From Paracoccaceae bacterium (GTDB lineage Bacteria > Pseudomonadota > Alphaproteobacteria > Rhodobacterales > Rhodobacteraceae), in contig JAIXPH010000041.1 in assembly GCA_027486345.1 (NCBI GenBank), forward strand, positions 1 to 64,000: a stretch of 64,000 nt of DNA. Reading direction: 5' to 3'. Positions 1-64,000 of the stretch are shown one piece after another (within the stretch, counting starts at the first letter, position 1; every line of letters starts with the position of its first letter). A program made the translations under genes and the position numbers. Below the pieces are notes generated by a model, which searched no databases, was not told where the DNA came from, and saw only the letters and a list, made by a program, of their open reading frames with translations.

Positions 1-240
1 CCTCCGCTGCGTTTGGGGGTCAACGCCTGCGGGGGCGGTCGGGGTTCCCCCGCACCGGGACGACACGGCCACAGAGGGGCGACGGCAGCGCGGGCGGTCC
101 TGTCCGCCTTTTCCTGTCGCCAAAGGTCTTGCGGCTGCCAAAATGTCCGGCCGGATTTGCCCTGCCAAAGGTGGACCGCAACGACCGGTTGCGCTACTTT
201 CCGCCCATTCGCCGCGTGACGCGGCACGGGGGGACGACTC
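1..240. other. intergenic left edge, no gene seen
   Basis: No reading frame here has a believable start, ribosome site and protein-like composition. A G-rich Shine-Dalgarno-like stretch (GGGGGA) sits just before the GTG start at 241, so the right end is the leader of the next gene. Confidence 0.5.
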
Positions 241-525
241 GTGGACATCGACGGTTTGCTTTTGCCCGGCCTTCTTGCGCTGGCCATCGGGGCCGTTGCC
301 GCGCGGCGCTTGCCCGTGGTCGGTCTGGTGGTGGTTCTGGGGCTGATCGTGGCACTGGCGGTGGCGCGGTTGCTTCTGGATTGGGCGCGCCCGACGGTGC
401 TGGACACGGTGCTGCTGGTCGCCTTGGTGCAGGTCGGATATCTCGCCAGCGCCTTGGTTCCCCGGCGCGCGCCGCGCGACCAGACCAAGGCGCAGCGCTA
501 TGACAAGGGACCCCACGCCTCCTGA
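241..525 (+). CDS. small hydrophobic membrane protein, unknown function
   Basis: This encodes a 94-residue protein starting at a GTG that is preceded by GGGGGA at a 6-base spacing. Residues 5-45 are rich in Leu, Val, Ala and Ile, and residues about 55-70 form a further hydrophobic stretch. Two or three membrane helices are therefore likely, followed by a basic, polar tail. I recognise no family motif. It lies about 90 bases upstream of the FAD oxidoreductase gene on the same strand and could share its transcript. The reading frame is well formed, but the function is unknown. Confidence 0.6.
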   Translation: MDIDGLLLPGLLALAIGAVAARRLPVVGLVVVLGLIVALAVARLLLDWARPTVLDTVLLVALVQVGYLASALVPRRAPRDQTKAQRYDKGPHAS

Positions 526-616
526 CGGGAACGGGGCCGCCTCCGGTGCGTTCCGCCGTGGCCGGGGCCTGCCGCAGGGGCGGACCGGCACAGGCACGGC
601 GAGACAGGGGATTGGC

Positions 617-1726
617 ATGGAGCATTTCGACAGCATCGTGATCGGCGCGGGCGTCGTGGGACTGGCCATCGCGCGCGAACTGGCGCTTGCGGGTGGATCG
701 GTGCTGATCATCGACCGCGGCGACCGGATCGGTTGCGAGACCTCCTCGCGCAATTCCGAGGTGATCCATGCCGGGATCTATTACCCGGCGGGCAGTCTCA
801 AGGCGCGGCTCTGCGTCGAGGGCCGCGACCGGCTTTATGCCTATCTCGCCGCCCGCGCCCTGCCCCACCGGCGCTGCGGCAAGCTGATCGTCGCGACGGA
901 TGCCGCGCAGGAACCCGCGCTTGAGGCTGTCGCACGGGCGGCGGCGGCCAATGGCGTGGCGCTGACCGCCCTGACCGGGGCCGAGGCGATTGCGCTGGAA
1001 CCGGCGCTGCACTGCACGGCGGCGCTGCTGTCGCCCGTGACCGGCATCTTTGACAGCCATGCCTATCTGCAGGCGCTGCTGGCCGAGGCGACGGCCTCCG
1101 GGGCCGTGCTGGCCCTGCGGACCGCGGCAGACGCGGCCGAAGTCACGCCCGGTGGCTTTGCCCTGCGCCTGCGCGATCTGCCCGGGGGGGAAACCATCGG
1201 CCTGTCCTGCACCCGCCTGATCAATGCCGCAGGCCATGGCGCCCCCGGCTTTGCCGCCGCCATGGAAGGCGGGCCGCCCGCGCCACAGGCCTGGATGGCA
1301 AAGGGCAGCTATTTCCACCTGCCTGGCGGCGCGACTTTTTCCCGTCTGGTCTATCCGGTGCCCGAACCGGGCGGATTGGGCATCCATCTGACCTTGGACC
1401 TGCAAGGCGCGATGCGGTTTGGCCCCGATGTCGAATGGTTGGACCCCGCAAAACCCCCCGATCTGCGCGTCGATCCAACCCGGCGTGACCGCTTTGCCGC
1501 CGCCATCGCGCGCTACTGGCCGGGCGTGCCTGCCTCGAAACTGGAACCGGCCTTTGCCGGGCTGCGGCCAAAGATCAGCGGCCCCCATGACCCGGCTGCC
1601 GATTTCCGCATCGACCTGCCGTCGGATCATGGCATCCCCGGCCTCGCCCAGCTTTATGGCATCGAAAGCCCCGGCCTGACCGCCTCGCTGGCGCTGGCGG
1701 CGCATGTGGTGGCAGGGCTGGCCTGA
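617..1726 (+). CDS. FAD-dependent oxidoreductase, L-2-hydroxyglutarate oxidase-like
   Basis: This 369-residue protein belongs to the DAO (D-amino-acid oxidase-like) FAD family. It opens with the dinucleotide-binding motif GAGVVG at residues 9-14. The segment SSRNSEVIHAGIYY that follows is characteristic of the L-2-hydroxyglutarate oxidase/dehydrogenase branch, and a second FAD-contact region, IESPGLTASLALA, lies near the C-terminus. Members oxidise 2-hydroxy acids such as L-2-hydroxyglutarate to the keto acid and pass electrons to oxygen or quinone. I chose the ATG at 617 because GACAGGGG precedes it and because the Rossmann strand should begin within a few residues of the start; a longer frame upstream is low-complexity. 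The substrate is inferred from family resemblance only. Confidence 0.85.
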   Translation: MEHFDSIVIGAGVVGLAIARELALAGGSVLIIDRGDRIGCETSSRNSEVIHAGIYYPAGSLKARLCVEGRDRLYAYLAARALPHRRCGKLIVATDAAQEPALEAVARAAAANGVALTALTGAEAIALEPALHCTAALLSPVTGIFDSHAYLQALLAEATASGAVLALRTAADAAEVTPGGFALRLRDLPGGETIGLSCTRLINAAGHGAPGFAAAMEGGPPAPQAWMAKGSYFHLPGGATFSRLVYPVPEPGGLGIHLTLDLQGAMRFGPDVEWLDPAKPPDLRVDPTRRDRFAAAIARYWPGVPASKLEPAFAGLRPKISGPHDPAADFRIDLPSDHGIPGLAQLYGIESPGLTASLALAAHVVAGLA

Positions 1727-1842
1727 CGGCGGGGCAAACTGCGGGGCGGCGCGTCGGGATTCTTCTGACAGAAGCGCAGCGGAACTGTTTGGGCGGATGT
1801 GCATTGGTCCGGCGTATCCCCACCCGTTGCAGGAGTCCGATT

Positions 1843-3015
1843 GTGGCCACCCGCCGTTGTCTTTTCGTGTCCTGTCATGGTGCGGATCTGCGCCCCTGGA
1901 ATGGGGTTCCCTTTGAATTCTTCTCGGTCTTGTCGCAGATCGAGGACATCACCCTCGCCGCCCCGCCCGGTCGGGTCAGCCTGAACAATTCCGACCCCAC
2001 CGACGAAACGCTCTATGAGGAGGTCAAGCTGCGCCTCCAACGCCGCGCCCGGCGCAAGATCGCCGGGGCCTATACCCCGCTCTTGCGTCCGCTGCGGCTG
2101 AGCCAGGATTACGACCTGACGGTCTATGTCTGCCAATTCCTTGAAGAAGTTCAGGAAATCAACCAGATCGAGGGCTGGCGCGCGCGGTCGGGGATCGCGG
2201 TCATCTTTCTTTTGGAAAGCTGGACCTCCACCTTCGACGATCACAAGGCCGAGATGGCGGTGCTGTCGCGCTTTGACCATGTCTTCGTGCTGAACGGCTC
2301 CGCGCTGGAGCCGATGCGGCGGCGCGTCACCGCCCCCGTCAGCCAATTGTCCACCGCCTGCGACACGCTCTTGGCCACGCCCCTGCCCGCCCTGCCCGAA
2401 CGGTCCATCGACATGGTCTGTTTCGGGCGCTGGCACGAGGACGACCACAGGGACCTTGTCCGCTATGCGCTGCGTGACGGGCTGTTCTATTACTACGACG
2501 TCTGGGTGGGTCTGCGGGCCCTCGACTGGATGGCGGTGCGACGGCGCAACGCGGACCTGATCCAGCGCGCGCAGTTCTACCTCGTCTGGGCGCCCAATGC
2601 CTGGCACCAGAAATGGCGCGACGGAACCGGGCAGGATCACGCCCTCTCAACCCGCTACTTCGAAGGCGCGGCGGGCGGGGCGGTGCTTTTGGGCAGCCGC
2701 CCGCACTGCGCCGAATTCGACGCCGCCTTCGATTGGCCCGATGCGCTGGTGCCGCTGGGCGATGATCCGGCGGCCGCGGTGCAGGCGCTGCGCGCCGATC
2801 CCGCGCGGATGGAGCGCATCCGCCGCGACAACATCGCGCAATCGCTGCGGCGGCATGACTGGGCCCATCGCTGGGCCGAGATGCTGACCGTGCTGGGCCT
2901 GCCGCTGACCGAGGCGCATCGCACGCGTCTGGCGCGGCTGAACCTGCTGGCGGCGCAAATGGAACCGGCACCCGTCTGGGGCGGGCTGCACTTGGTCAAA
3001 GGGGAAACAGCATGA
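1843..3015 (+). CDS. glycosyltransferase-like protein (GT-B type)
   Basis: This 390-residue protein probably transfers a sugar during surface polysaccharide assembly. The N-terminal half has alternating beta strands and helices. The C-terminal half has the GT-B pattern, with a motif near 'RYFEGAAGGAVLLGSRP' resembling the nucleotide-sugar binding region, then a short domain ending in a helical tail. I chose the GTG at 1843 because AGGAG ends 7 bases before it; the upstream in-frame codons lack a ribosome site. It overlaps the next gene, rfbF, by 4 bases (ATGA), so the two are co-translated. The donor and acceptor cannot be told from sequence. Confidence 0.65.
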   Translation: MATRRCLFVSCHGADLRPWNGVPFEFFSVLSQIEDITLAAPPGRVSLNNSDPTDETLYEEVKLRLQRRARRKIAGAYTPLLRPLRLSQDYDLTVYVCQFLEEVQEINQIEGWRARSGIAVIFLLESWTSTFDDHKAEMAVLSRFDHVFVLNGSALEPMRRRVTAPVSQLSTACDTLLATPLPALPERSIDMVCFGRWHEDDHRDLVRYALRDGLFYYYDVWVGLRALDWMAVRRRNADLIQRAQFYLVWAPNAWHQKWRDGTGQDHALSTRYFEGAAGGAVLLGSRPHCAEFDAAFDWPDALVPLGDDPAAAVQALRADPARMERIRRDNIAQSLRRHDWAHRWAEMLTVLGLPLTEAHRTRLARLNLLAAQMEPAPVWGGLHLVKGETA

Positions 3016-3785
3016 AAGCAGTCATTCTTGCAGGGGGATACGGCACCCGGCTGTCGGAAGAGACGGGCACCATCCCGAAACCGCTGGTGGAAATCGGCGG
3101 TCGTCCGATCCTGTGGCACATCATGAAAATCTATGAATCCGGGGGCATCACGGATTTCGTGATCTGCTGCGGCTACAAGGGCGACATGATCAAGCGCTAC
3201 TTCACGGAATACGGCTATGCCAACGCCGATTTCACCGTGGACCTCGCCGCCAACCGGATCGAGATCAACCGCTCTGCCCGCGAGCCGTGGCGGGTGACAC
3301 TGGTCGATACGGGCCAGGACACCATGACCGGCGGCCGCATCCGGCGGGTGCGGGATCATCTGGACCATGACAGCTTCTGCCTGACCTATGGCGACGGGGT
3401 GGCCGACATCGACATCCCCGCCGCCATCGCCTTTCACCGCGCCCAAGGGACCGAAGCGACAGTGACCGCCGTTCAGCAACCGGGCCGGTTTGGTGCGCTG
3501 AACCTCGCGGACGGCAACAAGGTCGCCTCCTTCCGCGAAAAATCCATGCTGGACGGGCCGATGATCAACGGCGGCTTCTTCGTGCTTGAACCCGCCGTGC
3601 TGGACCGTATCGAAGGCGATGACACCGTGTTCGAGGACGCGCCGCTGCGGTCGCTGGTCGAGGATGGGCAACTCTCGGTCTATCGCCATGACGGCTTCTG
3701 GCAGAACATGGACACGCTGCGCGACAAGCATGTGCTGCAAGGGCTGTGGTCCGAAGGCCGCGCGCCGTGGAGGGTCTGGGCATGA
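3012..3785 (+). CDS. rfbF: glucose-1-phosphate cytidylyltransferase
   Basis: This enzyme joins CTP and glucose-1-phosphate to give CDP-glucose, the first step toward CDP-linked deoxysugars for lipopolysaccharide or capsule. The 257-residue protein has the expected length. It begins with the nucleotidyltransferase loop LAGGYGTRLSEET at residues 6-18 and continues with IPKPLVEIGG, where the lysine contacts phosphate. YGDGVADIDI is the metal-binding strand, and INGGFFVLEP lies in the sugar site. It overlaps the gene before by 4 bases and the SDR gene after by 4 bases. CDP-glucose 4,6-dehydratase (rfbG), its usual partner, is not in the window. Confidence 0.93.
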   Translation: MKAVILAGGYGTRLSEETGTIPKPLVEIGGRPILWHIMKIYESGGITDFVICCGYKGDMIKRYFTEYGYANADFTVDLAANRIEINRSAREPWRVTLVDTGQDTMTGGRIRRVRDHLDHDSFCLTYGDGVADIDIPAAIAFHRAQGTEATVTAVQQPGRFGALNLADGNKVASFREKSMLDGPMINGGFFVLEPAVLDRIEGDDTVFEDAPLRSLVEDGQLSVYRHDGFWQNMDTLRDKHVLQGLWSEGRAPWRVWA

Positions 3786-4846
3786 TGCACCGCCCCCACG
3801 CCCGCGCCAAACGCGTCCTCGTCACCGGGGCGGATGGCTATATCGGCTCCGTCCTGACCCCGCGCCTGATGGCCGAAGGCTATGACGTCACGGGGGTCGA
3901 CAGTGGCTTTTACCGGCGCGGCTGGCTGTTTGACGACCGCGCCGCGCGGCCCTTGACCATCAGCCGCGACGTGCGCGAGGTGCAAGAAGAGGATCTGGCC
4001 GGCTTTGATGCCATCGTTCACCTGTCCGAGTTGTCCAACGATCCCTTGGGGGAAAACGATCCCGATCTGACCCTGCGCGTCAACCACCGCGGCTCTGTCA
4101 CGCTGGCCGAGCGCGCCCGCGCGGCGGGGGTGGCGCGCTTTGTCTATGCCTCCAGCTGTTCGATCTATGGCGCGGGCGGCGATGACTGGCGCACCGAGGA
4201 TTCCGCCACCGCGCCGCAGACCGCCTATGCCCGCTGCAAGGTGCTGGTCGAACAGGATGTGCGCGCGCTGCGCGATGACCGCTTCACACCGGTCTTCCTG
4301 CGCAATGCCACGGCTTACGGTGCCAGCCCACGCCAGCGCTTTGACATCGTGCTGAACAACCTCTGCGGTCTGGCCCACACCACCGGGCAGATCGTTCTGA
4401 CCTCGGACGGCAGCCCGTGGCGGCCCATCGTGCATGTGCAGGACATCTGCACCGCCATCCTCTGCGCGCTGGAGGCCGACCCGGCCGCCGTGGCGGGCGA
4501 GGCGTTCAACGTCGGCTCCGACGCGGGGAACCACCGCATCCGCGACATTGCCGAAATCGTGGGCAAGGTCTTTCCGGGCGCGCGGATCAGCATCGGCAGC
4601 GATGGCGGCGATACGCGGTCTTACCGCGTGTCCTTTGCCAAGATCCGGGACCATATGCCCAAGTTCCGCACCGACTGGGACGCCGAGCGCGGCGCGCGGC
4701 AATTGAAGGCGATGTTTGACCGCATCGGCCTGACCGAGGCGATGTTTCTGGCCGATCCCTTCACGCGGCTGAAGGAACTGGGCCATCTGCAACGCACCGG
4801 GCAGTTGGACAAATCGCTGTTCTGGACGCCGGAGCTTGCGGTGTGA
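3782..4846 (+). CDS. NAD-dependent epimerase/dehydratase (SDR family)
   Basis: This is a 354-residue extended short-chain dehydrogenase that probably modifies a nucleotide sugar. The NAD-binding motif GADGYIG lies at about residues 16-22. The catalytic region has YASSCSIYG followed by the YxxxK-type pair in TAYARCKVLVEQD. The start ATG overlaps the rfbF stop (ATGA), and GGAGGG lies 7 bases upstream. Tight coupling to a cytidylyltransferase suggests a CDP-sugar substrate, but it is not the usual CDP-glucose dehydratase RfbG. The exact reaction (4,6-dehydration, 2-epimerisation or 4-reduction) is not visible from sequence. Confidence 0.85.
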   Translation: MMHRPHARAKRVLVTGADGYIGSVLTPRLMAEGYDVTGVDSGFYRRGWLFDDRAARPLTISRDVREVQEEDLAGFDAIVHLSELSNDPLGENDPDLTLRVNHRGSVTLAERARAAGVARFVYASSCSIYGAGGDDWRTEDSATAPQTAYARCKVLVEQDVRALRDDRFTPVFLRNATAYGASPRQRFDIVLNNLCGLAHTTGQIVLTSDGSPWRPIVHVQDICTAILCALEADPAAVAGEAFNVGSDAGNHRIRDIAEIVGKVFPGARISIGSDGGDTRSYRVSFAKIRDHMPKFRTDWDAERGARQLKAMFDRIGLTEAMFLADPFTRLKELGHLQRTGQLDKSLFWTPELAV

Positions 4847-4871
4847 CACAGCCACAGCCTGTCTGCGAACA

Positions 4872-4910
4872 CGCGTCTCCCCGGCGGTCTGCGAGAACCG
4901 GGGAAACGCG
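4872..4910. terminator. hairpin between convergent genes
   Basis: Arms 4872-4884 (CGCGTCTCCCCGG) and 4898-4910 pair at 12 of 13 positions around a 13-base loop. It sits just after the SDR stop and before the stop of the opposing epimerase gene. No T-run follows on either side, so it is at most a terminator-like structure. Confidence 0.4.
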
Positions 4911-4959
4911 ATCCGCCGCCCAAGGATCGTCTCCCCACCTCTCACAGACCTGTGGCACC

Positions 4960-5496
4960 TCAGGCCGCCACCCCCAGCAAGGGCCATGCGGCATCCTTGT
5001 CCGAGATCACCGTGGGCATCAGCGGCCAGCGGATGCCGATGGCGGGATCGTCCCAGCGCAGCCCGCCTTCGGCGCCGGGGGTATAGGGGTACGAGACTTG
5101 ATACGTCACATGAGCATCATCCGTCAGGGTGATGAAACCATGGGCAAATCCGGCTGGAACATAAAGCATCGCGCCGTCTTCGGCGCTCAGATCGAAACCC
5201 TGCCAGCGGCGATGCGTCGGACTGTCCGGCCGCAGGTCCACGATCACGTCATGGATCGCGCCCGCCACCACACGGACCAGCTTCACCTCGGCATGGGGGG
5301 CGGCCTGAAAATGCATCCCCCGCAGCGTGCCGCGCTGGCGGTTGCTGGAGTGGTTGGCCTGCACAAAGGCCGCTTCAAGGCCATGGGCGCGGAAAGTGTC
5401 CGCGCAAAAGACGCGCGTAAAGCTGCCGCGCGCATCAGCAATCCGGCGCGGCCGGATCAGGACGGCATCGGCAAGCGTGGTTGGAATGAACTCCAT
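4960..5496 (-). CDS. dTDP-4-dehydrorhamnose 3,5-epimerase family protein
   Basis: This RmlC-type cupin, 178 residues, epimerises a 4-keto-6-deoxy sugar nucleotide at C3 and/or C5. The catalytic histidine lies in GTLRGMHFQ, the usual tyrosine region is VTYQVSYPYTP, and the C-terminal WDDPAIGI motif carries the conserved aspartate. I chose the ATG at 5496 because AGGAG lies 5 bases before it; an ATG six codons upstream has no ribosome site. The gene faces away from the SAF-domain gene, with only 32 bases between the two start codons. Because the cluster makes CDP-glucose, the substrate may be a CDP-sugar, as inferred from context. Confidence 0.87.
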   Translation of the reverse strand: MEFIPTTLADAVLIRPRRIADARGSFTRVFCADTFRAHGLEAAFVQANHSSNRQRGTLRGMHFQAAPHAEVKLVRVVAGAIHDVIVDLRPDSPTHRRWQGFDLSAEDGAMLYVPAGFAHGFITLTDDAHVTYQVSYPYTPGAEGGLRWDDPAIGIRWPLMPTVISDKDAAWPLLGVAA

Positions 5497-5528
5497 CTCG
5501 GCTCCTGCATTCATGGAAAGGATTGTGC

Positions 5529-6848
5529 GTGATCATTCTGGACAGCGCCTTGGCGAGACGCGCCGCAGAGCGAAAGGTTCCCATCCGCATCGGCATGATC
5601 GGCGCGGGCTTCATGGCACGGGGGGTCCTGCACCAGCTTTTGCGCGTGCACCCGGGCACGATGCGGATCGTCGCCATCGCCAACCGCACCCCCGCGCGGG
5701 CGCTGGGCATCCTCAGCGCCGAAGGCTGCCCCGCCTGCAGCGTGGACAGCCCCGCGACGCTCGCCCGTGCGATCCAGTCCGGGGCGGTCGCGGTCACCGA
5801 TGACGCCCTGCTGATGGCGCGCGGCGATGGCATCGACGTGCTCTTGGACGTGACCGGCGCGGTCGAAGAGGCCCTGCCCCCCATCCTCGCCGCGATCGAG
5901 ACGGGCAAGCATGTGGTGCTGATGAATGCCGAACTGGATGGCACCGTCGGCCCGATCCTGCGGCGCATGGCCGATGCGGCGGGGGTGATCTACACCAATG
6001 TGGACGGCGACCAGCCGGGGGTCGAGATGAACCTCTTCCGCTTTGTGCGCGGGTTGGGCGTGCGGCCTGTCCTGTGCGGCAATATCAAGGGCCTGCACGA
6101 CCCCTATCGCACGCCCGCCACACAGGCCGACTTCGCCCGGCGCTGGGGGCAGAACCCGGCGATGGTGACCTCCTTCGCCGATGGCACCAAGGTCAGCTTT
6201 GAACAGGCCATCGTCGCCAATGCCACCGGCATGACGGTCGCGCGGCGGGGGATGCTGGGCTATACGGTCGAGGCCGGGACACCCATCGACAAGGCGGCCG
6301 CGCTGTTTGATCCCGATCTGCTGATTTCCGGGCCGGGGATCGTGGATTACGTCACCGGCGCGGCACCGGGACCGGGGGTCTTTGTCCTTGGCACCACCGA
6401 CGATCCTGTCAGCCGCCATTATCTTGACCTCTACAAGCTGGGGCGCGGGCCGATCTACTGTTTCCACACCCCCTATCACCTGTGCCATTTCGAGGTGCCC
6501 AACACGATTGCCCGCGCCGTGCTGCTGCAGGATGCCGCCATCGCGCCCGACGCCTTGCAGGTCGAGGTGGTCACAGCGGCCAAACGCGACCTTGCCCCCG
6601 GTCAGGTGCTGGACGGTCTGGGCGGCTTTGATGCCTATGGCCTTGCCGAAAGCGCCGAGGCAACCGCGCGCGGCAACCTGCTGCCCTTTGGCGTGGGCAT
6701 CGGCGCGCGGCTGAAACGGGCGGTGGCCAAGGATGCGGTACTGACGCTGGCCGATGTCGAATTGCCGCCGGGGCGGCTGGTGGACATGCTGCGCGACCGG
6801 CAGGCGCAGGTCTTTGGACCACGCCAACCCCTGCCGGTGCCCGCCTGA
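5529..6848 (+). CDS. NAD(P)-dependent oxidoreductase with C-terminal SAF domain
   Basis: This 439-residue protein starts with a Rossmann fold like that of homoserine dehydrogenase (IGMIGAGFMARG, about residues 20-31). A central catalytic-type domain follows, and the last ~90 residues form a SAF domain (about 345-430), as in sialic acid synthase and UxaA-type proteins. Relatives occur beside rfbF and rfbC-like genes in other polysaccharide clusters. I chose the GTG at 5529 because AAGGA lies 6 bases upstream; a TTG at 5523 is the alternative. Context suggests a redox step on a deoxy- or branched sugar, but the reaction is not established by anything I can see. Confidence 0.75.
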   Translation: MIILDSALARRAAERKVPIRIGMIGAGFMARGVLHQLLRVHPGTMRIVAIANRTPARALGILSAEGCPACSVDSPATLARAIQSGAVAVTDDALLMARGDGIDVLLDVTGAVEEALPPILAAIETGKHVVLMNAELDGTVGPILRRMADAAGVIYTNVDGDQPGVEMNLFRFVRGLGVRPVLCGNIKGLHDPYRTPATQADFARRWGQNPAMVTSFADGTKVSFEQAIVANATGMTVARRGMLGYTVEAGTPIDKAAALFDPDLLISGPGIVDYVTGAAPGPGVFVLGTTDDPVSRHYLDLYKLGRGPIYCFHTPYHLCHFEVPNTIARAVLLQDAAIAPDALQVEVVTAAKRDLAPGQVLDGLGGFDAYGLAESAEATARGNLLPFGVGIGARLKRAVAKDAVLTLADVELPPGRLVDMLRDRQAQVFGPRQPLPVPA

Positions 6849-6968
6849 TCGGCGATCCTCCACCGATGCGGCACGCCGACCGGAACAAGCCGCCCACCGC
6901 ATCGGTTGCGCCTGCGGGTCTGGCCAGCCAAAGGCTTGGACAGGGGCCGACAGGCAGGTGTCCGGACC

Positions 6969-7016
6969 CGTTCAAAGGCGCGTTCAAAGGCGCGTTCACA
7001 GGCGCGTTCACAGGCG
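6969..7016. repeat. 12-bp tandem repeat, four copies
   Basis: Four exact-length units of CGTTCAMAGGCG run head to tail. The first two copies have A and the last two have C at the variable position. They lie in the spacer between the SAF-domain gene and the next glycosyltransferase. Confidence 0.9.
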
Positions 7017-7086
7017 GGGGCCAGACCGAAAAAGCGCTGCAAAAGCGCAGGCCCCGCAGCAGGCAAGACAGGAGGCGGCGCAGCAG

Positions 7087-8280
7087 ATGACAGGCTACAA
7101 CCGGCGGGACACGCCCCCCCCGCGCCCGGACGGCGACCTGCACGACGCGGACCCCTGCGGCGGCGGCGTGGCCTCCCGGCGCAGGCTGAATGTCCTCTTT
7201 GCCACCGCCCATCCGCATTTGCCGCAAATCGCGGGCGGCCTGCAAAGCAGCACGCAAGAGACGATGCGCCTTCTGGCCGAACGCGGGCACGAGACTCGGT
7301 TGCTCTGCGGCTTGACCGGGGCCGGACTTCTGGGCCTGCGCCACCGCCTGACGCTGAAGCTGCGCCGCCGCCGGACCGGCATGGACCGGGCGACGGGCCA
7401 TCTCACCTATCGGGCCTGGCAAACGGCCGAGCCCGCCGCCCTGACCGAGGTGCGCGACCACTTCCACCCCGATGTGGTGGTGGCGCAGGGGGGCGGCGCG
7501 GTCCGTCTGGCGGGGGTCTGCGGCAGTCTGGACCTGCCCGCGCTGATCCATTTCCGCAACGTCGAATTCACCGGCTTGAAGGTGGCGGTGGCGGCCCTAG
7601 ACCAGGCCACGATCTTCATCTCGAACTCGACCTTCACGCGGCGGCGGGCGCTGGCCGATCTGGGGGTGGACAGCCGGGTGATCTATCCGGTGATCGACGG
7701 CGCGCAATACCGCGTCCTGCCCGGCGGCAGCCATTGCGTCTTTGTCAATCCGCATCCCTCCAAGGGGATCGCCATTGCGCTGGCGCTGGCAGCCGCCTGC
7801 CCCGACATCCCCTTTCTGATCGTCGAGGCCTGGACCCTTGACGGTCCCGCACACAACGCCAACCGCCTCCGCGCCGCGGCGCTGCCGAATGTCACCTGGC
7901 TGCGGCGGGTTGCCGACATGCGGACGGTCTATGCCCAGGCCCGCGTCATGCTGGTGCCCAGCCAATGGGAAGAGGCGTTCGGCCGGGTGGTGGCCGAGGC
8001 ACAGGTCTCTGGCATCCCGGCGCTGGTGTCCGACATCGGCGGTCTGCCCGAGGCGGTGGGACCGGGCGGCTGTCTCGTGCCGCCGACCGCCCCGGTCGAG
8101 GTCTGGCGTCAGGCGCTGCGCCGGATCTGGGATGATCCCGTGGAACAGGCCCGCTTGGCCACGGCTGCCCTGCGCCATGCCGCCCGCCCGGACATGGCGG
8201 CGGCGCGCCAGATCGACGCCCTGGAGGCCGCGCTGCTGGAGCGCATCGGGGCCGCGCCAGCCTTGGCGGCGGGAGCTTAG
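7087..8280 (+). CDS. glycosyltransferase family 4
   Basis: This 397-residue GT-B enzyme probably adds a sugar to a surface polysaccharide or glycolipid. After a ~30-residue polar N-terminus, the donor-independent loop is PHLPQIAGGLQSST. The C-terminal domain carries VPSQWEEAFGRVVAEA, the E-x7-E motif of retaining GT4 enzymes, followed by GIPALVSDIGGLPEAV. I chose the ATG at 7087 because AGGAGG lies 11 bases before it; the upstream frame translates a tandem repeat. The stop is 2 bases before the next glycosyltransferase, so the two form an operon. Confidence 0.85.
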   Translation: MTGYNRRDTPPPRPDGDLHDADPCGGGVASRRRLNVLFATAHPHLPQIAGGLQSSTQETMRLLAERGHETRLLCGLTGAGLLGLRHRLTLKLRRRRTGMDRATGHLTYRAWQTAEPAALTEVRDHFHPDVVVAQGGGAVRLAGVCGSLDLPALIHFRNVEFTGLKVAVAALDQATIFISNSTFTRRRALADLGVDSRVIYPVIDGAQYRVLPGGSHCVFVNPHPSKGIAIALALAAACPDIPFLIVEAWTLDGPAHNANRLRAAALPNVTWLRRVADMRTVYAQARVMLVPSQWEEAFGRVVAEAQVSGIPALVSDIGGLPEAVGPGGCLVPPTAPVEVWRQALRRIWDDPVEQARLATAALRHAARPDMAAARQIDALEAALLERIGAAPALAAGA

Positions 8281-8282
8281 GG

Positions 8283-9395
8283 ATGGACCTTCCTGCCGTG
8301 GACGTCCTGATCCCCGCCCGCAATGCCGCGCGCACGCTGGAGGCGGCGGTGCGCTCCACCCTCGCGCAGACCGCGCCGAACCTGCGCGTCATCGTGATCG
8401 ATGACGGCAGCACGGATGACACCCCCGCCGTGCTGGACCGCCTGACCGCGCAGGATGCGCGGGTGCAACGCCTGCGCCTGCCGGGGCTGGGCATCGCCGC
8501 CGCGATGAATGCCGGGCTTGCGCTTGCGACGGCGCCGCTGGTCGCGCGTCTGGATGCCGATGACCTGTCCGCGCCCGACCGCCACGCGCGGCAATTGCGC
8601 CATCTGGTCGGCAATCCGGCCTGCGTGGCCTGTTCCGGCGCGCATATCGAAATCGACAGGGACGGAAATCCGACCGGCATCCTCCATCAACCCGGTGCGA
8701 ATGTCCTGCCCGATCCGGCCTTTCTGCCCGCGCGCGAACCGCCCTTGACCCAGCCCTTTTTCATGGCGCGGCGGGCGGCCCTTGTGGCGGTGGGCGGATA
8801 CCGGCCCCTGCCCGTGTCCGAGGACAGTGACCTCTATTGGCGGCTGACGGCGCTAGGGCGGCTCGACAACCTGTCCGACATCCTTGGCCGCTACCGGATG
8901 CACGCAGGCTCCATCTCTTCGGCCTCGATCCGGCATGGACGGCAGATGGCGCTGTGGTCGCAACTGGCGGCGCTGTCGGCACAGCGACGCCGCGCGGGGC
9001 GGCCAGACCTGCCGCTAGGGGCCACGCCCGTTGCGCCCGCGCCCTCTGACGCAGACCTGTCCGATCAGGTCGCCCAGATGGCGCGCGCGATGGCGTTGAC
9101 GGCGACCGAAGCCACATGGTTGGCGCAGGCGGTGGCGGCCAAACTGATGGAATTGGCTGGCTACCGGCCGTTTGAACTGACGGCGGCGGATGTGGCCTTC
9201 GTGACGCGGCATCTGGCCTGTGATCCGCCGCAGGCGGCCCTGCCGCATCTGGCCAAGATGCGCGCCGCCACCGCCGCCCGCCTGCTGCGCGCCCGCCGCT
9301 GGGCCGAGGCAATGGAGCTGGGTCAAGGACTTCGGGCCGAGGTCTGCCTGCGCGCCGCAACGAACCGTCTCTATTGGACCAAGCGCCGGGCCTGA
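8283..9395 (+). CDS. glycosyltransferase family 2
   Basis: This 370-residue protein has a GT-A domain at its N-terminus. VDVLIPARNAARTLEAAV is the first strand and loop, VIDDGSTDDTP binds the nucleotide, ARLDADDLS contains the metal-binding DxD, and SEDSDLYWRL holds the catalytic-base region. About 150 C-terminal residues are helical and unassigned. It is probably an inverting transferase extending a surface glycan. It begins 2 bases after the preceding GT4 gene and ends 3 bases before the opposing diguanylate cyclase gene. Confidence 0.85.
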   Translation: MDLPAVDVLIPARNAARTLEAAVRSTLAQTAPNLRVIVIDDGSTDDTPAVLDRLTAQDARVQRLRLPGLGIAAAMNAGLALATAPLVARLDADDLSAPDRHARQLRHLVGNPACVACSGAHIEIDRDGNPTGILHQPGANVLPDPAFLPAREPPLTQPFFMARRAALVAVGGYRPLPVSEDSDLYWRLTALGRLDNLSDILGRYRMHAGSISSASIRHGRQMALWSQLAALSAQRRRAGRPDLPLGATPVAPAPSDADLSDQVAQMARAMALTATEATWLAQAVAAKLMELAGYRPFELTAADVAFVTRHLACDPPQAALPHLAKMRAATAARLLRARRWAEAMELGQGLRAEVCLRAATNRLYWTKRRA

Positions 9396-9398
9396 CGG

Positions 9399-10406
9399 TC
9401 ATGCCTGCCAGTCCTGCGCCACGGTCCGTCCCCGCCCGGCCCGCTTGGCCGCGTAAAGGGCGGCATCGGCCTGCCGCAAGATCGCCTCAGGCGCGGGAAA
9501 GGCCCGCGCGGGCGCGAGGATCAAGCCGCCGCTGGCCCCGATCCGGCAGGCCTGCCCTTCGAACGGGATGGGGCGTGACAGGCGGCGGGTGATGCGGTCG
9601 GCCACCTGCATGGCCCGCGTGGCATCCGCCATGCCCGACAAGAGCACCACGAACTCATCCCCGCCCAGACGGGCGAGTGTATCCCCCGCCCGCGTTTCCT
9701 GCGTCAGCACCCGCGCCACTTCGATCAGCACATGATCGCCCGCCGCATGGCCCAGCGTGTCATTGACCTGCTTGAAGCGGTCGAGATCCAGTTGCAGCAG
9801 GGCAAAGCCCTCTGCCCCGGCGCAATGATCGGCCAGCGCCCCCTCCAGCGCGCGGCGGTTGCGCAGGCCGGTGAGCGGATCGGTCAGCGCCTGTTCCTGC
9901 GCCATCGCCTGCGCCCCCTGCAAGCGACGGTTCAGGCTGCGCAATTCGCCCGAGACGGCGGCATTCGCCTCGATCAGCCACAGCAGATCGACCGTGTGGT
10001 CGGTCGGGCCGAAATCCGCCTCCGTCAGGTCCAGATCGCGCACGGCAGCGGGCAGATCGACGAAGGCCAGCGCCAGAAACAGCGCGCCACCCGGCAAGGG
10101 CAGCGCAAGGCCCCGCATCGGGTGGCGCGGATCGTCCCGCAGGGTCAGTTCGACCGGCCCCCCCAGCGCCAGCAGGGCAAGATCGGCCGGTCGGCGCAGC
10201 GTGAAACCAGTGTCGAACGGCAGGCCGGCGATGGACCCGGCGGCGGCGGCATCCCCGCCGATCAAACGCCGCAGGGTCAGCCCCAGACCACTGATCCGCC
10301 CCTCCGCCGTCAGGGCCACATGCAGCGGCGTCAAGCGGTCCAGCACAGACATCGGGACCAAGGACCGGGGGACCGCAGGGTCAGACGGCGGGAAGGCGAC
10401 GCTCAT
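9399..10406 (-). CDS. diguanylate cyclase with H-NOBA-like sensory domain
   Basis: This 335-residue protein makes cyclic di-GMP from two GTP. Residues ~25-140 resemble the heme-NO-binding-associated (H-NOBA) domain (LHVALTAEGRISGLG, DTGFTLRRP). A helical, coiled-coil-like linker spans ~145-172, and the GGDEF domain spans ~172-333. The active-site loop LGGDEF lies at 247-252. The product-inhibition I-site RAGD is intact at 239-242, five residues upstream, so the enzyme should be active and feedback-controlled. Its start overlaps the stop of the H-NOX-like gene by 4 bases, so the two are co-translated. Partner H-NOX proteins are known to tune such cyclases. Confidence 0.88.
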   Translation of the reverse strand: MSVAFPPSDPAVPRSLVPMSVLDRLTPLHVALTAEGRISGLGLTLRRLIGGDAAAAGSIAGLPFDTGFTLRRPADLALLALGGPVELTLRDDPRHPMRGLALPLPGGALFLALAFVDLPAAVRDLDLTEADFGPTDHTVDLLWLIEANAAVSGELRSLNRRLQGAQAMAQEQALTDPLTGLRNRRALEGALADHCAGAEGFALLQLDLDRFKQVNDTLGHAAGDHVLIEVARVLTQETRAGDTLARLGGDEFVVLLSGMADATRAMQVADRITRRLSRPIPFEGQACRIGASGGLILAPARAFPAPEAILRQADAALYAAKRAGRGRTVAQDWQA

Positions 10407-11017
10407 GCCGGGGCGGCCAAGCGGAAATCTCGAGCCGAGGCGTGCTGGCCGTCCAGCACATCGATCCGCAGGGACGTATCGCCCTCCGCCTCGATCAGCA
10501 CCAGCGCGCCATGGTCATCGGCCATCGCGCGGATCAGACCGACCAGCACCATCGTCACGGGGACGGCCAGAACGGGGGCGGCCAAAACGGGGGCGGCCAG
10601 TCCGTCACCCGGCGTTCCCACCGTCAGGCGAAAACTGTCCGGGGCCAGCGCCTGCACGCGCAGGGACGGCAGGGCCAGATCCGGCACCGCCAGCCGCACC
10701 CGACCCGGCAGGTGATCCAGCGAATGCAGGAAGTCGGCAAAGCCCGCCCCACCAAAGCGCAACAGCCGCCGCACCCCGTCGCGCCTTGGGTGGGAGACGA
10801 GATAGGTGCCCATATCCTCCAGCAGGCTGTCGCGGCTGCGGTTCAATCGCGCCGCCGCGCGGTCCAGCACCGCAGGGCCAAGCGCGGGGTCATAGGTCAG
10901 CATCGCCTCGAACCCCTGCGCGGGCAGGCGCAGATCGTCGGCCACGGCCTGCCAGAAGGCCGCGCCCCAGATGTCGCGCAGAAAGCATTGTATCGCCCTG
11001 AGGATCAGCCCATGCAC
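10403..11017 (-). CDS. H-NOX-like (heme-NO-binding family) protein lacking heme-ligand residues
   Basis: This 204-residue protein has the H-NOX fold signature: a start of VHGLILRAIQCFL, LLEDMGTYLVS and FADFLHSLD. In heme-binding family members the proximal histidine comes four residues after the first Asp-type position of this segment, and a YxSxR motif follows about 25 residues later. Here the aligned positions read D-H-L-P (residues 101-104), placing Pro104 where His is expected, and the YxSxR region reads VGTPG (~133-137). Canonical heme binding is therefore doubtful. A short APVLA repeat (~141-153) follows. I chose the GTG at 11017 because family members start with M-(H/K)-G; a GTG at 11047 is the alternative. 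It is co-translated with the diguanylate cyclase. Confidence 0.8.
   Translation of the reverse strand: MHGLILRAIQCFLRDIWGAAFWQAVADDLRLPAQGFEAMLTYDPALGPAVLDRAAARLNRSRDSLLEDMGTYLVSHPRRDGVRRLLRFGGAGFADFLHSLDHLPGRVRLAVPDLALPSLRVQALAPDSFRLTVGTPGDGLAAPVLAAPVLAVPVTMVLVGLIRAMADDHGALVLIEAEGDTSLRIDVLDGQHASARDFRLAAPA
10557..10601. repeat. 15-bp tandem repeat inside the H-NOX-like gene
   Basis: Three near-identical 15-base units (consensus ACGGGGGCGGCCARA) lie head to tail. They are in frame and add the pentapeptide repeat APVLA to the protein. Confidence 0.85.
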
Positions 11018-11107
11018 CGCCCGCCCCCGTTTGCCAAACCCAGACACGGGGGCCCCCTGACCAGCCCCTGTCAGGACAACCTAGACCCGAAAGGGTTAAG
11101 CAAATGC

Positions 11108-12835
11108 TTACGGCAGCAGGACCAGACCGGTTTCCGGCCCGCCCAGATCAATCCGGTTCACCGGCGCGGGCGTCAGCGCGGGCGGCGCATCCTGAAGCTG
11201 CTTCAAAAACGCCTCGGCCCGATCAAGCTGCGGCAAGGTTCCGGTCAGAGAGCCGACCGTCACAAAGCGCCCCGCACCGTCCTCGCCCAGCGCCAGACCG
11301 GCCAGATCGACCCAGCCGTCCTTGTCGCGCGTCAGGATCAATCCCTCTTCGCCCGGCCAGCGCGGCAGGAAATCCCCCACCACAAAGACACAGCCCGGAC
11401 GCCCTTCGTCAAAGGGGGTGCGGCAGGCCGACAGCCAGCGTTGCAGGCTTTCGTCGGCGATGCCGGTCAGCAAGAGGTCGCGCGTCGCCGCCGCCCCCGG
11501 CGGCTGCAACGGCATCGCGGCAATCAGATCGGCCATGGCCGGCGCGGCCTCGGGCGGTGCGGCGACCTGTCCGGCCAGCCGGTCGGCCAAGCCCGCGTGC
11601 GCGGGGTCTTTGGCCAAGGCCTCCAGACGCGCGCGGGCATCGGCCCCGGCCTTGCCCCAGCCATCCATCGCCGCGATGTCCAGATCCTCGATGGCGGTCA
11701 GCCCGGCCTCATAGCGGGCAAGCTGGTCCCGGGCCGCGATGGTTTCAGACGGGATCACCGCCTGCCACAGCCCGGCCAGCAGCACGGTCAGCAGCGCCAT
11801 CCCCACATTGACCTTTCGGATGCGCGCCATCCAGTGCGAGCCCAGCAGCACCGCTCCGGCATAGGCCAGACCATATGCCAGCCCCAGCCCGGCCAAGACC
11901 GCCACGAACAGACGGTCAGGCGTCCAGCCATACTCCGTCACCCGCAGCCACAGCGCCCAGACCGCCAGCGCGGCGGGCAAGGGCAGGATCAGCGCCATGG
12001 CCTGCGTGGCGCGGTGCATCACCTTGCCAGTGACGGCCTGCCCATCCTCGCGGTCAACAGCCGTCGTCACCAGGGTGGCGGCGGCGGCGGTCATGGCCAA
12101 CAGCGTCGCGGCGGCGGAAAGCCCGCCAAAGCCTGCCATCCCGTTCAGCGGCAACGCCACCAGAAACACCGCCAGCACCAGCAGCACCGGGATCAGAAGC
12201 AGCCGCAGCAGGCGCAAGACCAGCGTGGGCGCCAGCATCCCCGCCATCTCGGCCACCACCGCCAAGGACAGGCCCAAGGCGGCCCCGGTCACCACCCATG
12301 GCACGGGGGCCAGCGAGAGCACGGTTTCGATGAGGTCCAGCCCGACAAGACCGAACAGAAGATGGGACAGGCCAATCAGCGCCCAGACCAGCCCGGTGAA
12401 GATCAGCGCGGCCGTCGTGCGCACGACCAGTGACCAGCTTTCCCGGAACAGGGTGGCGTAATGGCGCCAGCCGGACTCGCCCCCCGCCGCGATCAGAAAG
12501 GGCAAGGGCAGGAAGGCAAGGGCGAAACCCGACAGGATCGGCAGGCCGCTGGCCAGATAATCCGCCACCAGATCGTAGCGCAGCGTCCCCGCCATCACCA
12601 ATCCCGCGACGGCCAGCCCCAGCAGCAGCGCCGACAGGAGCGCCCGGCCAAAGCGCAACGGGCCGACCAGCACCATCAGCGCCCCGGCAAAGACCGCCGC
12701 AAAGACCATGCTGCCAAGGGCCAACCGCTCGGGCCAAAGCTCGGGCGCCACAGCCTCGAACAGACCGTAGAGCCCCGCGCCGCACAGCGCGCCTGTCAGC
12801 GCGAGCGTTCCCCGTCGCCGCATCTGCCGATCCAT
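11108..12835 (-). CDS. DUF4153 family membrane protein
   Basis: This 575-residue protein has about a dozen hydrophobic segments in its first ~370 residues. A soluble C-terminal part (~385-575) follows, rich in Ala and Asp. The layout and the ESGWRHYATLFRESW region match the DUF4153 family, whose biochemical role is not known. GGAGG lies 5 bases before the ATG. It is on the same strand as the H-NOX-like gene, with a gap of about 90 bases, so a shared transcript is possible. Confidence 0.75.
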   Translation of the reverse strand: MDRQMRRRGTLALTGALCGAGLYGLFEAVAPELWPERLALGSMVFAAVFAGALMVLVGPLRFGRALLSALLLGLAVAGLVMAGTLRYDLVADYLASGLPILSGFALAFLPLPFLIAAGGESGWRHYATLFRESWSLVVRTTAALIFTGLVWALIGLSHLLFGLVGLDLIETVLSLAPVPWVVTGAALGLSLAVVAEMAGMLAPTLVLRLLRLLLIPVLLVLAVFLVALPLNGMAGFGGLSAAATLLAMTAAAATLVTTAVDREDGQAVTGKVMHRATQAMALILPLPAALAVWALWLRVTEYGWTPDRLFVAVLAGLGLAYGLAYAGAVLLGSHWMARIRKVNVGMALLTVLLAGLWQAVIPSETIAARDQLARYEAGLTAIEDLDIAAMDGWGKAGADARARLEALAKDPAHAGLADRLAGQVAAPPEAAPAMADLIAAMPLQPPGAAATRDLLLTGIADESLQRWLSACRTPFDEGRPGCVFVVGDFLPRWPGEEGLILTRDKDGWVDLAGLALGEDGAGRFVTVGSLTGTLPQLDRAEAFLKQLQDAPPALTPAPVNRIDLGGPETGLVLLP

Positions 12836-12963
12836 CGCCGCCTCCGAAGTTTTTTCCTGGCCCGCACGCTAGTCTTTGCCAAGTCACTGCGAAAGGGGGA
12901 CGACGCGGGAACGGGCCTTGGTTGGGTGGGTTGACCAACATCATGCACAGCCAGAGGTCCGCC

Positions 12964-13455
12964 ATGCCGCACCCGTTCCCCCTGCCCACCGCCCGGTCAG
13001 CGCGCGCGCCATGGCCCGGCCCGCCGCGCCTTGTGGGGGTGGCCGATCCGGCCCCCGCCCCGCCGCCGATCCCGCCCACGGCCCCGCCGTCAGAACCGAC
13101 GCCAGAACCCCAGCCCGATGCCCCGCCGCCCGGCACATGGCCCGACCCGGGCCCCGATCTTCCGCCCGTCGAAGTGCCGCCCCAGCCTCCCGGCCCGACC
13201 CGGCCTGAAACCCCACCGGAACGCCCCATCCCCGACCTGCCCGAAGAGCGCCCGCCGGTCCACGACCCCGTCCCCGCCGAAGCGCCGACCGAAGTGCCGC
13301 AAACCGATCTGCCGCCGCTTGACATGCCGGGGCAAGAGGTGATGCGGACCCGCCCCCTCCCGCCCACGCGGACGGGTCACCCCACGTCGGTCATGCGCAG
13401 ACGCTCAATGGCCGACACGGCGGTCCGCGCCAGTTGGGACAAGGTCGCTTCCTGA
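12964..13455 (+). CDS. proline-rich hypothetical protein
   Basis: A frame of 163 residues begins at an ATG with AGAGG 6 bases upstream. Residues ~25-120 are dominated by Pro, Glu, Asp and Ala (PAPAPPPIPPTAPPSE and similar), which suggests an extended, acidic linker-like chain. The C-terminal ~25 residues overlap the 3' end of the opposing GAF gene by 79 bases. No signal peptide or domain is seen. It may be a real disordered protein or a chance open frame in GC-rich DNA. Confidence 0.35.
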   Translation: MPHPFPLPTARSARAPWPGPPRLVGVADPAPAPPPIPPTAPPSEPTPEPQPDAPPPGTWPDPGPDLPPVEVPPQPPGPTRPETPPERPIPDLPEERPPVHDPVPAEAPTEVPQTDLPPLDMPGQEVMRTRPLPPTRTGHPTSVMRRRSMADTAVRASWDKVAS

Positions 13456-13997
13456 GCCAGATGCGCCTCCGCCATATAGGCCAGTTCATGCAGACAGGAT
13501 TTCGCCTCAGGCCCATGCCCGTCGCGCGTATGTTGCGAATAGCAGGCCAGCATGGCCACCGGATGCGCCTCGAAATGCACGGCGACGGCGATCATGCTTT
13601 TGTAGGCGGCGAACTTGCCGTTGAAACAGTTCATGCGCGCATGTCCCGGCAACTGGCGGACCTCGGGCAAGAAGATCAGCTTGTGACGCAGGTCTTCCAC
13701 CGCAAAGCCCCGCACGTCCCGATCCGGCAAATGGCCGTACCGTCCCACGAAATACAGGAACCGGTCGCTGAGGAAGGCCAGTCCCGCCGCGTCGGAGCCC
13801 GTGACAAGGCTTGCCACCCGGCACAGCCCGTCAAGGCGCGGTTGGCTTTGCGGGACAAGATCGCGCAGGCGTTGCAGCGCCGCCAGACGCCGGGCTTCGT
13901 CACCGTTGGACGCGTCCCGTCTGGCAGTCCCGTCGGCCAAGCGCGCTGGCGCGCCTGACGGCGGACCGCCTTTGGCACTGTCCTGGGTGTCGGGCAC
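13377..13997 (-). CDS. GAF domain-containing protein
   Basis: This 206-residue protein has a polar N-terminus of about 45 residues. A single GAF-type small-molecule or light-sensing domain spans ~50-190, with segments such as LDGLCRVASLVTGSDAAGLA and MIAVAVHFEAHPVAMLACYS. No output domain is attached, so it may regulate a partner protein. I chose the GTG at 13997 (AAAGGA 6 bases upstream); a TTG at 14021, also with a possible ribosome site, would add eight residues. The ligand is unknown. Confidence 0.65.
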   Translation of the reverse strand: MPDTQDSAKGGPPSGAPARLADGTARRDASNGDEARRLAALQRLRDLVPQSQPRLDGLCRVASLVTGSDAAGLAFLSDRFLYFVGRYGHLPDRDVRGFAVEDLRHKLIFLPEVRQLPGHARMNCFNGKFAAYKSMIAVAVHFEAHPVAMLACYSQHTRDGHGPEAKSCLHELAYMAEAHLAQEATLSQLARTAVSAIERLRMTDVG

Positions 13998-14696
13998 AGA
14001 ATTTCCTTTCTGATCTTTCAACGTAACCTTTCCGCAACCGGCCAGCGCGCAGGTCGAGACCTGACAAAACGGCTAATGCCCCGGTGCACCGCAATGGATC
14101 CAAGGGTGAGTAATCTGTTGGTGAAGCGCGAGTTCCATCGGGACGGATTGTTGCGGTGGAGTGCTGCCTTGCCGTCCGGTCTGACGCAGCCAAGAGCAGT
14201 CTTGAAACACATCACGGTCCACTCATTCCATCAGCGCGTTTCATCCTTAAAACACAGCCTCTGCGCCACAACGTCGCGTTCAAATCAGATATCAGGCGAG
14301 ACCGGGATTTCCAGTCGCCTCGCCTTGCGCGCCAAAGCGAGATTGGCCGCTCCATCGGAACACGCCATACCTTTGGCATGCGCCGAGACATCGCCAAGGG
14401 TAAAGGGCATAATCCTTTGATCGCGTCAATTGACGGCAAAGGCGACAATGCGATGGGGTCCGTGTTTCGGAATGGGGCGCGCAGGCTGCGGAGCCATCTG
14501 CCTTGCGCCGGAACGCCGGACAGAAAGGCCAGTCGCGCCAAGCGCTTGCTGCATCCGGCCAAAGAAAAGCGCGCCAAAGGATATCTCCCGGCGCGCAAAT
14601 CTTGATTCAAGATGCTAGTCTTTCGGATAGGGCACAGCCCAAGTCGGGCGGCGTCCCTGATCCCCGCGCCGCCCCGGCAGGGCGGAAAGCGGCGGC
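13998..14696. other. 700-base gap without a convincing gene
   Basis: Open frames here (for example + strand 14156-14605) lack ribosome sites and have no protein-like composition that I recognise. A hairpin at about 14569-14594 (GCGCGCC paired with GGCGCGC) lies past the 3' end of the methyltransferase gene and may terminate it. The DNA looks less GC-rich than the coding regions beside it. Confidence 0.4.
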
Positions 14697-16253
14697 TCAG
14701 AAATCCGTTGGCGCGCCGCCCTCTTGCTTGCGGCGGGCGACGAAGCGGCGCAATTCCTCCTTGTGGTCGCCGTTCATCGCGGGCGCCTCGAATTCCGCGA
14801 GGATCTGCTTGTAAAGCTGATGCGCCCGTTCGGCCGTCCAAGTCGATCCGTCCAATTGCCACGCCTCGTAATTGCGCCAATCCGACACGAAGGGCGTATA
14901 GAAGGCGGTGGTGTAGCGGTCCTGCGTGTGCTGGCATCCGAAGTAATGCCCGCCCGGTCCGACCTCCTTGATCGCGTCAAAGGCGATGTCGTCGTCGGTC
15001 GTGGAATAGGTCGCCTCTTCGAAATACCGCTGGATCATTTGCAGCACTTCGCAATCCATGATGAACTTTTCCGGAGAGGCGATCAAACCGCCCTCCAGCC
15101 AGCCCGCCGCGTGATAGACCATGTTGGTGCCCGATTGCACGGCGGCCCAAAGGCTGTTCGAGGTCTCCCACATCGCCTGCCCGTCCGGCACGTTGGCGGC
15201 ACAGACGCCCGAGGAGCGCATGGGCAGGTTGTAGTAGCGCACCAATTGCCCGGTCATCTGCGTCGCGCGCATGTATTCGGGCGTGCCAAAGGCGGGCGCG
15301 CCGGATTTCATGTCAACGTTCGAGGTGAAGGTGCCAATCGCCACGGGGCAGCCCGGCGCGATGTATTGCAGCAGCGCGATGGCCGACAGCGCCTCGGCCA
15401 GGGACAGCGCCACGGCCCCCGCCATGGTCACCGGTGCCATGGCACCGGCAAGGGTGAACGGCGTCACCACGACCGGTTGCCCCCGCCGCGCCAGACGCAT
15501 GGCACCGTCCAGCATCGGATAGTCATGCTTCAGCGGAGAGACCGAGTTGATGTTGGTGTACATGCGCGGCTTGGCGCGGAACTCCTCCTCGGACAGACCG
15601 CCCGCGATGCGGGTCATCTCCATCACATCTTCGACCCGTTCCGCCCCCAGCGAATAGGCGTGCACAACCTTGTCCGTCAGCGTCAGCTTCTCATACAGGC
15701 AATCGAGGTGCCGGACCGACGGGTGGATGTCGATCGGCTCAACGGGATAGCCGCCTGCGATGTGGATGCAGTTGAAATACTGCGTCAGCTTCATGAATTC
15801 CTTGAACGTCTCAAAGTCGCCCGAGCGCTTGCCACGCTCCAGATCCCAGGCGTTGGGCGGGGACGAGACGTTGACGAACACCATGTGCTTGCCACCGATG
15901 ATCAACTCCCGCTCCGGGTTGCGCGGGGTAATGGTGAATTGCGACGGGGCCTTGGCCACCATCTCCATGATGAAGTCCTCGTCGAACTTCACATTGGTGC
16001 CGTCAACCTTGCAGCCCGCCTTTTTCAGGATGGCGACGGCCTCGGGGTTCAGCATCTCGATCCCGAGTTCCTTGAGGATGCGCATCGCCCCACGGTGGAT
16101 GCGCTGCACGCCCTCGGCATCCAGCGGTTCGACCGGGCGGTCCGGGTTGACCGGGATGCGCCACGGCATCTGGTCGATGACGGCCGTTCCGGCACGCTGC
16201 TTGTTGCCAGCACGGCCCCCTGCGCGGCGCTTGCGGCCCGGTTCTTCGGTCAT
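14697..16253 (-). CDS. trimethylamine methyltransferase (MttB) family protein
   Basis: This 518-residue protein belongs to the MttB/COG5598 family, which moves a methyl group from a quaternary or tertiary amine to a corrinoid protein. Family segments include EMVAKAPSQFTITPRNPER, GGKHMVFVNVSSPPN and QYIAPGCPVAIGTFTSNVD. The frame is open from end to end with no in-frame TAG, so it is the non-pyrrolysine type; studied members act on glycine betaine, proline betaine or carnitine-like substrates. A basic tail of ~20 residues (RKRRAGGRAGNK) precedes the domain. GGAGG lies about 8 bases upstream of the ATG. No corrinoid protein or reactivase gene is in the window. Confidence 0.88.
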   Translation of the reverse strand: MTEEPGRKRRAGGRAGNKQRAGTAVIDQMPWRIPVNPDRPVEPLDAEGVQRIHRGAMRILKELGIEMLNPEAVAILKKAGCKVDGTNVKFDEDFIMEMVAKAPSQFTITPRNPERELIIGGKHMVFVNVSSPPNAWDLERGKRSGDFETFKEFMKLTQYFNCIHIAGGYPVEPIDIHPSVRHLDCLYEKLTLTDKVVHAYSLGAERVEDVMEMTRIAGGLSEEEFRAKPRMYTNINSVSPLKHDYPMLDGAMRLARRGQPVVVTPFTLAGAMAPVTMAGAVALSLAEALSAIALLQYIAPGCPVAIGTFTSNVDMKSGAPAFGTPEYMRATQMTGQLVRYYNLPMRSSGVCAANVPDGQAMWETSNSLWAAVQSGTNMVYHAAGWLEGGLIASPEKFIMDCEVLQMIQRYFEEATYSTTDDDIAFDAIKEVGPGGHYFGCQHTQDRYTTAFYTPFVSDWRNYEAWQLDGSTWTAERAHQLYKQILAEFEAPAMNGDHKEELRRFVARRKQEGGAPTDF

Positions 16254-16343
16254 GTCATCCCCTCCGTCTTGCGGATCTTGTCCAGTCGCTGTCGGACCTT
16301 TGGTGCAAGATGACCGAAAGCGCGGACAGATGGACAGCCGAAG

Positions 16344-16364
16344 CGCGACGCAATCGCGTCGTTT
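16344..16364 (+). terminator. hairpin plus T-run on the + strand
   Basis: CGACGC and GCGTCG pair around a 4-base loop and are followed by five T residues on the + strand. The genes on both sides are on the - strand, so it would stop transcripts running antisense to the methyltransferase gene. Confidence 0.35.
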
Positions 16365-16415
16365 TTCGCGCGCGACGCGGCTTTCGGCGCGGCCGACGGC
16401 CTGTATTGCGGCCTG

Positions 16416-17111
16416 TCAGATGGTCGGTCGGGCGTCGATCCATGCGGCGATACCGCCGATGTCGGGCAAAACGACATCGGCATGCGGGGCGAGATCGGAC
16501 GCAGTGGCGATGCCCGTCAGCACGGCGACGCGGTACATGCCCGCCGCTTGACCGGCCTCAAGATCATGGCGGCTGTCGCCCACCATCGCCACGCGCGACG
16601 GCGACAGCCCCGTCGCCCGGCAAAAGGCCAAAAGCGGGCCGGGTGCCGGTTTGGCGCCATGACCGGAGTCGAATCCGGCCACGAAATCGAACAGGTCCGT
16701 GATCCCCGCCGCCGCCAGATGGGCATGGGCGGGCGCTTCGGCGTCATTGGTGACGACGCCAAGGATCAGCCCCCGGTCGCGCAATGCACCCAGCACCGCG
16801 CGCAGGTCCACGGCGGGCACCATCGGCGCGGCGGCGGCAAGGCGGTTGATCCGCGCGATCATCGCCGGGCCATCGGCACCGGGAAAGCAGGGCATCAGGT
16901 CTTCGGCGATCTGGTCGGGCGTGCCCGCGATCACGGTGCTGTCGGCGGCGAATTGGCCGGTGGCAGGGTCAAAGCCGATGGCGCGGCCCAGTTCGGCGCG
17001 ACGCTCTGCTGTGGGGGCGAGTTCGTCCAGCAAGGACTGCGCCCAGGCCCCCCAACTGCGGCGAAAGTCGAACAGCGTGCCGTCCTTGTCGAAAATGATG
17101 CCGTCGATCAT
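16416..17111 (-). CDS. HAD-family phosphatase, phosphoglycolate phosphatase-like
   Basis: This 231-residue hydrolase of the haloacid dehalogenase superfamily has the nucleophile motif IIFDKDGTLFDF at residues 5-16. Motif II lies in GVVTNDAEAP, the lysine motif in GAKPAPGP and motif IV in VAMVGDSRHDLEAGQAAG. The cap after residue ~16 is helical, as in Gph-type phosphatases. Family members hydrolyse small phosphate esters such as 2-phosphoglycolate; the substrate is inferred. The ATG at 17111 puts motif I at the usual position, whereas a longer upstream frame is not protein-like. Confidence 0.88.
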   Translation of the reverse strand: MIDGIIFDKDGTLFDFRRSWGAWAQSLLDELAPTAERRAELGRAIGFDPATGQFAADSTVIAGTPDQIAEDLMPCFPGADGPAMIARINRLAAAAPMVPAVDLRAVLGALRDRGLILGVVTNDAEAPAHAHLAAAGITDLFDFVAGFDSGHGAKPAPGPLLAFCRATGLSPSRVAMVGDSRHDLEAGQAAGMYRVAVLTGIATASDLAPHADVVLPDIGGIAAWIDARPTI

Positions 17112-17175
17112 CGCCCTGCCCCCTGATGTTGCGCCACCCTGTCCGAGGCGCGGGCCGGAATCAAGCACCCTCCCG

Positions 17176-17460
17176 TTACGTCCAATGCGGCCCCTGCCCG
17201 CCCGGCAGCATGGCACGCGCCTGCAACGGCCGGTCATAGGGCAAGCCCGCCGCATCGCAAAAGGCGATGATCCACTGGTCATCCATCAGCAGGAAATCGA
17301 GGACCGCACCCAGAAACTCGGGCTCTGTCGCCCGGGCGGCCACCTCGTGCGCCGTGGCTCCGCTGGCCCCCAGAAAGGTCTGGAACAGTTCGTCCTGACC
17401 GGCCAGCCAGCCCAGCGCCTGAAGTGCCAGCGTCTCTGCGCCCGCCTGTGCCTTGGTCAT
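17176..17460 (-). CDS. DUF3572 family protein
   Basis: This encodes a 94-residue, mostly helical protein (AETLALQALGWLAGQDELFQ, FLLMDDQWIIAFCDAAGL). The pattern matches DUF3572, which is common in alphaproteobacteria and often sits opposite pleD, as it does here. The function is unknown. I chose the ATG at 17460 to match the family length; an upstream frame would run through the divergent promoter region. Confidence 0.8.
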   Translation of the reverse strand: MTKAQAGAETLALQALGWLAGQDELFQTFLGASGATAHEVAARATEPEFLGAVLDFLLMDDQWIIAFCDAAGLPYDRPLQARAMLPGGQGPHWT

Positions 17461-17605
17461 GTCGTCCCCCGCAAACCGGGGCATTTCCCCCGCGAAACCG
17501 TGATCCATTCGTAAAGGAATGGGCAATCTTTTCTTAACCACTTTCCCCGACAAGGGGGAAGGCAAGACGCGACGAAGATGATCGGCAAGGGCGAACGGGG
17601 CGGCA

Positions 17606-18976
17606 ATGGCGGCGGGCAGGATCTTGATCGTGGATGGCATCGCCACCAATCGCGTGGTGCTGAAGGTCAAGCTGGATGCCGCCTTTCACGTCACGCTGAC
17701 GGCGGCGGATGGGGCGACCTGCCTGCGGATGGCGCAGGATCAACGCCCCGATCTGATCTTGCTGGACCATGCCTTGCCCGATCTGCCGGGCCTGACCGTG
17801 CTGCATGTCCTGCATACCGATCCGCGCACATCGGGCGTGCCGGTGGTTCTGCTGGCCAACGCCCCAAATGACGGGTTGCGGCGCGCGGCACTGGCGGCGG
17901 GCGCGGTGGATGTGATGGACAAGCGGGTGGATGACCAATTGCTGTTGGCGCGCATCCGCAACCTGTTGCGCCTGCGCGCCGATGTGCAGGACAACGGCCT
18001 GCCGCTTTTGGGTCTGGCAGAGCCTGACGTGGCCTTTGTCGCGCCCGGACGGGTCGCGCTGGTGTTCCAGCGGGCAGAGATGGCGCTGACGCTGCGGCGT
18101 ATGCTGGCGGGGGAGATGGCGGATCAGATCCTGTCGCTGCGCCGCGATGGCGTGCTGGCGGCAGAGGGCGGGGCAGGCCTGCAGCCCGATGTCTTTGTGT
18201 TGGACAGCGGGCTGTTGCCGGGCGGGGGCCTTCGCCTGCTTTCGGAATTGCGCAGTCGGGGGGAAACCCGGCACGCGGGCGTCTGCCTGTGGCAGCCGCT
18301 TTCCGACGCGGCAGAGGCGGCGCAGGCCTATGACCTTGGCGCGGATGAGGTGTTCACCCCCGACATGTCCGCGCCCGAACTCGCGCTGCGCCTGTCCGCC
18401 GTCATGGCCCGGCGGCGCGAGGGGCGGCGTCTGCGGGGTTTGCTGCATGATGCGGCGCGTCTGGCGGCGGTGGATGACCTGACGGGACTGTGGAACCGGC
18501 GCTATGCGCTGCCGCATCTGGCCACGATGGCCGAAGCGGCGCAGGCCAAGGCGCAGGGGCTTGCCGTCATGGCGCTGGACATCGACCGTTTCAAATCGGT
18601 GAATGATCGTTACGGACACAGCACCGGCAATGCCGTGCTGGTCGCGGTGGCGCAACGCCTGCGCGACATCCTCAGCACCGGTCCCGAGGATGCGCCGCTG
18701 ATCGCCCGCATCGGCGGAGAGGAATTCCTCGTCGCCCTGCCCTGCCCCAACGCGCAGGTTGCCCGCCGGCTGGCGGAGGCCTTGTGCGACGGCATCCGCC
18801 GCCATGCGGTGCGGCTAGAGGAATTGCCCCCGATCACGGTGACCATCTCGGTGGGGTTGGCGATGCGGGCAGGGTCCGAACCCGTGACCGATGCGCTGGA
18901 ACGCGCCGACCGCGCACTTTTGGCCGCGAAAGAGCGCGGGCGCGACCGGGTGACCTTGGCGCGCAACGTGGCCTGA
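17606..18976 (+). CDS. pleD: PleD-type diguanylate cyclase response regulator
   Basis: This 456-residue protein has the REC-REC-GGDEF layout of PleD. The first receiver spans ~4-120, with the phospho-acceptor Asp54 in LILLDHALPD. Its acidic pocket reads VDG (Asp10-Gly11) where two acidic residues are usual. The second receiver (~145-270) is divergent. The cyclase domain (~285-455) has the active loop GGEEF at 370-374. The RxxD inhibitory site expected nine residues upstream is absent (the sequence reads EDAP). The enzyme should make cyclic di-GMP without classical product inhibition. It faces away from the DUF3572 gene. Confidence 0.9.
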   Translation: MAAGRILIVDGIATNRVVLKVKLDAAFHVTLTAADGATCLRMAQDQRPDLILLDHALPDLPGLTVLHVLHTDPRTSGVPVVLLANAPNDGLRRAALAAGAVDVMDKRVDDQLLLARIRNLLRLRADVQDNGLPLLGLAEPDVAFVAPGRVALVFQRAEMALTLRRMLAGEMADQILSLRRDGVLAAEGGAGLQPDVFVLDSGLLPGGGLRLLSELRSRGETRHAGVCLWQPLSDAAEAAQAYDLGADEVFTPDMSAPELALRLSAVMARRREGRRLRGLLHDAARLAAVDDLTGLWNRRYALPHLATMAEAAQAKAQGLAVMALDIDRFKSVNDRYGHSTGNAVLVAVAQRLRDILSTGPEDAPLIARIGGEEFLVALPCPNAQVARRLAEALCDGIRRHAVRLEELPPITVTISVGLAMRAGSEPVTDALERADRALLAAKERGRDRVTLARNVA

Positions 18977-18980
18977 GCGG

Positions 18981-19469
18981 TCAATCCCGCCCGCGCGGCC
19001 CGTGCTGGAAGGCACGCTCCAGCCGGTCGGCAAAGGCGCGGCGGTCTTCGGCGGACATGGCGGCGATCCGCTCGGCCACCAAATCGCGTCCCATCTCGAT
19101 CCGGTCAACCATCCGGCCCTGTTGCGCCTGCATCAACTCCCGCAGCTTGGACAGGTCCAGCGTGTCGGCGCGCAGCAGGGCCACCAGCGCCGCCCCTTCG
19201 GCGCGCATCTGGTCACGCAGGTCTCGCATGTTCACATCCCGCGACAGGAAGGCATCCCGCATCGCGGCGCGATCGGCGGGCGAGAAGGCCTCGCCATAGG
19301 GGCCGAAATCCAACTCGCGGATGAAGCGCCCGCGCGGGCCGTCGCGCAGGATGGCCCCGGCGATGATGCCGATGACGGCAAGGTTCAGCGCGACCGACAC
19401 CGCCAGCGCGATCCGCAAGCGTTTGGCGGTCTTGGGGGTCGCGGCGGCAATGGGGGGAAGGTCGGTCAT
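18981..19469 (-). CDS. periplasmic heavy-metal-sensor-like protein (CnrX/Spy type)
   Basis: This 162-residue protein has one N-terminal membrane helix (~19-42). A charged, helical periplasmic domain follows, with LSRDVNMRDLRDQMRAEGAALVAL-type heptads and an ERIAAMSAEDRRAFADRLER tail. This matches the metal-resistance/Spy-like family to which CnrX and CpxP-type sensors belong. Its ATG overlaps the stop of the gene before (4 bases). In the CnrYXH system such a protein senses metal and controls release of the sigma factor. The ligand here is unknown; the role is inferred from gene order and topology. Confidence 0.75.
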   Translation of the reverse strand: MTDLPPIAAATPKTAKRLRIALAVSVALNLAVIGIIAGAILRDGPRGRFIRELDFGPYGEAFSPADRAAMRDAFLSRDVNMRDLRDQMRAEGAALVALLRADTLDLSKLRELMQAQQGRMVDRIEMGRDLVAERIAAMSAEDRRAFADRLERAFQHGPRGRD

Positions 19470-19843
19470 GGCGTCACCTCGGGGATCAGGTCGTCTACGC
19501 TGGGCATCAGGGACAGGCTGTCGATCTGCCCGCCGATCAGCGCGGCGGAGAGGTCGGACAGCCCGGTGGGCTGGACAAAGCCGATGAACAGCCCGGCGGC
19601 GGCGGCGCTGCCCATGCCCGCCAGCGCGCCAAAACCGCCGAAGAAGTCAATCACGCCGCGCCAGAGCCCTTGCGGCGGTGCAGGCGGGGCGACGACGGCG
19701 CGCGGTGCAGGCTGCAGGGCCAGCGCATCGGCCATCACCCGCCCCATCAGCGCGTCAGAGGGCACGGCCGGACGTGCCCGCGCCGCGCCGAACAGCGCGT
19801 CAAGGTCGTCCATCGCGTTTTCACGGTCCTGCATCTGCGTCAC
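19466..19843 (-). CDS. small membrane protein, candidate anti-sigma factor (CnrY-like position)
   Basis: This 125-residue protein has a cytoplasmic-type N-terminal ~65 residues, rich in Ala and Pro, with a helical segment SDALMGRVMADALALQPAP. A hydrophobic stretch (FFGGFGALAGMGSAAAAGLFIGF, ~70-92) follows, then a short acidic tail. It overlaps the sigma gene upstream and the sensor-like gene downstream by 4 bases each. Small single-span proteins in this position usually bind and hold the ECF sigma factor. No recognisable zinc anti-sigma motif is present, so the role is inferred. Confidence 0.6.
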   Translation of the reverse strand: MTQMQDRENAMDDLDALFGAARARPAVPSDALMGRVMADALALQPAPRAVVAPPAPPQGLWRGVIDFFGGFGALAGMGSAAAAGLFIGFVQPTGLSDLSAALIGGQIDSLSLMPSVDDLIPEVTP

Positions 19844-20448
19844 TCCTCATCCTCATATCCCAGCGCGGCCTTTTGCCCCGACAGGATCGCGGCCAAAGAC
19901 CGCTTGCCCCGCGCGGTCAGGCTTTCGACCGCCTCGGTTCCGATGTCCATGATGGCGGCGATCTCGGGGTTGGACAGCCCCTCCAGATGGCGCAACACCA
20001 CAGCCTGCCGCTGCCGGTCGGGCAATTGGGCAAGTGCCGCATCCAGCGCGGCCATCCGGTCGGCCTCGATCATCCCCGCCACAGCACCCCGGCCTTCGTC
20101 CGCCACCTCGGGCGCGTCGTCCAAGGTTGTCGCGGCGCGGCGGTGCCGCACACGCTGGCGGTCGGTGACAAGGTTCGTCACCACCCGATACAGCCACGTG
20201 GACACCTGCGCCTCGCCGGTCCGCCACGCGGGCGCGATCTTCCACAGGCGCAGCATCGCCTCTTGCGTCACATCCTCGGCCTCGGCCCGGTCGGACAGCA
20301 GGCGCGCGGCATAGCCCAGCACGCGCGGCACCAGACGGCGGGTCAAGGCGGTGGCGGCCAAGCGGTCGCCATTGGCGTAAAGCACCAAAAGCGCCTCATC
20401 GGGCGCATCGTCCAGGGCTTCGGTCGTGGTGTCCCGTGGCATGTCCAT
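19840..20448 (-). CDS. RNA polymerase ECF sigma factor
   Basis: This 202-residue protein has sigma region 2 (AARLLSDRAEAEDVTQEAML, then LRLWKIAPAWRTGEAQVSTW) and region 4 (LAQLPDRQRQAVVLRHLEGL, then SNPEIAAIMDIGTEAVESL). It has no region 1 or 3, as in ECF sigma factors. Starts at 20448 and 20442 are both possible. It is co-translated with a small membrane protein and a periplasmic sensor-like protein, which points to envelope-stress or metal signalling. A strong hairpin separates it from the EF-hand gene upstream. Confidence 0.9.
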   Translation of the reverse strand: MDMPRDTTTEALDDAPDEALLVLYANGDRLAATALTRRLVPRVLGYAARLLSDRAEAEDVTQEAMLRLWKIAPAWRTGEAQVSTWLYRVVTNLVTDRQRVRHRRAATTLDDAPEVADEGRGAVAGMIEADRMAALDAALAQLPDRQRQAVVLRHLEGLSNPEIAAIMDIGTEAVESLTARGKRSLAAILSGQKAALGYEDEE

Positions 20449-20487
20449 CCGGTTCCGATAGCCGGTTTGCCCGGCCCGCGCAAATCC

Positions 20488-20516
20488 GCCCCGCCCCGGA
20501 CGATCCGGGGCGGGGC
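20488..20516. terminator. 13-bp perfect hairpin between the EF-hand and sigma genes
   Basis: Arms 20488-20500 and 20504-20516 are perfect 13-base complements around a 3-base loop. No T-run follows, so it may partly stop transcription or protect the 3' end of the EF-hand mRNA. Either would give more EF-hand protein than sigma factor. Confidence 0.7.
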
Positions 20517-20523
20517 AGCACAA

Positions 20524-21090
20524 TCAGTTCTGCCAGAAGCGCCAGCCGTGACCGCCGCCATGATGGCCGCGCCCGTGACCTTCGCCGCCACGGCCCTCAC
20601 CACCGGGGCCTTCGGCACGCAGCGCGTCCAGTTCGGCCTGCGTCACCGCGCCATCGCCATCGGCATCGGCACGGTCGAACAGCATCGCCGGACCGGGACG
20701 CGCGGCCAGTTCGGCGGCGGTCAACAAACCATCACCATCTGTGTCCAGATTGGCCACCATCTGCGTCGCCATTTCGGTGGCGCGGGTCGTCATCTCGGCC
20801 ACGCGGGCGGCAGCCAGTTCTTCGGCCGACAGCTTGCCATCCTTGTTGGCGTCGATCTTGCCAGCCTCGGCGGCGCGCCATGCGGTCAGTTCCGCCTCGG
20901 TCACCTTGCCGTCCTTGTCGGCATCGACGGCGGCGAAGTCAAAGCGCGGTCCCCGATCCATGCCCGGTCCACCCATCTCCATCCCCGGCATGTCGCCCAT
21001 CGGGCCACGGTCGGCCAGCGCTGCAGAGGAAAAGGCGGCGCCGGTGACGGCGGCAAGGGCAAGCGCGGTCAGGATGTTCTGGAACTTCAT
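20524..21090 (-). CDS. secreted EF-hand calcium-binding protein
   Basis: This 188-residue protein has a signal peptide (NILTALALAAVTGAAFSSAALA, cleaved near residue 26). Four canonical EF-hand loops follow: DADKDGKVTEAEL, DANKDGKLSAEEL, DTDGDGLLTAAEL and DADGDGAVTQAEL. The C-terminus is rich in Gly and His (GHGRGHHGGGHG), possibly binding transition metals. AGGAG lies 8 bases before the ATG. It heads the sigma-factor operon and probably acts in the periplasm as a calcium or metal buffer or sensor. Confidence 0.88.
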   Translation of the reverse strand: MKFQNILTALALAAVTGAAFSSAALADRGPMGDMPGMEMGGPGMDRGPRFDFAAVDADKDGKVTEAELTAWRAAEAGKIDANKDGKLSAEELAAARVAEMTTRATEMATQMVANLDTDGDGLLTAAELAARPGPAMLFDRADADGDGAVTQAELDALRAEGPGGEGRGGEGHGRGHHGGGHGWRFWQN

Positions 21091-21393
21091 GATCTTGTTC
21101 TCCTCACGGGGCCGACGTCCTGTCCGCCCATCTGCAAGGTCAAACGGGGCAGCGCGGGCTTTCCGTCGCGCAGAGTTCGGAAATCCGCATCACGGAAACG
21201 CGAGCGGGACCTTCTGCCGATTTGTCGCACCTGCGGGGGATTTTCCGCGCTGTGGCGATCTGTCCCCTCAACATTCGCGGAGCGACACACTAGGTTTACG
21301 TCTTGGTCAGATCGTCCGCCTCCAAGACTGCACAGGGGCCGCTTCAGACGATCAGGCCTTCAAGGGAAACCGGGACAAAGGCGGAAGGCACGC
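21091..21393. promoter_or_regulatory. divergent promoter region between EF-hand and DUF983 genes
   Basis: About 300 bases separate two divergent start codons. I see no open frame with a ribosome site and no exact -35/-10 match to housekeeping promoters. If the sigma factor controls its own operon, its promoter should lie here, on the - strand. Confidence 0.45.
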
Positions 21394-21798
21394 ATGCCGG
21401 ACGGGCAAGAGATATTGCAGGGTGTGATCGAAACCGACCGCCCGGTGAAACCCGCGATGCTGCGCGGGTGGCGGTGCCGTTGCCCCAATTGCGGCACGGG
21501 ACCGATGCTGCGCGGCTATCTGACGGTGCGTGACCATTGCGCCGTCTGCGGCGAGGAATTGCACCATCAACGCGCCGATGACGGTCCGGCCTACCTCACG
21601 ATCCTGATCGTGGGCCATCTGCTGGCACCGATCATGCTCTATGTGTTCACCGAATACCAACCCGATCCGCTGGTCGCCTCGTCGGTCTTTTCGGTGGGCG
21701 CGGTGGCGCTGTCGCTGTATCTGCTGCCGCGTCTGAAGGGGGCCTTGGTCGCCTTGCAATGGGCGAAACGGATGCACGGCTTCGGAGGCCGCGCTTGA
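21394..21798 (+). CDS. DUF983 domain-containing membrane protein
   Basis: This 134-residue protein has an N-terminal zinc-ribbon-like pair of CxxC motifs (CRCPNCGTGPM and CAVCGEEL). Two or three membrane helices follow (AYLTILIVGHLLAPIMLYVF and ASSVFSVGAVALSLYLLP). This is the DUF983 layout. The function is unknown. GGAAGG lies 5 bases before the ATG. Its TGA overlaps the TTG start of the Nudix gene. Confidence 0.8.
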   Translation: MPDGQEILQGVIETDRPVKPAMLRGWRCRCPNCGTGPMLRGYLTVRDHCAVCGEELHHQRADDGPAYLTILIVGHLLAPIMLYVFTEYQPDPLVASSVFSVGAVALSLYLLPRLKGALVALQWAKRMHGFGGRA

Positions 21799-22400
21799 GC
21801 GAGGCGATCCGACCCGCCGCAACACTCGTCCTGCTGCGCCAAGGTGCGGCGGGGCCAGAGGTGCTGATGGGGATGCGCGGCGCGCAGGCGGTGTTCATGC
21901 CGTCGAAATACGTCTTTCCGGGCGGGGGCGTCGATGCCGCCGACCATGCCGCAGGGACAGTGGCGGCGCTGTCGGACCTGTGCCGTCACCGCCTGTCGCT
22001 GTACCTGCCGGACGATGCCCCTGCCCCCGATGCGCTGGCGGCGGCAGGTTTGCGCGAACTGGCCGAAGAGACCGGCCTGACCCTGACCGAAGGTGCCGCT
22101 CACTTGCGCTTCATCTTCCGCGCCATCACGCCGCCGGGTCGCAGCCGCCGCTTTGACGCGCGATTCTTCCTTGTCGATGCGGCCCATGTGGCTGGCGATG
22201 CCGAGGATTTCAGCGCCGCGTCGGATGAGCTGTCGCATCTGCACTGGATCGGCATCGGTGCCGCCCGCGCGCTGGACCTGCCCTTCATCACCGAAGTTGT
22301 TCTGGCCGAGGTCGCGGCGATGCTGTCCGGCGTGCCGGATCAGGGCGTGCCCTTCTTTGACAACTCTGGTCCTGTGCCGACCTTCCGCCGTCTGGTCTGA
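21795..22400 (+). CDS. Nudix hydrolase
   Basis: This 201-residue protein probably cleaves nucleoside-diphosphate-linked compounds. The second half of the Nudix box is clear (LRELAEETGL, about residues 83-92). Before it lies PGGGVDAADHAAG with an insertion of ~30 residues, as in the NUDT19-like branch. I chose the TTG at 21795: GGAGG lies 5 bases upstream, it overlaps the DUF983 stop as TTGA, and the ATG at 21759 lies well inside the previous gene. The stop abuts the stop of the opposing desaturase gene with no gap. Confidence 0.8.
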   Translation: MSEAIRPAATLVLLRQGAAGPEVLMGMRGAQAVFMPSKYVFPGGGVDAADHAAGTVAALSDLCRHRLSLYLPDDAPAPDALAAAGLRELAEETGLTLTEGAAHLRFIFRAITPPGRSRRFDARFFLVDAAHVAGDAEDFSAASDELSHLHWIGIGAARALDLPFITEVVLAEVAAMLSGVPDQGVPFFDNSGPVPTFRRLV

Positions 22401-23354
22401 CTATTCGGCGGGCTGCGACCGGGTGGCGATGTATTCGGCACGTTCCTGTGCTGCCACCTCTCCGCCCGGCATGAGGGGATGCGGCACGGGGTCCTTGGCG
22501 CGCAGGGCATAGCGGCGGAAGACCTCAAGGTAACTGCGATAGACGTAGTGATCGTTCCGGCGACGATAATGGTCGCGGTTCTGCGCATAAAGCGCGGGCA
22601 GTTGATACCACGGCACGGCGGGGTGCATGTGGTGCACCACATGCAGATTGTTGTTCAGAAACAGCAGCGCCAGCGGGCCGCGATCCTCGACGATCACGGT
22701 GCGGGCGCGGGCGGCCTGATGGGCACGGTGTTCCAGAAAGGTGCGGATTTTCAACACCGCATGGCCGATCCAGACGGCGGCCAGATAGGCCCACCACGGC
22801 ATCGCCGCCACCCAGAGCCAGACTACCACCGGGATCAGGCCGAGCAGATGCAGCCCCCAATCGCGACGGATGCCCGGGGCGTTCTGGCGGATCAGGCGGG
22901 ATTCCGTGGTCAGCCAGTGGATGTTTCCCAGCACCGACCCCACGACGATGCGCCCCACCAGCGTGTTGTTCACCCGCTGCACGGCCTTGAGCCAGCCCGG
23001 CAGCCGCGCCCAGACCGACGGGTCCATGTAATTCGATTCCGGGTCGTCATAAGGATCGGTCAGCACCGGGTCATGGTGATGCGCCAGATGGGTGTCGCGA
23101 AAGCGGCCATAGGGCACCGTCAGGCCCAGCGCCGGGGTGCCGATGACCTCGTTCATCCAAGCGGCGCGGAAGGGATGGCCGTGCAGCAATTCATGCTGAA
23201 GCGAAGAGAACTGCGCCACCGCCAGCCCGGTCAGGATCACCGCGAGCACCGGGGAAGGCCCGTAAAGCACCGTCGTGCCAAGCGCCCAGAGCGCGTAGGT
23301 CGCCGCGAGCATCAGCAGCGTGGGCCATTCGACGGCGGGAGTGGTCTGGCGCAT
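22401..23354 (-). CDS. fatty acid desaturase family protein
   Basis: This 317-residue membrane enzyme carries the three histidine boxes of diiron desaturases and hydroxylases: HELLH (54-58), HLAHHH (89-94) and HVVHH (238-242). An extra EHRAH lies at 209-213. Hydrophobic spans lie at ~13-45, 165-195 and around 195-205. It inserts a double bond or hydroxyl into an acyl chain or carotenoid-like lipid at the inner membrane. The exact substrate is not visible. Confidence 0.87.
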   Translation of the reverse strand: MRQTTPAVEWPTLLMLAATYALWALGTTVLYGPSPVLAVILTGLAVAQFSSLQHELLHGHPFRAAWMNEVIGTPALGLTVPYGRFRDTHLAHHHDPVLTDPYDDPESNYMDPSVWARLPGWLKAVQRVNNTLVGRIVVGSVLGNIHWLTTESRLIRQNAPGIRRDWGLHLLGLIPVVVWLWVAAMPWWAYLAAVWIGHAVLKIRTFLEHRAHQAARARTVIVEDRGPLALLFLNNNLHVVHHMHPAVPWYQLPALYAQNRDHYRRRNDHYVYRSYLEVFRRYALRAKDPVPHPLMPGGEVAAQERAEYIATRSQPAE

Positions 23355-23447
23355 GGTTCGGTCCGGTCAGGTCTTGATCTGCCCTTAGTCCGTCCCGCCC
23401 CGCGCCGCTAGGCAGAATGCGCCATGGCCTGACGCAAAACACCCATC

Positions 23448-23966
23448 TCAATAATCCCGCAACAGCGACAGATCATAGCCGTTCCAGCGCAGGATATCGC
23501 GCGCGGCGGTGCGGCGGTCTGCGGGCAGGCGGGCATCGCGGTTCAGGATCACGCCGAAACTGCCATCAGGCGTGCCCAGCACCAGCGTCCGGATGTCGGC
23601 ATCGACCCACAGCACCCACCATGTGCGGTCCAAGGGCGCCTGCGCCCGCTCCACCGGGCGCAACTGGCCCGGTCCCGTGACCGCCAGCGGACCGCGATAG
23701 ACGGTGCTGACACCGTTCAGGCAAAGCTGCGCCGTGGCATAAAGCCCGCGCGTCGTCTGCGAAAGTTCCAGTCCGCCCGCCCCACAGCCCAGATCAGCGC
23801 GGGTGGCAAAGGTCGCCACCTGCGTCCAGCGCCCGGTCAATTGCGCAGGGTCCGTCACGGCATTGGCCCAGATTTGCGTCTGTGGCCTGCGGAACGACAC
23901 GGTTTCCACCGGCAATTGCGCGCAGGCGGCCAGCAACAGCATGGAGAGGGCGATCAGTCGATGCAC
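23448..23966 (-). CDS. lipocalin family lipoprotein
   Basis: This 172-residue protein starts with a lipoprotein signal peptide (VHRLIALSMLLLAAC, Cys15). A Blc-type lipocalin barrel follows: the GRWTQVATF strand stands in for the usual G-x-W-Y motif, and WWVLWVDADIRTLVLGTPDGSFGVIL forms two strands. Bacterial lipocalins bind lipids at the outer membrane. The GTG at 23966 has GAGG 7 bases upstream and overlaps the preceding lipoprotein gene by 13 bases, so the two are co-expressed. Confidence 0.8.
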   Translation of the reverse strand: MHRLIALSMLLLAACAQLPVETVSFRRPQTQIWANAVTDPAQLTGRWTQVATFATRADLGCGAGGLELSQTTRGLYATAQLCLNGVSTVYRGPLAVTGPGQLRPVERAQAPLDRTWWVLWVDADIRTLVLGTPDGSFGVILNRDARLPADRRTAARDILRWNGYDLSLLRDY

Positions 23967-24487
23967 AGGGTCACCTCGCGGCCATCGGACTGCAACACCG
24001 GATTGCAGCCGATCATGGGGGTGATCGGCGCGCAGGTGCGCGAGCGGGCCAGACATTCGGTTTCGCAATCGGTCTGGCGACGGCAGGACTTGCCCGCATC
24101 GCGCGTTTGCCGAAAGCAGCTAAAGGCCACGGTATCTCCCACCCGGCCCCAGACGCCGCCGGTGGATTTGCACTCCAGCGCCTGCGGTGTGACGGGGATG
24201 GAGGGCACCTCGGGCGGCGCGCTGGCCGCCTGTGCGGCGACGGGCTCTGCGCTGGGTGCTGGCGCGGTTGGGGCGGCCTGTGGGACGGCGGCGGGCGCCG
24301 TCAGGGGTGCGGGCGCGTTCTGGGCCTTCGGCGCATCGAGCGATGTCACCTGCACCGCACCCAGCGTGATGGGATTTGCCTGCGCCGCAGCCGCCTTGTC
24401 CGCTCGGCCCGGCAGCGCAAGCTGGCAGCCCGCCAGAATGGGCAGGGCAAGGCACAGCAAAAGGGTCAGCTGGGGCGCGCGCATCAT
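23954..24487 (-). CDS. lipoprotein with Ala/Pro linker and Cys-rich C-terminus
   Basis: This 177-residue protein has a lipobox (LPILAGC, Cys21) and a disordered Ala/Pro-rich stretch at ~30-95. A C-terminal ~75 residues follow, with eight cysteines (for example SCRRQTDCETECLARSRTC) that probably form disulfides in the periplasm. I know no family for it. It is translationally coupled to the lipocalin gene. Confidence 0.65.
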   Translation of the reverse strand: MMRAPQLTLLLCLALPILAGCQLALPGRADKAAAAQANPITLGAVQVTSLDAPKAQNAPAPLTAPAAVPQAAPTAPAPSAEPVAAQAASAPPEVPSIPVTPQALECKSTGGVWGRVGDTVAFSCFRQTRDAGKSCRRQTDCETECLARSRTCAPITPMIGCNPVLQSDGREVTLCID

Positions 24488-24526
24488 CCCCCCACTTGGA
24501 CCGAAGCGGCCAAGTCCCGCAAGCCC

Positions 24527-25573
24527 TCAATAGGGTTGGGGATGCGCCCGATGGGTGGCGGCGATGTCATCGCGCAGGTCATCCGTCATCGTCAGATCCG
24601 CCGCCCCGATGTTCGTGGCAAGCTGCGCGACCGAGGTCGCCCCGATGATCGGGATGCAGGGAAAGGGCCGCTCCATCGCCCAGGCAATCGCCATCTGGCA
24701 GGGGTCCACCCCGTGCCGCGCCGCCACGCCCAGATAGGCCGCAACCGCCGGAAACACCTGCGGCGTGATCCGCCCGCCCAGATCGGGCACATGCGACCGG
24801 CGCGTCTTGTCTGGCGTCACGTCGCCCGCGTATTTGCCCGACAGCAACCCCGCCGCCAGCGGCGAATAGGCCAGAAGCGGCATCTCCTCCATCACCGCAA
24901 GCTCGGCCCAGTCGCTGTCGAACTGGCGGCAAAGCAAGGAGTATTCGTTCTGCACGGTCATCATGCGCGGCAACCCGTTGACCTGCGCCAGATGCAGCCA
25001 ACGCGCCGCCCCCCAGACGCTTTCGTTGGAGATGCCCGCATGGCGGATTTTGCCCTCGGTCACCAAGGCTTGCAGCGTGCGCAGCACTTCCAGCATATGA
25101 TCGGTGACTTGGGCCACATCGCCGCGCCCGCGCGGATCGTAATTCCAGATCTGGCGGAAGTAATAGCCGCCCCGGTTGGGCCAATGCAGTTGATAAAGGT
25201 CGATGTAATCGGTCTGCAGCCGCCGCAGCGATCCCTCAACCGCCGTGCGGATGGTGGCGGCGCTGATCGGCGCGCCATCCCGCACCGCCTTTTGCCCGGC
25301 CCCTGCCACCTTTGTCGCGATCACCAGATGGTCGCGCCCGCCGCGTGCGGCCAGCCATGTGCCGATGATCTCTTCGGTCCGGCCTACGGTTTCGGCGCGG
25401 ATCGGGGCCACGGGGTAGATTTCCGCCGTGTCCCAGAAGGTGATGCCCCGCTCCAGCGCAAGATCGGCCTGCGCGTGGCCCTCGGCCTCGGTGTTGTGGC
25501 TGCCCCAGGTCATGGTGCCAAGGCACAGCGCCGAGACGGTCAGGCCGGTGCGGCCAAGCGGGACGGTTTTCAT
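24527..25573 (-). CDS. aldo/keto reductase, Tas-like
   Basis: This 348-residue TIM-barrel oxidoreductase reduces carbonyl compounds with NADPH. Asp-Tyr-Lys-His type catalytic positions fall in GITFWDTAEIYP (Asp, Tyr), VIATKVAG (Lys) and LYQLHWPNR (His). The NADPH-binding end has IPIIGATSVAQLATNI. The length and the LGTMTWGSHNTEAEGH start match E. coli Tas. I chose the ATG at 25573; upstream in-frame codons run into the SOS-boxed intergenic region. Confidence 0.9.
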   Translation of the reverse strand: MKTVPLGRTGLTVSALCLGTMTWGSHNTEAEGHAQADLALERGITFWDTAEIYPVAPIRAETVGRTEEIIGTWLAARGGRDHLVIATKVAGAGQKAVRDGAPISAATIRTAVEGSLRRLQTDYIDLYQLHWPNRGGYYFRQIWNYDPRGRGDVAQVTDHMLEVLRTLQALVTEGKIRHAGISNESVWGAARWLHLAQVNGLPRMMTVQNEYSLLCRQFDSDWAELAVMEEMPLLAYSPLAAGLLSGKYAGDVTPDKTRRSHVPDLGGRITPQVFPAVAAYLGVAARHGVDPCQMAIAWAMERPFPCIPIIGATSVAQLATNIGAADLTMTDDLRDDIAATHRAHPQPY

Positions 25574-25662
25574 CGGGGACAACTCCTGTGCGGTTGGCAG
25601 GCAGGGTAGCTTACGGGGCGGCGGGAGCAAGGGTGGCCAGGGGCGCACCGAAGGGAAATTGA

Positions 25663-25677
25663 GAACATTTGCGGAAC
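25663..25677. promoter_or_regulatory. LexA/SOS box upstream of the imuA-like gene
   Basis: GAAC-ATTTGCG-GAAC is an exact GAAC-N7-GAAC (GTTC-N7-GTTC on the other strand), the alphaproteobacterial LexA site. It ends 20 bases before the ATG of the imuA-like gene. lexA in this window has the same kind of site. Confidence 0.8.
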
Positions 25678-25697
25678 ATGCTAATCTTGCAGGCACC

Positions 25698-26360
25698 ATG
25701 AGTCTGCCAATTGTCCAACGCCTCTCTCCCCCTGTGCGTCCGGTGCAGCCCCTGTTCGGGGGGCTGGGCCTGTCTTTGTCGCGCGTGCATGAATTCTGCG
25801 GCCCGGCGCGGGTGACGCTGGCGGTGCTGTTGATGGGGCAGATGGCCCAGTCAACGAAGGGGGGGCCGGTGATCTGGGTGCTGCCCGGCTGGCAGGCAGA
25901 GCGGCTTTATCCTGACGGCATCATGCCCTTGGCCGATCCGGGGCGGCTGATCCTTGTGCGGGCGCGGCGGCCCGAGGACATGCTTTGGGCGGCGGAAGAG
26001 GCGCTCAAAAGCGGGGCCGCCCCCCTCGTGGTGGCCGAACTGCCGCAACCGCCAGGGCTGACCCCGGTGCGCCGCCTGCATCTGGCCGCCGAGGCCGGGA
26101 CCGAAGCCGCCCGCCATGCCGGGCGCGGTCCGGTGCTGGGGGTGCTTCTGACGCCGGGGGATGGCGGGGCGGCGGGGGTGGAAAGCCGCTGGCGGATGGA
26201 TTTCGCGCCTTCCCCCTCGAGCTTGATCGAGATGGGCGCGGCCTGGACCTTGCGCCGCCTGCGCGCGCGGATGGAGCCTGAGGCCGAATGGCGGGTGCTG
26301 CGCGACGCCGAGGGTGGGCTGCGGCTGGGCGGCGGGGCGCAAGACCACAGGGGCCCGTGA
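25698..26360 (+). CDS. imuA: ImuA-like protein (SOS mutasome family)
   Basis: This 220-residue protein resembles ImuA, a RecA-like protein that works with ImuB and DnaE2 in error-prone repair. The start [23 protein letters not shown] matches the family's opening; the nucleotide-binding loop is degenerate (no GKT/S). [28 protein letters not shown] and [20 protein letters not shown] are further family-like segments. A perfect LexA box lies just upstream, which fits SOS control. No imuB or dnaE2 follows; the next gene is surE. The family call is from remembered resemblance. Confidence 0.7.
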
Positions 26361-26539
26361 CCCGCCAGACCCCGCCACCGCCTGTGGCGGATCGGCACGC
26401 GGCGCGCCCTTGGCAGCACGCCCGACCCGACCGTGGCCGCAGGGGATCACCTTGGTGGCCATGCCCACAAAACCCCCGCATCCGCTTGCCGCCCCGCCCC
26501 CCCTCGTCTAATCAGGGGGCCACAGCGAAAAGGCGGAAA

Positions 26540-27325
26540 ATGCGTATCCTGATCACCAATGACGACGGCATCAACGCTCCGGGGTTGGAGGTGCTGACCG
26601 AAATCGCCCATGCCCTCGCAGGGGAAGGCGGAGAGGTCTGGACCGTGGCCCCCGCGTTCGAACAGTCGGGCGTCGGCCATTGCATCAGCTACACCAAGCC
26701 CACGATGATCGTGAAGCTGTCGCACCGTCGCTATGCGGCCGAAGGCAGCCCGGCGGATTGCGTGCTGGCGGGGATCTACGATGTGCTGGACGGCGCGAAA
26801 CCCGACCTCGTGCTGTCGGGGGTGAACCGGGGCAACAACTCAGCCGAGAACGTGCTTTATTCCGGCACCATCGGCGGCGCGATGGAAGCCGCCTTGCAAG
26901 GCATCCCGGCCATCGCGCTGTCGCAATTCTTCGGCCCCGCCATGGATGGTCTGGCCGATCCCTTCGAGGCCGCGCGCGTGCATGGCCCCGGCATCCTGCG
27001 CGCGCTGCTGGACAAAGGCATCTGGACGTCGGATGATTACCGGGTGTTTTACAATGTGAACTTCCCGCCCGTTGCCGCCGCGCAAGTGAAGGGCAGCCGT
27101 GTCGCCGCCCAAGGGTTCCGGCGCGACACCTCGTTTTCCGCCGAGGCGCAGATTTCCCCCACCGGGCGGCGCTATCTGTGGATCAAGGGCGGACCGCAGC
27201 AGACGCCCACCGCGGCGGGCACCGATGCGGCGGTCAACCTCGAAGGCTACATCTCGGTCACGCCGATGCGCGCCGATCTGACGGCGCATGATCTGCTGGC
27301 CGATCTTCAGGCGCGGCTCGCATGA
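26540..27325 (+). CDS. surE: 5'/3'-nucleotidase SurE
   Basis: This 261-residue metal-dependent phosphatase acts on nucleoside monophosphates and stress metabolites. The metal-binding start [14 protein letters not shown] (Asp8, Asp9) is exact, with the VAPAFEQSG segment holding the serine ligand. [25 protein letters not shown] holds the remaining active-site residues. It overlaps pcm by 4 bases and is followed by an nlpD-like gene, the order known from E. coli. Confidence 0.95.
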
Positions 27326-27990
27326 CGGACGGGGCGGATTTCCCCACCGAAGGGACGTCTGCCGAACGCAAGATGCGCTTTCTTTATGCTCTCCGCTCCC
27401 GTGGCGTGACCGACACCCGCGTGCTTCTGGCGATGGAACGCATCGACCGGGGCCATTTCGTGCGCGGCCTCTTCGCCGAGCGCGCCTATGAGGATATGCC
27501 CCTGCCCATCCCCTGCGGCCAGACGATCAGCCAGCCCTCAGTCGTGGGGCTGATGACGCAGGCGCTGGCGGTGCAGCCGCGCGACAAGGTGCTGGAGGTG
27601 GGGACAGGGTCCGGCTATCAGGCCGCGATCCTCAGCCAACTCGCCCGCCGGGTCTATACCGTGGACCGCCACCGCCGTCTGGTGCGCGAGGCGTCCGAGA
27701 CCTTCAACGCGCTGGACCTGAACAACATCACCGCCATCACCACCGATGGCAGTTTCGGCCTGCCCGATCAGGCCCCGTTTGACCGCATCATCGTCACCGC
27801 CGCCGCAGAGGACCCCCCCGGCCCGCTTTTGGCGCAACTGAAACTGGGCGGGATCATGGTGCTTCCGGTCGGCCAGTCCGATACGGTGCAGAGCCTGATC
27901 AAGGTCACGCGGCTGGAAACGGGTTTCGATTACGAAGAATTGCGTCCGGTGCGTTTTGTGCCGCTGGTCGAAGGCATCGCCGCCGATTGA
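27322..27990 (+). CDS. pcm: protein-L-isoaspartate O-methyltransferase
   Basis: This 222-residue enzyme methylates isoaspartyl residues in damaged proteins with S-adenosylmethionine. The substrate-side motif [14 protein letters not shown] and the SAM-binding motif [12 protein letters not shown] are both clear. [14 protein letters not shown] and [12 protein letters not shown] complete the fold. It starts inside the surE stop (ATGA), so the two are co-translated. Confidence 0.95.
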
Positions 27991-28068
27991 CCGCGGGCGC
28001 GTGACGGGCGAAACATGATGATAACAGCGCCGGGGCCAACCCGGGCGCAGGCAGCAAGAGGCCAAGGC

Positions 28069-29361
28069 ATGATGCTTTCCTTATCCACCCTCCGCACCCT
28101 CGGTCTGACCTCGGCATTGGTGACGCTGGCCGCCTGCACCAATGGCGGTGGGGCGATGCGGGATTTCGACTGGGATCTGCGCGGCGGCACCGGGCTTGAC
28201 ACCTCGGGTGCCGCGCAACAGGCCAGCGCGGCCCGGCCAGCGCCGGATGCGCGCGGGGTGATCTCTTATCCCGGCTATCAGGTGGCCTTGGCCCAGCGCG
28301 GCGATACCGTGGGGTCGGTCGCGGCCCGCGTCGGCATCAGCCCCGCCGAATTGGCCGGCTACAATGCCATCGCCCCCAACGCCCCCCTGCGGGAGGGAGA
28401 GGTCCTAGCCCTGCCGCGCCGGGTTGCGGCAACGGGGGGGGCGGCGGTCGCCCCCGGCCCGGTGATCGGCGGCGGCACCGTCGCGGCAGCCCCGATTGCA
28501 CCAATGGCCCCCGCTGCGGCAGGTCGGGTGGATGTCTCCTCCATCGCCACCACGGCGCTGGACCGCGTGGACACGGCGGCCCCGGCCGCGGCCCCCGCAG
28601 CGGCACCTGCCGCCGTGGCACAGACGCAGGGCGATCTGGGCGGCATGGCCCCGACGCGCCATCAGGTGAAGCGTGGCGAAACCGCTTTCACCATCGCGCG
28701 GGCCTATAACGTGGCGCCGCGGGCACTGGCGGATTGGAACGGCCTCGGCCCTGATCTGGCGGTGCGCGAAGGCCAGTATCTGATGATCCCGACGCCGTCG
28801 GGGGCCCCCGCCGCCACAGCCACGGCAACCGCCGCGGCCCCTGCCCCACAGCCGACGGTCGATCCCGTCACCGCGCCGGGTGAGGGCACGCCGACCCCGC
28901 CGCCGCCCTCTGCCTCGAAACCCCTGCCCGCGGAGAACCCGCCAACGCAGGCCGAGATCGAAAAGGCCAAGCCCGCCTCGCCCGATCTTGGCGAACAGCG
29001 CACGTCAGCCTCGTCGGCGCAATTCGTGATGCCGGTGCAGGGCAGCATCATTCGCGGTTATGACAGGAAATCGAACGGCATCGACATCGCCGCCCCCGCA
29101 GGCACGCCGGTCAAGGCAGCGGCGGCAGGCACCGTGGCCGCGATCACGATGGATACCGAACAGACGCCGATCATCGTCATCCGCCATGAGGGCGGGTTGC
29201 TGACGGTCTATGCCGGTGTGGCCGGGATCACGGTGAAGAAGGGTGACGCGGTCGGCAAAGGCCAGACGATTGCCAATGTGCGCTCTGGCAGCCCGTCCTT
29301 CCTGCACTTCGAGGTGCGGCGCGGCGTGGACAGCACGGACCCGATGCCGTTCTTGAAGTGA
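28069..29361 (+). CDS. nlpD: NlpD-like LysM/LytM lipoprotein
   Basis: This 430-residue lipoprotein has a lipobox (VTLAAC, Cys23). Two LysM peptidoglycan-binding domains lie at ~68-116 and ~198-242, separated by Ala/Pro-rich linkers, and a C-terminal LytM (M23) domain spans ~320-425. The zinc ligands are not all kept: the usual HxxxD start reads NGIDIAAP, and the HxH end reads FLHFEV. It is probably a non-catalytic amidase activator like NlpD or EnvC, acting in cell separation. I chose the ATG at 28069 (GAGG 7 bases upstream). It follows surE and pcm. Confidence 0.85.
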   Translation: MMLSLSTLRTLGLTSALVTLAACTNGGGAMRDFDWDLRGGTGLDTSGAAQQASAARPAPDARGVISYPGYQVALAQRGDTVGSVAARVGISPAELAGYNAIAPNAPLREGEVLALPRRVAATGGAAVAPGPVIGGGTVAAAPIAPMAPAAAGRVDVSSIATTALDRVDTAAPAAAPAAAPAAVAQTQGDLGGMAPTRHQVKRGETAFTIARAYNVAPRALADWNGLGPDLAVREGQYLMIPTPSGAPAATATATAAAPAPQPTVDPVTAPGEGTPTPPPPSASKPLPAENPPTQAEIEKAKPASPDLGEQRTSASSAQFVMPVQGSIIRGYDRKSNGIDIAAPAGTPVKAAAAGTVAAITMDTEQTPIIVIRHEGGLLTVYAGVAGITVKKGDAVGKGQTIANVRSGSPSFLHFEVRRGVDSTDPMPFLK

Positions 29362-29415
29362 GGCGAATTCGGCCAGCCTCCCTGAAACTTGCTTAAGGGC
29401 GCGACGACGGGGATT

Positions 29416-29482
29416 GCCCCGATGCCCAAAGCATCGGGGCGCGCCCGCACCGCCCGCACGGGGCGGGCGCACGTATACGTGC
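29416..29482. repeat. cluster of perfect palindromes between convergent genes
   Basis: Arms 29416-29425 and 29431-29440 pair at all 10 bases around a 5-base loop. A second stem pairs GCGCCCGC (29441-29448) with 29463-29470. A 14-base self-complementary palindrome, GCACGTATACGTGC, lies at 29469-29482. It separates nlpD from the opposing gene and could end both transcripts, although no T-run follows. Confidence 0.75.
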
Positions 29483-29546
29483 ACCCACCCCGCGGTGCGT
29501 GCGCGCCCCTACTGACATGTGGCTGTTTATTGGGACCAAGCCCCCC

Positions 29547-30818
29547 TCACACCTTCGCGACCAACAGCTTGTCAATCCGCCGGTCGTCCAGATCGATCAC
29601 CTCGAACCGAAAGCCCTCGGCCACCACCGACTCGCCCAGTTCCGGCAGGCGGCCAAACTGGTGCAGCACCAGACCGGCCACGGTCTCGTAATCCCCGGCC
29701 AATTCGCGCGGCAGGCCCAGACGGTCGCAGAATTCATCGGCTGGCATCCAGCCCGACACCAGAAGCGACCCGTCCGCGCGTTCGACCAGCGCCGGTTCCT
29801 CATCCCCGCCCGCGATCACGGTGCCGGTGATCGCCTCAAGGATATCGCCAGAGGTGACGATCCCCTCGAAATGCCCGTATTCATCATAGACCAGCGCCAT
29901 GTGATGTTCCGACCCGCGCAGGATCTCCATCACATCCAGCGCGTCGGCCAGTTCCGACACCACTGGCACCTCGCGCAGCAGGCGCTTGGGGTCCATGCTT
30001 TCGCGCCGCGACAGCGCGTTGAAGGCATCGGCGAGCGTGATGATCCCCACCACCTCCCCCGACTCACGGCTTTGCACGGGCATGCGCGGGCGGCCGATGC
30101 GCCGGATCGCGGCGGCGGTCTCTGCCGGGGTCGCCTCCAGCTCCAGCATCTCGACCTCATGCCTTGGCGTCATCAGCGCACGGGCAGAGCGGTCGGCCAG
30201 ACGCATCACTCCCGCCATCATCTCACGCTCTTCAGTCTCGATCACGCCGCCTTCCTGCGCCTCGGTCAGCAGGGAGTGCACCTCTTCTTCCGTGACGCGG
30301 TTGCCATCCTTGCCGGACTGGCCCAAGAGAAACAGGATCGTCCGCCCGGAGATGTCCAAAAACCACACCACAGGCGAGGCCGCGCGCGACAGGATCACCA
30401 TCGCCGGGGCCACCCGGATCGCCACGCCTTCAGGGTTCTTCAACGCCAGTTGCTTGGGCACCAATTCGCCCACGATCAGCGACAGATAGGTGAGCAAGAG
30501 CACCACGCTGCCCACGCCCAGCGTCTGCGCCGTGTCAGGGTCCATGCCCCACCCGGTCAAGGCCCCCGCCAGACGCGCGCCCAAGGTGGCCCCCGAAAAG
30601 GCCCCTGACAGCACGCCCACCGCCGTGATCCCGATCTGCACCGAGGACAGGAAACGCCCCGGTGACTCGGCCAGCCTTAGGGCCGCCGCCGCGCCGCGCG
30701 ACTTGGCCTCCAACGATTTCAGGCGGGCGGGCCGGGCAGACACAATGGCCATTTCGGACATGGCCAAAACCCCGTTCAACAGGATCAGGGCGACAACAAT
30801 CAGGATTTCGGTGAACAT
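29547..30818 (-). CDS. CNNM/CorC-type hemolysin-family protein with CBS domains
   Basis: This 423-residue protein has an N-terminal DUF21 membrane domain (four spans, ~1-175, with LVPKQLALKNPE). Two CBS domains follow (~200-330, for example RMPVQSRESGEVVGIITLAD and MALVYDEYGHFEGIVT), then a C-terminal CorC/HlyC domain (~340-420). The family is linked to magnesium and cobalt efflux or homeostasis; 'hemolysin' is a historical name. I chose the ATG at 30818, where the first span begins. Confidence 0.88.
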   Translation of the reverse strand: MFTEILIVVALILLNGVLAMSEMAIVSARPARLKSLEAKSRGAAAALRLAESPGRFLSSVQIGITAVGVLSGAFSGATLGARLAGALTGWGMDPDTAQTLGVGSVVLLLTYLSLIVGELVPKQLALKNPEGVAIRVAPAMVILSRAASPVVWFLDISGRTILFLLGQSGKDGNRVTEEEVHSLLTEAQEGGVIETEEREMMAGVMRLADRSARALMTPRHEVEMLELEATPAETAAAIRRIGRPRMPVQSRESGEVVGIITLADAFNALSRRESMDPKRLLREVPVVSELADALDVMEILRGSEHHMALVYDEYGHFEGIVTSGDILEAITGTVIAGGDEEPALVERADGSLLVSGWMPADEFCDRLGLPRELAGDYETVAGLVLHQFGRLPELGESVVAEGFRFEVIDLDDRRIDKLLVAKV

Positions 30819-30894
30819 GGGGGCCAGACTGGGACAGGGACGCAAAGGTTAGGCACTCTGCCCGCCCGCGACAAGGCCCCGTTGTGAAATCTGC

Positions 30895-31734
30895 TCAGAC
30901 CCGGACGCCCTCACGCGCGGCCAGATCGCAGAAGAATTGCCACGCCACCCGGCCGGACCGCCCGCCACGCGTGGCCTGCCATTCGATCGCCTCCGCCCGC
31001 AGCCGTGCAGGGTCCACGGTCACGCCATAGGTCGCGCAATAGCCGTTGATCATGTCGAGATAGTCATCCTGCGTGCAGGGATGAAAGCCGAGCCACAGAC
31101 CGAAGCGATCCGACAGCGAGACCTTTTCCTCCACAGCCTCGGTCGAATGGATGGCGGCCTGCGTCTCATTCTCGATCATGTCGCGCGGCATCAGGTGGCG
31201 GCGGTTCGAGGTGGCGTACAGGATCACATTGTCCGGTCGCCCTTCAATGCCCCCATCCAGCACGGCTTTCAGGCTTTTGTAATGCTGGTCATCATGGCTG
31301 AAGGACAGGTCATCGCAGAACACGATGAACCGGCAGGGGGCCGCGCGCAGATGGTTCATCAACCGCCCGACCGAAGGCAGGTCTTCGCGGGACAGTTCCA
31401 CGATCTTCAGATCAAAGCCTTCGGCGCGCACCTGCGCATGCACCGCCTTGACCAAGGACGATTTCCCCATCCCCCGCGCACCCCACAAGAGCGCGTTGTT
31501 CGCAGGCAACCCGGCGGCAAAATGGCGCGTATTGGCCAGCAGCGTATCGCGCGACCGGTTCACCCCGACCAGCAGAGACAAATCCACCCGCGCCACATGG
31601 GCCACGGGGTCCAGACGCTCTGGCTGGGTGTGCCAGACAAAAGCCTCAGCCGCCCCGAAATCCGGGGCGGCGAGGGGGGCCGGGGCCATGCGTTCAAGAG
31701 CGGCGGCGATGCGCGCCAGAAGTTCGTCGGTCAT
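30895..31734 (-). CDS. DUF815 AAA-type ATPase
   Basis: This 279-residue ATP-binding protein has Walker A in [17 protein letters not shown], Walker B in [11 protein letters not shown] and a sensor region in [18 protein letters not shown]. These match DUF815, a small AAA+ ATPase family of unknown role. The ATG overlaps the tatC stop by 4 bases, so it is co-translated with the Tat genes. Confidence 0.88.
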
Positions 31735-32636
31735 GCCGCGTCGTCTTCATCCTCATCGACCCATGTCCCATCGGCACGGGCCTGCGCCTCACGCTTCTTC
31801 TCGATCCGGCGGATCAGGAAGATCGAGACCTCGTAGAGCGGGTAGATGGCCACGAACAGGATGATCTGGCTCATCACATCCGGCGGCGTGGCGATGGCGG
31901 CCAGCGCAAGGATGGCGACCACGGCATATTTCCGCATCCCCGCCAGACCGCGCGACGACACCAGCCCCGCCTTGCCCAGCAGAACAAGCAGCACGGGAAG
32001 TTGGAAGCACAGCCCGAAGGCCAGCACGAATTTCATCGTCAGGCCCAGATATTCCTGCGCCGAGCCTTGGAATACGATCCCCGGAATGGGCGCATCGCCC
32101 GGAGCGCCCCCCACGACGGGTGCGGCATCGCCTGCAGCGCCTGCAACCGCATCCGCCGCCGCGCCCACGACCGTTGCCGCCTCATTCCCGAACTGCTGGA
32201 AGCCCAGAAAGAAGGTGAAGGCCATCGGCAAGACGATCAGATAGGCAAAGGCCGCGCCAAAGAAGAACATCAGCGGCGACGCCACAAGGAAGGGCAGGAA
32301 GGCGTTCTTTTCCGACCGGTACAGCCCCGGTGCCACAAAGCGCCACAGATGGTAGGCGATGACTGGGAAGGCCAGCACCAGCCCGCCAAAGAGCGAGATG
32401 TTGATGGCGACGAAGAAACCTTCCTGCGGCGAGATCAGGACCAACTGGCAATTCTGGCCCATCGATGCCAGAACGTCGCAAATCGGATGCGACAGGAAGT
32501 TGAAGACCTGCATCGCAAAGGGATAGACCACGAAGATCGCGATCACAAAGGCCCCAGCCGCCCACATCAGGCGGTTGCGCAATTCGGCCAGATGCTCGAC
32601 CAGCGGGGCAGAGCTGTCGTCAATGCTGTCGGTCAT
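31731..32636 (-). CDS. tatC: twin-arginine translocase subunit TatC
   Basis: This 301-residue membrane protein is the twin-arginine signal receptor of the Tat system. The N-terminal motif [13 protein letters not shown] is exact. Six spans follow, with [15 protein letters not shown] in the first cytoplasmic loop and [12 protein letters not shown] later. An Ala/Gly/Pro-rich insertion of ~40 residues (about 151-192) enlarges a periplasmic loop beyond the usual size. It overlaps tatB and the DUF815 gene by 4 bases each. Confidence 0.95.
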
Positions 32637-33322
32637 GCGTCACTCTTCTTGCGCCGCACCGGCGGCTTGCGGGCAGGTTTTGCCTCTGCGTCAGGAAGCG
32701 GGGCCGCAGCCTTTGCCACGGTGGCAGACGGCGGGGCGGGCGGTTCGGCAGCAGCGGCGGCTGCCTCTGCCTTGGCTTTTTCTGCGGCCTTCTCGGCGAA
32801 TTTCTTCGCGGCGGTTTCCGTGCGTTTGGCCTGCAACTCAAGCGCCTTCTGCCGCGCGGCCGCCTGGTCCGCTGCCTTCTGCTCGGCCAGCGCGGCGGTG
32901 GCCGGACCCGTCGGCGCAGCCGCCTCGGTGGCCGCAGCAACGGCGGGCATGTTGGGCACCACCACCGGGGCGGCGGTGGTCACCACAGGGGCCGCCGCCA
33001 GGGCCGGGTTCGCCGCAGCGGGCTTGATCCCTTTCGTCGGGTCCCATTTCTCGAACTTGCTGGCCGCATTCTCCAGCGCATCAATCCCCATCGCCGAGGG
33101 CGATGTGCTGGCGCGGATGGCGTTCAGGTCCTTGCGCACCTCATCCAGCCCGGTCGATTTCGCGGCATCATCCATGGCGCGCTGGAACTCGCGTGCCATG
33201 CCGCGCGCCTTTGACGTCATCCGTCCCAAAGCGTGGAACATGCGCGGCAGGTCTTTCGGACCCACCACGATCAGCGCCACGATCCCGATCAGGATCAGTT
33301 CGCTCCATCCGATATCCAGCAT
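32633..33322 (-). CDS. tatB: Sec-independent translocase subunit TatB
   Basis: This 229-residue protein has the TatA/B signature: a short N-terminal membrane helix ([18 protein letters not shown]) and an amphipathic helix beginning [15 protein letters not shown] long Ala/Lys/Pro-rich cytoplasmic tail follows (~100-229), longer than in E. coli TatB. The Glu8-type residue and the GPKDLP hinge fit TatB rather than TatA. It lies between tatA and tatC. Confidence 0.93.
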
Positions 33323-33363
33323 TCACTCCGTCTCCCGACCGTTCAATTGCGATCAGGCCCCTG

Positions 33364-33585
33364 TCAGACCTTGTCTTTTTCCGACTCCGGGGTGACGTCC
33401 TTCACCGCTTCGACGGCGGCGCTGGCCGCCTCTGCCGCCTCGGCAGAGCCGTCCTTGACCCCGCGCTTGAAGGCGGTGATGCCCTTGCCGACTTCGCCCA
33501 TCAGGTTCGAGATCTTGCCACGGCCAAACAGAATCAGCACGACGGCGGCGATGATGATGATTTCCAGCGGTCCCAAGCGTCCCAT
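33364..33585 (-). CDS. tatA: Sec-independent translocase subunit TatA
   Basis: This 73-residue pore-forming subunit has an N-terminal membrane helix ([19 protein letters not shown]). The [21 protein letters not shown] hinge and amphipathic helix follow, then an acidic tail. I chose the ATG at 33585 for the family length; an upstream in-frame ATG would add 22 polar residues. It is 41 bases before tatB and heads the operon. Confidence 0.93.
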
Positions 33586-33705
33586 CCTCGTTAGTCTCCT
33601 GATGTGCCGGGCGGTCTGATCCAGGCCCGACTCCGATTGCGTTGCCGCCATTTAGTCCCAAGGCCCGGACGGCGAAAAGGCCGCATCCGGCCCGCCTGCG
33701 CCTCT

Positions 33706-33725
33706 ACTGACAGTAAATTGTCAGT
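33706..33725. promoter_or_regulatory. inverted repeat, probable operator of the HTH regulator
   Basis: ACTGACA and TGTCAGT (7-base arms) flank a 6-base AT-rich centre. The site ends 27 bases before the HTH gene start and also lies in front of tatA. It suits a dimeric regulator controlling its own gene. Confidence 0.55.
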
Positions 33726-33752
33726 TGGCCCGGCTTGCGTTATGCAACGGTC

Positions 33753-34106
33753 ATGAAACGCGACGACCGACTCTTCGAATTGGTGCAGGTGATGCGCGAC
33801 GGGCGGCTGCACACGGCCGATGAGCTGGGCCGTCGTCTGGGCGTCTCCACCCGCACCATCTGGCGCGACATGGCAATGCTGTCAGCCAGCGGCCTGCCGG
33901 TCGAAGGGGAGCGGGGTCTGGGCTATATCCTGCGCGCGCCCCTCGTGCTGCCGCCCACGCTGATGACGGCGGATGAGCTGCAAGCGCTGGTGGCCGGGCT
34001 GCGCCACGTGGCCGAGGATGACACGGCCCCCCTCGCCCGTCCCGCCCGCACCCTGTTGGCCAAGGTCGCGACGCTGCTGCCGCAGGCGGGCATCGAGGCA
34101 GAGTAG
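33753..34106 (+). CDS. short HTH transcriptional regulator, YafY-like without WYL domain
   Basis: This 117-residue protein has an HTH-11/DeoR-like winged helix at ~5-60 (LHTADELGRRLGVSTRTIWR, then DMAMLSASGLPVEGERGLGY). A YafY-type linker follows (LPPTLMTADELQALVAGL). Full-length YafY-like regulators continue with a WYL ligand-binding domain and run to ~230 residues or more. Here the frame stops, and nothing WYL-like follows in any frame I read. It is either a naturally short form or a remnant. An inverted repeat 27 bases upstream is a likely operator. Confidence 0.7.
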   Translation: MKRDDRLFELVQVMRDGRLHTADELGRRLGVSTRTIWRDMAMLSASGLPVEGERGLGYILRAPLVLPPTLMTADELQALVAGLRHVAEDDTAPLARPARTLLAKVATLLPQAGIEAE

Positions 34107-34192
34107 CTGCCGTTCCACCACTTGCCAAAGACCGAACCCTCCTCCATCGTGCCAAGATGCGCGTGTGTTTTGCAGACTTAGTGTTGGTGCAA

Positions 34193-34519
34193 ATGGCAAT
34201 CTTCCACCGCTATCTTAGACCCGACAACCGCCACGAGGCGAAACTGGTCCGGGCATCGGGCTATGTGAAAGGCGGACAGGCGCATACGCTTGCAGGCGGC
34301 AAGCGCGTGAATGCCTATCCGGGACCGCACGATCCGGTCCGAGACCATTACGAATTTTCAAGCGATGTTGCGCCCAAACTGTCGCTCGCCTTCAGCTTGA
34401 CTGGAGAAACCCGCGTGCGTGAGGTATATTGGCCTGAAGGCTGGCCCGGCGTCATCGACTTCCCGGACGAAGACAAGGTCGGCATTGCGGCGAACGTAAC
34501 AAAGGATCCTACCGAATGA
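34193..34519 (+). CDS. hypothetical protein, first gene of a two-gene cassette
   Basis: This 108-residue protein is mostly beta-rich and soluble (HEAKLVRASGYVKGGQAH, REVYWPEGWPGVIDFP). I recognise no family. The start is uncertain: ATG 34193 (chosen, weak ribosome site) or ATG 34157, which adds 12 residues. It overlaps the next gene by 4 bases. The codon mix includes more A- and T-ending codons than neighbouring genes, which hints at horizontal origin. Confidence 0.5.
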   Translation: MAIFHRYLRPDNRHEAKLVRASGYVKGGQAHTLAGGKRVNAYPGPHDPVRDHYEFSSDVAPKLSLAFSLTGETRVREVYWPEGWPGVIDFPDEDKVGIAANVTKDPTE

Positions 34520-34947
34520 ATGGTATAGACCCGGCACCGGCCGCAAAGAATTTGATCACCGCCATAGATGCGCTTGAGAGGATCGAAACCAGCATCGCGA
34601 CACGTCGGATAAAATCGGACCAGGCGGTGGAACAGGTCAAGTTCTGGCGCGATGGTCTTGGATTCTGGTCGGGTGTCGTTATCACGAAAGGCGCATGCAG
34701 GATTGTTGTCGCACAGGATGAACGGCACGAAGGTCTTGGTGCATCGCTTTGGTATCCGGCAACCGTCACCATGCAGGATGCGGTGTCACTTCTGCTTGAC
34801 CATCTCAGGACCGGGCCGACACCAAAATTCATGACACCAGACGGAACCATGTTGGATGTCGGTGTGCGATCCCCCGCCAAGGGCAAGGTTAAAGGCGAAA
34901 AGCCGCACATGCCTCATGGGTCAGACGGACGGAAACAGGCCGTCTGA
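34516..34947 (+). CDS. hypothetical protein, second gene of a two-gene cassette
   Basis: This 143-residue protein has a helical N-terminal part (KNLITAIDALERIETSIATR). A beta-rich middle follows (LGFWSGVVITKGACRIVVAQ), then a basic, disordered tail. I recognise no family. It starts inside the stop of the upstream unknown gene (ATGA), so the two products are made together and may act together. It ends 3 bases before the opposing ABC ATPase gene. Confidence 0.5.
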   Translation: MNGIDPAPAAKNLITAIDALERIETSIATRRIKSDQAVEQVKFWRDGLGFWSGVVITKGACRIVVAQDERHEGLGASLWYPATVTMQDAVSLLLDHLRTGPTPKFMTPDGTMLDVGVRSPAKGKVKGEKPHMPHGSDGRKQAV

Positions 34948-34950
34948 ACC

Positions 34951-36036
34951 CTACTTCCCCGCCGGAAAGACGAAGCACCGATCCCGCCGGATCATCAGCC
35001 ACAGCGCCGTGCCGGTCTTGGGCAGGAACACCCCGGGAACGCTGGCGGTCAAGATCGACCCGTCGAAATCCATGCGGAAATCCACAAGGCTCTCACGCCC
35101 CATGTAGCGCGCGCGCTGCACCGTCCCCCGCGCCGCCGTGCCATCCTGCGCGGTGGGATTGGGGCCGCGCCCGCCCCGGTCGAAATCGATCTTCAGATGC
35201 TGCGGGCGGATCACGATCTCCACCTCCGCCCCATCGGCATGGCCGGGCGTCAGGAAGGCACCGAAGGGCGTCTCGGTCAGTGCGCCGCGCGATCTGCCCC
35301 GGATCACGTTGATATCGGAAAAGAACGCCGCTGCGGCCTTGTCCACCGGCGCGTTATAGACGTTGTAGGGCGCGCCGCGCTGCACGATCCGCCCGCCGCG
35401 CATCAGCGCGATCTCATCGGCCATGCGCATCGCCTCGTCCGGCTCATGCGTGACCAGAAGCACCGCCGCCCCTTCCTCCTTGAGCACCTCCAGCGTGACA
35501 TCGCGGATGCCGTCACGCAGCCGGTTGTCCAGCCCCGAAAACGGCTCGTCCATCAGCATGACCCTGGGGCGCGGGGCCAGCGCGCGGGCCAGCGCCACGC
35601 GCTGCTGTTCGCCCCCAGAAAGCTGGTGGGGATGCTTGTCGCCATAACCGGACAAGGTCACCCGCTCCAGCAACTCGCCCACCCGCGCGGCCTTGGCGGC
35701 CTTATCCCCCTTCAGACCAAAGGCCACATTCTGCGCCACGGTCAGATGCGGAAACAGCGCGAAATCCTGAAACATCAGCCCGACGGACCGCGCCTCGGGC
35801 GGCACCATCGCGCCCGCGCCAAAGACCGGCACGCCATCGATGCGGATCTCACCTTGATCGGGCCGCTCCACCCCGGCGATCATCCGCAGCGTCGTGGACT
35901 TGCCGCAGCCCGAGGGCCCGAGCAGGCACATCACCTGCCCCGGCGCCACCGACAGCGACACATCATCCACCACCGGCCCGCCGCCAAAGGCACGGGTCAG
36001 ATGGCGAACCTCAAGACGCGGAATACGGTCGGGCAT
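34951..36036 (-). CDS. ABC transporter ATP-binding protein (FbpC/PotA type)
   Basis: This 361-residue ATPase energises an importer. Walker A is GPSGCGKST, the signature is QLSGGEQQR and Walker B is VMLMDEPFSGLD, with the switch histidine in LLVTHEPDEA. The last ~110 residues form a TOBE-type regulatory domain. This layout is shared by iron(III), polyamine and other CUT1/FbpC-type importers. No permease or binding-protein gene is next to it, so the substrate cannot be assigned. I chose the ATG at 36036. Confidence 0.9.
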   Translation of the reverse strand: MPDRIPRLEVRHLTRAFGGGPVVDDVSLSVAPGQVMCLLGPSGCGKSTTLRMIAGVERPDQGEIRIDGVPVFGAGAMVPPEARSVGLMFQDFALFPHLTVAQNVAFGLKGDKAAKAARVGELLERVTLSGYGDKHPHQLSGGEQQRVALARALAPRPRVMLMDEPFSGLDNRLRDGIRDVTLEVLKEEGAAVLLVTHEPDEAMRMADEIALMRGGRIVQRGAPYNVYNAPVDKAAAAFFSDINVIRGRSRGALTETPFGAFLTPGHADGAEVEIVIRPQHLKIDFDRGGRGPNPTAQDGTAARGTVQRARYMGRESLVDFRMDFDGSILTASVPGVFLPKTGTALWLMIRRDRCFVFPAGK

Positions 36037-36143
36037 GGTTTCCCTACGGAATTGCTCGGAAAACCCCCTACCAATCCCCGCCCCCCCCTGCAAGTCCCCG
36101 CCCTGCCGCTTCCCCGTTGCAAAAACATCCTCAGGGGGTGAAT

Positions 36144-36250
36144 GGCTTTGCCCGGCAAAGCCAGAGGGGGCGCGAGCGCCCCCTGACGGGCTTTTGCCCG
36201 CGCGGCGGCGCGGGCAAAAGCGCATCGCGTGCAGGCCGGACCCGGCCTGC
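36144..36250. repeat. cluster of four perfect extragenic hairpins
   Basis: Four stems follow each other: 36144-36162 (9 bp, 1-base loop), 36165-36184 (9 bp), 36190-36221 (14 bp, 4-base loop) and 36231-36250 (9 bp). None has a T-run. They fill the space between the deacetylase stop and the ABC ATPase start. Confidence 0.85.
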
Positions 36251-36260
36251 GCCTTGTGGT

Positions 36261-37874
36261 TCACTGCGCCGCGAGAACCGCGGTGATCGGGGCCAGCGCG
36301 ACAGAGGCCGCCCGCCCTTCCACCGTCCATTCCAGGATCGCCGCCACCGTCTCGGGACGGGTGGAGCCCATCACGACCACCTGGCCTTCTTGCGCCGCCT
36401 TGAAGGCCGCCCGGTCGAGGTAGCGGCGGATGGTCGGCTGGCTTTCACCCTCCCCGTCCAGCAGGCGAAACAGGGCTACCGTGGGCAGGGCCGCGCGCCG
36501 GGCCACCTGATCGGCGGCGTTCAGGCCGAGGTCATAGGTGATCAGACCCCGCCCCTGATCCAGCAGGATCGGCACCACGGCACTGGCGATCGTGCGATCC
36601 TCCAGCCTGCCGCCCGGTCCGGTGTCGATCACGGCGACGGTTTCGGGCAGGATCGCGGCATTGGCCGCGAAACTCTGTTCGATGTCGGCGGGTTCGGCGC
36701 CGTCGGGCAGGCCTGAGGCCGTCATCACCACCTCTTGCAACCCGGCCCGATAGATCGCGGCGGCCTCTGCCGCATTCGGCGCCTGCGGGTCCACCACGAA
36801 GGTGACCGGAAACGGAAGGGCGGCCAATGTGGCGCGGTCAAGATCCGCTCGGCCATCATCCACCAGCAGGAGGGCGAACAGGGGCTTGGCCTCGGGGTTC
36901 TCGAAGGGGCGCGCAAAGGCGGCGATGGGCGGCAGGTCATCGATCACCGCCACCTCCGGCACGGCGTTATCCGCCGTTGCCGCAGGGGCCGGGGCCTCCC
37001 CGATCTGGGGCAGGCTGCTGCTGCCGGGCTGCACATCGGGCAAGGCAAGCGCAAGGTCACCCGGCGGCCCGGGGTCCACATTCGGGGTCAACAGACGGGG
37101 CAAATCCTGCGCCACCTCTGTCGGCGGCGGCGCGGGCAGGATCGCGCCGGGCGCATCACCCGCCGCGGGGGCGGGGGAAAGCAAGGGCTCCTCCGCCACG
37201 GCCTCTGGGGGCGGGGCGGGCTGGATGTCCTGCGCCGGGCTGTCTGCGGCCGGTGCGGGTGACGGGGCGGTCAGGGTCTCCGGCGCGGTGGTTTGTGCCG
37301 CGACCTGCGCCGGGGCGGGGTTGGTCCCAGGGGCCGTGGGGTCGGATGATGGCGGCTGCGTGTCCGGCGCGGTGGCGTCGGGGGCGTCGGATAGCGCCGT
37401 CTCCGCCTCGTCAGTTGCACCATCGGGCGATACCGGTGCTGTAACGGCCAGTTCGGCCTCGGCTGGCGCATCGACTGGCGCGGGCGCCGCCTCGGTCGCG
37501 GGCGCGGCAGGCGCAGGGGCCGTGGAGTCGGATGATGGCGGCTGCGTGTCGGGCGCGGTCGCGTCGGAGGCGTCAGACAGCGCCGTCTCCACCTCCTCCG
37601 CTGCGCCATCGGGCGATGCAGATTCTGCCACGGCCGGCTCGGCTTTGTTCGAGTCTTCGACGGGCATAGAGGCCGCCGTATCGGCAGTGTCGGCAGGTGC
37701 GTCATCCGGGGCCGAAGAGGGCGTCACCGCCTCCTCGGGTTGCGGGGTCAAAGTCCCCTCTGCCACGGTCTTTACGGGCATATCCGGGCGCGGCGCCACT
37801 TGCGAGATCACCGCAAGCCCCAGACCGGCGACCACGCCACCCCACACCAGCCCTGTCACGAACCTACGCAGCAC
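36261..37874 (-). CDS. divergent polysaccharide deacetylase family protein
   Basis: This 537-residue protein has one N-terminal membrane anchor (RFVTGLVWGGVVAGLGLAVIS, ~4-24). A ~290-residue Ala/Pro/Glu/Asp-rich linker follows, then a C-terminal divergent polysaccharide deacetylase domain (DUF610 type, ~325-535; FALLLVDDGRADLDRATLAAL, VVMTASGLPDGAEP). The linker contains an internal duplication of about 30 residues (SPDGA...ETALSDA...DTQPPSSD, twice). The domain should face the periplasm and act on a glycan, but catalytic activity is unproven in this family. I chose the GTG at 37874 (AGGAGG 5 bases upstream). Confidence 0.8.
   Translation of the reverse strand: MLRRFVTGLVWGGVVAGLGLAVISQVAPRPDMPVKTVAEGTLTPQPEEAVTPSSAPDDAPADTADTAASMPVEDSNKAEPAVAESASPDGAAEEVETALSDASDATAPDTQPPSSDSTAPAPAAPATEAAPAPVDAPAEAELAVTAPVSPDGATDEAETALSDAPDATAPDTQPPSSDPTAPGTNPAPAQVAAQTTAPETLTAPSPAPAADSPAQDIQPAPPPEAVAEEPLLSPAPAAGDAPGAILPAPPPTEVAQDLPRLLTPNVDPGPPGDLALALPDVQPGSSSLPQIGEAPAPAATADNAVPEVAVIDDLPPIAAFARPFENPEAKPLFALLLVDDGRADLDRATLAALPFPVTFVVDPQAPNAAEAAAIYRAGLQEVVMTASGLPDGAEPADIEQSFAANAAILPETVAVIDTGPGGRLEDRTIASAVVPILLDQGRGLITYDLGLNAADQVARRAALPTVALFRLLDGEGESQPTIRRYLDRAAFKAAQEGQVVVMGSTRPETVAAILEWTVEGRAASVALAPITAVLAAQ
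37346..37621. repeat. ~90-base direct duplication in the deacetylase linker
   Basis: Copies at about 37346-37433 and 37534-37621 differ at a handful of positions. They encode the repeated linker segment of the deacetylase gene. Confidence 0.75.
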
Positions 37875-38037
37875 CCCTGCCTCCTTGGCGTCCCTGCCCG
37901 GTTTCACACCGGGCCTTTTTCGACGCGCCCCGGCGCGCCCATTCCGCGCGGTTTCCCTTGACGCCCCTTGGCGGACCTGACCATGTATAGCCCGACCCGT
38001 AAAGGTCTTCATCCCCTATCGCCACGGGCCCTGCAAG

Positions 38038-38628
38038 ATGCTGCTTCTGATCGATAACTACGACAGTTTCACCTATAACCTCGTTCACTACTTGGGCGAA
38101 TTGGGCGCGGATGTCGTGGTCCGGCGCAATGACGCGCTAGATGTGCAGGCGGTTCTGGCCTTGCGCCCCGATTGCATCGTGCTGTCCCCCGGTCCCTGCG
38201 ATCCGGCACAGGCGGGCATCTGCCTGCCCCTGACCACCGCGGCGGCAGAGGCGCGGATTCCTTTGCTGGGCGTCTGTCTGGGACATCAGACCATCGGCGA
38301 AGCCTTCGGCGGAAAGGTCGTCCGCTGCCATGAGATCGTGCATGGCAAAATGGGCACGATGCACCACGCGGGTCAGGGCATGTTCCGCGGCCTGCCCTCG
38401 CCCTTCCTCGCCACGCGCTATCATTCGCTGATCGTGGAGCGCGCAACGTTGCCCGATTGCCTTGAGGTGACGGCCTGGCTGGAGGATGGCACCATCATGG
38501 GCCTGCGCCACAAGGACCGGCTGATCGAAGGCGTGCAGTTCCACCCCGAAAGCATCGCCTCAGAACACGGTCACCAGCTTTTGCGGAATTTTCTCGAAGA
38601 GGCGGCGGCAGCAAAGGTGGCGGCATGA
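38038..38628 (+). CDS. trpG: anthranilate/aminodeoxychorismate synthase glutamine amidotransferase
   Basis: This 196-residue class I amidotransferase supplies ammonia from glutamine to the partner TrpE or PabB. The start [17 protein letters not shown] is diagnostic. The catalytic triad is Cys in LLGVCLGHQ and His and Glu in GVQFHPES. It overlaps trpD by 4 bases. trpE is not in the window. The position in trpGDC supports the tryptophan role, though such subunits often also serve folate synthesis. Confidence 0.95.
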
Positions 38629-39638
38629 GCGACATCCTCCGCCCCCTGATCGGCATCGCCGCCGAGCGCCCCCTGACGCGGGCCGAGGCTGAGGCCGCTT
38701 TCGGTGCCCTGTTCGAAGGCGCGGCCACACCTGCGCAGGTTGGCGGCTTCCTGATGGCGCTGCGCACGCGCGGCGAAACGGTCGATGAATACGCCGCCGC
38801 CGCATCGGTGATGCGGTCGAAATGCCATCCCGTGTCTGCCCCCGCAGGTGCCATGGACATCGTGGGCACCGGCGGCGACGGAAAGGGCACGCTGAACATC
38901 TCCACCGCCACCGCCTTTGTGGTGGCGGGCGCGGGCGTCTGTGTGGCCAAGCATGGCAACCGCAACCTGTCATCGAAATCCGGCTCTGCCGATGCGCTGA
39001 CGGAAATGGGCCTGAACGTGATGATCGGCCCCGATGTGGTCGAGAAATGCCTGACCGAGGCCGGGATCGGCTTCATGATGGCCCCGATGCACCATCCCGC
39101 CATGCGCCATGTCGGCCCGGTGCGGATGGAGTTGGGCACACGCACCATCTTCAACATCCTTGGCCCGCTGACCAATCCCGCCGGCGTCAAGCGGCAACTG
39201 ACGGGTGCCTTTTCCACAAAGATGATCCGCCCGATGGCCGAAACGCTGCTGGCGCTGGGGTCGGAAAAGGCGTGGCTCGTGCATGGCGGCGACGGGACGG
39301 ATGAGATTTCCATTGCCGCGAAAACCCGTGTCTGCGCGGTCGAAGGCGGTTTCATCAAGGAATTCGAAATCGGACCCGAGGATGCGGGCCTGCCCTATCA
39401 CCCCTTTGAGTCGATCCTTGGCGGCACGCCCGCCGAGAACGCCGCCGAATTCCGCGCGCTGCTGGACGGGGCGACAGGGGCGTACCGCGATGCTGTGTTG
39501 TTGAACTCTGCCGCGGCCTTGGTCGTTGCGGAAAAGGTGGGCAGCCTGACCGAGGGCGTTGACATGGCCCGCCAATCCATCGACAGCGGCGCCGCCCGCG
39601 CCAAGGTGGCGGCACTCGCCCGCATCACCCACGGCTGA
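38625..39638 (+). CDS. trpD: anthranilate phosphoribosyltransferase
   Basis: This 337-residue enzyme joins anthranilate and PRPP in tryptophan synthesis. The PRPP loop [21 protein letters not shown] and the metal site [17 protein letters not shown] are both intact. [14 protein letters not shown] and [13 protein letters not shown] match the family. It starts inside the trpG stop and is followed by trpC. Confidence 0.96.
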
Positions 39639-39659
39639 GCGCCAACAGAAAGACCGACG

Positions 39660-40472
39660 ATGAGCACCATTCTTGACCGCATCAAGGCCTACAAGCTGGA
39701 GGAAGTCGCCGCCCGCAAGGCCGCGCGCCCCTTGGCCGATGTGGAGGACGCCGCCCGCAACGCGGACGAACCCCGCGGCTTTGCCCGCGCGTTGAAACAG
39801 GCCAGCACCACAGGCTACGGCCTGATCGCCGAGATCAAGAAGGCCAGCCCCTCCAAGGGGTTGATCCGCCCCGATTTCGACCCGCCGGCGCTGGCCCGTG
39901 CCTATGAGGCCGGGGGGGCGACCTGCCTGTCGGTCTTGACCGACACCCCGTCCTTCCAAGGGGCGGATGAATTCCTGATGGCCGCGCGCGCGGCGGTGTC
40001 CCTGCCCTGCCTGCGCAAGGATTTCCTCTATGACACCTATCAGGTGGTCGAGGCACGGGCGCTGAACGCCGATTGCATCCTCGTCATCATGGCGTCGCTC
40101 TCTGACGCGCAGGCGGCGGAGCTTGAGGCCGCCGCCTTTGAATGGGGCATGGATGTCCTGATTGAGGTGCATGACCGTGACGAGTTGGAACGCGCCGCGC
40201 GGCTGAAATCGCCGCTGATCGGCATCAACAACCGCAACCTGCACACGTTCGAAGTGACGCTCGACACCACCCGTGATCTGGCCCGCCGCGTGCCGGAGGA
40301 CCGGATGATCGTGTCGGAAAGCGGCTTGTTCACGCCCGAAGACCTTGCAGACCTTGCCCGCTATGGTGCGCGGTCCTTCCTGATCGGGGAAAGCCTGATG
40401 CGGCAGGCCGATGTGACGGCGGCGACGCGGGCGATCCTTGCCAAACCCCTGACCGCGCAGGGTGGGGCATGA
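39660..40472 (+). CDS. trpC: indole-3-glycerol phosphate synthase
   Basis: This 270-residue TIM barrel closes the indole ring in tryptophan synthesis. Key segments are [15 protein letters not shown] (active-site Lys), [28 protein letters not shown] and [12 protein letters not shown]. It has the normal single-domain length and is not fused to TrpF. It begins 21 bases after trpD and overlaps moaC by 4 bases. Confidence 0.96.
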
Positions 40473-40945
40473 GCCTGACGCATTTCGACGATCAGGGTCA
40501 GGCGCATATGGTGGATGTCTCCGCCAAACCCGTCACCGACCGCATCGCCGTGGCGCGCGGCCATGTGGTGATGAGCGCGGAGACCTTGGCTCTGGTCACC
40601 GAAGGCCGCGCGAAAAAGGGCGATGTGCTGGGCGTGGCGCGTCTGGCGGGGATCATGGGGGCCAAGAAAACCGCCGACCTGATCCCGTTGTGCCATCCCC
40701 TGCCCATCACCAAGGTCGCGCTGGACTTGACGCCTGACCCCTCCCTGCCCGGAATCGTGGTGGAGGCGACGGTGAAAACCGGAGGGCAAACGGGCGTTGA
40801 GATGGAGGCGCTGACGGCCGTGTCGGTCGCCTGCCTGACCATCTACGACATGGTCAAGGCCGTCGAAAAATCGATGCGGATCGAGGGGATACGGCTGGTT
40901 CTCAAGGACGGCGGGAAGTCCGGCCGCTATGAGGCCGACGCATGA
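40469..40945 (+). CDS. moaC: cyclic pyranopterin monophosphate synthase
   Basis: This 158-residue enzyme makes cyclic pyranopterin monophosphate from the MoaA product, the first intermediate of molybdenum cofactor. Family motifs include [18 protein letters not shown] and [16 protein letters not shown], followed by [12 protein letters not shown]. It overlaps trpC and moeA by 4 bases each, so cofactor genes ride in the trp transcript. Confidence 0.96.
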
Positions 40946-42120
40946 TTTCCGTGGCGGAGGCCTTGGCGCGCTGTCTGGCGCTGGTGTCCGTCCTGCCTGC
41001 GGAAACCGTGCCCCTGCGTCGCGCCGATGGCCGCTGGCTGGCCGCCCCCGCCGTGGCAACCCGCGACCAACCGCCCTTCGCCGCATCCGCGATGGATGGC
41101 TACGCCGTGGCGGCGGGGGTCGGACCCGGCGACAGCTTTGCCGTGGTGGGTGAGGCGGGCGCGGGTCATGCCTTCACCGGCACCGTCGGCCCCGGCCAAG
41201 CCGTGCGGATTTTCACCGGCGCGCCGGTGCCTGCGGGTGCGGGCCATGTGGTGATCCAAGAGGATGTCACCCGCGATGGCGACCGCATCACCGTGAAACC
41301 GGGCATGGACGCGGGCACCAACATCCGCCCCCTCGGGCAGGATTTCCGCGCAGGCGCAAGCCTTTCGCCGCGACGGCTCAGGCCCAATGACCTGTGCCTG
41401 CTGGCGGCGATGAACATACCGACCGTGCAGGTCACCCGCAAACCCGTGGTCGCCATCATCGCCACCGGGGATGAGCTGGTGATGCCCGGCGAAGGCCCGC
41501 GCGACGACCAGATCATCGCCTCGAACAGCTTCACCCTCGCCGCATTGGCCGAGCGCGCCGGGGCCGAGGCGCGGCTGATGCCCATCGCCAAGGACAACCT
41601 GACCGAACTGGCCGCCGTGCTGGAGATGGCGCGCGATGCCGATCTGATCGTCACCATCGGTGGGGCCAGTGTCGGGGACCATGACCTTGTGGCGCAGGTC
41701 GCCGAAGGACTGGGGATGGACCGGGCCTTCTACAAGATCGCCATGCGCCCCGGAAAGCCCTTGATGGCCGGTCGGCTGCACGGGGTGCCGATGCTGGGGC
41801 TGCCGGGAAATCCCGTGTCTTCCATCGTTTGCGCGCATCTGTTCATGCTGCCGATGCTGCGCGCCATGCTGGGCGATCCGGCCCCGGAACCGCGCCCCCT
41901 GCGGGCGGTGCTGGCGCAAGACGTGCCCGCCAACGGACCGCGCGCGCATTACATGCGGGCGCGTCTGCTGCCCGGCGGCGGCCTGCCGCGCATCGCCCCG
42001 TTCGACCGGCAGGACAGCGCGCTGATCACCCTGTTGACAGAGGCGGATGCCCTGCTGATCCGCCCGCTGGGCGATGGGCCGCAACCGGCAGGCACAGAGG
42101 TGGATTACCTGCCGCTTTAA
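40942..42120 (+). CDS. moeA: molybdopterin molybdotransferase
   Basis: This 392-residue enzyme inserts molybdate into adenylated molybdopterin. It has the MoeA four-domain pattern: [18 protein letters not shown] near the start, [13 protein letters not shown] and [13 protein letters not shown] in the MogA-like domain, and [24 protein letters not shown] (residues about 270-293) and the C-terminal beta domain. It overlaps moaC by 4 bases and ends 79 bases before lexA. Confidence 0.95.
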
Positions 42121-42138
42121 CCATCGCGGCGGTTTTGC

Positions 42139-42167
42139 TTGACACAAAGCGGGAACATGGGCAGAAC
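42139..42167 (+). promoter_or_regulatory. lexA promoter with LexA/SOS box
   Basis: TTGACA at 42139-42144 is a perfect -35 element. A GAAC-ATGGGCA-GAAC box at 42153-42167 lies where the -10 region should be. LexA bound there would block its own transcription, the usual autoregulation. Confidence 0.8.
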
Positions 42168-42199
42168 ATAGCATCAACATTCCTTATCGGGGTTCGCCC

Positions 42200-42904
42200 A
42201 TGCTCACGCGCAAGCAGCTTGAACTTCTGGACTTCATCAAGACGCGCATGGACGTGGACGGTGTCCCCCCCTCGTTCGACGAGATGAAAGAAGCGCTCGA
42301 TCTGCGCTCTAAATCCGGCATCCACCGCCTGATCACAGCGCTGGAAGAACGCGGTTTCATCCGCCGTCTGGCCCATCGCGCGCGGGCGCTGGAAATCGTC
42401 AAACTGCCCGAAGCGATGGAAAAGCCGGGCTTCAAGCCGCGCGTCATCGCCGGGTCGAAACCCGCGCCGGAACCCGTGGTCGAACCGCCGCGCAGCGCCA
42501 TCCCGGTCGAGGCCGTGCATGCCTTGGAACTGCCGGTCATGGGCCGCATCGCCGCCGGTGTCCCGATCGAGGCGATTCAATCCGTGTCGCATCACGTCGC
42601 CGTGCCGGGATCGATGCTGTCCGGCCGCGGCCAGCATTACGCGCTGGAGGTCAAGGGCGACTCGATGATCGAAGCGGGGATCAATGACGGCGACATCGTG
42701 GTGATCCGCGAACAGACCACCGCAGACAATGGCGATATCGTCGTCGCCTTGATCGCGGATGAGGAAGCGACGCTGAAACGCTTTCGCCGCAAAGGCAGCA
42801 TGATCGCGCTTGAGGCGGCGAACCCCGCCTATGAAACCCGTGTCTTCCCCGACACGGCGGTCAAGGTGCAGGGGCGTCTGGTCGGCCTGATCCGCACCTA
42901 CTGA
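42200..42904 (+). CDS. lexA: SOS repressor LexA
   Basis: This 234-residue repressor has an N-terminal winged helix (~1-65) with [20 protein letters not shown]. The self-cleavage site is Ala119-Gly120 in GRIAAGVP, and the catalytic dyad is Ser155 (KGDSMIEAG) and Lys193 (TLKRF). It represses DNA-damage genes until RecA triggers cleavage. The GAAC-N7-GAAC box in its promoter and the identical type of box before the imuA-like gene support a local regulon. It overlaps the opposing comEC stop by 7 bases. Confidence 0.96.
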
Positions 42905-44958
42905 AGCGGCGGGGGCAGCAGTCCCCCCGCCCCAGGCGGGGTCCACATCCGTCGGGCAAGGAATGTCGGGCGCAGCCTGCCATCGGGCAGGATGGCCAAG
43001 GGTCCCGTCACATTCAGGACAGTCGGCCCGATCACCCGGCAGGGCAAGTCTGGTGCGCTGGCCAAAGCCTCCAGCACGGCGGCGGGCAGGATCACCACAT
43101 CGGCACCGGCACAGTCCGGCCTCTGGCCCTTCACCAGAACCAATCCCTGCCAAGGCCCCAAGTCAAACCGCAGTCCGGCATCGGTTTGAACAAACCCCGG
43201 ACGGGCAAAGCCTGCCGCTTGTCCGGACAGATCGCCGTCATTCTCCAGCCAATTCTGAACGGCAAAGCCCCCGCCCGTTTCGCGATTGATCGCCCGCCCG
43301 TCGAACCCCATCACGCCCAGCACCCGCGCCTCGGCGTCCATCAGCAGCAGGGGACGCGTGTGGTCCGACCACAGCCAGACCGCCGCCGCCACGGGCAGAA
43401 CGCCCAGCCATCGCGCGCGGAAAGGCCAAAGGATCAGCCACAGCGCTCCCAGCGTGATCAGCGGCAGCACGATGTCCGGCGGCATCGGGATCGGGGTCAC
43501 GGCCCCCTCCAGCGCGGCAATCTTCGCGGCGACCCACAGAATCCACGCCGCCCCCTGCCCCATCACCCACAGCGCAGGCCCGGCGAGGCCGAAGGGCGCC
43601 AAGAGCGCCGCCACCGCCCCGGCAGGCATCACCACCGCCCCCATCACCGGCACGGTCAGAAGATTGGCCAACAAACCGTAATCCGTGAAGCGGTTGAAAT
43701 GCGCCGCCGCATAGGGGGCGGTGGCAAAGCCGCCGATGACAGAGGACAGCACCAGCGTCATCACCACCGGCACGCCGCGCCACAGGCGCTTGCGCTCCAC
43801 CAGCTTGGCCAGCGCCTCAAACCCCGCGACGAGGGCGATGGTGGCGGCGAAGGACATCTGGAACCCCGGCTCCAGCAACGCCTCAGGCTGCCAGAGCAGC
43901 AGGACCAGCGCGGCGATGGCGACAGAGCGCAGCGTGATGGCGGCTCGGTCCAGAAGCACCGCCCCCAGCATCACGACGACCATGACAAAGGCGCGTTCGG
44001 TCGCGACATTCGACCCCGACAGCAGCAGGTAGAACCCCGCGATGGGCAGGGAGATCGCCGCCGCCAGCTTCTTGCCATCCACCCGCAGGGCCAGCGGCGG
44101 GATCAACGCCAAGCCCCCGCGCAATCCGGCAAAGGTGAAGCTGATCAGAAACGCCAGATTCATCCCCGAAATGGCCAGAAGATGCGCCAGCGACGAATCC
44201 CGCAGGTCCTGCACCGCCTGCAAGGACAGGCCAGACCTGTCCCCGGTCATCACCCCGGCCGAGAAGGCCCCCGGATCGCCGGGGATCGCCGCCATGATGC
44301 CAGCGGTCAGATGCGTGCGGATGCGGGCGATGATCTGCTCGCCCGGCGCGGGTTCGGCCCAGAGCACGACCGGCGTGGTGGTATAGCCCACCGCGCCCAA
44401 CCGATCAAAGAAGGCCATGCGCCGGAAATCAAAGCTGCCCGGCTCCACCGGCCCCTCCGGCGCGGCCAGATGGGCGGTCATCAGCACGGTTTGACCCGCT
44501 GCGGGCGTCAGCCAGCGCTGTTCGCCCCGCAGGGAGACGCGCACGGTGGCGGGGGTGCGGGCGGGATCGACACGCTCCAGCACCACGCGGTCAAGCGTCA
44601 GGCGCAGGGCATCGGTTTGCGAGCGGTCAATCTCGACGATCCGGCCCTGCACCGGGCCGTAATAGCGAAAGTCCAGCATGGGGGCCGCGACCAGATGCGC
44701 GCGCAAGCCCCCCGCCAAGGGACCCAGCAGCAGGCAGACCAACCCGATCAGCAAAGGGCGCAGCGCTGTCTCTATGCGATGTGCCCAAAGCGCCAGCCCC
44801 CCCGCCAGCCCGACGATCCCGGCATAGGCGACGAAGCCCGGCTCCCACGGCAGGGCGAACCACAGGCCGATGCCGAGGCCTAAAAGCACCGGGGCGAAGG
44901 GAAACAGATGGCCGCGCGCATCGCCAAGCGCCCGGACCGGCCCTGAAAGGAGGCGCAC
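42898..44958 (-). CDS. comEC: ComEC/Rec2 family membrane protein
   Basis: This 686-residue protein resembles the DNA-uptake channel ComEC. It has an N-terminal DUF4131 region (~25-200) and the competence domain (~220-490) with [16 protein letters not shown] and [18 protein letters not shown] shortened C-terminal part follows; the metallo-beta-lactamase motif HxHxDH is not visible, so the nuclease-like domain is probably missing or reduced. The GTG start at 44958 has only a weak ribosome site. It is convergent with lexA and divergent from gltX. Confidence 0.85.
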
Positions 44959-45034
44959 CTTGTTTCCCGCCCTCTGTTTGCCTAGAGATGCGGCGAGCCT
45001 AGCCCCCTTCTGGTTTCCGAAAGGTTAACCCGCC

Positions 45035-46441
45035 ATGTCCTCGCGCCCCGTCGTCACCCGTTTCGCCCCCTCGCCCACCGGCTATCTGCACATCGGCGGC
45101 GGGCGGACGGCGCTGTTCAACTGGCTTTATGCCCGGGGTCGTGGCGGCAAGTTCCTGCTGCGGATCGAGGACACGGACCGCGAACGCTCCACCCCCGAGG
45201 CGACTGCCGCCATCCTGCAAGGGTTGCGCTGGCTGGGTCTGGATTGGGATGGCGAGGCGGTCAGCCAGTTCGCGCAGAAAGACCGCCATGCCGAGGTCGC
45301 CCATCAGATGCTGGACCGTGGCACGGCCTACAAGTGCTTTTCCACGCAGGATGAGATCGCCGCCTTCCGCGCCGAGGCCGAGGCGAAAGGCGCCTCTTAT
45401 GCCGTGTTCCAAAGCCCGTGGCGCGACGCCGACCCCGCGTCCCATCCCGACGCGCCCTATGTGATCCGCATGAAGGCCCCGCGTGATGGGGAAACCGTGA
45501 TCGACGATCAGGTGCAGGGCCGCGTTGTGATCAAGAATGAGACGCTGGATGACATGATCGTCCTGCGCTCGGACGGTACGCCCACCTATATGCTGGCGGT
45601 GGTGGTGGATGACCATGACATGGGCGTGACCCATGTGATCCGGGGCGATGACCACCTGAACAACGCCGCGCGGCAGCAGATGGTCTATGACGCGATGGGC
45701 TGGGCGATCCCGGTCTGGGCGCATATCCCCCTGATCCACGGACCGGACGGCAAGAAACTGTCCAAGCGCCATGGCGCGACGGCGGTCGGCGATTATCACG
45801 CGCAGGGCTATCCGGCGGCGGGCATGCGCAACTACCTGACCCGTCTGGGCTGGGCGCATGGCGATGCGGAATTCTTCACCAGCGCGCAGGCGATGGAATG
45901 GTTCGACCTTTCGGGAATCGGGCGCAGCCCGGCGCGACTCGATTTCAAGAAACTCGAGAATCTCTGTGGCCAGCATATCGCCATCACCGAGGATGCCGCA
46001 CTGCTGCATGAATTGGAGGCGTATCTGGCCGCCGCAGATCGCCCCGCGCTGACCGATGGCCAGCGCGACCTGCTGTCACGGTCGCTCTACTGCGTGAAAG
46101 ATCGCGCGAAGACCTTCCCAGAACTGCTTGAAAAGGCTCATTTCGCGCTGACCTCGCGCCCCGTGGTCGCCGATGAGGCGAGTGCCAAGGCGCTGGATAC
46201 GGTATCCCGTGGTATACTGAAATCGTTGACGCCGCGCCTGCAAACTGTTAGCTGGACGAAGGAAGGTCTAGAGCCGATCCTGACCGAAACCGCCGAGGCC
46301 CACGGCATCGGATTCGGCAAACTGGCCGCACCGCTGCGGACCGCCCTTGCCGGGCGGAGCGCGACACCAAGCGTTTACGACATGATGCTCATCATCGGTC
46401 GGGACGAAACGATTGCGCGGCTGGAGGATGCCGCGGGCTGA
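45035..46441 (+). CDS. gltX: glutamate--tRNA ligase
   Basis: This 468-residue class I synthetase charges glutamate onto tRNA. The HIGH motif is [14 protein letters not shown] and the KMSKS motif is KKLSKRHGA. The N-terminal [11 protein letters not shown] is diagnostic. gatB in the same window suggests that Gln- or Asn-tRNA may be formed by amidation, in which case this enzyme could be non-discriminating; that is an inference. Confidence 0.96.
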
Positions 46442-46530
46442 CCCGGCCCCATCCTTCTTCGGCCCGCAGAGCAGCTTCCGCCGACCCACCCCTGCCAGGG
46501 ACGGGCGGCACGAATGAGGGACGTTGAGAG

Positions 46531-47826
46531 ATGGCCGATAGCAAAAGATCCGCGACGCTGACCCTGGATGGCAAGACCTATGATCTTCCCGTCCTTTCCC
46601 CGACCGTCGGCCCCGACGTGCTGGACATCCGCAAGCTCTATGGCGAGGCGGATGTCTTCACCTTCGACCCCGGTTTCACTTCGACCGCCGCCTGCGAATC
46701 CGCGATCACCTATATCGATGGCGACGCCGGGGAACTGCTGCACCGCGGCTACCCGATCGATCAGCTGGCCAAGCAGTCCAGCTATCTGGAGGTCTGCTAT
46801 CTGCTCTTGTACGGCGAATTGCCGACCGCAGCGCAGCTGAACGATTTCACCAGCCGTGTGACCCGTCACACCATGGTGCATGAGCAGATGCACAACTTCT
46901 TCCGCGGCTTCCGCCGCGACAGCCACCCGATGGCCACGATGGTGGGTGTGGTCGGCGCGATGTCGGCCTTCTATCACGACAGCCTTGACATCAACGACCC
47001 GTGGCAGCGCGAAGTGGCCGCGATCCGCATGGTGGCCAAGCTGCCGACCATCGCCGCGATGGCCTACAAGTATTCGGTCGGGCAGCCCTTCGTCTATCCG
47101 AAGAACTCGCTGTCCTATGCGGGCAATTTCCTGCGCATGTGCTTTGCCGTCCCCGCCGAGGAATACGAGGTCAATCCGATCCTCGAAAAGGCGATGGACC
47201 GCATCATGATGCTGCATGCGGATCATGAGCAGAACGCCTCCACCTCCACCGTGCGTCTGGCGGGGTCTTCGGGCGCGAACCCCTTTGCCTGCGTGGCGGC
47301 GGGGATTGCCTGCCTGTGGGGTCCGGCGCATGGCGGGGCAAACCAGGCTTGCCTTGAGATGCTGAAAGAAATCGGCAGCGTGGACCGCATCCCGGAATAT
47401 GTCGCCAAGGCCAAGGACAAGAACTCGGGCTTCCGCCTGATGGGCTTTGGCCACCGCGTCTACAAGAACTTCGACCCCCGCGCGACGGTGATGAAGGAAA
47501 GCGCCGATGAGGTGCTGGATCTTCTGGGCGTGCACAACAACCCGTTGCTGCAGGTGGCCAAGGAGTTGGAGCGGATCGCCCTGTCGGATGAGTATTTCAT
47601 CTCGAAGAAACTCTATCCGAACGTCGATTTCTACTCGGGCATCATCCTCGAGGCGATGGGCTTCCCGACCTCCATGTTCACCCCGATCTTCGCCATCTCG
47701 CGCACCGTGGGCTGGATTTCCCAATGGAAAGAGATGATCGGCGAGAAGAACCAGAAGATCGGCCGCCCGCGCCAGCTGTATGTCGGCGCGACCAAGCGGG
47801 ATTATGTCGACATCGCCCAACGCTGA
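46531..47826 (+). CDS. gltA: citrate synthase (type II, hexameric form)
   Basis: This 431-residue enzyme condenses oxaloacetate and acetyl-CoA to citrate. It has the ~60-residue N-terminal extension of Gram-negative type II enzymes and the active-site segments [30 protein letters not shown] and [10 protein letters not shown]. It follows gltX by 89 bases and ends before a clear terminator. Confidence 0.96.
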
Positions 47827-47846
47827 TCCGGTCTGACAAGACCCGG

Positions 47847-47875
47847 GGGGCGGTCCGCAGGGGCCGCCCCTTTTT
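47847..47875 (+). terminator. rho-independent terminator after gltA
   Basis: GGGGCGG (47847-47853) pairs with CCGCCCC (47864-47870) around a 10-base loop, and five T residues follow. Confidence 0.85.
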
Positions 47876-47891
47876 CATGGGGCGGGCCGGG

Positions 47892-48224
47892 TCAGTCGCG
47901 CAGGAAGCGGCGGCGGGCCTCTTCGGCCATGGCCTGCCGCATCTGCAGCTCGGCCAGTTTCGCCATGGCGGCCTTGCGCTCGGCCGGGTCGGTCAGGGTG
48001 GCGAGATGCGCTGCCTGTTCAGCCACCTGCTTTTTCAGCGTGATCTCCTCGGGCAGGACCCCCGCCTGCGCCATGATGCGAAACCCCACCGCATCGCCTG
48101 CGCTGACGAAGGCATCCCCGGTGCGGTCGGGCAGTGGCTTGCCCTCGCCTTCCAGCCCTTGCAGGCCGCCCTTGAGCTTCGTTTTCAGGATTTGCCGTTC
48201 GGCAAGGCGGCTGAGCCAGGACAT
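47892..48224 (-). CDS. DUF1992 family protein (DnaJC28-like)
   Basis: This 110-residue helical protein has LEGEGKPLPDRTGDAF, FRIMAQAGVLPEEI and EEARRRFLRD, matching DUF1992. This short family is related to the DnaJ-homologue DNAJC28 conserved region and has no known function. AAAGGAG lies 7 bases before the ATG. Confidence 0.8.
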   Translation of the reverse strand: MSWLSRLAERQILKTKLKGGLQGLEGEGKPLPDRTGDAFVSAGDAVGFRIMAQAGVLPEEITLKKQVAEQAAHLATLTDPAERKAAMAKLAELQMRQAMAEEARRRFLRD

Positions 48225-48273
48225 GGGCGCGCTCCTTTGGGCGGAGTGTGCGCCTGTGCCCGGCAAAAGAAAA

Positions 48274-48372
48274 GGGGGGCTTCTCGCCCCCCTCGCCCCA
48301 AGGGGCCGCCTCCGGCCCGATGGCATGGCCATCGGGCGTTCGACGCTGACGACCTTCCACTGGAAGGTCGTC
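48274..48372. repeat. cluster of extragenic hairpins upstream of the DUF1992 gene
   Basis: Perfect stems lie at 48274-48292 (7 bp), 48315-48337 (10 bp, loop ATG) and 48348-48372 (12 bp, 1-base loop). A CTCGGGATATTTTT-type stretch follows at about 48390-48403, resembling dispersed repeats I recall from this bacterial family. Confidence 0.8.
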
Positions 48373-48413
48373 CGGGCGCGTCTCACCCCCTCGGGATATT
48401 TTTACAGAGAAAA

Positions 48414-51400
48414 CTAGGCGAGTTCAGCAAGCCGATCCAGCGCCGCCTTGATCTTCGCCGCCTCTTCCTCGCGCGCTTCAAGATTGGCGCGGGCTTCATC
48501 GACCACCTCTTCCGGGGCAGAGGCGACGAAGGCCGGGTTGTTGATCCGCCCTTTCAAGCCGCCGATTTCCTTGGCCAATTTGTCGAAGGCCTTTTGCAGG
48601 CGGGCGCGTTCTTCGGCGATGTCGATGATGCCTTCCAAGGGGATGGCGAAGGCGGCCCCTTCGGCGGCGACGGCGATGGAGCCTTTGGGCGTGGTCGCCG
48701 CCTCCGTCAGCGTCTCGACACGGGCGAGGCGCTTGATCAGCGCTTCGTTATTCGCCCACGCCTGCCGCGCCTCGGCCCCGAATTCAGTGGCGACGAGGTC
48801 GATTTTCAACCCTACCGGCACATGCATTTGCGCGCGGGCAGAGCGGATTTCATCGATCAAGCCGGTGGTCCAGGTCATCTCACGGTCAGAGGCATCGTCG
48901 ATCAGTTCCGCGCAAAAGGTCGGCCAGTCCTGATGCACCAGCATGCCTGCGCGGGTGCCGGTGGTGGCCCAAAGTTCTTCGGTGATGAAGGGCATGAAGG
49001 GGTGCAAGAGGATCATGCATTGATCCAGCACCCAACCCATGGTTTCGCGGGTTTCGGCGGCCTTGTCGCCGTCAAACAGGGGTTTGGCGAATTCGACATA
49101 CCAGTCGCAGACCTTGCCCCAGACGAACTTGTATAAGGCATCCGCCGCTTGGTCGAAGCGGTAGTCGGCCAGCGCCGCGTCCACCTCGGCCCGCGTTTTC
49201 GCGACCTCGCCGATGATCCAGCGGTTGGCGGTGGCGGTGGCTTTGGGGGCCTCTGTCCGGGTCTGGTGGCCCTCCCACACGCCGTTCATTTCGGCAAAGC
49301 GGCAGGCGTTCCACAGTTTGGTGCCGAAGTTGCGGTAGCCCGCGATGCGCTGGGTGTCGAGTTTGAGCACGCCGCCAAGGCTGGCCATCGCCGCATTGGT
49401 AAAGCGCAGCGCATCGGCCCCGAATTCGTCGATGATTTCCAAGGGGTCAATGACGTTGCCCAAGGATTTGGACATCTTCTTGCCCTTGGCGTCGCGCACG
49501 AGTCCATGCAGATAGACGGTGTGGAACGGGATGTCGTCCACCACGGCCAGTTGCATCATCATCATCCGGGCGACCCAGAAGAACAGGATGTCCTGCCCGG
49601 TCACGAGGACCGAGGTCGGGAAATAGCGTTGCAGTTCCGGGGTTTGTTCCGGCCAGCCCAGCGTGCCGATGGGCCAGAGGCCGGAGGAGAACCACGTGTC
49701 GAGGACGTCGGGGTCGCGGGTCAGGTCAACGGATGTGACCCGATCATTTGTCGTCGAGTAGCCGTGCATGCGGCCCCGCCCAACTTCGTTACTTGTGTAT
49801 TCGGAGCTGATGAAGCCGACCTCAACATCCGTTCCATAGTATGCCTGCGCCAAGGCAATCACATCTTCTTCCGATGCGGCGCAAAAGGCTACCTTCGGGA
49901 AGCTTTTTGCTTCCGGCCACGCGTTGATCTCCTCCAGACTAACTCCATACCACACCGGGATCTGGTGCCCCCACCAGAGTTGGCGAGAGATGCACCAGGG
50001 TTCGATGTTCTCCAGCCAGTGGTAATAGGTGCGCTCGCCCGATTCCGGGATGATCTTGACCGTGCCGTTCTTCACCGCGTCCAGAGCGGGGCCGACGATC
50101 TTGGCGGTATCGACGAACCATTGGTCGGTCAGCATCGGCTCGATCACGACCTTGGAGCGGTCGCCGAAGGGCTGCATGATCTTCTTAGCCTCGACCAGCG
50201 GCACGGGCGCATCCGCGCCGTCGGCATCGGGCTTCACCGCCGCCTTGCCCAAGCGCGGGTCGCTGGCCACGGTCATCACGGCCAGCCCTTCGGCGGTGAT
50301 TTCGGCCACCACGGCGGCGCGGGCCTCCATCCGGTCAAGGCCGCGCAGGTGATCGGGGACGAGGTTCAGGGCATCGGCCTCAGCCTCCGTCAACGCCCGT
50401 TCCCCGCGCGCGACGGCGGCGGCGACTTGGGCGGCCTCGGCATAGGGGGCGCCATCGGCGCGCATCCTGGCGCGGGTGTCCATCAGGCGGTAGCAGGGGA
50501 TGCCGCCGCGCTTGGCCACGCCATAGTCATTGAAATCATGCGCCCCGGTGATCTTGACCGCGCCGGAGCCGAAGGTCGGGTCCGGGTATTCATCCGCGAT
50601 GATCGGGATCAGGCGGCGATGCGCTTTCGGCCCCACCGGGATTTCGCAGAGTTTCCCGACGATTGCGGCGTAACGTTCATCCGAAGGATGCACCGCCACC
50701 GCGCCATCGCCCAGCATGGTTTCGGGTCGCGTGGTGGCGATGGAGATGTAATCGCGGGTTTCCCGCAGGGTCACGTTCCCGTCGGCGTCCTTTTCCACAT
50801 AGTCATAGGTGGCCCCCCCGGCGAGCGGGTATTTGAAGTGCCACATGTGACCGTCGACCTCAGTGCTTTCCACCTCAAGGTCGGAAATGGCGGTCTCGAA
50901 GTGGGGGTCCCAGTTCACCAGACGCTTGCCGCGATAGATGAAGCCTTTGTTATAGAGATCGACAAAGACCTTGATCACCGCGTCGTGGAAATTGCCTTCC
51001 TCGCCCTTCGGTGCGCCCGGAGCGCCGGACATGGTGAAGGCCTCACGCTGCCAATCGCAGGAGGCGCCAAGGCGCTGCAACTGGCCGATGATGGTGCCAC
51101 GGGATTTCTGCTTTTGCTCCCACACTTTCAGGGTAAACGCCTCACGCCCCATTTCGCGGCGGGTGGGCTGACCGGTCTTGGCGAGTTCGCGTTCGGTGAC
51201 CATTTGCGTGGCGATGCCCGCATGGTCGGTCCCCGGTTGCCACAGGGTGTCATGGCCCTGCATGCGGTGCCAGCGCACAAGGATATCTTGCAGCGTGTTG
51301 TTGAAGGCATGGCCCATGTGCAGGCTGCCGGTGACATTGGGCGGCGGGATCATCACCGAAAAGGCGGGCGCGCCGGGCTTGGCATTGGCCCCGGCGCGGA

Positions 51401-51476
51401 AGGCATTGGTCCCAAGCCATTTGGCGGAAATCCGGGCCTCAGCCTCGGCGGCGTTGAAGGTCTTTTCCATCGGCAT
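48414..51476 (-). CDS. valS: valine--tRNA ligase
   Basis: This 1020-residue class I synthetase has the HIGH-type motif [17 protein letters not shown] and the KMSKS motif [10 protein letters not shown]. The editing domain contains [11 protein letters not shown], and a C-terminal coiled coil forms the last ~70 residues ([16 protein letters not shown]). It is somewhat longer than the ~950-residue E. coli enzyme because of insertions in the editing region. Starts at 51476 and 51470 are equivalent in support. Confidence 0.96.
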
Positions 51477-51534
51477 CGCGTCACCCCAATCTTTGCGCCG
51501 GGTTCTAGCGTGACGAGGGGCCAAGGGAAAGCCG

Positions 51535-52341
51535 TCAGATCACCGGTTTTCCCATCAAGGCTTGGGCAAAGGTGGCAAAGGTCAGGGCAACCCAAGCCAG
51601 CGCGGCAAGGATCACCGCCCCGCGCGCCGCCGGGTCGGGCAGACGCCCCGCCACCAGCCAGCCCACCAGCGGGACGAAGTGCAGCGCATGGGTGGCGATG
51701 AAATGCGCGACGCGCAGATCGCCCACCTCACGCGACCAGCCCATCAGCGGCAGGCGGGCCTCCGTGACGGGCGTGCCCACCAGGTGGCCGGTCCCCGCCG
51801 CCATGGTGAAGGCCACGACCAGCGTCAGCGGCAGGGTCAGGCCAAGGCCCAGCACCAGCGACAGTTTCAGCGCAGGCTCCAACCCCGTGGCTGCGTTGCG
51901 ATGGATCGCCACCGCCATGACGAAAGAGGCCGAGGTCAGGAAGGCCGCGAAGAAGCCCATCAGCCCGTAGATCGCATTCCAGAGGGGGGTGGAGACGTTG
52001 AAATGCGACCCCGTCCCCAGCGCCGCAGCGCCACCGATCCACGCCATTTCCGCCAGCACGGCAAAGGCCACGGCTTGGGTGAAAAGCTGCCAGCGGGGGT
52101 TATCCGCCATGCCTGCGGGCAGGAAGCGGGCGAAAAAGGCCAAGGTGATCAGATAGATCACAAGCGCAATCTGGAACTTCAGCGGCTTCAGCCAGATCGC
52201 CTCACCCAGCCATTGCCGGGGGTCCAGTTGCAGCGCCAGCGCCACGGGCAGGATCGACAGCGTCAGGAACAGGGCAAGGCCGGTGAAGACGGGCGCATCG
52301 GTCCAGAAGCGCGACGGGGCGGTCAGAGAGAGGGTCGTCAT
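51535..52341 (-). CDS. seven-span membrane protein, unknown function
   Basis: This 268-residue protein has about seven hydrophobic spans. [19 protein letters not shown] lies near the second, and [17 protein letters not shown], with four histidines, near the sixth. The histidines in membrane segments could bind metal or heme, but I cannot assign a family. The ATG overlaps the stop of the ABA4-like gene (ATGA). Confidence 0.7.
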
Positions 52342-52763
52342 GCGGCAACCTTTCCAAGGTAAGCGGCGCGCAGGGCCAGGAAGGCCAGGAACCCTGCGGG
52401 GCCGAAGAGGAAGATCAGGATCAGGCAGGGCAGCACCAGCAAGTGCCGTATCCCCTCGCGCCGCGCGGTCTCAACCGCCCAGGCACCGACGAAGAGGTCG
52501 AAGCCCAGATAGTGCACCCACCCCGCCAGCGCGACGGTCGGGTCATCGAACAGGCGCATCACATCGGGCAGGCTGCCAAAGCCACCCTCGGCCCCCGACC
52601 AGCCCACCAGCACCAGCGCGGTGTACAGCACCGCCAGCGCCAGAGGGACGATCCGTCCGGCGTAAAGCGTCAGGGCCTGCGGGCGCAGCGGGCTGGCGGC
52701 CAGCGCCACCCAACCGCTCAGCGCCAGCGGATTGGCAATCTGGAACAGGGCATCGGGACTCAT
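52338..52763 (-). CDS. ABA4-like family membrane protein
   Basis: This 141-residue protein with about four spans contains ALAGWVHYLGFDLFVGAWAV and PCLILIFLFGPAGFLAFL, the pattern of the ABA4-like (DUF4281) family. The plant member functions in neoxanthin (carotenoid) synthesis; the bacterial role is unknown. I chose the ATG at 52763 (GAGG 6 bases upstream). It is co-translated with the seven-span protein and divergent from a TetR gene. Confidence 0.78.
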   Translation of the reverse strand: MSPDALFQIANPLALSGWVALAASPLRPQALTLYAGRIVPLALAVLYTALVLVGWSGAEGGFGSLPDVMRLFDDPTVALAGWVHYLGFDLFVGAWAVETARREGIRHLLVLPCLILIFLFGPAGFLAFLALRAAYLGKVAA

Positions 52764-52811
52764 CGGGCACCTCATCTTGACACCGTCAGGATCATGGGGC
52801 GCATCTTTCCG

Positions 52812-52832
52812 CTGTCAAGATAATCTTTACAG
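52812..52832. promoter_or_regulatory. palindromic operator between TetR and ABA4-like genes
   Basis: CTGTCAAGA-TAA-TCTTTACAG is symmetrical at 8 of 9 positions per arm. On the - strand it overlaps a TTGACA -35 element facing the ABA4-like gene. A second TTGACA-type sequence lies at 52777-52782. It is a likely TetR-type binding site. Confidence 0.6.
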
Positions 52833-52860
52833 TGACAAGTCCCCACGCTAAGCATGGTTC

Positions 52861-53439
52861 ATGGAGGACCGCAGCTATCACCACGGCGACCTGCGCGCGG
52901 CGCTTCTGGCGGCGGCAGAGGTCGAATTGACGGAAAAAGGGGTGGAGGCCTTCTCACTCCGCTCCGTGGCCAAGCGCGCGGGCGTCAGCCACGCCGCGCC
53001 CGCCCATCATTTCGGCGATGCGCGGGGGCTGTTGACCGCGTTGGCGGTGGAAGGGTTCCGCCGCTTCCTTGCCACCCAGCACCGCCGCGAGGCGCTGGCC
53101 GCCGCCGATCCGCGCGCGCAACTGGTGGCGGCGGGTCTGGGATATGTCGATTTCGCGCTGGCCTACCCCGCACTCTTCCGGCTGGTCTTTTCCTCTGACC
53201 GTCCGGATTTCACCGACCCTGCGCTCTGTCAGGCGGGCGATGACGCCTATGCCCATCTGGCGGATCAGGTGACGGCGGCGGGTGGCGGGCCCTTGGAAAC
53301 CGCTGCCGTTTGGGCCACGGCGCATGGTCTGGCGGACCTTCTGGCGGCGGGACGGCTGAAAACCCTTGCCACCCTGCCACCAGAGGCGCGCGATTCGGCC
53401 CTTGCCGCTGTACTGACCCGCAGCTTCCCCGGCAGCTAA
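52861..53439 (+). CDS. TetR/AcrR family transcriptional regulator
   Basis: This 192-residue repressor has an N-terminal HTH (~10-55) with FSLRSVAKRAGVSHAAPAHH and an FGDARGLLTALAVEGF helix. A C-terminal ligand-binding domain follows (TetR_C_WHG-like; GYVDFALAYPALFRLVFSSD). It is transcribed away from the two-gene membrane-protein operon across a palindromic site, so it probably controls that operon and itself. The ligand is unknown. Confidence 0.88.
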   Translation: MEDRSYHHGDLRAALLAAAEVELTEKGVEAFSLRSVAKRAGVSHAAPAHHFGDARGLLTALAVEGFRRFLATQHRREALAAADPRAQLVAAGLGYVDFALAYPALFRLVFSSDRPDFTDPALCQAGDDAYAHLADQVTAAGGGPLETAAVWATAHGLADLLAAGRLKTLATLPPEARDSALAAVLTRSFPGS

Positions 53440-53867
53440 ACCGCGCGGTCGATCCGCGTCGACAGGTGGATCAGGCTTTCGGAGGAGTTCACCCCGGTCA
53501 TCTGGCCGATCTGGTCCAGCACCTGATCCAGCACTTGGGTGTTCGGACAGGCCACTTGCAGCAGCAAATCAAAGCGGCCCGAGGTGGTATAGACCTTTTC
53601 CACCTCTGAAATCGCCTTCAGCCGTTGCAGCACCCCCGCCTGTGCGCGGGGTTCGATCGACAGAAGGACCGAGGCGCGCAGACGCCCCTGCCGCGCCCCT
53701 TCGCCCAACTTCAGGGTGTAGCCCGCTATCACCCCGGTGGTCTCCAACCGCTCCAGCCGGGCCTGAATTGTGGAGCGTGCCACCTTCAACCGCCGGGCCA
53801 GAGTCGCCACGGACATGCGTGCATCGGCCCCCAGAAGCCCGATTATGTTGCGATCCAGTTCATCCAT
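53436..53867 (-). CDS. Lrp/AsnC family transcriptional regulator
   Basis: This 143-residue protein has an N-terminal HTH (DELDRNIIGLLGADARMSVA, TLARRLKVARSTIQARLERL) and a C-terminal RAM (AsnC ligand) domain (~65-140). Such proteins sense amino acids. It faces the ornithine decarboxylase gene across a 215-base AT-rich spacer, which suggests that it controls polyamine synthesis. It overlaps the TetR stop by 4 bases, tail to tail. Confidence 0.9.
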   Translation of the reverse strand: MDELDRNIIGLLGADARMSVATLARRLKVARSTIQARLERLETTGVIAGYTLKLGEGARQGRLRASVLLSIEPRAQAGVLQRLKAISEVEKVYTTSGRFDLLLQVACPNTQVLDQVLDQIGQMTGVNSSESLIHLSTRIDRAV

Positions 53868-54082
53868 GCATTCTGCCCGCCTTTTTCGTCATTATGCCGA
53901 CTATTCACTACATTTATACAGTTTTGTCCGGTGAAGTTGTACATCATATGCGGCATCCTTAGTTGCAGGAAAAGGGCGGCTCATACGCACCTGGCCTGGT
54001 TGGAAAAACCGCGCAGGTGCTGCCGTCCCGTTACAGGCAACGGGGGAGGGCTTGCGTCTTGTTGGCAGAAAGGATCACGCCG
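53868..54082. promoter_or_regulatory. divergent control region between Lrp-type regulator and ornithine decarboxylase
   Basis: The stretch 53890-53970 is clearly AT-richer than its surroundings, with TTTATAC-like -10 candidates and ATGCCG/CGGCAT arms about 60 bases apart. The ribosome site AAAGGA lies 8 bases before the decarboxylase ATG. Confidence 0.45.
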
Positions 54083-55228
54083 ATGGGACTGTCCAAAACA
54101 ATCTGGACCAATCCGACCGAATTCCTCCGCAACCAGCAGCCGGAGAACCCGGTGCTGTTTTTCTCGCCCTCTGCGGTGCAGTCGGCGGCGCGGCGTTTCA
54201 TTGACGGCTTTCCGGGCATGGTCACCTATGCCGTGAAATCCAATCCGGGCGAAGAGGTTGTCGAAAACCTCGCCGCCGCCGGTGTGCGTGGCTATGACTG
54301 CGCCTCGCCGTTTGAGATCGACCTGATCCGCCGCTTGGCCCCCGATGCCGCGATCCATTACAATAATCCCGTGCGCTCGCTGGCGGAAATCCGTCATGCG
54401 GTGGACAAGGGCGTGAAGTCCTGGTCGGTAGATTCGAAGTCCGAATTGGCCAAGCTGATCGACCATGTTCCCGCCAAGGATTGCGAAATCTCGGTCCGCT
54501 TCAAGCTGCCGGTCTCGGGTGCCGCCTATAACTTCGGCGCGAAGTTCGGCGCGACGGTGGAACTGGCGACGGAACTGCTGAAAACCGTGGCCGAAGCCGG
54601 GTTCATCCCGTCGATCACCTTCCACCCCGGCACGCAATGCACCGATCCCGCCGCGTGGGAGGCCTATATCCGCACCGCCGCAACCATCGCGAAAGATGCC
54701 GGTGTGACGATTGCCCGCCTGAATGTTGGCGGCGGCTTCCCGTCGCACCGCTTGAACGGCGTGATGCCGCAGCTTGAGGCGACCTTCGCCCTGATCGACA
54801 AGACCGCGACCGAGGCGTTTGGCGACAACCGCCCGCTGTTGATCTGCGAACCGGGCCGGGCGCTCTGTGGCGATGCCTTCACGCTGGCCGCACGCATCAA
54901 GTCGATCCGCGACGACGCGCATGTGTTCCTGAACGACGGTGTCTATGGCTCGATGGTGGAACTGCCGATGATCGGCATGATCGACCGGATCGAGGTGATG
55001 GACGTGGACGGGCACAAGCGCACCGGCGACATCCAGCCGCGCATCGTCTTCGGCCCGACCTGCGACTCGGTGGACCGTCTGCCCGGCGAAGTGCCGCTGC
55101 CGTCGGACATCGAAGAGGGCGACTTCGTGATCGTGCATGGCATGGGGTCCTATTCGGTCGTCACCAACTCACGCTTCAACGGCTTTGGCGCGCTGGAACT
55201 GGCCACGGTCCTGTCGCTGAAGATCTGA
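54083..55228 (+). CDS. ornithine decarboxylase-type PLP decarboxylase (fold III)
   Basis: This 381-residue PLP enzyme probably makes putrescine from ornithine (or cadaverine from lysine). The PLP lysine is Lys52 in YAVKSNPGEE. The fold-III segments are FHPGTQCTDP and NVGGGFPSH, with the phosphate-binding CEPGRALCG. The catalytic cysteine motif is GPTCDSVD near the C-terminus. The length fits eukaryote-type ornithine decarboxylases found in alphaproteobacteria. I chose the ATG at 54083 (AAAGGA 8 bases upstream). A terminator follows. Confidence 0.9.
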   Translation: MGLSKTIWTNPTEFLRNQQPENPVLFFSPSAVQSAARRFIDGFPGMVTYAVKSNPGEEVVENLAAAGVRGYDCASPFEIDLIRRLAPDAAIHYNNPVRSLAEIRHAVDKGVKSWSVDSKSELAKLIDHVPAKDCEISVRFKLPVSGAAYNFGAKFGATVELATELLKTVAEAGFIPSITFHPGTQCTDPAAWEAYIRTAATIAKDAGVTIARLNVGGGFPSHRLNGVMPQLEATFALIDKTATEAFGDNRPLLICEPGRALCGDAFTLAARIKSIRDDAHVFLNDGVYGSMVELPMIGMIDRIEVMDVDGHKRTGDIQPRIVFGPTCDSVDRLPGEVPLPSDIEEGDFVIVHGMGSYSVVTNSRFNGFGALELATVLSLKI

Positions 55229-55247
55229 GGCCCGCACAGGCCAAGAC

Positions 55248-55282
55248 AAAGCCCGGCCTGCGAAAGCGGTGCCGGGCTTTTT
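55248..55282 (+). terminator. rho-independent terminator after ornithine decarboxylase
   Basis: AAAGCCCGGC (55248-55257) pairs perfectly with GCCGGGCTTT (55271-55280), and the T-run continues to 55282. Confidence 0.88.
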
Positions 55283-55378
55283 CATGCGCGCACGACAGTC
55301 TTGCGAAAACCCCGGGCGGCGGCGGCAGAGAAAATCATTCCCCCTTGCGCTTGCCCGCGCGGCACGCAGACTGCGGCC

Positions 55379-56482
55379 ATGATCGGACCTCGCTTCACCC
55401 CGCTTGCCGCCACCCTGCCCTCCACCGTGCCCTTTGTCGGACCCGAGGCGCAGGAACGCGCCCGTGCCCGCCCCTTCCGCGCGCGTCTGGGGGCGAATGA
55501 ATCGCTCTTCGGCCCCTCGCCCAAGGCCATCGCCGCGATGGCGCAGGCCGCGTCCGAGGCGTGGATGTATGGCGACCCCGAGGTGCATGACCTGCGCGCC
55601 GCCATCGCCGCGCATCACGGCTGCACGCCCGCGCATGTGGTGGTGGGCGAAGGCATTGACGGGTTGCTGGGCCTGCTCGTCCGTCTCTTGATCGGGCCGG
55701 GGGATGCGGTGGTCACCTCGCTTGGCGCCTATCCCACCTTCAATTTCCACGTCGCGGGCTTTGGCGGCACGCTGCACCGTGTGCCCTACACCGGCGACCT
55801 AGAAGACCCCGAAGCGCTGGTTGCCAAAGCGTCCGAGACCGACGCGAAGCTGATCTACTTCGCCAATCCCGACAATCCGATGGGGTCATGGCACACGGCC
55901 TCCAAAGTGCGGGCTATGATCGAGGCCCTGCCGGAAGGCTGCCTTTTGCTGCTGGATGAGGCTTATGCCGACCTCGCCCCGCCCGGCACGGTGCCCACGA
56001 TCCCCGCCGATGATCCACGGGTGATCCGGATGCGGACCTTTTCCAAGGGCTACGGGTTGGCGGGCCTGCGCGTGGGCTATGCCATCGCCGCGCCGGAGTT
56101 GATCACCGCCTTTGACAAGGTCCGCAACCATTTCGGTATGGGCCGCATCGCGCAGGCCGGGGCGTTGGCCGCGTTGCAGGATCAGGCGTGGCTGGCAGCG
56201 GTCAAGACGCAGGTCATCAACGCCCGCGACCGGATCGCCACGATTGCCAGTGAAAACGGGCTGCGACCCCTGCCATCGGCCACCAACTTCGTCACCATCG
56301 ACTGCGGGCGCGACGGAGATTATGCCCGCGCCGTGCTGCGGGAGTTGATCGCGCGGGATGTTTTTGTCCGCATGCCGGGGGTCGCGCCCTTGGACCGCTG
56401 CATCCGTGTCAGCGTGGGCGGGGCGGCGGAACTGGCGGTGCTGGCCGAAACCCTGCCGCTGGCCCTGCGCGCCGCAGGCTGA
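55379..56482 (+). CDS. class I/II PLP aminotransferase, histidinol-phosphate aminotransferase-like
   Basis: This 367-residue aminotransferase has an N-terminal LGANESLFGPSPKAIAAM, typical of HisC-like enzymes. IYFANPDNPMGSW contains the conserved Asn-Pro pair, LLLDEAYADL the PLP-aspartate, and RTFSKGYGLAGLRVGY the PLP-lysine. The length fits HisC or a related amino-acid aminotransferase. No other histidine genes are nearby, so the substrate is uncertain. I chose the ATG at 55379, although its ribosome site is weak. Confidence 0.85.
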   Translation: MIGPRFTPLAATLPSTVPFVGPEAQERARARPFRARLGANESLFGPSPKAIAAMAQAASEAWMYGDPEVHDLRAAIAAHHGCTPAHVVVGEGIDGLLGLLVRLLIGPGDAVVTSLGAYPTFNFHVAGFGGTLHRVPYTGDLEDPEALVAKASETDAKLIYFANPDNPMGSWHTASKVRAMIEALPEGCLLLLDEAYADLAPPGTVPTIPADDPRVIRMRTFSKGYGLAGLRVGYAIAAPELITAFDKVRNHFGMGRIAQAGALAALQDQAWLAAVKTQVINARDRIATIASENGLRPLPSATNFVTIDCGRDGDYARAVLRELIARDVFVRMPGVAPLDRCIRVSVGGAAELAVLAETLPLALRAAG

Positions 56483-56845
56483 TCAATCAGCGGCAGGCCC
56501 CAGCGCCGGGGCGGGCCCGGCAGGTGCATCGGTCGCCGCCCCGATACGCGGCACCTCGGCGCGCGGCGTTTCCCGCGGTGTGAAGGCGGTCAGGCCGACG
56601 GGCGGTTCCTCTCCCACAGGGCGGCGGAACACCAGCACAGTCTGGAACGTGGTCTTGGTCCCGGTCAGGCCCGCGCGTTCGTCGCAGGGCAGAGTATCCG
56701 CGCGGACGTAATCCCAGCCCTCACGGCCCAAGGAATTCATCAGGCTGGACAGCGCCAAGGCAAAGCGGTCCTCGGTCGTTTTCGCCTCACGCGCCTTTTC
56801 GCCTCGGCGCGGAGCGGGGATCACCTTGAATTCGTAACGCGGCAT
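56483..56845 (-). CDS. DUF4177 domain-containing protein
   Basis: This 120-residue protein has the DUF4177 core MPRYEFKVIPAPRRGEKARE, with LNSLGREGWDYVRA-like residues at ~35-50, and a Pro/Ala-rich tail. The family is small, alpha-beta and of unknown role. I chose the ATG at 56845 because the family domain starts there. Confidence 0.75.
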   Translation of the reverse strand: MPRYEFKVIPAPRRGEKAREAKTTEDRFALALSSLMNSLGREGWDYVRADTLPCDERAGLTGTKTTFQTVLVFRRPVGEEPPVGLTAFTPRETPRAEVPRIGAATDAPAGPAPALGPAAD

Positions 56846-56943
56846 GAACTTCTCCGGGGCAGGACGCGGCGGAAGGTAGCCGCCACGGCGCAAAAGGAAA
56901 AGGGGCCAGACGGCCCCTTTCACGTCACCGTGGCAAAGCGGGA

Positions 56944-58455
56944 TCACAGGCCCAGCTTTTGCGCCACCATCTGGTTGACCACCGCCGGATTGGCCTTGCC
57001 CCCGGTGGCCTTCAGCACCTGACCGGTGAACCATCCGGCCAGCTTGACATTTACCTTGGCCTTTTCCACCTGATCGGGGTTCGCCGCAATCAAAGCGTCC
57101 AAGGCGGCTTCAATCGCGCCGGTATCGGTGACCTGTTTCATGCCATGCTTGGCGGCCACTTCAGCGGGATTGCCGCCTTCGGACCAGAGGATCTCGAACA
57201 GTTCCTTGGCCATCTTGGTGGTGATCTCACCAGACGCGATCAGGTCCAGCACGCCGCCGATCTGGCCTGCCGAGAGCGGGCTTTCGGTGACGGCCTTGCC
57301 CTCTTTGTTCAGACGGCCAAAGAGTTCGTTGATGATCCAGTTCGCGGCCTGCTTGCCATCGCGGCCCTTGGCCACCTCTTCAAAGAAGGCGGCGCTGTCC
57401 AACTCAGCCGTCAGCACATTGGCGTCGTAATCGGTCAGGCCGAAATCGGCCATGAAGCGGGCCTTCTTGGCATCGGGCAGTTCCGGCATGCGGGCGGCGA
57501 TGTCATCGACCCAGGCCTGATCAATCTCAAGCGGCAGCAAATCAGGGCAGGGGAAATAGCGGTAATCATGCGCCTCTTCCTTGGAGCGCATCGACCGCGT
57601 CTCATTCTTGTCCGGGTCGTAAAGCCGGGTCTCCTGCATCACCTTGCCGCCATCTTCCAGGATGGCGATCTGACGCCGCGCCTCATAGTCGATGGCGGCC
57701 TGGATGAAACGCAGCGAGTTCATGTTCTTGATCTCGCAGCGCGTGCCAAGGTGGCCGAAATCCTGCGTCGCCTGATAGCGTTCGTAATCGCCCGGACGGC
57801 AGACCGAGACGTTGACGTCTGCCCGCAGGTTGCCGTTCTGCATGTTGCCGTCGCAGGTGCCCAAATAGCGAAGGATCTGGCGGAGTTTGGCGACATAGGC
57901 CGCCGCTTCTTCGGGACCGCGAATGTCGGGGCGGCTGACGATCTCCATCAGCGCGACGCCGGTGCGGTTGAAATCGACAAAGGACATGTTCGGGTCCATG
58001 TCGTGGATCGACTTGCCCGCGTCCTGTTCCAGATGGATGCGTTCAATCCGCACATGCCGCGCCACGCCGGGCGAGAGTTCCACCAGCACTTCGCCTTCGC
58101 CCACGATGGGGTGGTAAAGCTGGCTGATCTGATAGCCCTGCGGCAGGTCGGGATAAAAGTAGTTCTTGCGGTCAAAGGCCGAGCGCAGGTTGATCGCGGC
58201 CTTCAGACCAAGACCGGACCGAACCGCCTGTTCGACGCAATACTCGTTGATGACGGGCAGCATCCCCGGCATCGCGCAATCCACGAAGGACACGTTGGAA
58301 TTCGGCTCCGCCCCCACTTGGGTGGACGCCCCCGAGAACAGCTTGGCGTTGGAGGCGACCTGCGCATGGATTTCCATGCCGATGACCAATTCCCAATCGC
58401 CGGTCGCGCCTGCGATGATCTTGGGTTTCGGGGCCTCATAGGTGAGGTCGAGCAT
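56944..58455 (-). CDS. gatB: Asp-tRNA(Asn)/Glu-tRNA(Gln) amidotransferase subunit B
   Basis: This 503-residue protein binds the misacylated tRNA and converts Glu-tRNA(Gln) or Asp-tRNA(Asn) with GatA and GatC. The core starts [20 protein letters not shown], with [20 protein letters not shown] and [14 protein letters not shown]-terminal GatB/YqeY tail spans ~350-503. The ATG at 58455 has AAAGGA upstream. gatA and gatC are elsewhere. Confidence 0.95.
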
Positions 58456-58554
58456 GCTGCGCCGTCCTTTCGCCGTCTGACCGTCCATCGGTCGTCCCAC
58501 TGAATAGGGCCAAGGCGCGACGTCTTCAAGGGTGGGGCCGTCTCGGCCGTGCGA

Positions 58555-58749
58555 TCAGGTCCGGTGCGGCCCGTTTCCGGTGCCGGTCACATTCACCGCC
58601 TTTTGCGTCCCGGACTCCGCCCGCTCTGGCAGCAGCGCAGTGATCAGAATCACGGGCATAAGAAGCACGAATAGCGCGGTTTCGCCCAACCTGGCGATGC
58701 CATGCCACAGGTAGCGCAGAAGCTTGAGGCGTCGGGAAAGGGGTTTCAT
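58555..58749 (-). CDS. small single-span membrane protein
   Basis: This 64-residue protein has a basic N-terminus (PLSRRLKLLRYLWHG) and one hydrophobic span (TALFVLLMPVILITALLP). A polar tail follows. I recognise no family. The ATG at 58749 gives a protein-like frame directly upstream of gatB on the same strand. Confidence 0.5.
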   Translation of the reverse strand: MKPLSRRLKLLRYLWHGIARLGETALFVLLMPVILITALLPERAESGTQKAVNVTGTGNGPHRT

Positions 58750-58994
58750 GGGTCACCCGGCTGGTGTTTCACGCCCGTTTAAACGTGGCGAAGCGGCAAA
58801 AGTTGCACCAGGACACGGCAAAATCATGTCGCTGGGGGGATCTCGGGTGTCGCTCTTGCCCCGCGGGCACCAGCGGACGGCAAGAACCCGCCGATGGGCG
58901 GCAACCCGATCACGCCAGCGTGGACTCAAAGGGGGTCCGGCGGGCATCACCGGGTCTGGCGCGCAACGGGCGTGTCGCTGCGCGTGATGGACCA

Positions 58995-59588
58995 ATGCTG
59001 AAAACCGTGATCGTTTCGGGGCTGACCCTTCTGGCCGTGGCGGGCTGCGTGCCTGCCGGTGAGCCGACTTTGTCAAGCAGCAACGCCCGCCCGCCGATGG
59101 GCTGGGATGCGCGTCCCGAAGCGCCGGTTTGGACAGAACGCACCATCGCCGCCGTGGCCCGGCACGACAGCCGGCTGACGGATGTGGTGCCCGATGACAT
59201 CGGCGTATGGTGCCCCGGATATGAAAATGCCTCGGAACAGGACCGGCGGGCGTTTTGGGCCGGGCTGATGTCCGCCGTGGCGCGTTACGAATCCAGCTGG
59301 AACCCCAAGGCGTCGGGCGGTGGCGGGCGCTATATCGGGGTGATGCAGATCTCGCCCCGCTCGGCCGCCAACCATGGCTGCACTGCCGACACGACGTCGG
59401 AACTGAAGGATGGCGCCGCCAATCTGGAATGCGCCGCGCAGATGATCGCGGCCAGTGTGGTGTCTGACCGCATGGTGGCGGGCAACGGTCGCAAGGGGGC
59501 GGGCCGGGAATGGATGCCCTTCCGCGACGCCAAGAAGCGCGCCGCGATGAGCGCATGGACCCGCGCGCAGCCTTATTGCGCGATTTGA
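58995..59588 (+). CDS. lytic transglycosylase lipoprotein
   Basis: This 197-residue lipoprotein has a lipobox (LLAVAGC, Cys18) and a soluble-lytic-transglycosylase-like domain (~75-190). The catalytic Glu is in VARYESSWNPKA, and GRYIGVMQISPRSA is the conserved GLMQ-type motif. LECAAQMIAA follows. It cuts peptidoglycan glycan strands in the periplasm. I chose the ATG at 58995, which makes a proper signal peptide; upstream codons in the same frame are not protein-like. Confidence 0.85.
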   Translation: MLKTVIVSGLTLLAVAGCVPAGEPTLSSSNARPPMGWDARPEAPVWTERTIAAVARHDSRLTDVVPDDIGVWCPGYENASEQDRRAFWAGLMSAVARYESSWNPKASGGGGRYIGVMQISPRSAANHGCTADTTSELKDGAANLECAAQMIAASVVSDRMVAGNGRKGAGREWMPFRDAKKRAAMSAWTRAQPYCAI

Positions 59589-59619
59589 GCTTACGAAGAC
59601 GGGTGTAGAGGGCCGACAG

Positions 59620-59793
59620 GGAAACGTCCTGTGGACGTTTCCTTCGGTCCGATTGCGGCTGAGGCAACGAAGCCGCAAGGGGTTGTCCGCATTCGTGACG
59701 CATCAGGCACGGGACGTGACCGCCCGGCGGGTGCGCCCTTTGCGCGCCCGCCCCCCGCAGGGCGGGCGCGGCCCGTGCACGAAGCGCACGGGC
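59620..59793. repeat. cluster of four extragenic hairpins
   Basis: Perfect stems lie at 59620-59642 (10 bp, loop TGT), 59653-59678 (8 bp), 59743-59770 (11 bp) and 59771-59793 (8 bp). They fill the gap between the convergent transglycosylase and pepN genes and may act as terminators, although no long T-run follows. Confidence 0.8.
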
Positions 59794-59862
59794 GGGTATA
59801 ATCCACCTGTTCCGACACGCGCGGGTCACTCGCCCCGCGCGACTGACGCGGCGAAAAGGTCG

Positions 59863-62439
59863 TCACCCGCGCAGCATCCGCCCCACCATCTCGCCCAGAT
59901 CACGGCTGAGGCCTGGGTGCGCCTCGATCCGGCGCAAAGCCGCCTGCGCCCCCGCCTGACGGTCGGCGTCATAGCGCCGCCATGTCTCGAAGGCCGTAGA
60001 CATGCGCGCCGCCGTCTGCGGGTTCAGCGGGTCCAGCCGGATCAGCCAATCGGCCACCAGCGCATAGCCCGCGCCGCTGGCATGGTGGAACCCGGCATGA
60101 TTGGCCGACAGGCCGCCGATGACGGACCGGAACCGGTTGGGATTCTTCCAGTCAAAGGCCGGATGCGCGGTCAACCGCCCCGTCACCTCTGCCGCCTGAT
60201 CGGGGGCGGCGAGCATCGCTTGCAGGCTGAACCATTTGTCCATCACATTGGCATCGCCGTGCCAACGCGCCTCGAACCGCTGCAACTCTGCCGCCCCTTG
60301 CCCGATGTCCAGAAGGATCGCCAAGGTGCCGACACTCTCGGTCATGTTGTCCGCCGCCCCATGCGCCGCCGTGGCCGCCGCGCCGCCATCGACCAGCGCC
60401 AAGAGGCCCAGCGCCGCCAGACGCAGCGCCCGCCGTCCCGCCGCGCGGGCATCGGGAGAAAACGGCCCCGGTTCCGCCATTCCGGCGACCAGCGCGGGCA
60501 ATCGCGGGGCCAGATGCTGCGCCAAAGCCCGCGCCATGCGCCGCCGTTCGCGCCAGATCCGGTCCGGGTCCGGCACGATGCCCGCGTCATGCAGGGTGGC
60601 GGCCATGTCATCCTCGGACGGCAAGCGCAGCGCCAGCGCGCGGAAGGCAGGGTCCAAGCCGTCATCAAAGGCCACCCGCGCCATCGCCGCCAGCCAATCC
60701 GGCCCCGGTGCCGCGCCATCCGTCACCATGCGGGTCAGCAAGTCCTTGGCGAGGGCCCGCCCCGCCTCCCATTTGTTGAAGGGGTCGGCGTCATTGGCCG
60801 AAAGGAACGCCCGCTCCTCTGGGCTGGAGGCGCGGTCAAGGATAACCGGCGCGGAAAATCCGCGCAGGATCGATGGGATGGGCCGGGCTGCGGCGGGGAA
60901 GTGGAAGGTCTGCTCGGTTTCCGTCAGTTCCAGCACGGTGGTCGGCAGGATTTCATCGCCATTGGGGTTGAGCAGCCCCAGCGCGATGGGGATGTGTTTC
61001 GCCCCCTTCATCGGCTGGCCCGGCGTGGCGGGGTTTTCCTGTCGGAAGGTCAGCGACAGGGCCTGACCGTCCCAATCCTCCGTCACCGTCACGCGGGGCG
61101 TCCCGGCCTCGGTATACCAGCGCTTGAACTGGGTCAGATCGCGGCCTGTGGCGTCCTGAAACACCGCCAGCCAATCTTCGATCGTCGCGGCGTCGCCGTC
61201 ATGGCGGGTGAAGTACAGGTCCAGTGCGCGCGCGTAACCCTCATCCCCCACCAGACGCTTCAGCATCGCGATGACCTCGGCCCCTTTTTCATAGACCGTG
61301 GCGGTGTAGAAATTGTTGATCTCGACATAGCTGTCGGGGCGCACTGGATGTGCCAGCGGCCCGCCATCCTCGCGGAACTGCCGCGCGCGCAGCATCAGCA
61401 CGTCCTCGATCCGTTTCACCGCATGGGAACGCATGTCGCCGGTGAATTGCTGATCGCGAAAGACGGTCAGCCCTTCTTTCAGGCAAAGCTGAAACCAATC
61501 CCGGCAGGTGATCCGGTTGCCGGTCCAGTTGTGGAAATACTCATGCGCGATGATCGCCTCGATCCGGCCGAAATCCTGATCGGTCGCGGTCTCGGGGCTG
61601 GCCAACACGAATTTGGAGTTGAAGATGTTCAACCCCTTGTTCTCCATCGCGCCCATGTTGAAATCGTCAACAGCAACGATGTTGAACACATCCAGATCAT
61701 ATTCGCGGCCATAGGCGGTTTCGTCCCAGCGCATCGACCGGATCAGGCTGTCCATCGCATAGGCGCAGCGGTCCTGATCGCCGGGGCGCACCCAGATGTT
61801 CAGCGCGACATCGCGCCCCGACATCGTGGTGAACGGTGCGGAATGCGCCACCAGATCACCCGCCACCAGCGCGAAAAGATAGGCAGGCTTCGGCCAAGGA
61901 TCATCCCATTCCGCCCAACCCGCCCCCTGCCCCACCGGATTGCCGTTGGAGAGGAGCACCGGCATGTCACCCTCGATCCGCACATGAAAGCGCGCCATCA
62001 CATCGGGGCGGTCGGGATAGAAGGTGATCTTGCGGAACCCCTCCGCCTCGCATTGCGTGCAATACATGCCGCGCGACATATAGAGGCCTTCCAGCGCCGT
62101 GTTGCCTTCGGGGGCGATCTCCACCTCGGTTTCCAAGGTGAACGGGCCATCGGGCAGCAAGCCGGCTGGAATGGTCAGACCCGCTGCATCCGGGGTCAGC
62201 GCCACCGCCTGCCCGCCAATCCGCGCCGCGATCAAACGCAGCCCCTCCCCATCCAATCGCAGAGCATGTCGTCCGGGCCGTGCGGGGTTAGGGGCCATCT
62301 CCAGCCGCGCCAGCACCCGCGTCGCCCGTGGCGCAAGGCGGAAGGTCAGCGAAACCCGCTCAACCACATGGGTAAAGGGTTGATAGTCTGCCAAATGGAC
62401 AGCGCGGGGGGTGGCATCGGACAGATCGGCGTCAGTCAT
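59863..62439 (-). CDS. pepN: aminopeptidase N
   Basis: This 858-residue M1 zinc aminopeptidase removes N-terminal residues from peptides in the cytoplasm. The substrate-recognition motif is GAMENKGLNIF. The zinc site is HEYFHNWTGNRI followed by the third ligand Glu in CLKEGLTVF (the HExxH-x18-E pattern). The length matches the E. coli PepN branch (~870), and C-terminal DUF3458-type domains are present. Confidence 0.96.
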   Translation of the reverse strand: MTDADLSDATPRAVHLADYQPFTHVVERVSLTFRLAPRATRVLARLEMAPNPARPGRHALRLDGEGLRLIAARIGGQAVALTPDAAGLTIPAGLLPDGPFTLETEVEIAPEGNTALEGLYMSRGMYCTQCEAEGFRKITFYPDRPDVMARFHVRIEGDMPVLLSNGNPVGQGAGWAEWDDPWPKPAYLFALVAGDLVAHSAPFTTMSGRDVALNIWVRPGDQDRCAYAMDSLIRSMRWDETAYGREYDLDVFNIVAVDDFNMGAMENKGLNIFNSKFVLASPETATDQDFGRIEAIIAHEYFHNWTGNRITCRDWFQLCLKEGLTVFRDQQFTGDMRSHAVKRIEDVLMLRARQFREDGGPLAHPVRPDSYVEINNFYTATVYEKGAEVIAMLKRLVGDEGYARALDLYFTRHDGDAATIEDWLAVFQDATGRDLTQFKRWYTEAGTPRVTVTEDWDGQALSLTFRQENPATPGQPMKGAKHIPIALGLLNPNGDEILPTTVLELTETEQTFHFPAAARPIPSILRGFSAPVILDRASSPEERAFLSANDADPFNKWEAGRALAKDLLTRMVTDGAAPGPDWLAAMARVAFDDGLDPAFRALALRLPSEDDMAATLHDAGIVPDPDRIWRERRRMARALAQHLAPRLPALVAGMAEPGPFSPDARAAGRRALRLAALGLLALVDGGAAATAAHGAADNMTESVGTLAILLDIGQGAAELQRFEARWHGDANVMDKWFSLQAMLAAPDQAAEVTGRLTAHPAFDWKNPNRFRSVIGGLSANHAGFHHASGAGYALVADWLIRLDPLNPQTAARMSTAFETWRRYDADRQAGAQAALRRIEAHPGLSRDLGEMVGRMLRG

Positions 62440-62538
62440 GGCGGGCCTCCAGAGGTCAGGACAGAAGGCTAGGCAGAGCGTCCGCCCTGTGCAAGCGGCA
62501 GGCCATCCCCCGGCCTGCCAAACCTGATCACGACCCGG

Positions 62539-62901
62539 TCAGCGCGTGCTGGTCGCGGGGCGCCCGGGCGTCTGCGTCGGGGGAGTCGGCTGCACCGCCG
62601 GCGTTTCACCGCCGCCGCCACCGCCAAGACCAAGCGCCGCCACACCGATCACGACACCGCCTAGCGCTGGGGCGAAGTTTGTGGGCGTAGGCGGCAGCGG
62701 CGGCGGCTGCGTTGTCGTCTCGTTGCGGGGGCAATACTTTCTTCTAGCGTCAGCCTCGGCAACCGGGTTGTCTCTGGCGACCGTCACCTCACGGCCGAAT
62801 TCGTCCAGCGCAAAGCTTCCGTCGCTGCAACTCACCTTGATGCAGCCCGACAAAGAAAACGTCAGGGCAGCCATGGCCCCGATTTTCACATAATGAAGCA
62901 C
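62539..62901 (-). CDS. small lipoprotein with C-terminal Gly-rich hydrophobic module
   Basis: This 120-residue protein has a lipoprotein signal peptide (VLHYVKIGAMAALTFSLSGC, Cys20) and a polar middle. The C-terminal module is PTNFAPALGGVVIGVAALG, then a run of six glycines and a Pro/Thr-rich tail ending STR. I chose the GTG at 62901 (GAGGA 5 bases upstream). No family is recognised, but the next - strand gene shares the PTNF-GG module and the STR ending. Confidence 0.6.
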   Translation of the reverse strand: MLHYVKIGAMAALTFSLSGCIKVSCSDGSFALDEFGREVTVARDNPVAEADARRKYCPRNETTTQPPPLPPTPTNFAPALGGVVIGVAALGLGGGGGGETPAVQPTPPTQTPGRPATSTR

Positions 62902-63236
62902 AATATTCCTCAACACTGCCACGCCATAGCGCAGATCCATTCCGTATCATTTTGCGGAGGGACCCAAGCGCACGATATCCGTTTGGATATCCCACATCCA
63001 AGAATATGGGAGGACTGACCTGCCGTAAACACCAAAGGTTGGGGCTGACGGGGAAGGGCCGCCTGCTGTGGCCAAAAACCAGACATCGACCAAAGTGCCG
63101 GACCGATAAACTTCTGCTTACATTTGGAAATGACGGCGGTCGCCCGTCAAAGGGACTGGACAGCGGCAGCACCGCAAAAAGCAAGCCTCGGCCATCCCTG
63201 TGGGACAGCCGATGCCCGGCCTGCCTCATGCCCGGC
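62902..63236. other. 335-base gap between two small secreted-protein genes
   Basis: No open frame with a ribosome site is visible. A perfect 7-base hairpin (GATATCC-GTTT-GGATATC) lies at 62974-62991. The sequence is AT-richer than the genes and probably holds the promoter of the downstream (- strand) lipoprotein. Confidence 0.4.
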
Positions 63237-63518
63237 TCAGCGGGTCGAGACCGTCGAAATCACCACAGTATTGGATTTCGGCCCCATCGCCGCGATCAGC
63301 GACACCACAGCCCCGCCTGCGGCCAGCATGAAATTCGTCGGGCCCGGTCGCTGTGGCGCGCCAACGCCGCACAGCGGGGCCAAGCCTTCTTGCCCCTGAT
63401 CGGCCCCTGCAACGACCGCTTCAGCCTTCTCGGCCGCCTCGACACAGGGGACAACGGTTGCGGCGGGAAGCAACACGAAGCCACCCAGACCGATCAATGC
63501 GGTGATAACAATCTTCAT
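63237..63518 (-). CDS. small secreted protein with C-terminal hydrophobic module
   Basis: This 93-residue protein has a signal peptide (MKIVITALIGLGGFVLLPAA). A short middle with two cysteines (CVEAAEKAE, PLCGVG) and the C-terminal module GPTNFMLAAGGAVVSLIAAM follow, ending STR. The module resembles that of the neighbouring lipoprotein. Such C-terminal stretches may insert in a membrane or self-assemble; the function is unknown. A weak ribosome site (AGGA) precedes the ATG. Confidence 0.6.
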   Translation of the reverse strand: MKIVITALIGLGGFVLLPAATVVPCVEAAEKAEAVVAGADQGQEGLAPLCGVGAPQRPGPTNFMLAAGGAVVSLIAAMGPKSNTVVISTVSTR

Positions 63519-63752
63519 CCTAAGGTCCTTTCAAGAAAACGCCCCTTCACAGAACCGCACCGCCGCCCCAAATCCCATCGCGCAAAGGTCGGGCGGCACG
63601 GCCAAAGGTTGCCCGCCCATCCCAACCGCTGCCCCTGCCACGCTGAGACGCCCTTTCGGCGGCACTGCCCCCTGACGCCGGACGGACAGGACCGTTCGCC
63701 ATGCACCATCAGGGGCTTTACGAATCTTCACGGACCGCTACATAAATGTTCC

Positions 63753-64000
63753 ATGAATGTTCTCATCTGGTTCAAACGCGATCTGCGCATCCATGACCAC
63801 CCGGCCCTTGCCGCGGCGGCAGAGATGGGGCGCGTGCTGCCCGTCTACATCGTCGAGCCGGACTATTGGCGCCTGCCCGACACCTCCGCCCGGCAATGGG
63901 ACTTCACCGCCGAGGCACTGCACGACCTGCGCGATGCACTGGGGTCCTTGGGTGCGCCGCTGATCGTGCGGGTGGGCGATACGGTCGAGCTTTTGGATCG
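63753..64000 (+). CDS. photolyase/cryptochrome family protein, 5' part only
   Basis: The frame encodes the first 82 residues and is cut by the window edge. MNVLIWFKRDLRIHDHPAL and RVLPVYIVEPDYW are the start of the DNA-photolyase antenna-binding domain, which leads to FAD-dependent repair of UV lesions. The FAD-binding half is outside the window, so photolyase and cryptochrome cannot be separated. No clear ribosome site precedes the ATG. Confidence 0.85.
   Translation, partial: MNVLIWFKRDLRIHDHPALAAAAEMGRVLPVYIVEPDYWRLPDTSARQWDFTAEALHDLRDALGSLGAPLIVRVGDTVELLD

Follow-up and report, generated by a model that had tools for sequence, protein, structure and literature searches.

The H-NOX-fold protein encoded in the window (by which we mean the whole stretch of 64,000 nucleotides analysed here) lacks both the proximal heme histidine and the YxSxR heme-propionate motif, its gene is under purifying selection, and it belongs to an already described group of H-NOX proteins, widespread in Rhodobacteraceae, most of which have no such histidine. 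The explanation that we favour, and consider fairly probable, is that the protein is a heme-free H-NOX subunit which docks on an HNOBA-like domain of the diguanylate cyclase co-translated with it and so restrains c-di-GMP synthesis.

An H-NOX fold without heme ligand and propionate motif

The H-NOX gene and the features within it are as follows.

10403-11017, minus strand: 204-aa protein of the H-NOX fold, starting with GTG and lacking the proximal heme histidine (translation, PF07700, AlphaFold, PDB matches, dN/dS)
10557-10600, no strand assigned: tandem repeat of a 15-base unit, 2.9 copies, in the H-NOX gene (low pLDDT at 140-146; gap columns in the family alignment)
10607-10621, minus strand: VGTPG, aligned with the YxSxR heme-propionate motif (Nostoc alignment)
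10706-10708, minus strand: CCG codon of Pro104, which stands where canonical H-NOX have the proximal heme histidine (alignments to Nostoc H-NOX and to 30 canonical H-NOX; family column)
10712-10714, minus strand: codon of His102, not conserved (His there in 3/270 family genes, including the window's)

The frame translates into 204 residues with zero internal stops, in agreement with the preliminary description of an intact gene. Its GTG start codon (11015-11017) was picked by homology, and a second open GTG lies 30 nt upstream. HNOB (PF07700) was the sole Pfam match of the protein (E 2.6e-16), which is also the only HNOB match in the genome from which the window comes, and the nearest solved relative by sequence was the Nostoc H-NOX Alr2278 (E 1e-9, phmmer). 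When the AlphaFold model (pLDDT 91.3, pTM 0.88) was compared with known structures, a comparison that the preliminary description had proposed, the first 47 PDB matches were chains of H-NOX proteins or of soluble guanylate cyclase (sGC), 3m0b and 3nvr among them; the top match was 3tf8 (E 4.5e-11, TM 0.72). The HNOB profile and the matches of the model place the protein in the H-NOX family by both sequence and fold. The 15-base repeat is read in frame and encodes an alanine/valine/proline-rich loop at about residues 140-154, which is mostly missing from relatives.

Neither of the two marks of a heme-based gas sensor is present, Pro104 standing for the proximal histidine and VGTPG for YxSxR. 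In the alignment to Nostoc H-NOX, L-D-H-L-P-G-R-V of the window protein falls on L-D-N-L-H-A-R-V and VGTPG lies opposite YQSTR, both free of gaps in their surroundings. Alignment of 30 canonical H-NOX proteins with the window protein by MAFFT placed His in the Pro104 column in 30/30, and the profile and MAFFT readings of this column were identical in all 270 orthologues sampled from the family. Given the gap-free Nostoc alignment, the invariant His of the canonical column and this agreement, no other placement of gaps rescues a histidine, and a frame or gap error as the cause of its absence is ruled out by the translation and the Nostoc, MAFFT and profile alignments. The preliminary description had assigned Pro104 and VGTPG to these two places whilst allowing for homologues in which a histidine might align under different gaps; both assignments were borne out and no such homologue was found.

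His102 had been called a poor substitute for the missing ligand, and this judgement stands: the residue is nearly private to the window protein, being found in 3/18 rows of the genus alignment and in 3/270 family genes, the window's own included. We reject it as an alternative ligand, as only two of the 249 orthologues without the ligand histidine carry it and one of these is the window protein. Histidine within three residues of position 104 was seen in only 3/249 of these His-less proteins. His98 is present in 12/21 His-bearing and 141/249 His-less members; since it is equally frequent with and without the ligand His it is no replacement, and it too was rejected. A compensating ligand column was sought across the 270 orthologues and none was found.

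Distribution, conservation and history of the ligand position

The genus set comprised 19 genomes, 18 of them with an HNOB match, and Pro occupied the ligand position in 18/18 proteins, including one (L013) that is cut short at 140 aa, past the ligand site. For the family we used an even sample of 394 Rhodobacteraceae genomes, of which 296 match HNOB and 286 the profile built from the genus proteins (A1). Loci were taken from 275 of these 286 genomes, giving 279 loci; seven fragments without a readable ligand site were set aside, leaving 272, from which a canonical paralogue (L187) and a second view of L173 (L186) were removed to leave 270 genes. The ligand residue in these was P in 194, H in 21, Q in 12, R in 12, N in 8, A in 6, S in 5, G in 4, E in 3, T in 2, and D, K and Y in one each, and His is therefore absent from 249/270 orthologues. 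YxSxR was found in 0/270. All 21 His-bearing orthologues thus lack YxSxR as well, which is odd considering that one of them, from D. shibae, has been reported to be NO-responsive. The control set, 30 canonical Rhodobacteraceae H-NOX proteins (L019-L048, the best HNOB scorers), showed His in 30/30 and YxSxR in 29/30. A second H-NOX, of this canonical kind, is also encoded in some of the Rhodobacteraceae genomes, mostly without a GGDEF frame in the retrieved downstream stretch.

A scan of named genomes, which overlaps the family sample, gave a similar picture among the best 80 of 165 relatives, with P in 54, Q in 9, H in 5, R in 3, N in 3, S in 2, and A, E, D and T in one each; 19 of these 80 match a protein of the family sample exactly over 100 residues, and the other 61 hold three His. 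The comparison of homologues at P104 and VGTPG that the preliminary description had suggested consequently upholds its reading of the window protein, with Pro in 18/18 of the genus, no ligand His in 249/270 of the family and no YxSxR in any of the 270. The missing His is not peculiar to this locus, nor is it a sign of decay.

One may consider that the former pocket still holds heme, or a related tetrapyrrole, through hydrophobic contacts or another ligand in place of the proximal histidine, and that NO is still sensed. This would fit with the intact H-NOX fold, with the 21/270 members that keep His, including the NO-responsive one of D. shibae (PMC7232146, PMC8846402), and with Pro117, which is invariant in 270/270 and aligns with a Pro of Nostoc H-NOX. 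There is also a structure of H103G Shewanella H-NOX in the Fe(II)CO state (2kil, from its PDB title), showing that the fold can be solved without its own His, which we count against the heme-free reading. However, the ligand column holds P, Q, R, N, A, S, G, E, T, D, K or Y in 249/270, the propionate motif is gone throughout, and no compensating column was found among the 270, and we consider retained heme to be unlikely.

Arg87, Pro117 and Gly160 are invariant in 270/270, and His-bearing and His-less members have nearly the same conserved residues elsewhere. The position of the YxSxR Arg is hydrophobic in 165/249 His-less vs 7/21 His-bearing members (Fisher p 0.004, kinship ignored). That many positions are strongly conserved despite the missing heme ligand, together with this shift, would be in keeping with an emptied pocket that holds a different small molecule, now the signal for the cyclase. 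A tree-aware test of the association had only three usable pairs, though, and a more hydrophobic site may equally mean a filled-in core, and we regard a new pocket ligand as unlikely.

Compared with two close relatives, the window H-NOX gene had dN/dS values of 0.128 and 0.157, and these relatives gave 0.189 between them; the cyclase gave 0.167 in one of these pairs, and six pairwise comparisons of four more distant members of the genus gave 0.18-0.43. The window H-NOX gene is under purifying selection. A degenerating remnant might be suspected from the loss of the defining motifs, from the repeat-coded loop that most relatives lack, and from in-frame stops in three family genes (G054, G193 and G288) as well as the short L013; against this stand dN/dS values of 0.13-0.16, a match kept in 286/394 genomes, the near-universal pairing with an intact cyclase and the phenotype of the P. 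denitrificans mutant (PMC5588039). We therefore disfavour this explanation as highly improbable. The preliminary description had left the choice between a heme-free (or differently liganded) regulator and a degenerate one; the first of these is now better supported, by the uniform Pro of the genus, the His-less majority of the family, the selection and the pairing, whereas the degenerate option is unsupported for the window gene.

In the tree, the window group falls in a single clade (267 rows, local support 95) that is separate from canonical H-NOX. At least 16 changes between His and non-His and at least 57 residue changes occurred within the clade, as counted on a weakly resolved tree (24/284 inner branches starred) with the ligand column left in. 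By Fitch parsimony the root of the clade is ambiguous (N, H, P or R) and loss and regain are indistinguishable. The genomes listed in a search for an outgroup within the same order all belonged to Rhodobacteraceae. A sample of 289 genomes from the class contained an HNOB match in 14, ten of them outside Rhodobacteraceae, and these ten have His in the motif as judged by eye (L452 only in a doubtful alignment); no member of the window clade was found outside Rhodobacteraceae in this class sample.

A broader account of these data would be a family-wide conversion of an NO sensor into a cofactor-free subunit, in which the propionate motif may have been lost first and the heme histidine repeatedly thereafter. 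What would have kept the gene under strong selection and beside its cyclase is a different cellular signal, now read by the vacated pocket or by the surface, and the few His-bearing members, commoner among nitrite reducers, would be NO sensors that were either retained or regained. We hold this to be possible but doubtful; if true, switching between heme and no heme could be traced inside one orthologous pair. Cytochrome cd1-type matches of more than 300 bits were present in 9/21 His genomes vs 7/59 Pro genomes (Fisher p 0.004), where the Pro genomes were hand-picked and non-random and the strong cd1 matches may include NirN/NirF relatives. With cd1 and copper nitrite reductases over cut-off taken together, the counts were 11/21 vs 15/59 (p 0.03, or 0.06 if a partial match in G273 is counted). 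A tree-aware test had two usable pairs and decides nothing. The excess of His among genomes with nitrite reductases, with kinship uncontrolled, is a lead.

The cyclase partner and the upstream region

Two further features flank the ligand-less gene.

9399-10406, minus strand: diguanylate cyclase, 335 aa, with a probable HNOBA (PAS-like) N-terminus, long helix 138-173, and GGDEF with an RxxD I-site
11018-11107, minus strand: upstream region containing TTAACC, a CtrA-like half site (minus strand, 11094-11099), about 80 nt upstream of the pair (sequence)

The cyclase gene starts 4 nt inside the H-NOX gene, and its product carries GGDEF with RAGD (RxxD) five residues ahead, just as the preliminary description had it; on these motifs, it is predicted to be an active diguanylate cyclase. 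The arrangement is general in the family. A GGDEF frame starts within about 750 nt downstream in 269/272 loci (counting L186, the second view of L173), and of the three exceptions two lie at contig ends and one is the canonical paralogue L187. In 180/269 there is a start codon that would give a 4-nt overlap, most of the others beginning within a few bases, and the I-site is kept in 260/264 complete cyclases.

The N-terminal region of the cyclase is probably an HNOBA domain. HNOBA (PF07701) was matched by 36/62 relatives at E <= 0.001 (best 2.6e-10) and by 55/62 cyclases at E 1, the window cyclase reaching E 0.15, below threshold. Its model (pLDDT 92.5, pTM 0.72) has a mixed sheet-and-helix N-terminus, the helix at 138-173 and the GGDEF domain; no sGC chain was among its first 50 PDB matches, which are PAS-GGDEF and other diguanylate cyclases. 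Both the E value of 0.15 and the lack of sGC chains among these 50 count against the explanation that we favour. HNOBA follows H-NOX in sGC, where the order is H-NOX, HNOBA, helix and cyclase. If the assignment is right, the gene pair would resemble an sGC split in two, with H-NOX on one protein and HNOBA, helix and cyclase on the other. In P. denitrificans, the N-terminus of DgcA has been termed a domain of unknown function (PMC5588039).

In the heme-free reading that we prefer, the window protein would be the H-NOX of the Rhodobacteraceae hnoX-dgc pair in its majority form, without ligand and propionate motif. The H-NOX fold would be kept without heme and would dock onto the HNOBA-like domain of the cyclase, where it would act as a brake on c-di-GMP synthesis. 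The trigger would no longer be NO on heme; there may be none, in which case the protein would be a constitutive brake set by its expression, or there may be some other signal. The fold, the loss of both heme motifs, the conservation, the pairing and the HNOBA similarity of most cyclases are observations, from which we infer the absence of heme, the binding to the cyclase, the inhibition and the nature of the trigger.

Regarding expression, the sequence TTAACC/GGTTAA, which resembles a half site of the CtrA consensus, is a predicted site in the window. It occurs within 150 nt upstream in 56/268 orthologues vs 12.1 expected (the largest of 50 resamplings being 21), mostly at -60 to -41, whereas full tandem CtrA sites showed no enrichment (1/268 vs 0.66 expected). 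In D. shibae, hnox is reported to be under the CtrA phosphorelay (PMC7232146). We treat the half-site enrichment as a lead.

Directly upstream of the pair lies a DUF4153-like gene (11108-12835, minus strand; E 3.6e-06, just under the curated cut-off), and a relative was found upstream of hnoX by tblastn in 34/104 family loci with at least 600 nt of upstream sequence, the window included. An MttB-family trimethylamine methyltransferase is encoded nearby (14697-16253, minus strand; PF06253, E 2.2e-225), and MTTB is among the abbreviations in the legend of an H-NOX gene-neighbourhood figure (PMC8738867). A strongly proline-rich open frame at 12964-13455 on the plus strand has no Pfam match and may or may not be a gene.

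Comparison with known systems

An H-NOX gene is usually annotated, and described, as encoding an NO sensor. In Rhodobacteraceae, 286/394 genomes match the group profile, and about nine-tenths of the orthologues read (249/270) are without the residue that enables such an interpretation. The His-less group itself has already been described and the window gene is a new member of it. Loss of the histidine was noted for P. denitrificans by Kumar & Spiro 2017 (PMC5588039) and for R. sphaeroides by Iyer 2003, as cited there. Lee-Lopez & Yukl 2022 (PMC8738867) define a very large Group 5 of H-NOX proteins, typified by P. denitrificans Pden_3719, which lies next to dgcA; fewer than 10% have His, most having Pro instead, there are conserved Gly hinges and no conserved Cys, and the authors ask how anything is sensed. 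The proportion agrees with the 21/270 (7.8%) found here. The window protein shows the traits described for Group 5, with its His-poor clade (support 95), GGDEF neighbour and Pro, a match made on the described traits. Cys exceeds 10% in four columns of our alignment, 133 (144/270), 11 (79), 55 (42) and 14 (37), and the window protein has only Cys11, in line with the absence of a conserved Cys in Group 5. We see no substantial difference from Group 5, to which the window protein appears to belong. The group-wide loss of YxSxR, the HNOBA similarity and the place of D. shibae in the His minority were not found in the literature reached, which included few subscription papers.

The nearest experimental support for regulation of the cyclase comes from a mutant of P. 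denitrificans hnoX, whose product is likewise an H-NOX without the His. There, hnoX overlaps the GGDEF gene, the hnoX mutant is partly biofilm-deficient and without BapA, and a dgcAB mutant overproduces both biofilm and BapA (PMC5588039). The authors suggest that H-NOX inhibits DgcA and keep NO as the signal for H-NOX, and we count their reading of the data, with NO acting via H-NOX, against a heme-free protein. A later group did not detect c-di-GMP in P. denitrificans (PMC12582929). A measurement of heme or NO on a His-less member was not found in the literature consulted.

The D. shibae pair Dshi_2815/Dgc1 is orthologous to that of the window, with the same gene order and GGDEF neighbour. 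Its H-NOX, however, keeps the proximal His where the window protein has Pro: the CHARACTERISED relative in D. shibae (locus L159, genome G053) reads LDDLHDRARL, and has CIWHR at the YxSxR place. G053 is taken to be D. shibae on the basis of a 6,000-base stretch of its 152,970-base contig that is 100% identical to the DFL 12 plasmid NC_009956. When NO-bound, D. shibae H-NOX is reported to inhibit Dgc1 (PMC7232146, PMC8846402; originally Bedrunka 2018), and R. capsulatus RCAP_rcc02630 has been named as its homologue (PMC7232146). A protein without YxSxR that is nevertheless reported as NO-responsive suggests that loss of this motif alone need not abolish sensing. Since D. shibae is among the 21/270 with His, though, its NO sensing is not transferable to the window protein or to the rest, and with His missing in about nine-tenths of the group, NO control of c-di-GMP should not be assumed for them.

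Heme-free Vibrio cholerae H-NOX has been proposed as a redox sensor (PMC7108781). It differs from the window protein in that it keeps the His and has a zinc site with several Cys, where Cys11 is the only Cys of the window protein. With this single Cys, a zinc-Cys redox site of the V. cholerae kind is unsupported here.

The same question of what an H-NOX domain does without heme is raised by the alpha subunit of sGC. Its H-NOX domain precedes a PAS-like domain and the cyclase. This pseudo-H-NOX binds no heme and lacks either the ligand (human) or YxSxR (moth) (PMC8196705). It is, however, eukaryotic, fused and part of a guanylate cyclase, whereas the window protein is bacterial, encoded by a separate gene and paired with a diguanylate cyclase; in addition, the sGC alpha pocket is plugged by an N-terminal extension that the window protein does not have (at most 10 extra residues would be gained from the upstream GTG). 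With His, Pro, Gln, Arg, Asn and others at one site, the Rhodobacteraceae pair represents a natural series in which the function of an H-NOX without heme could be approached, alongside that of the sGC alpha subunit.
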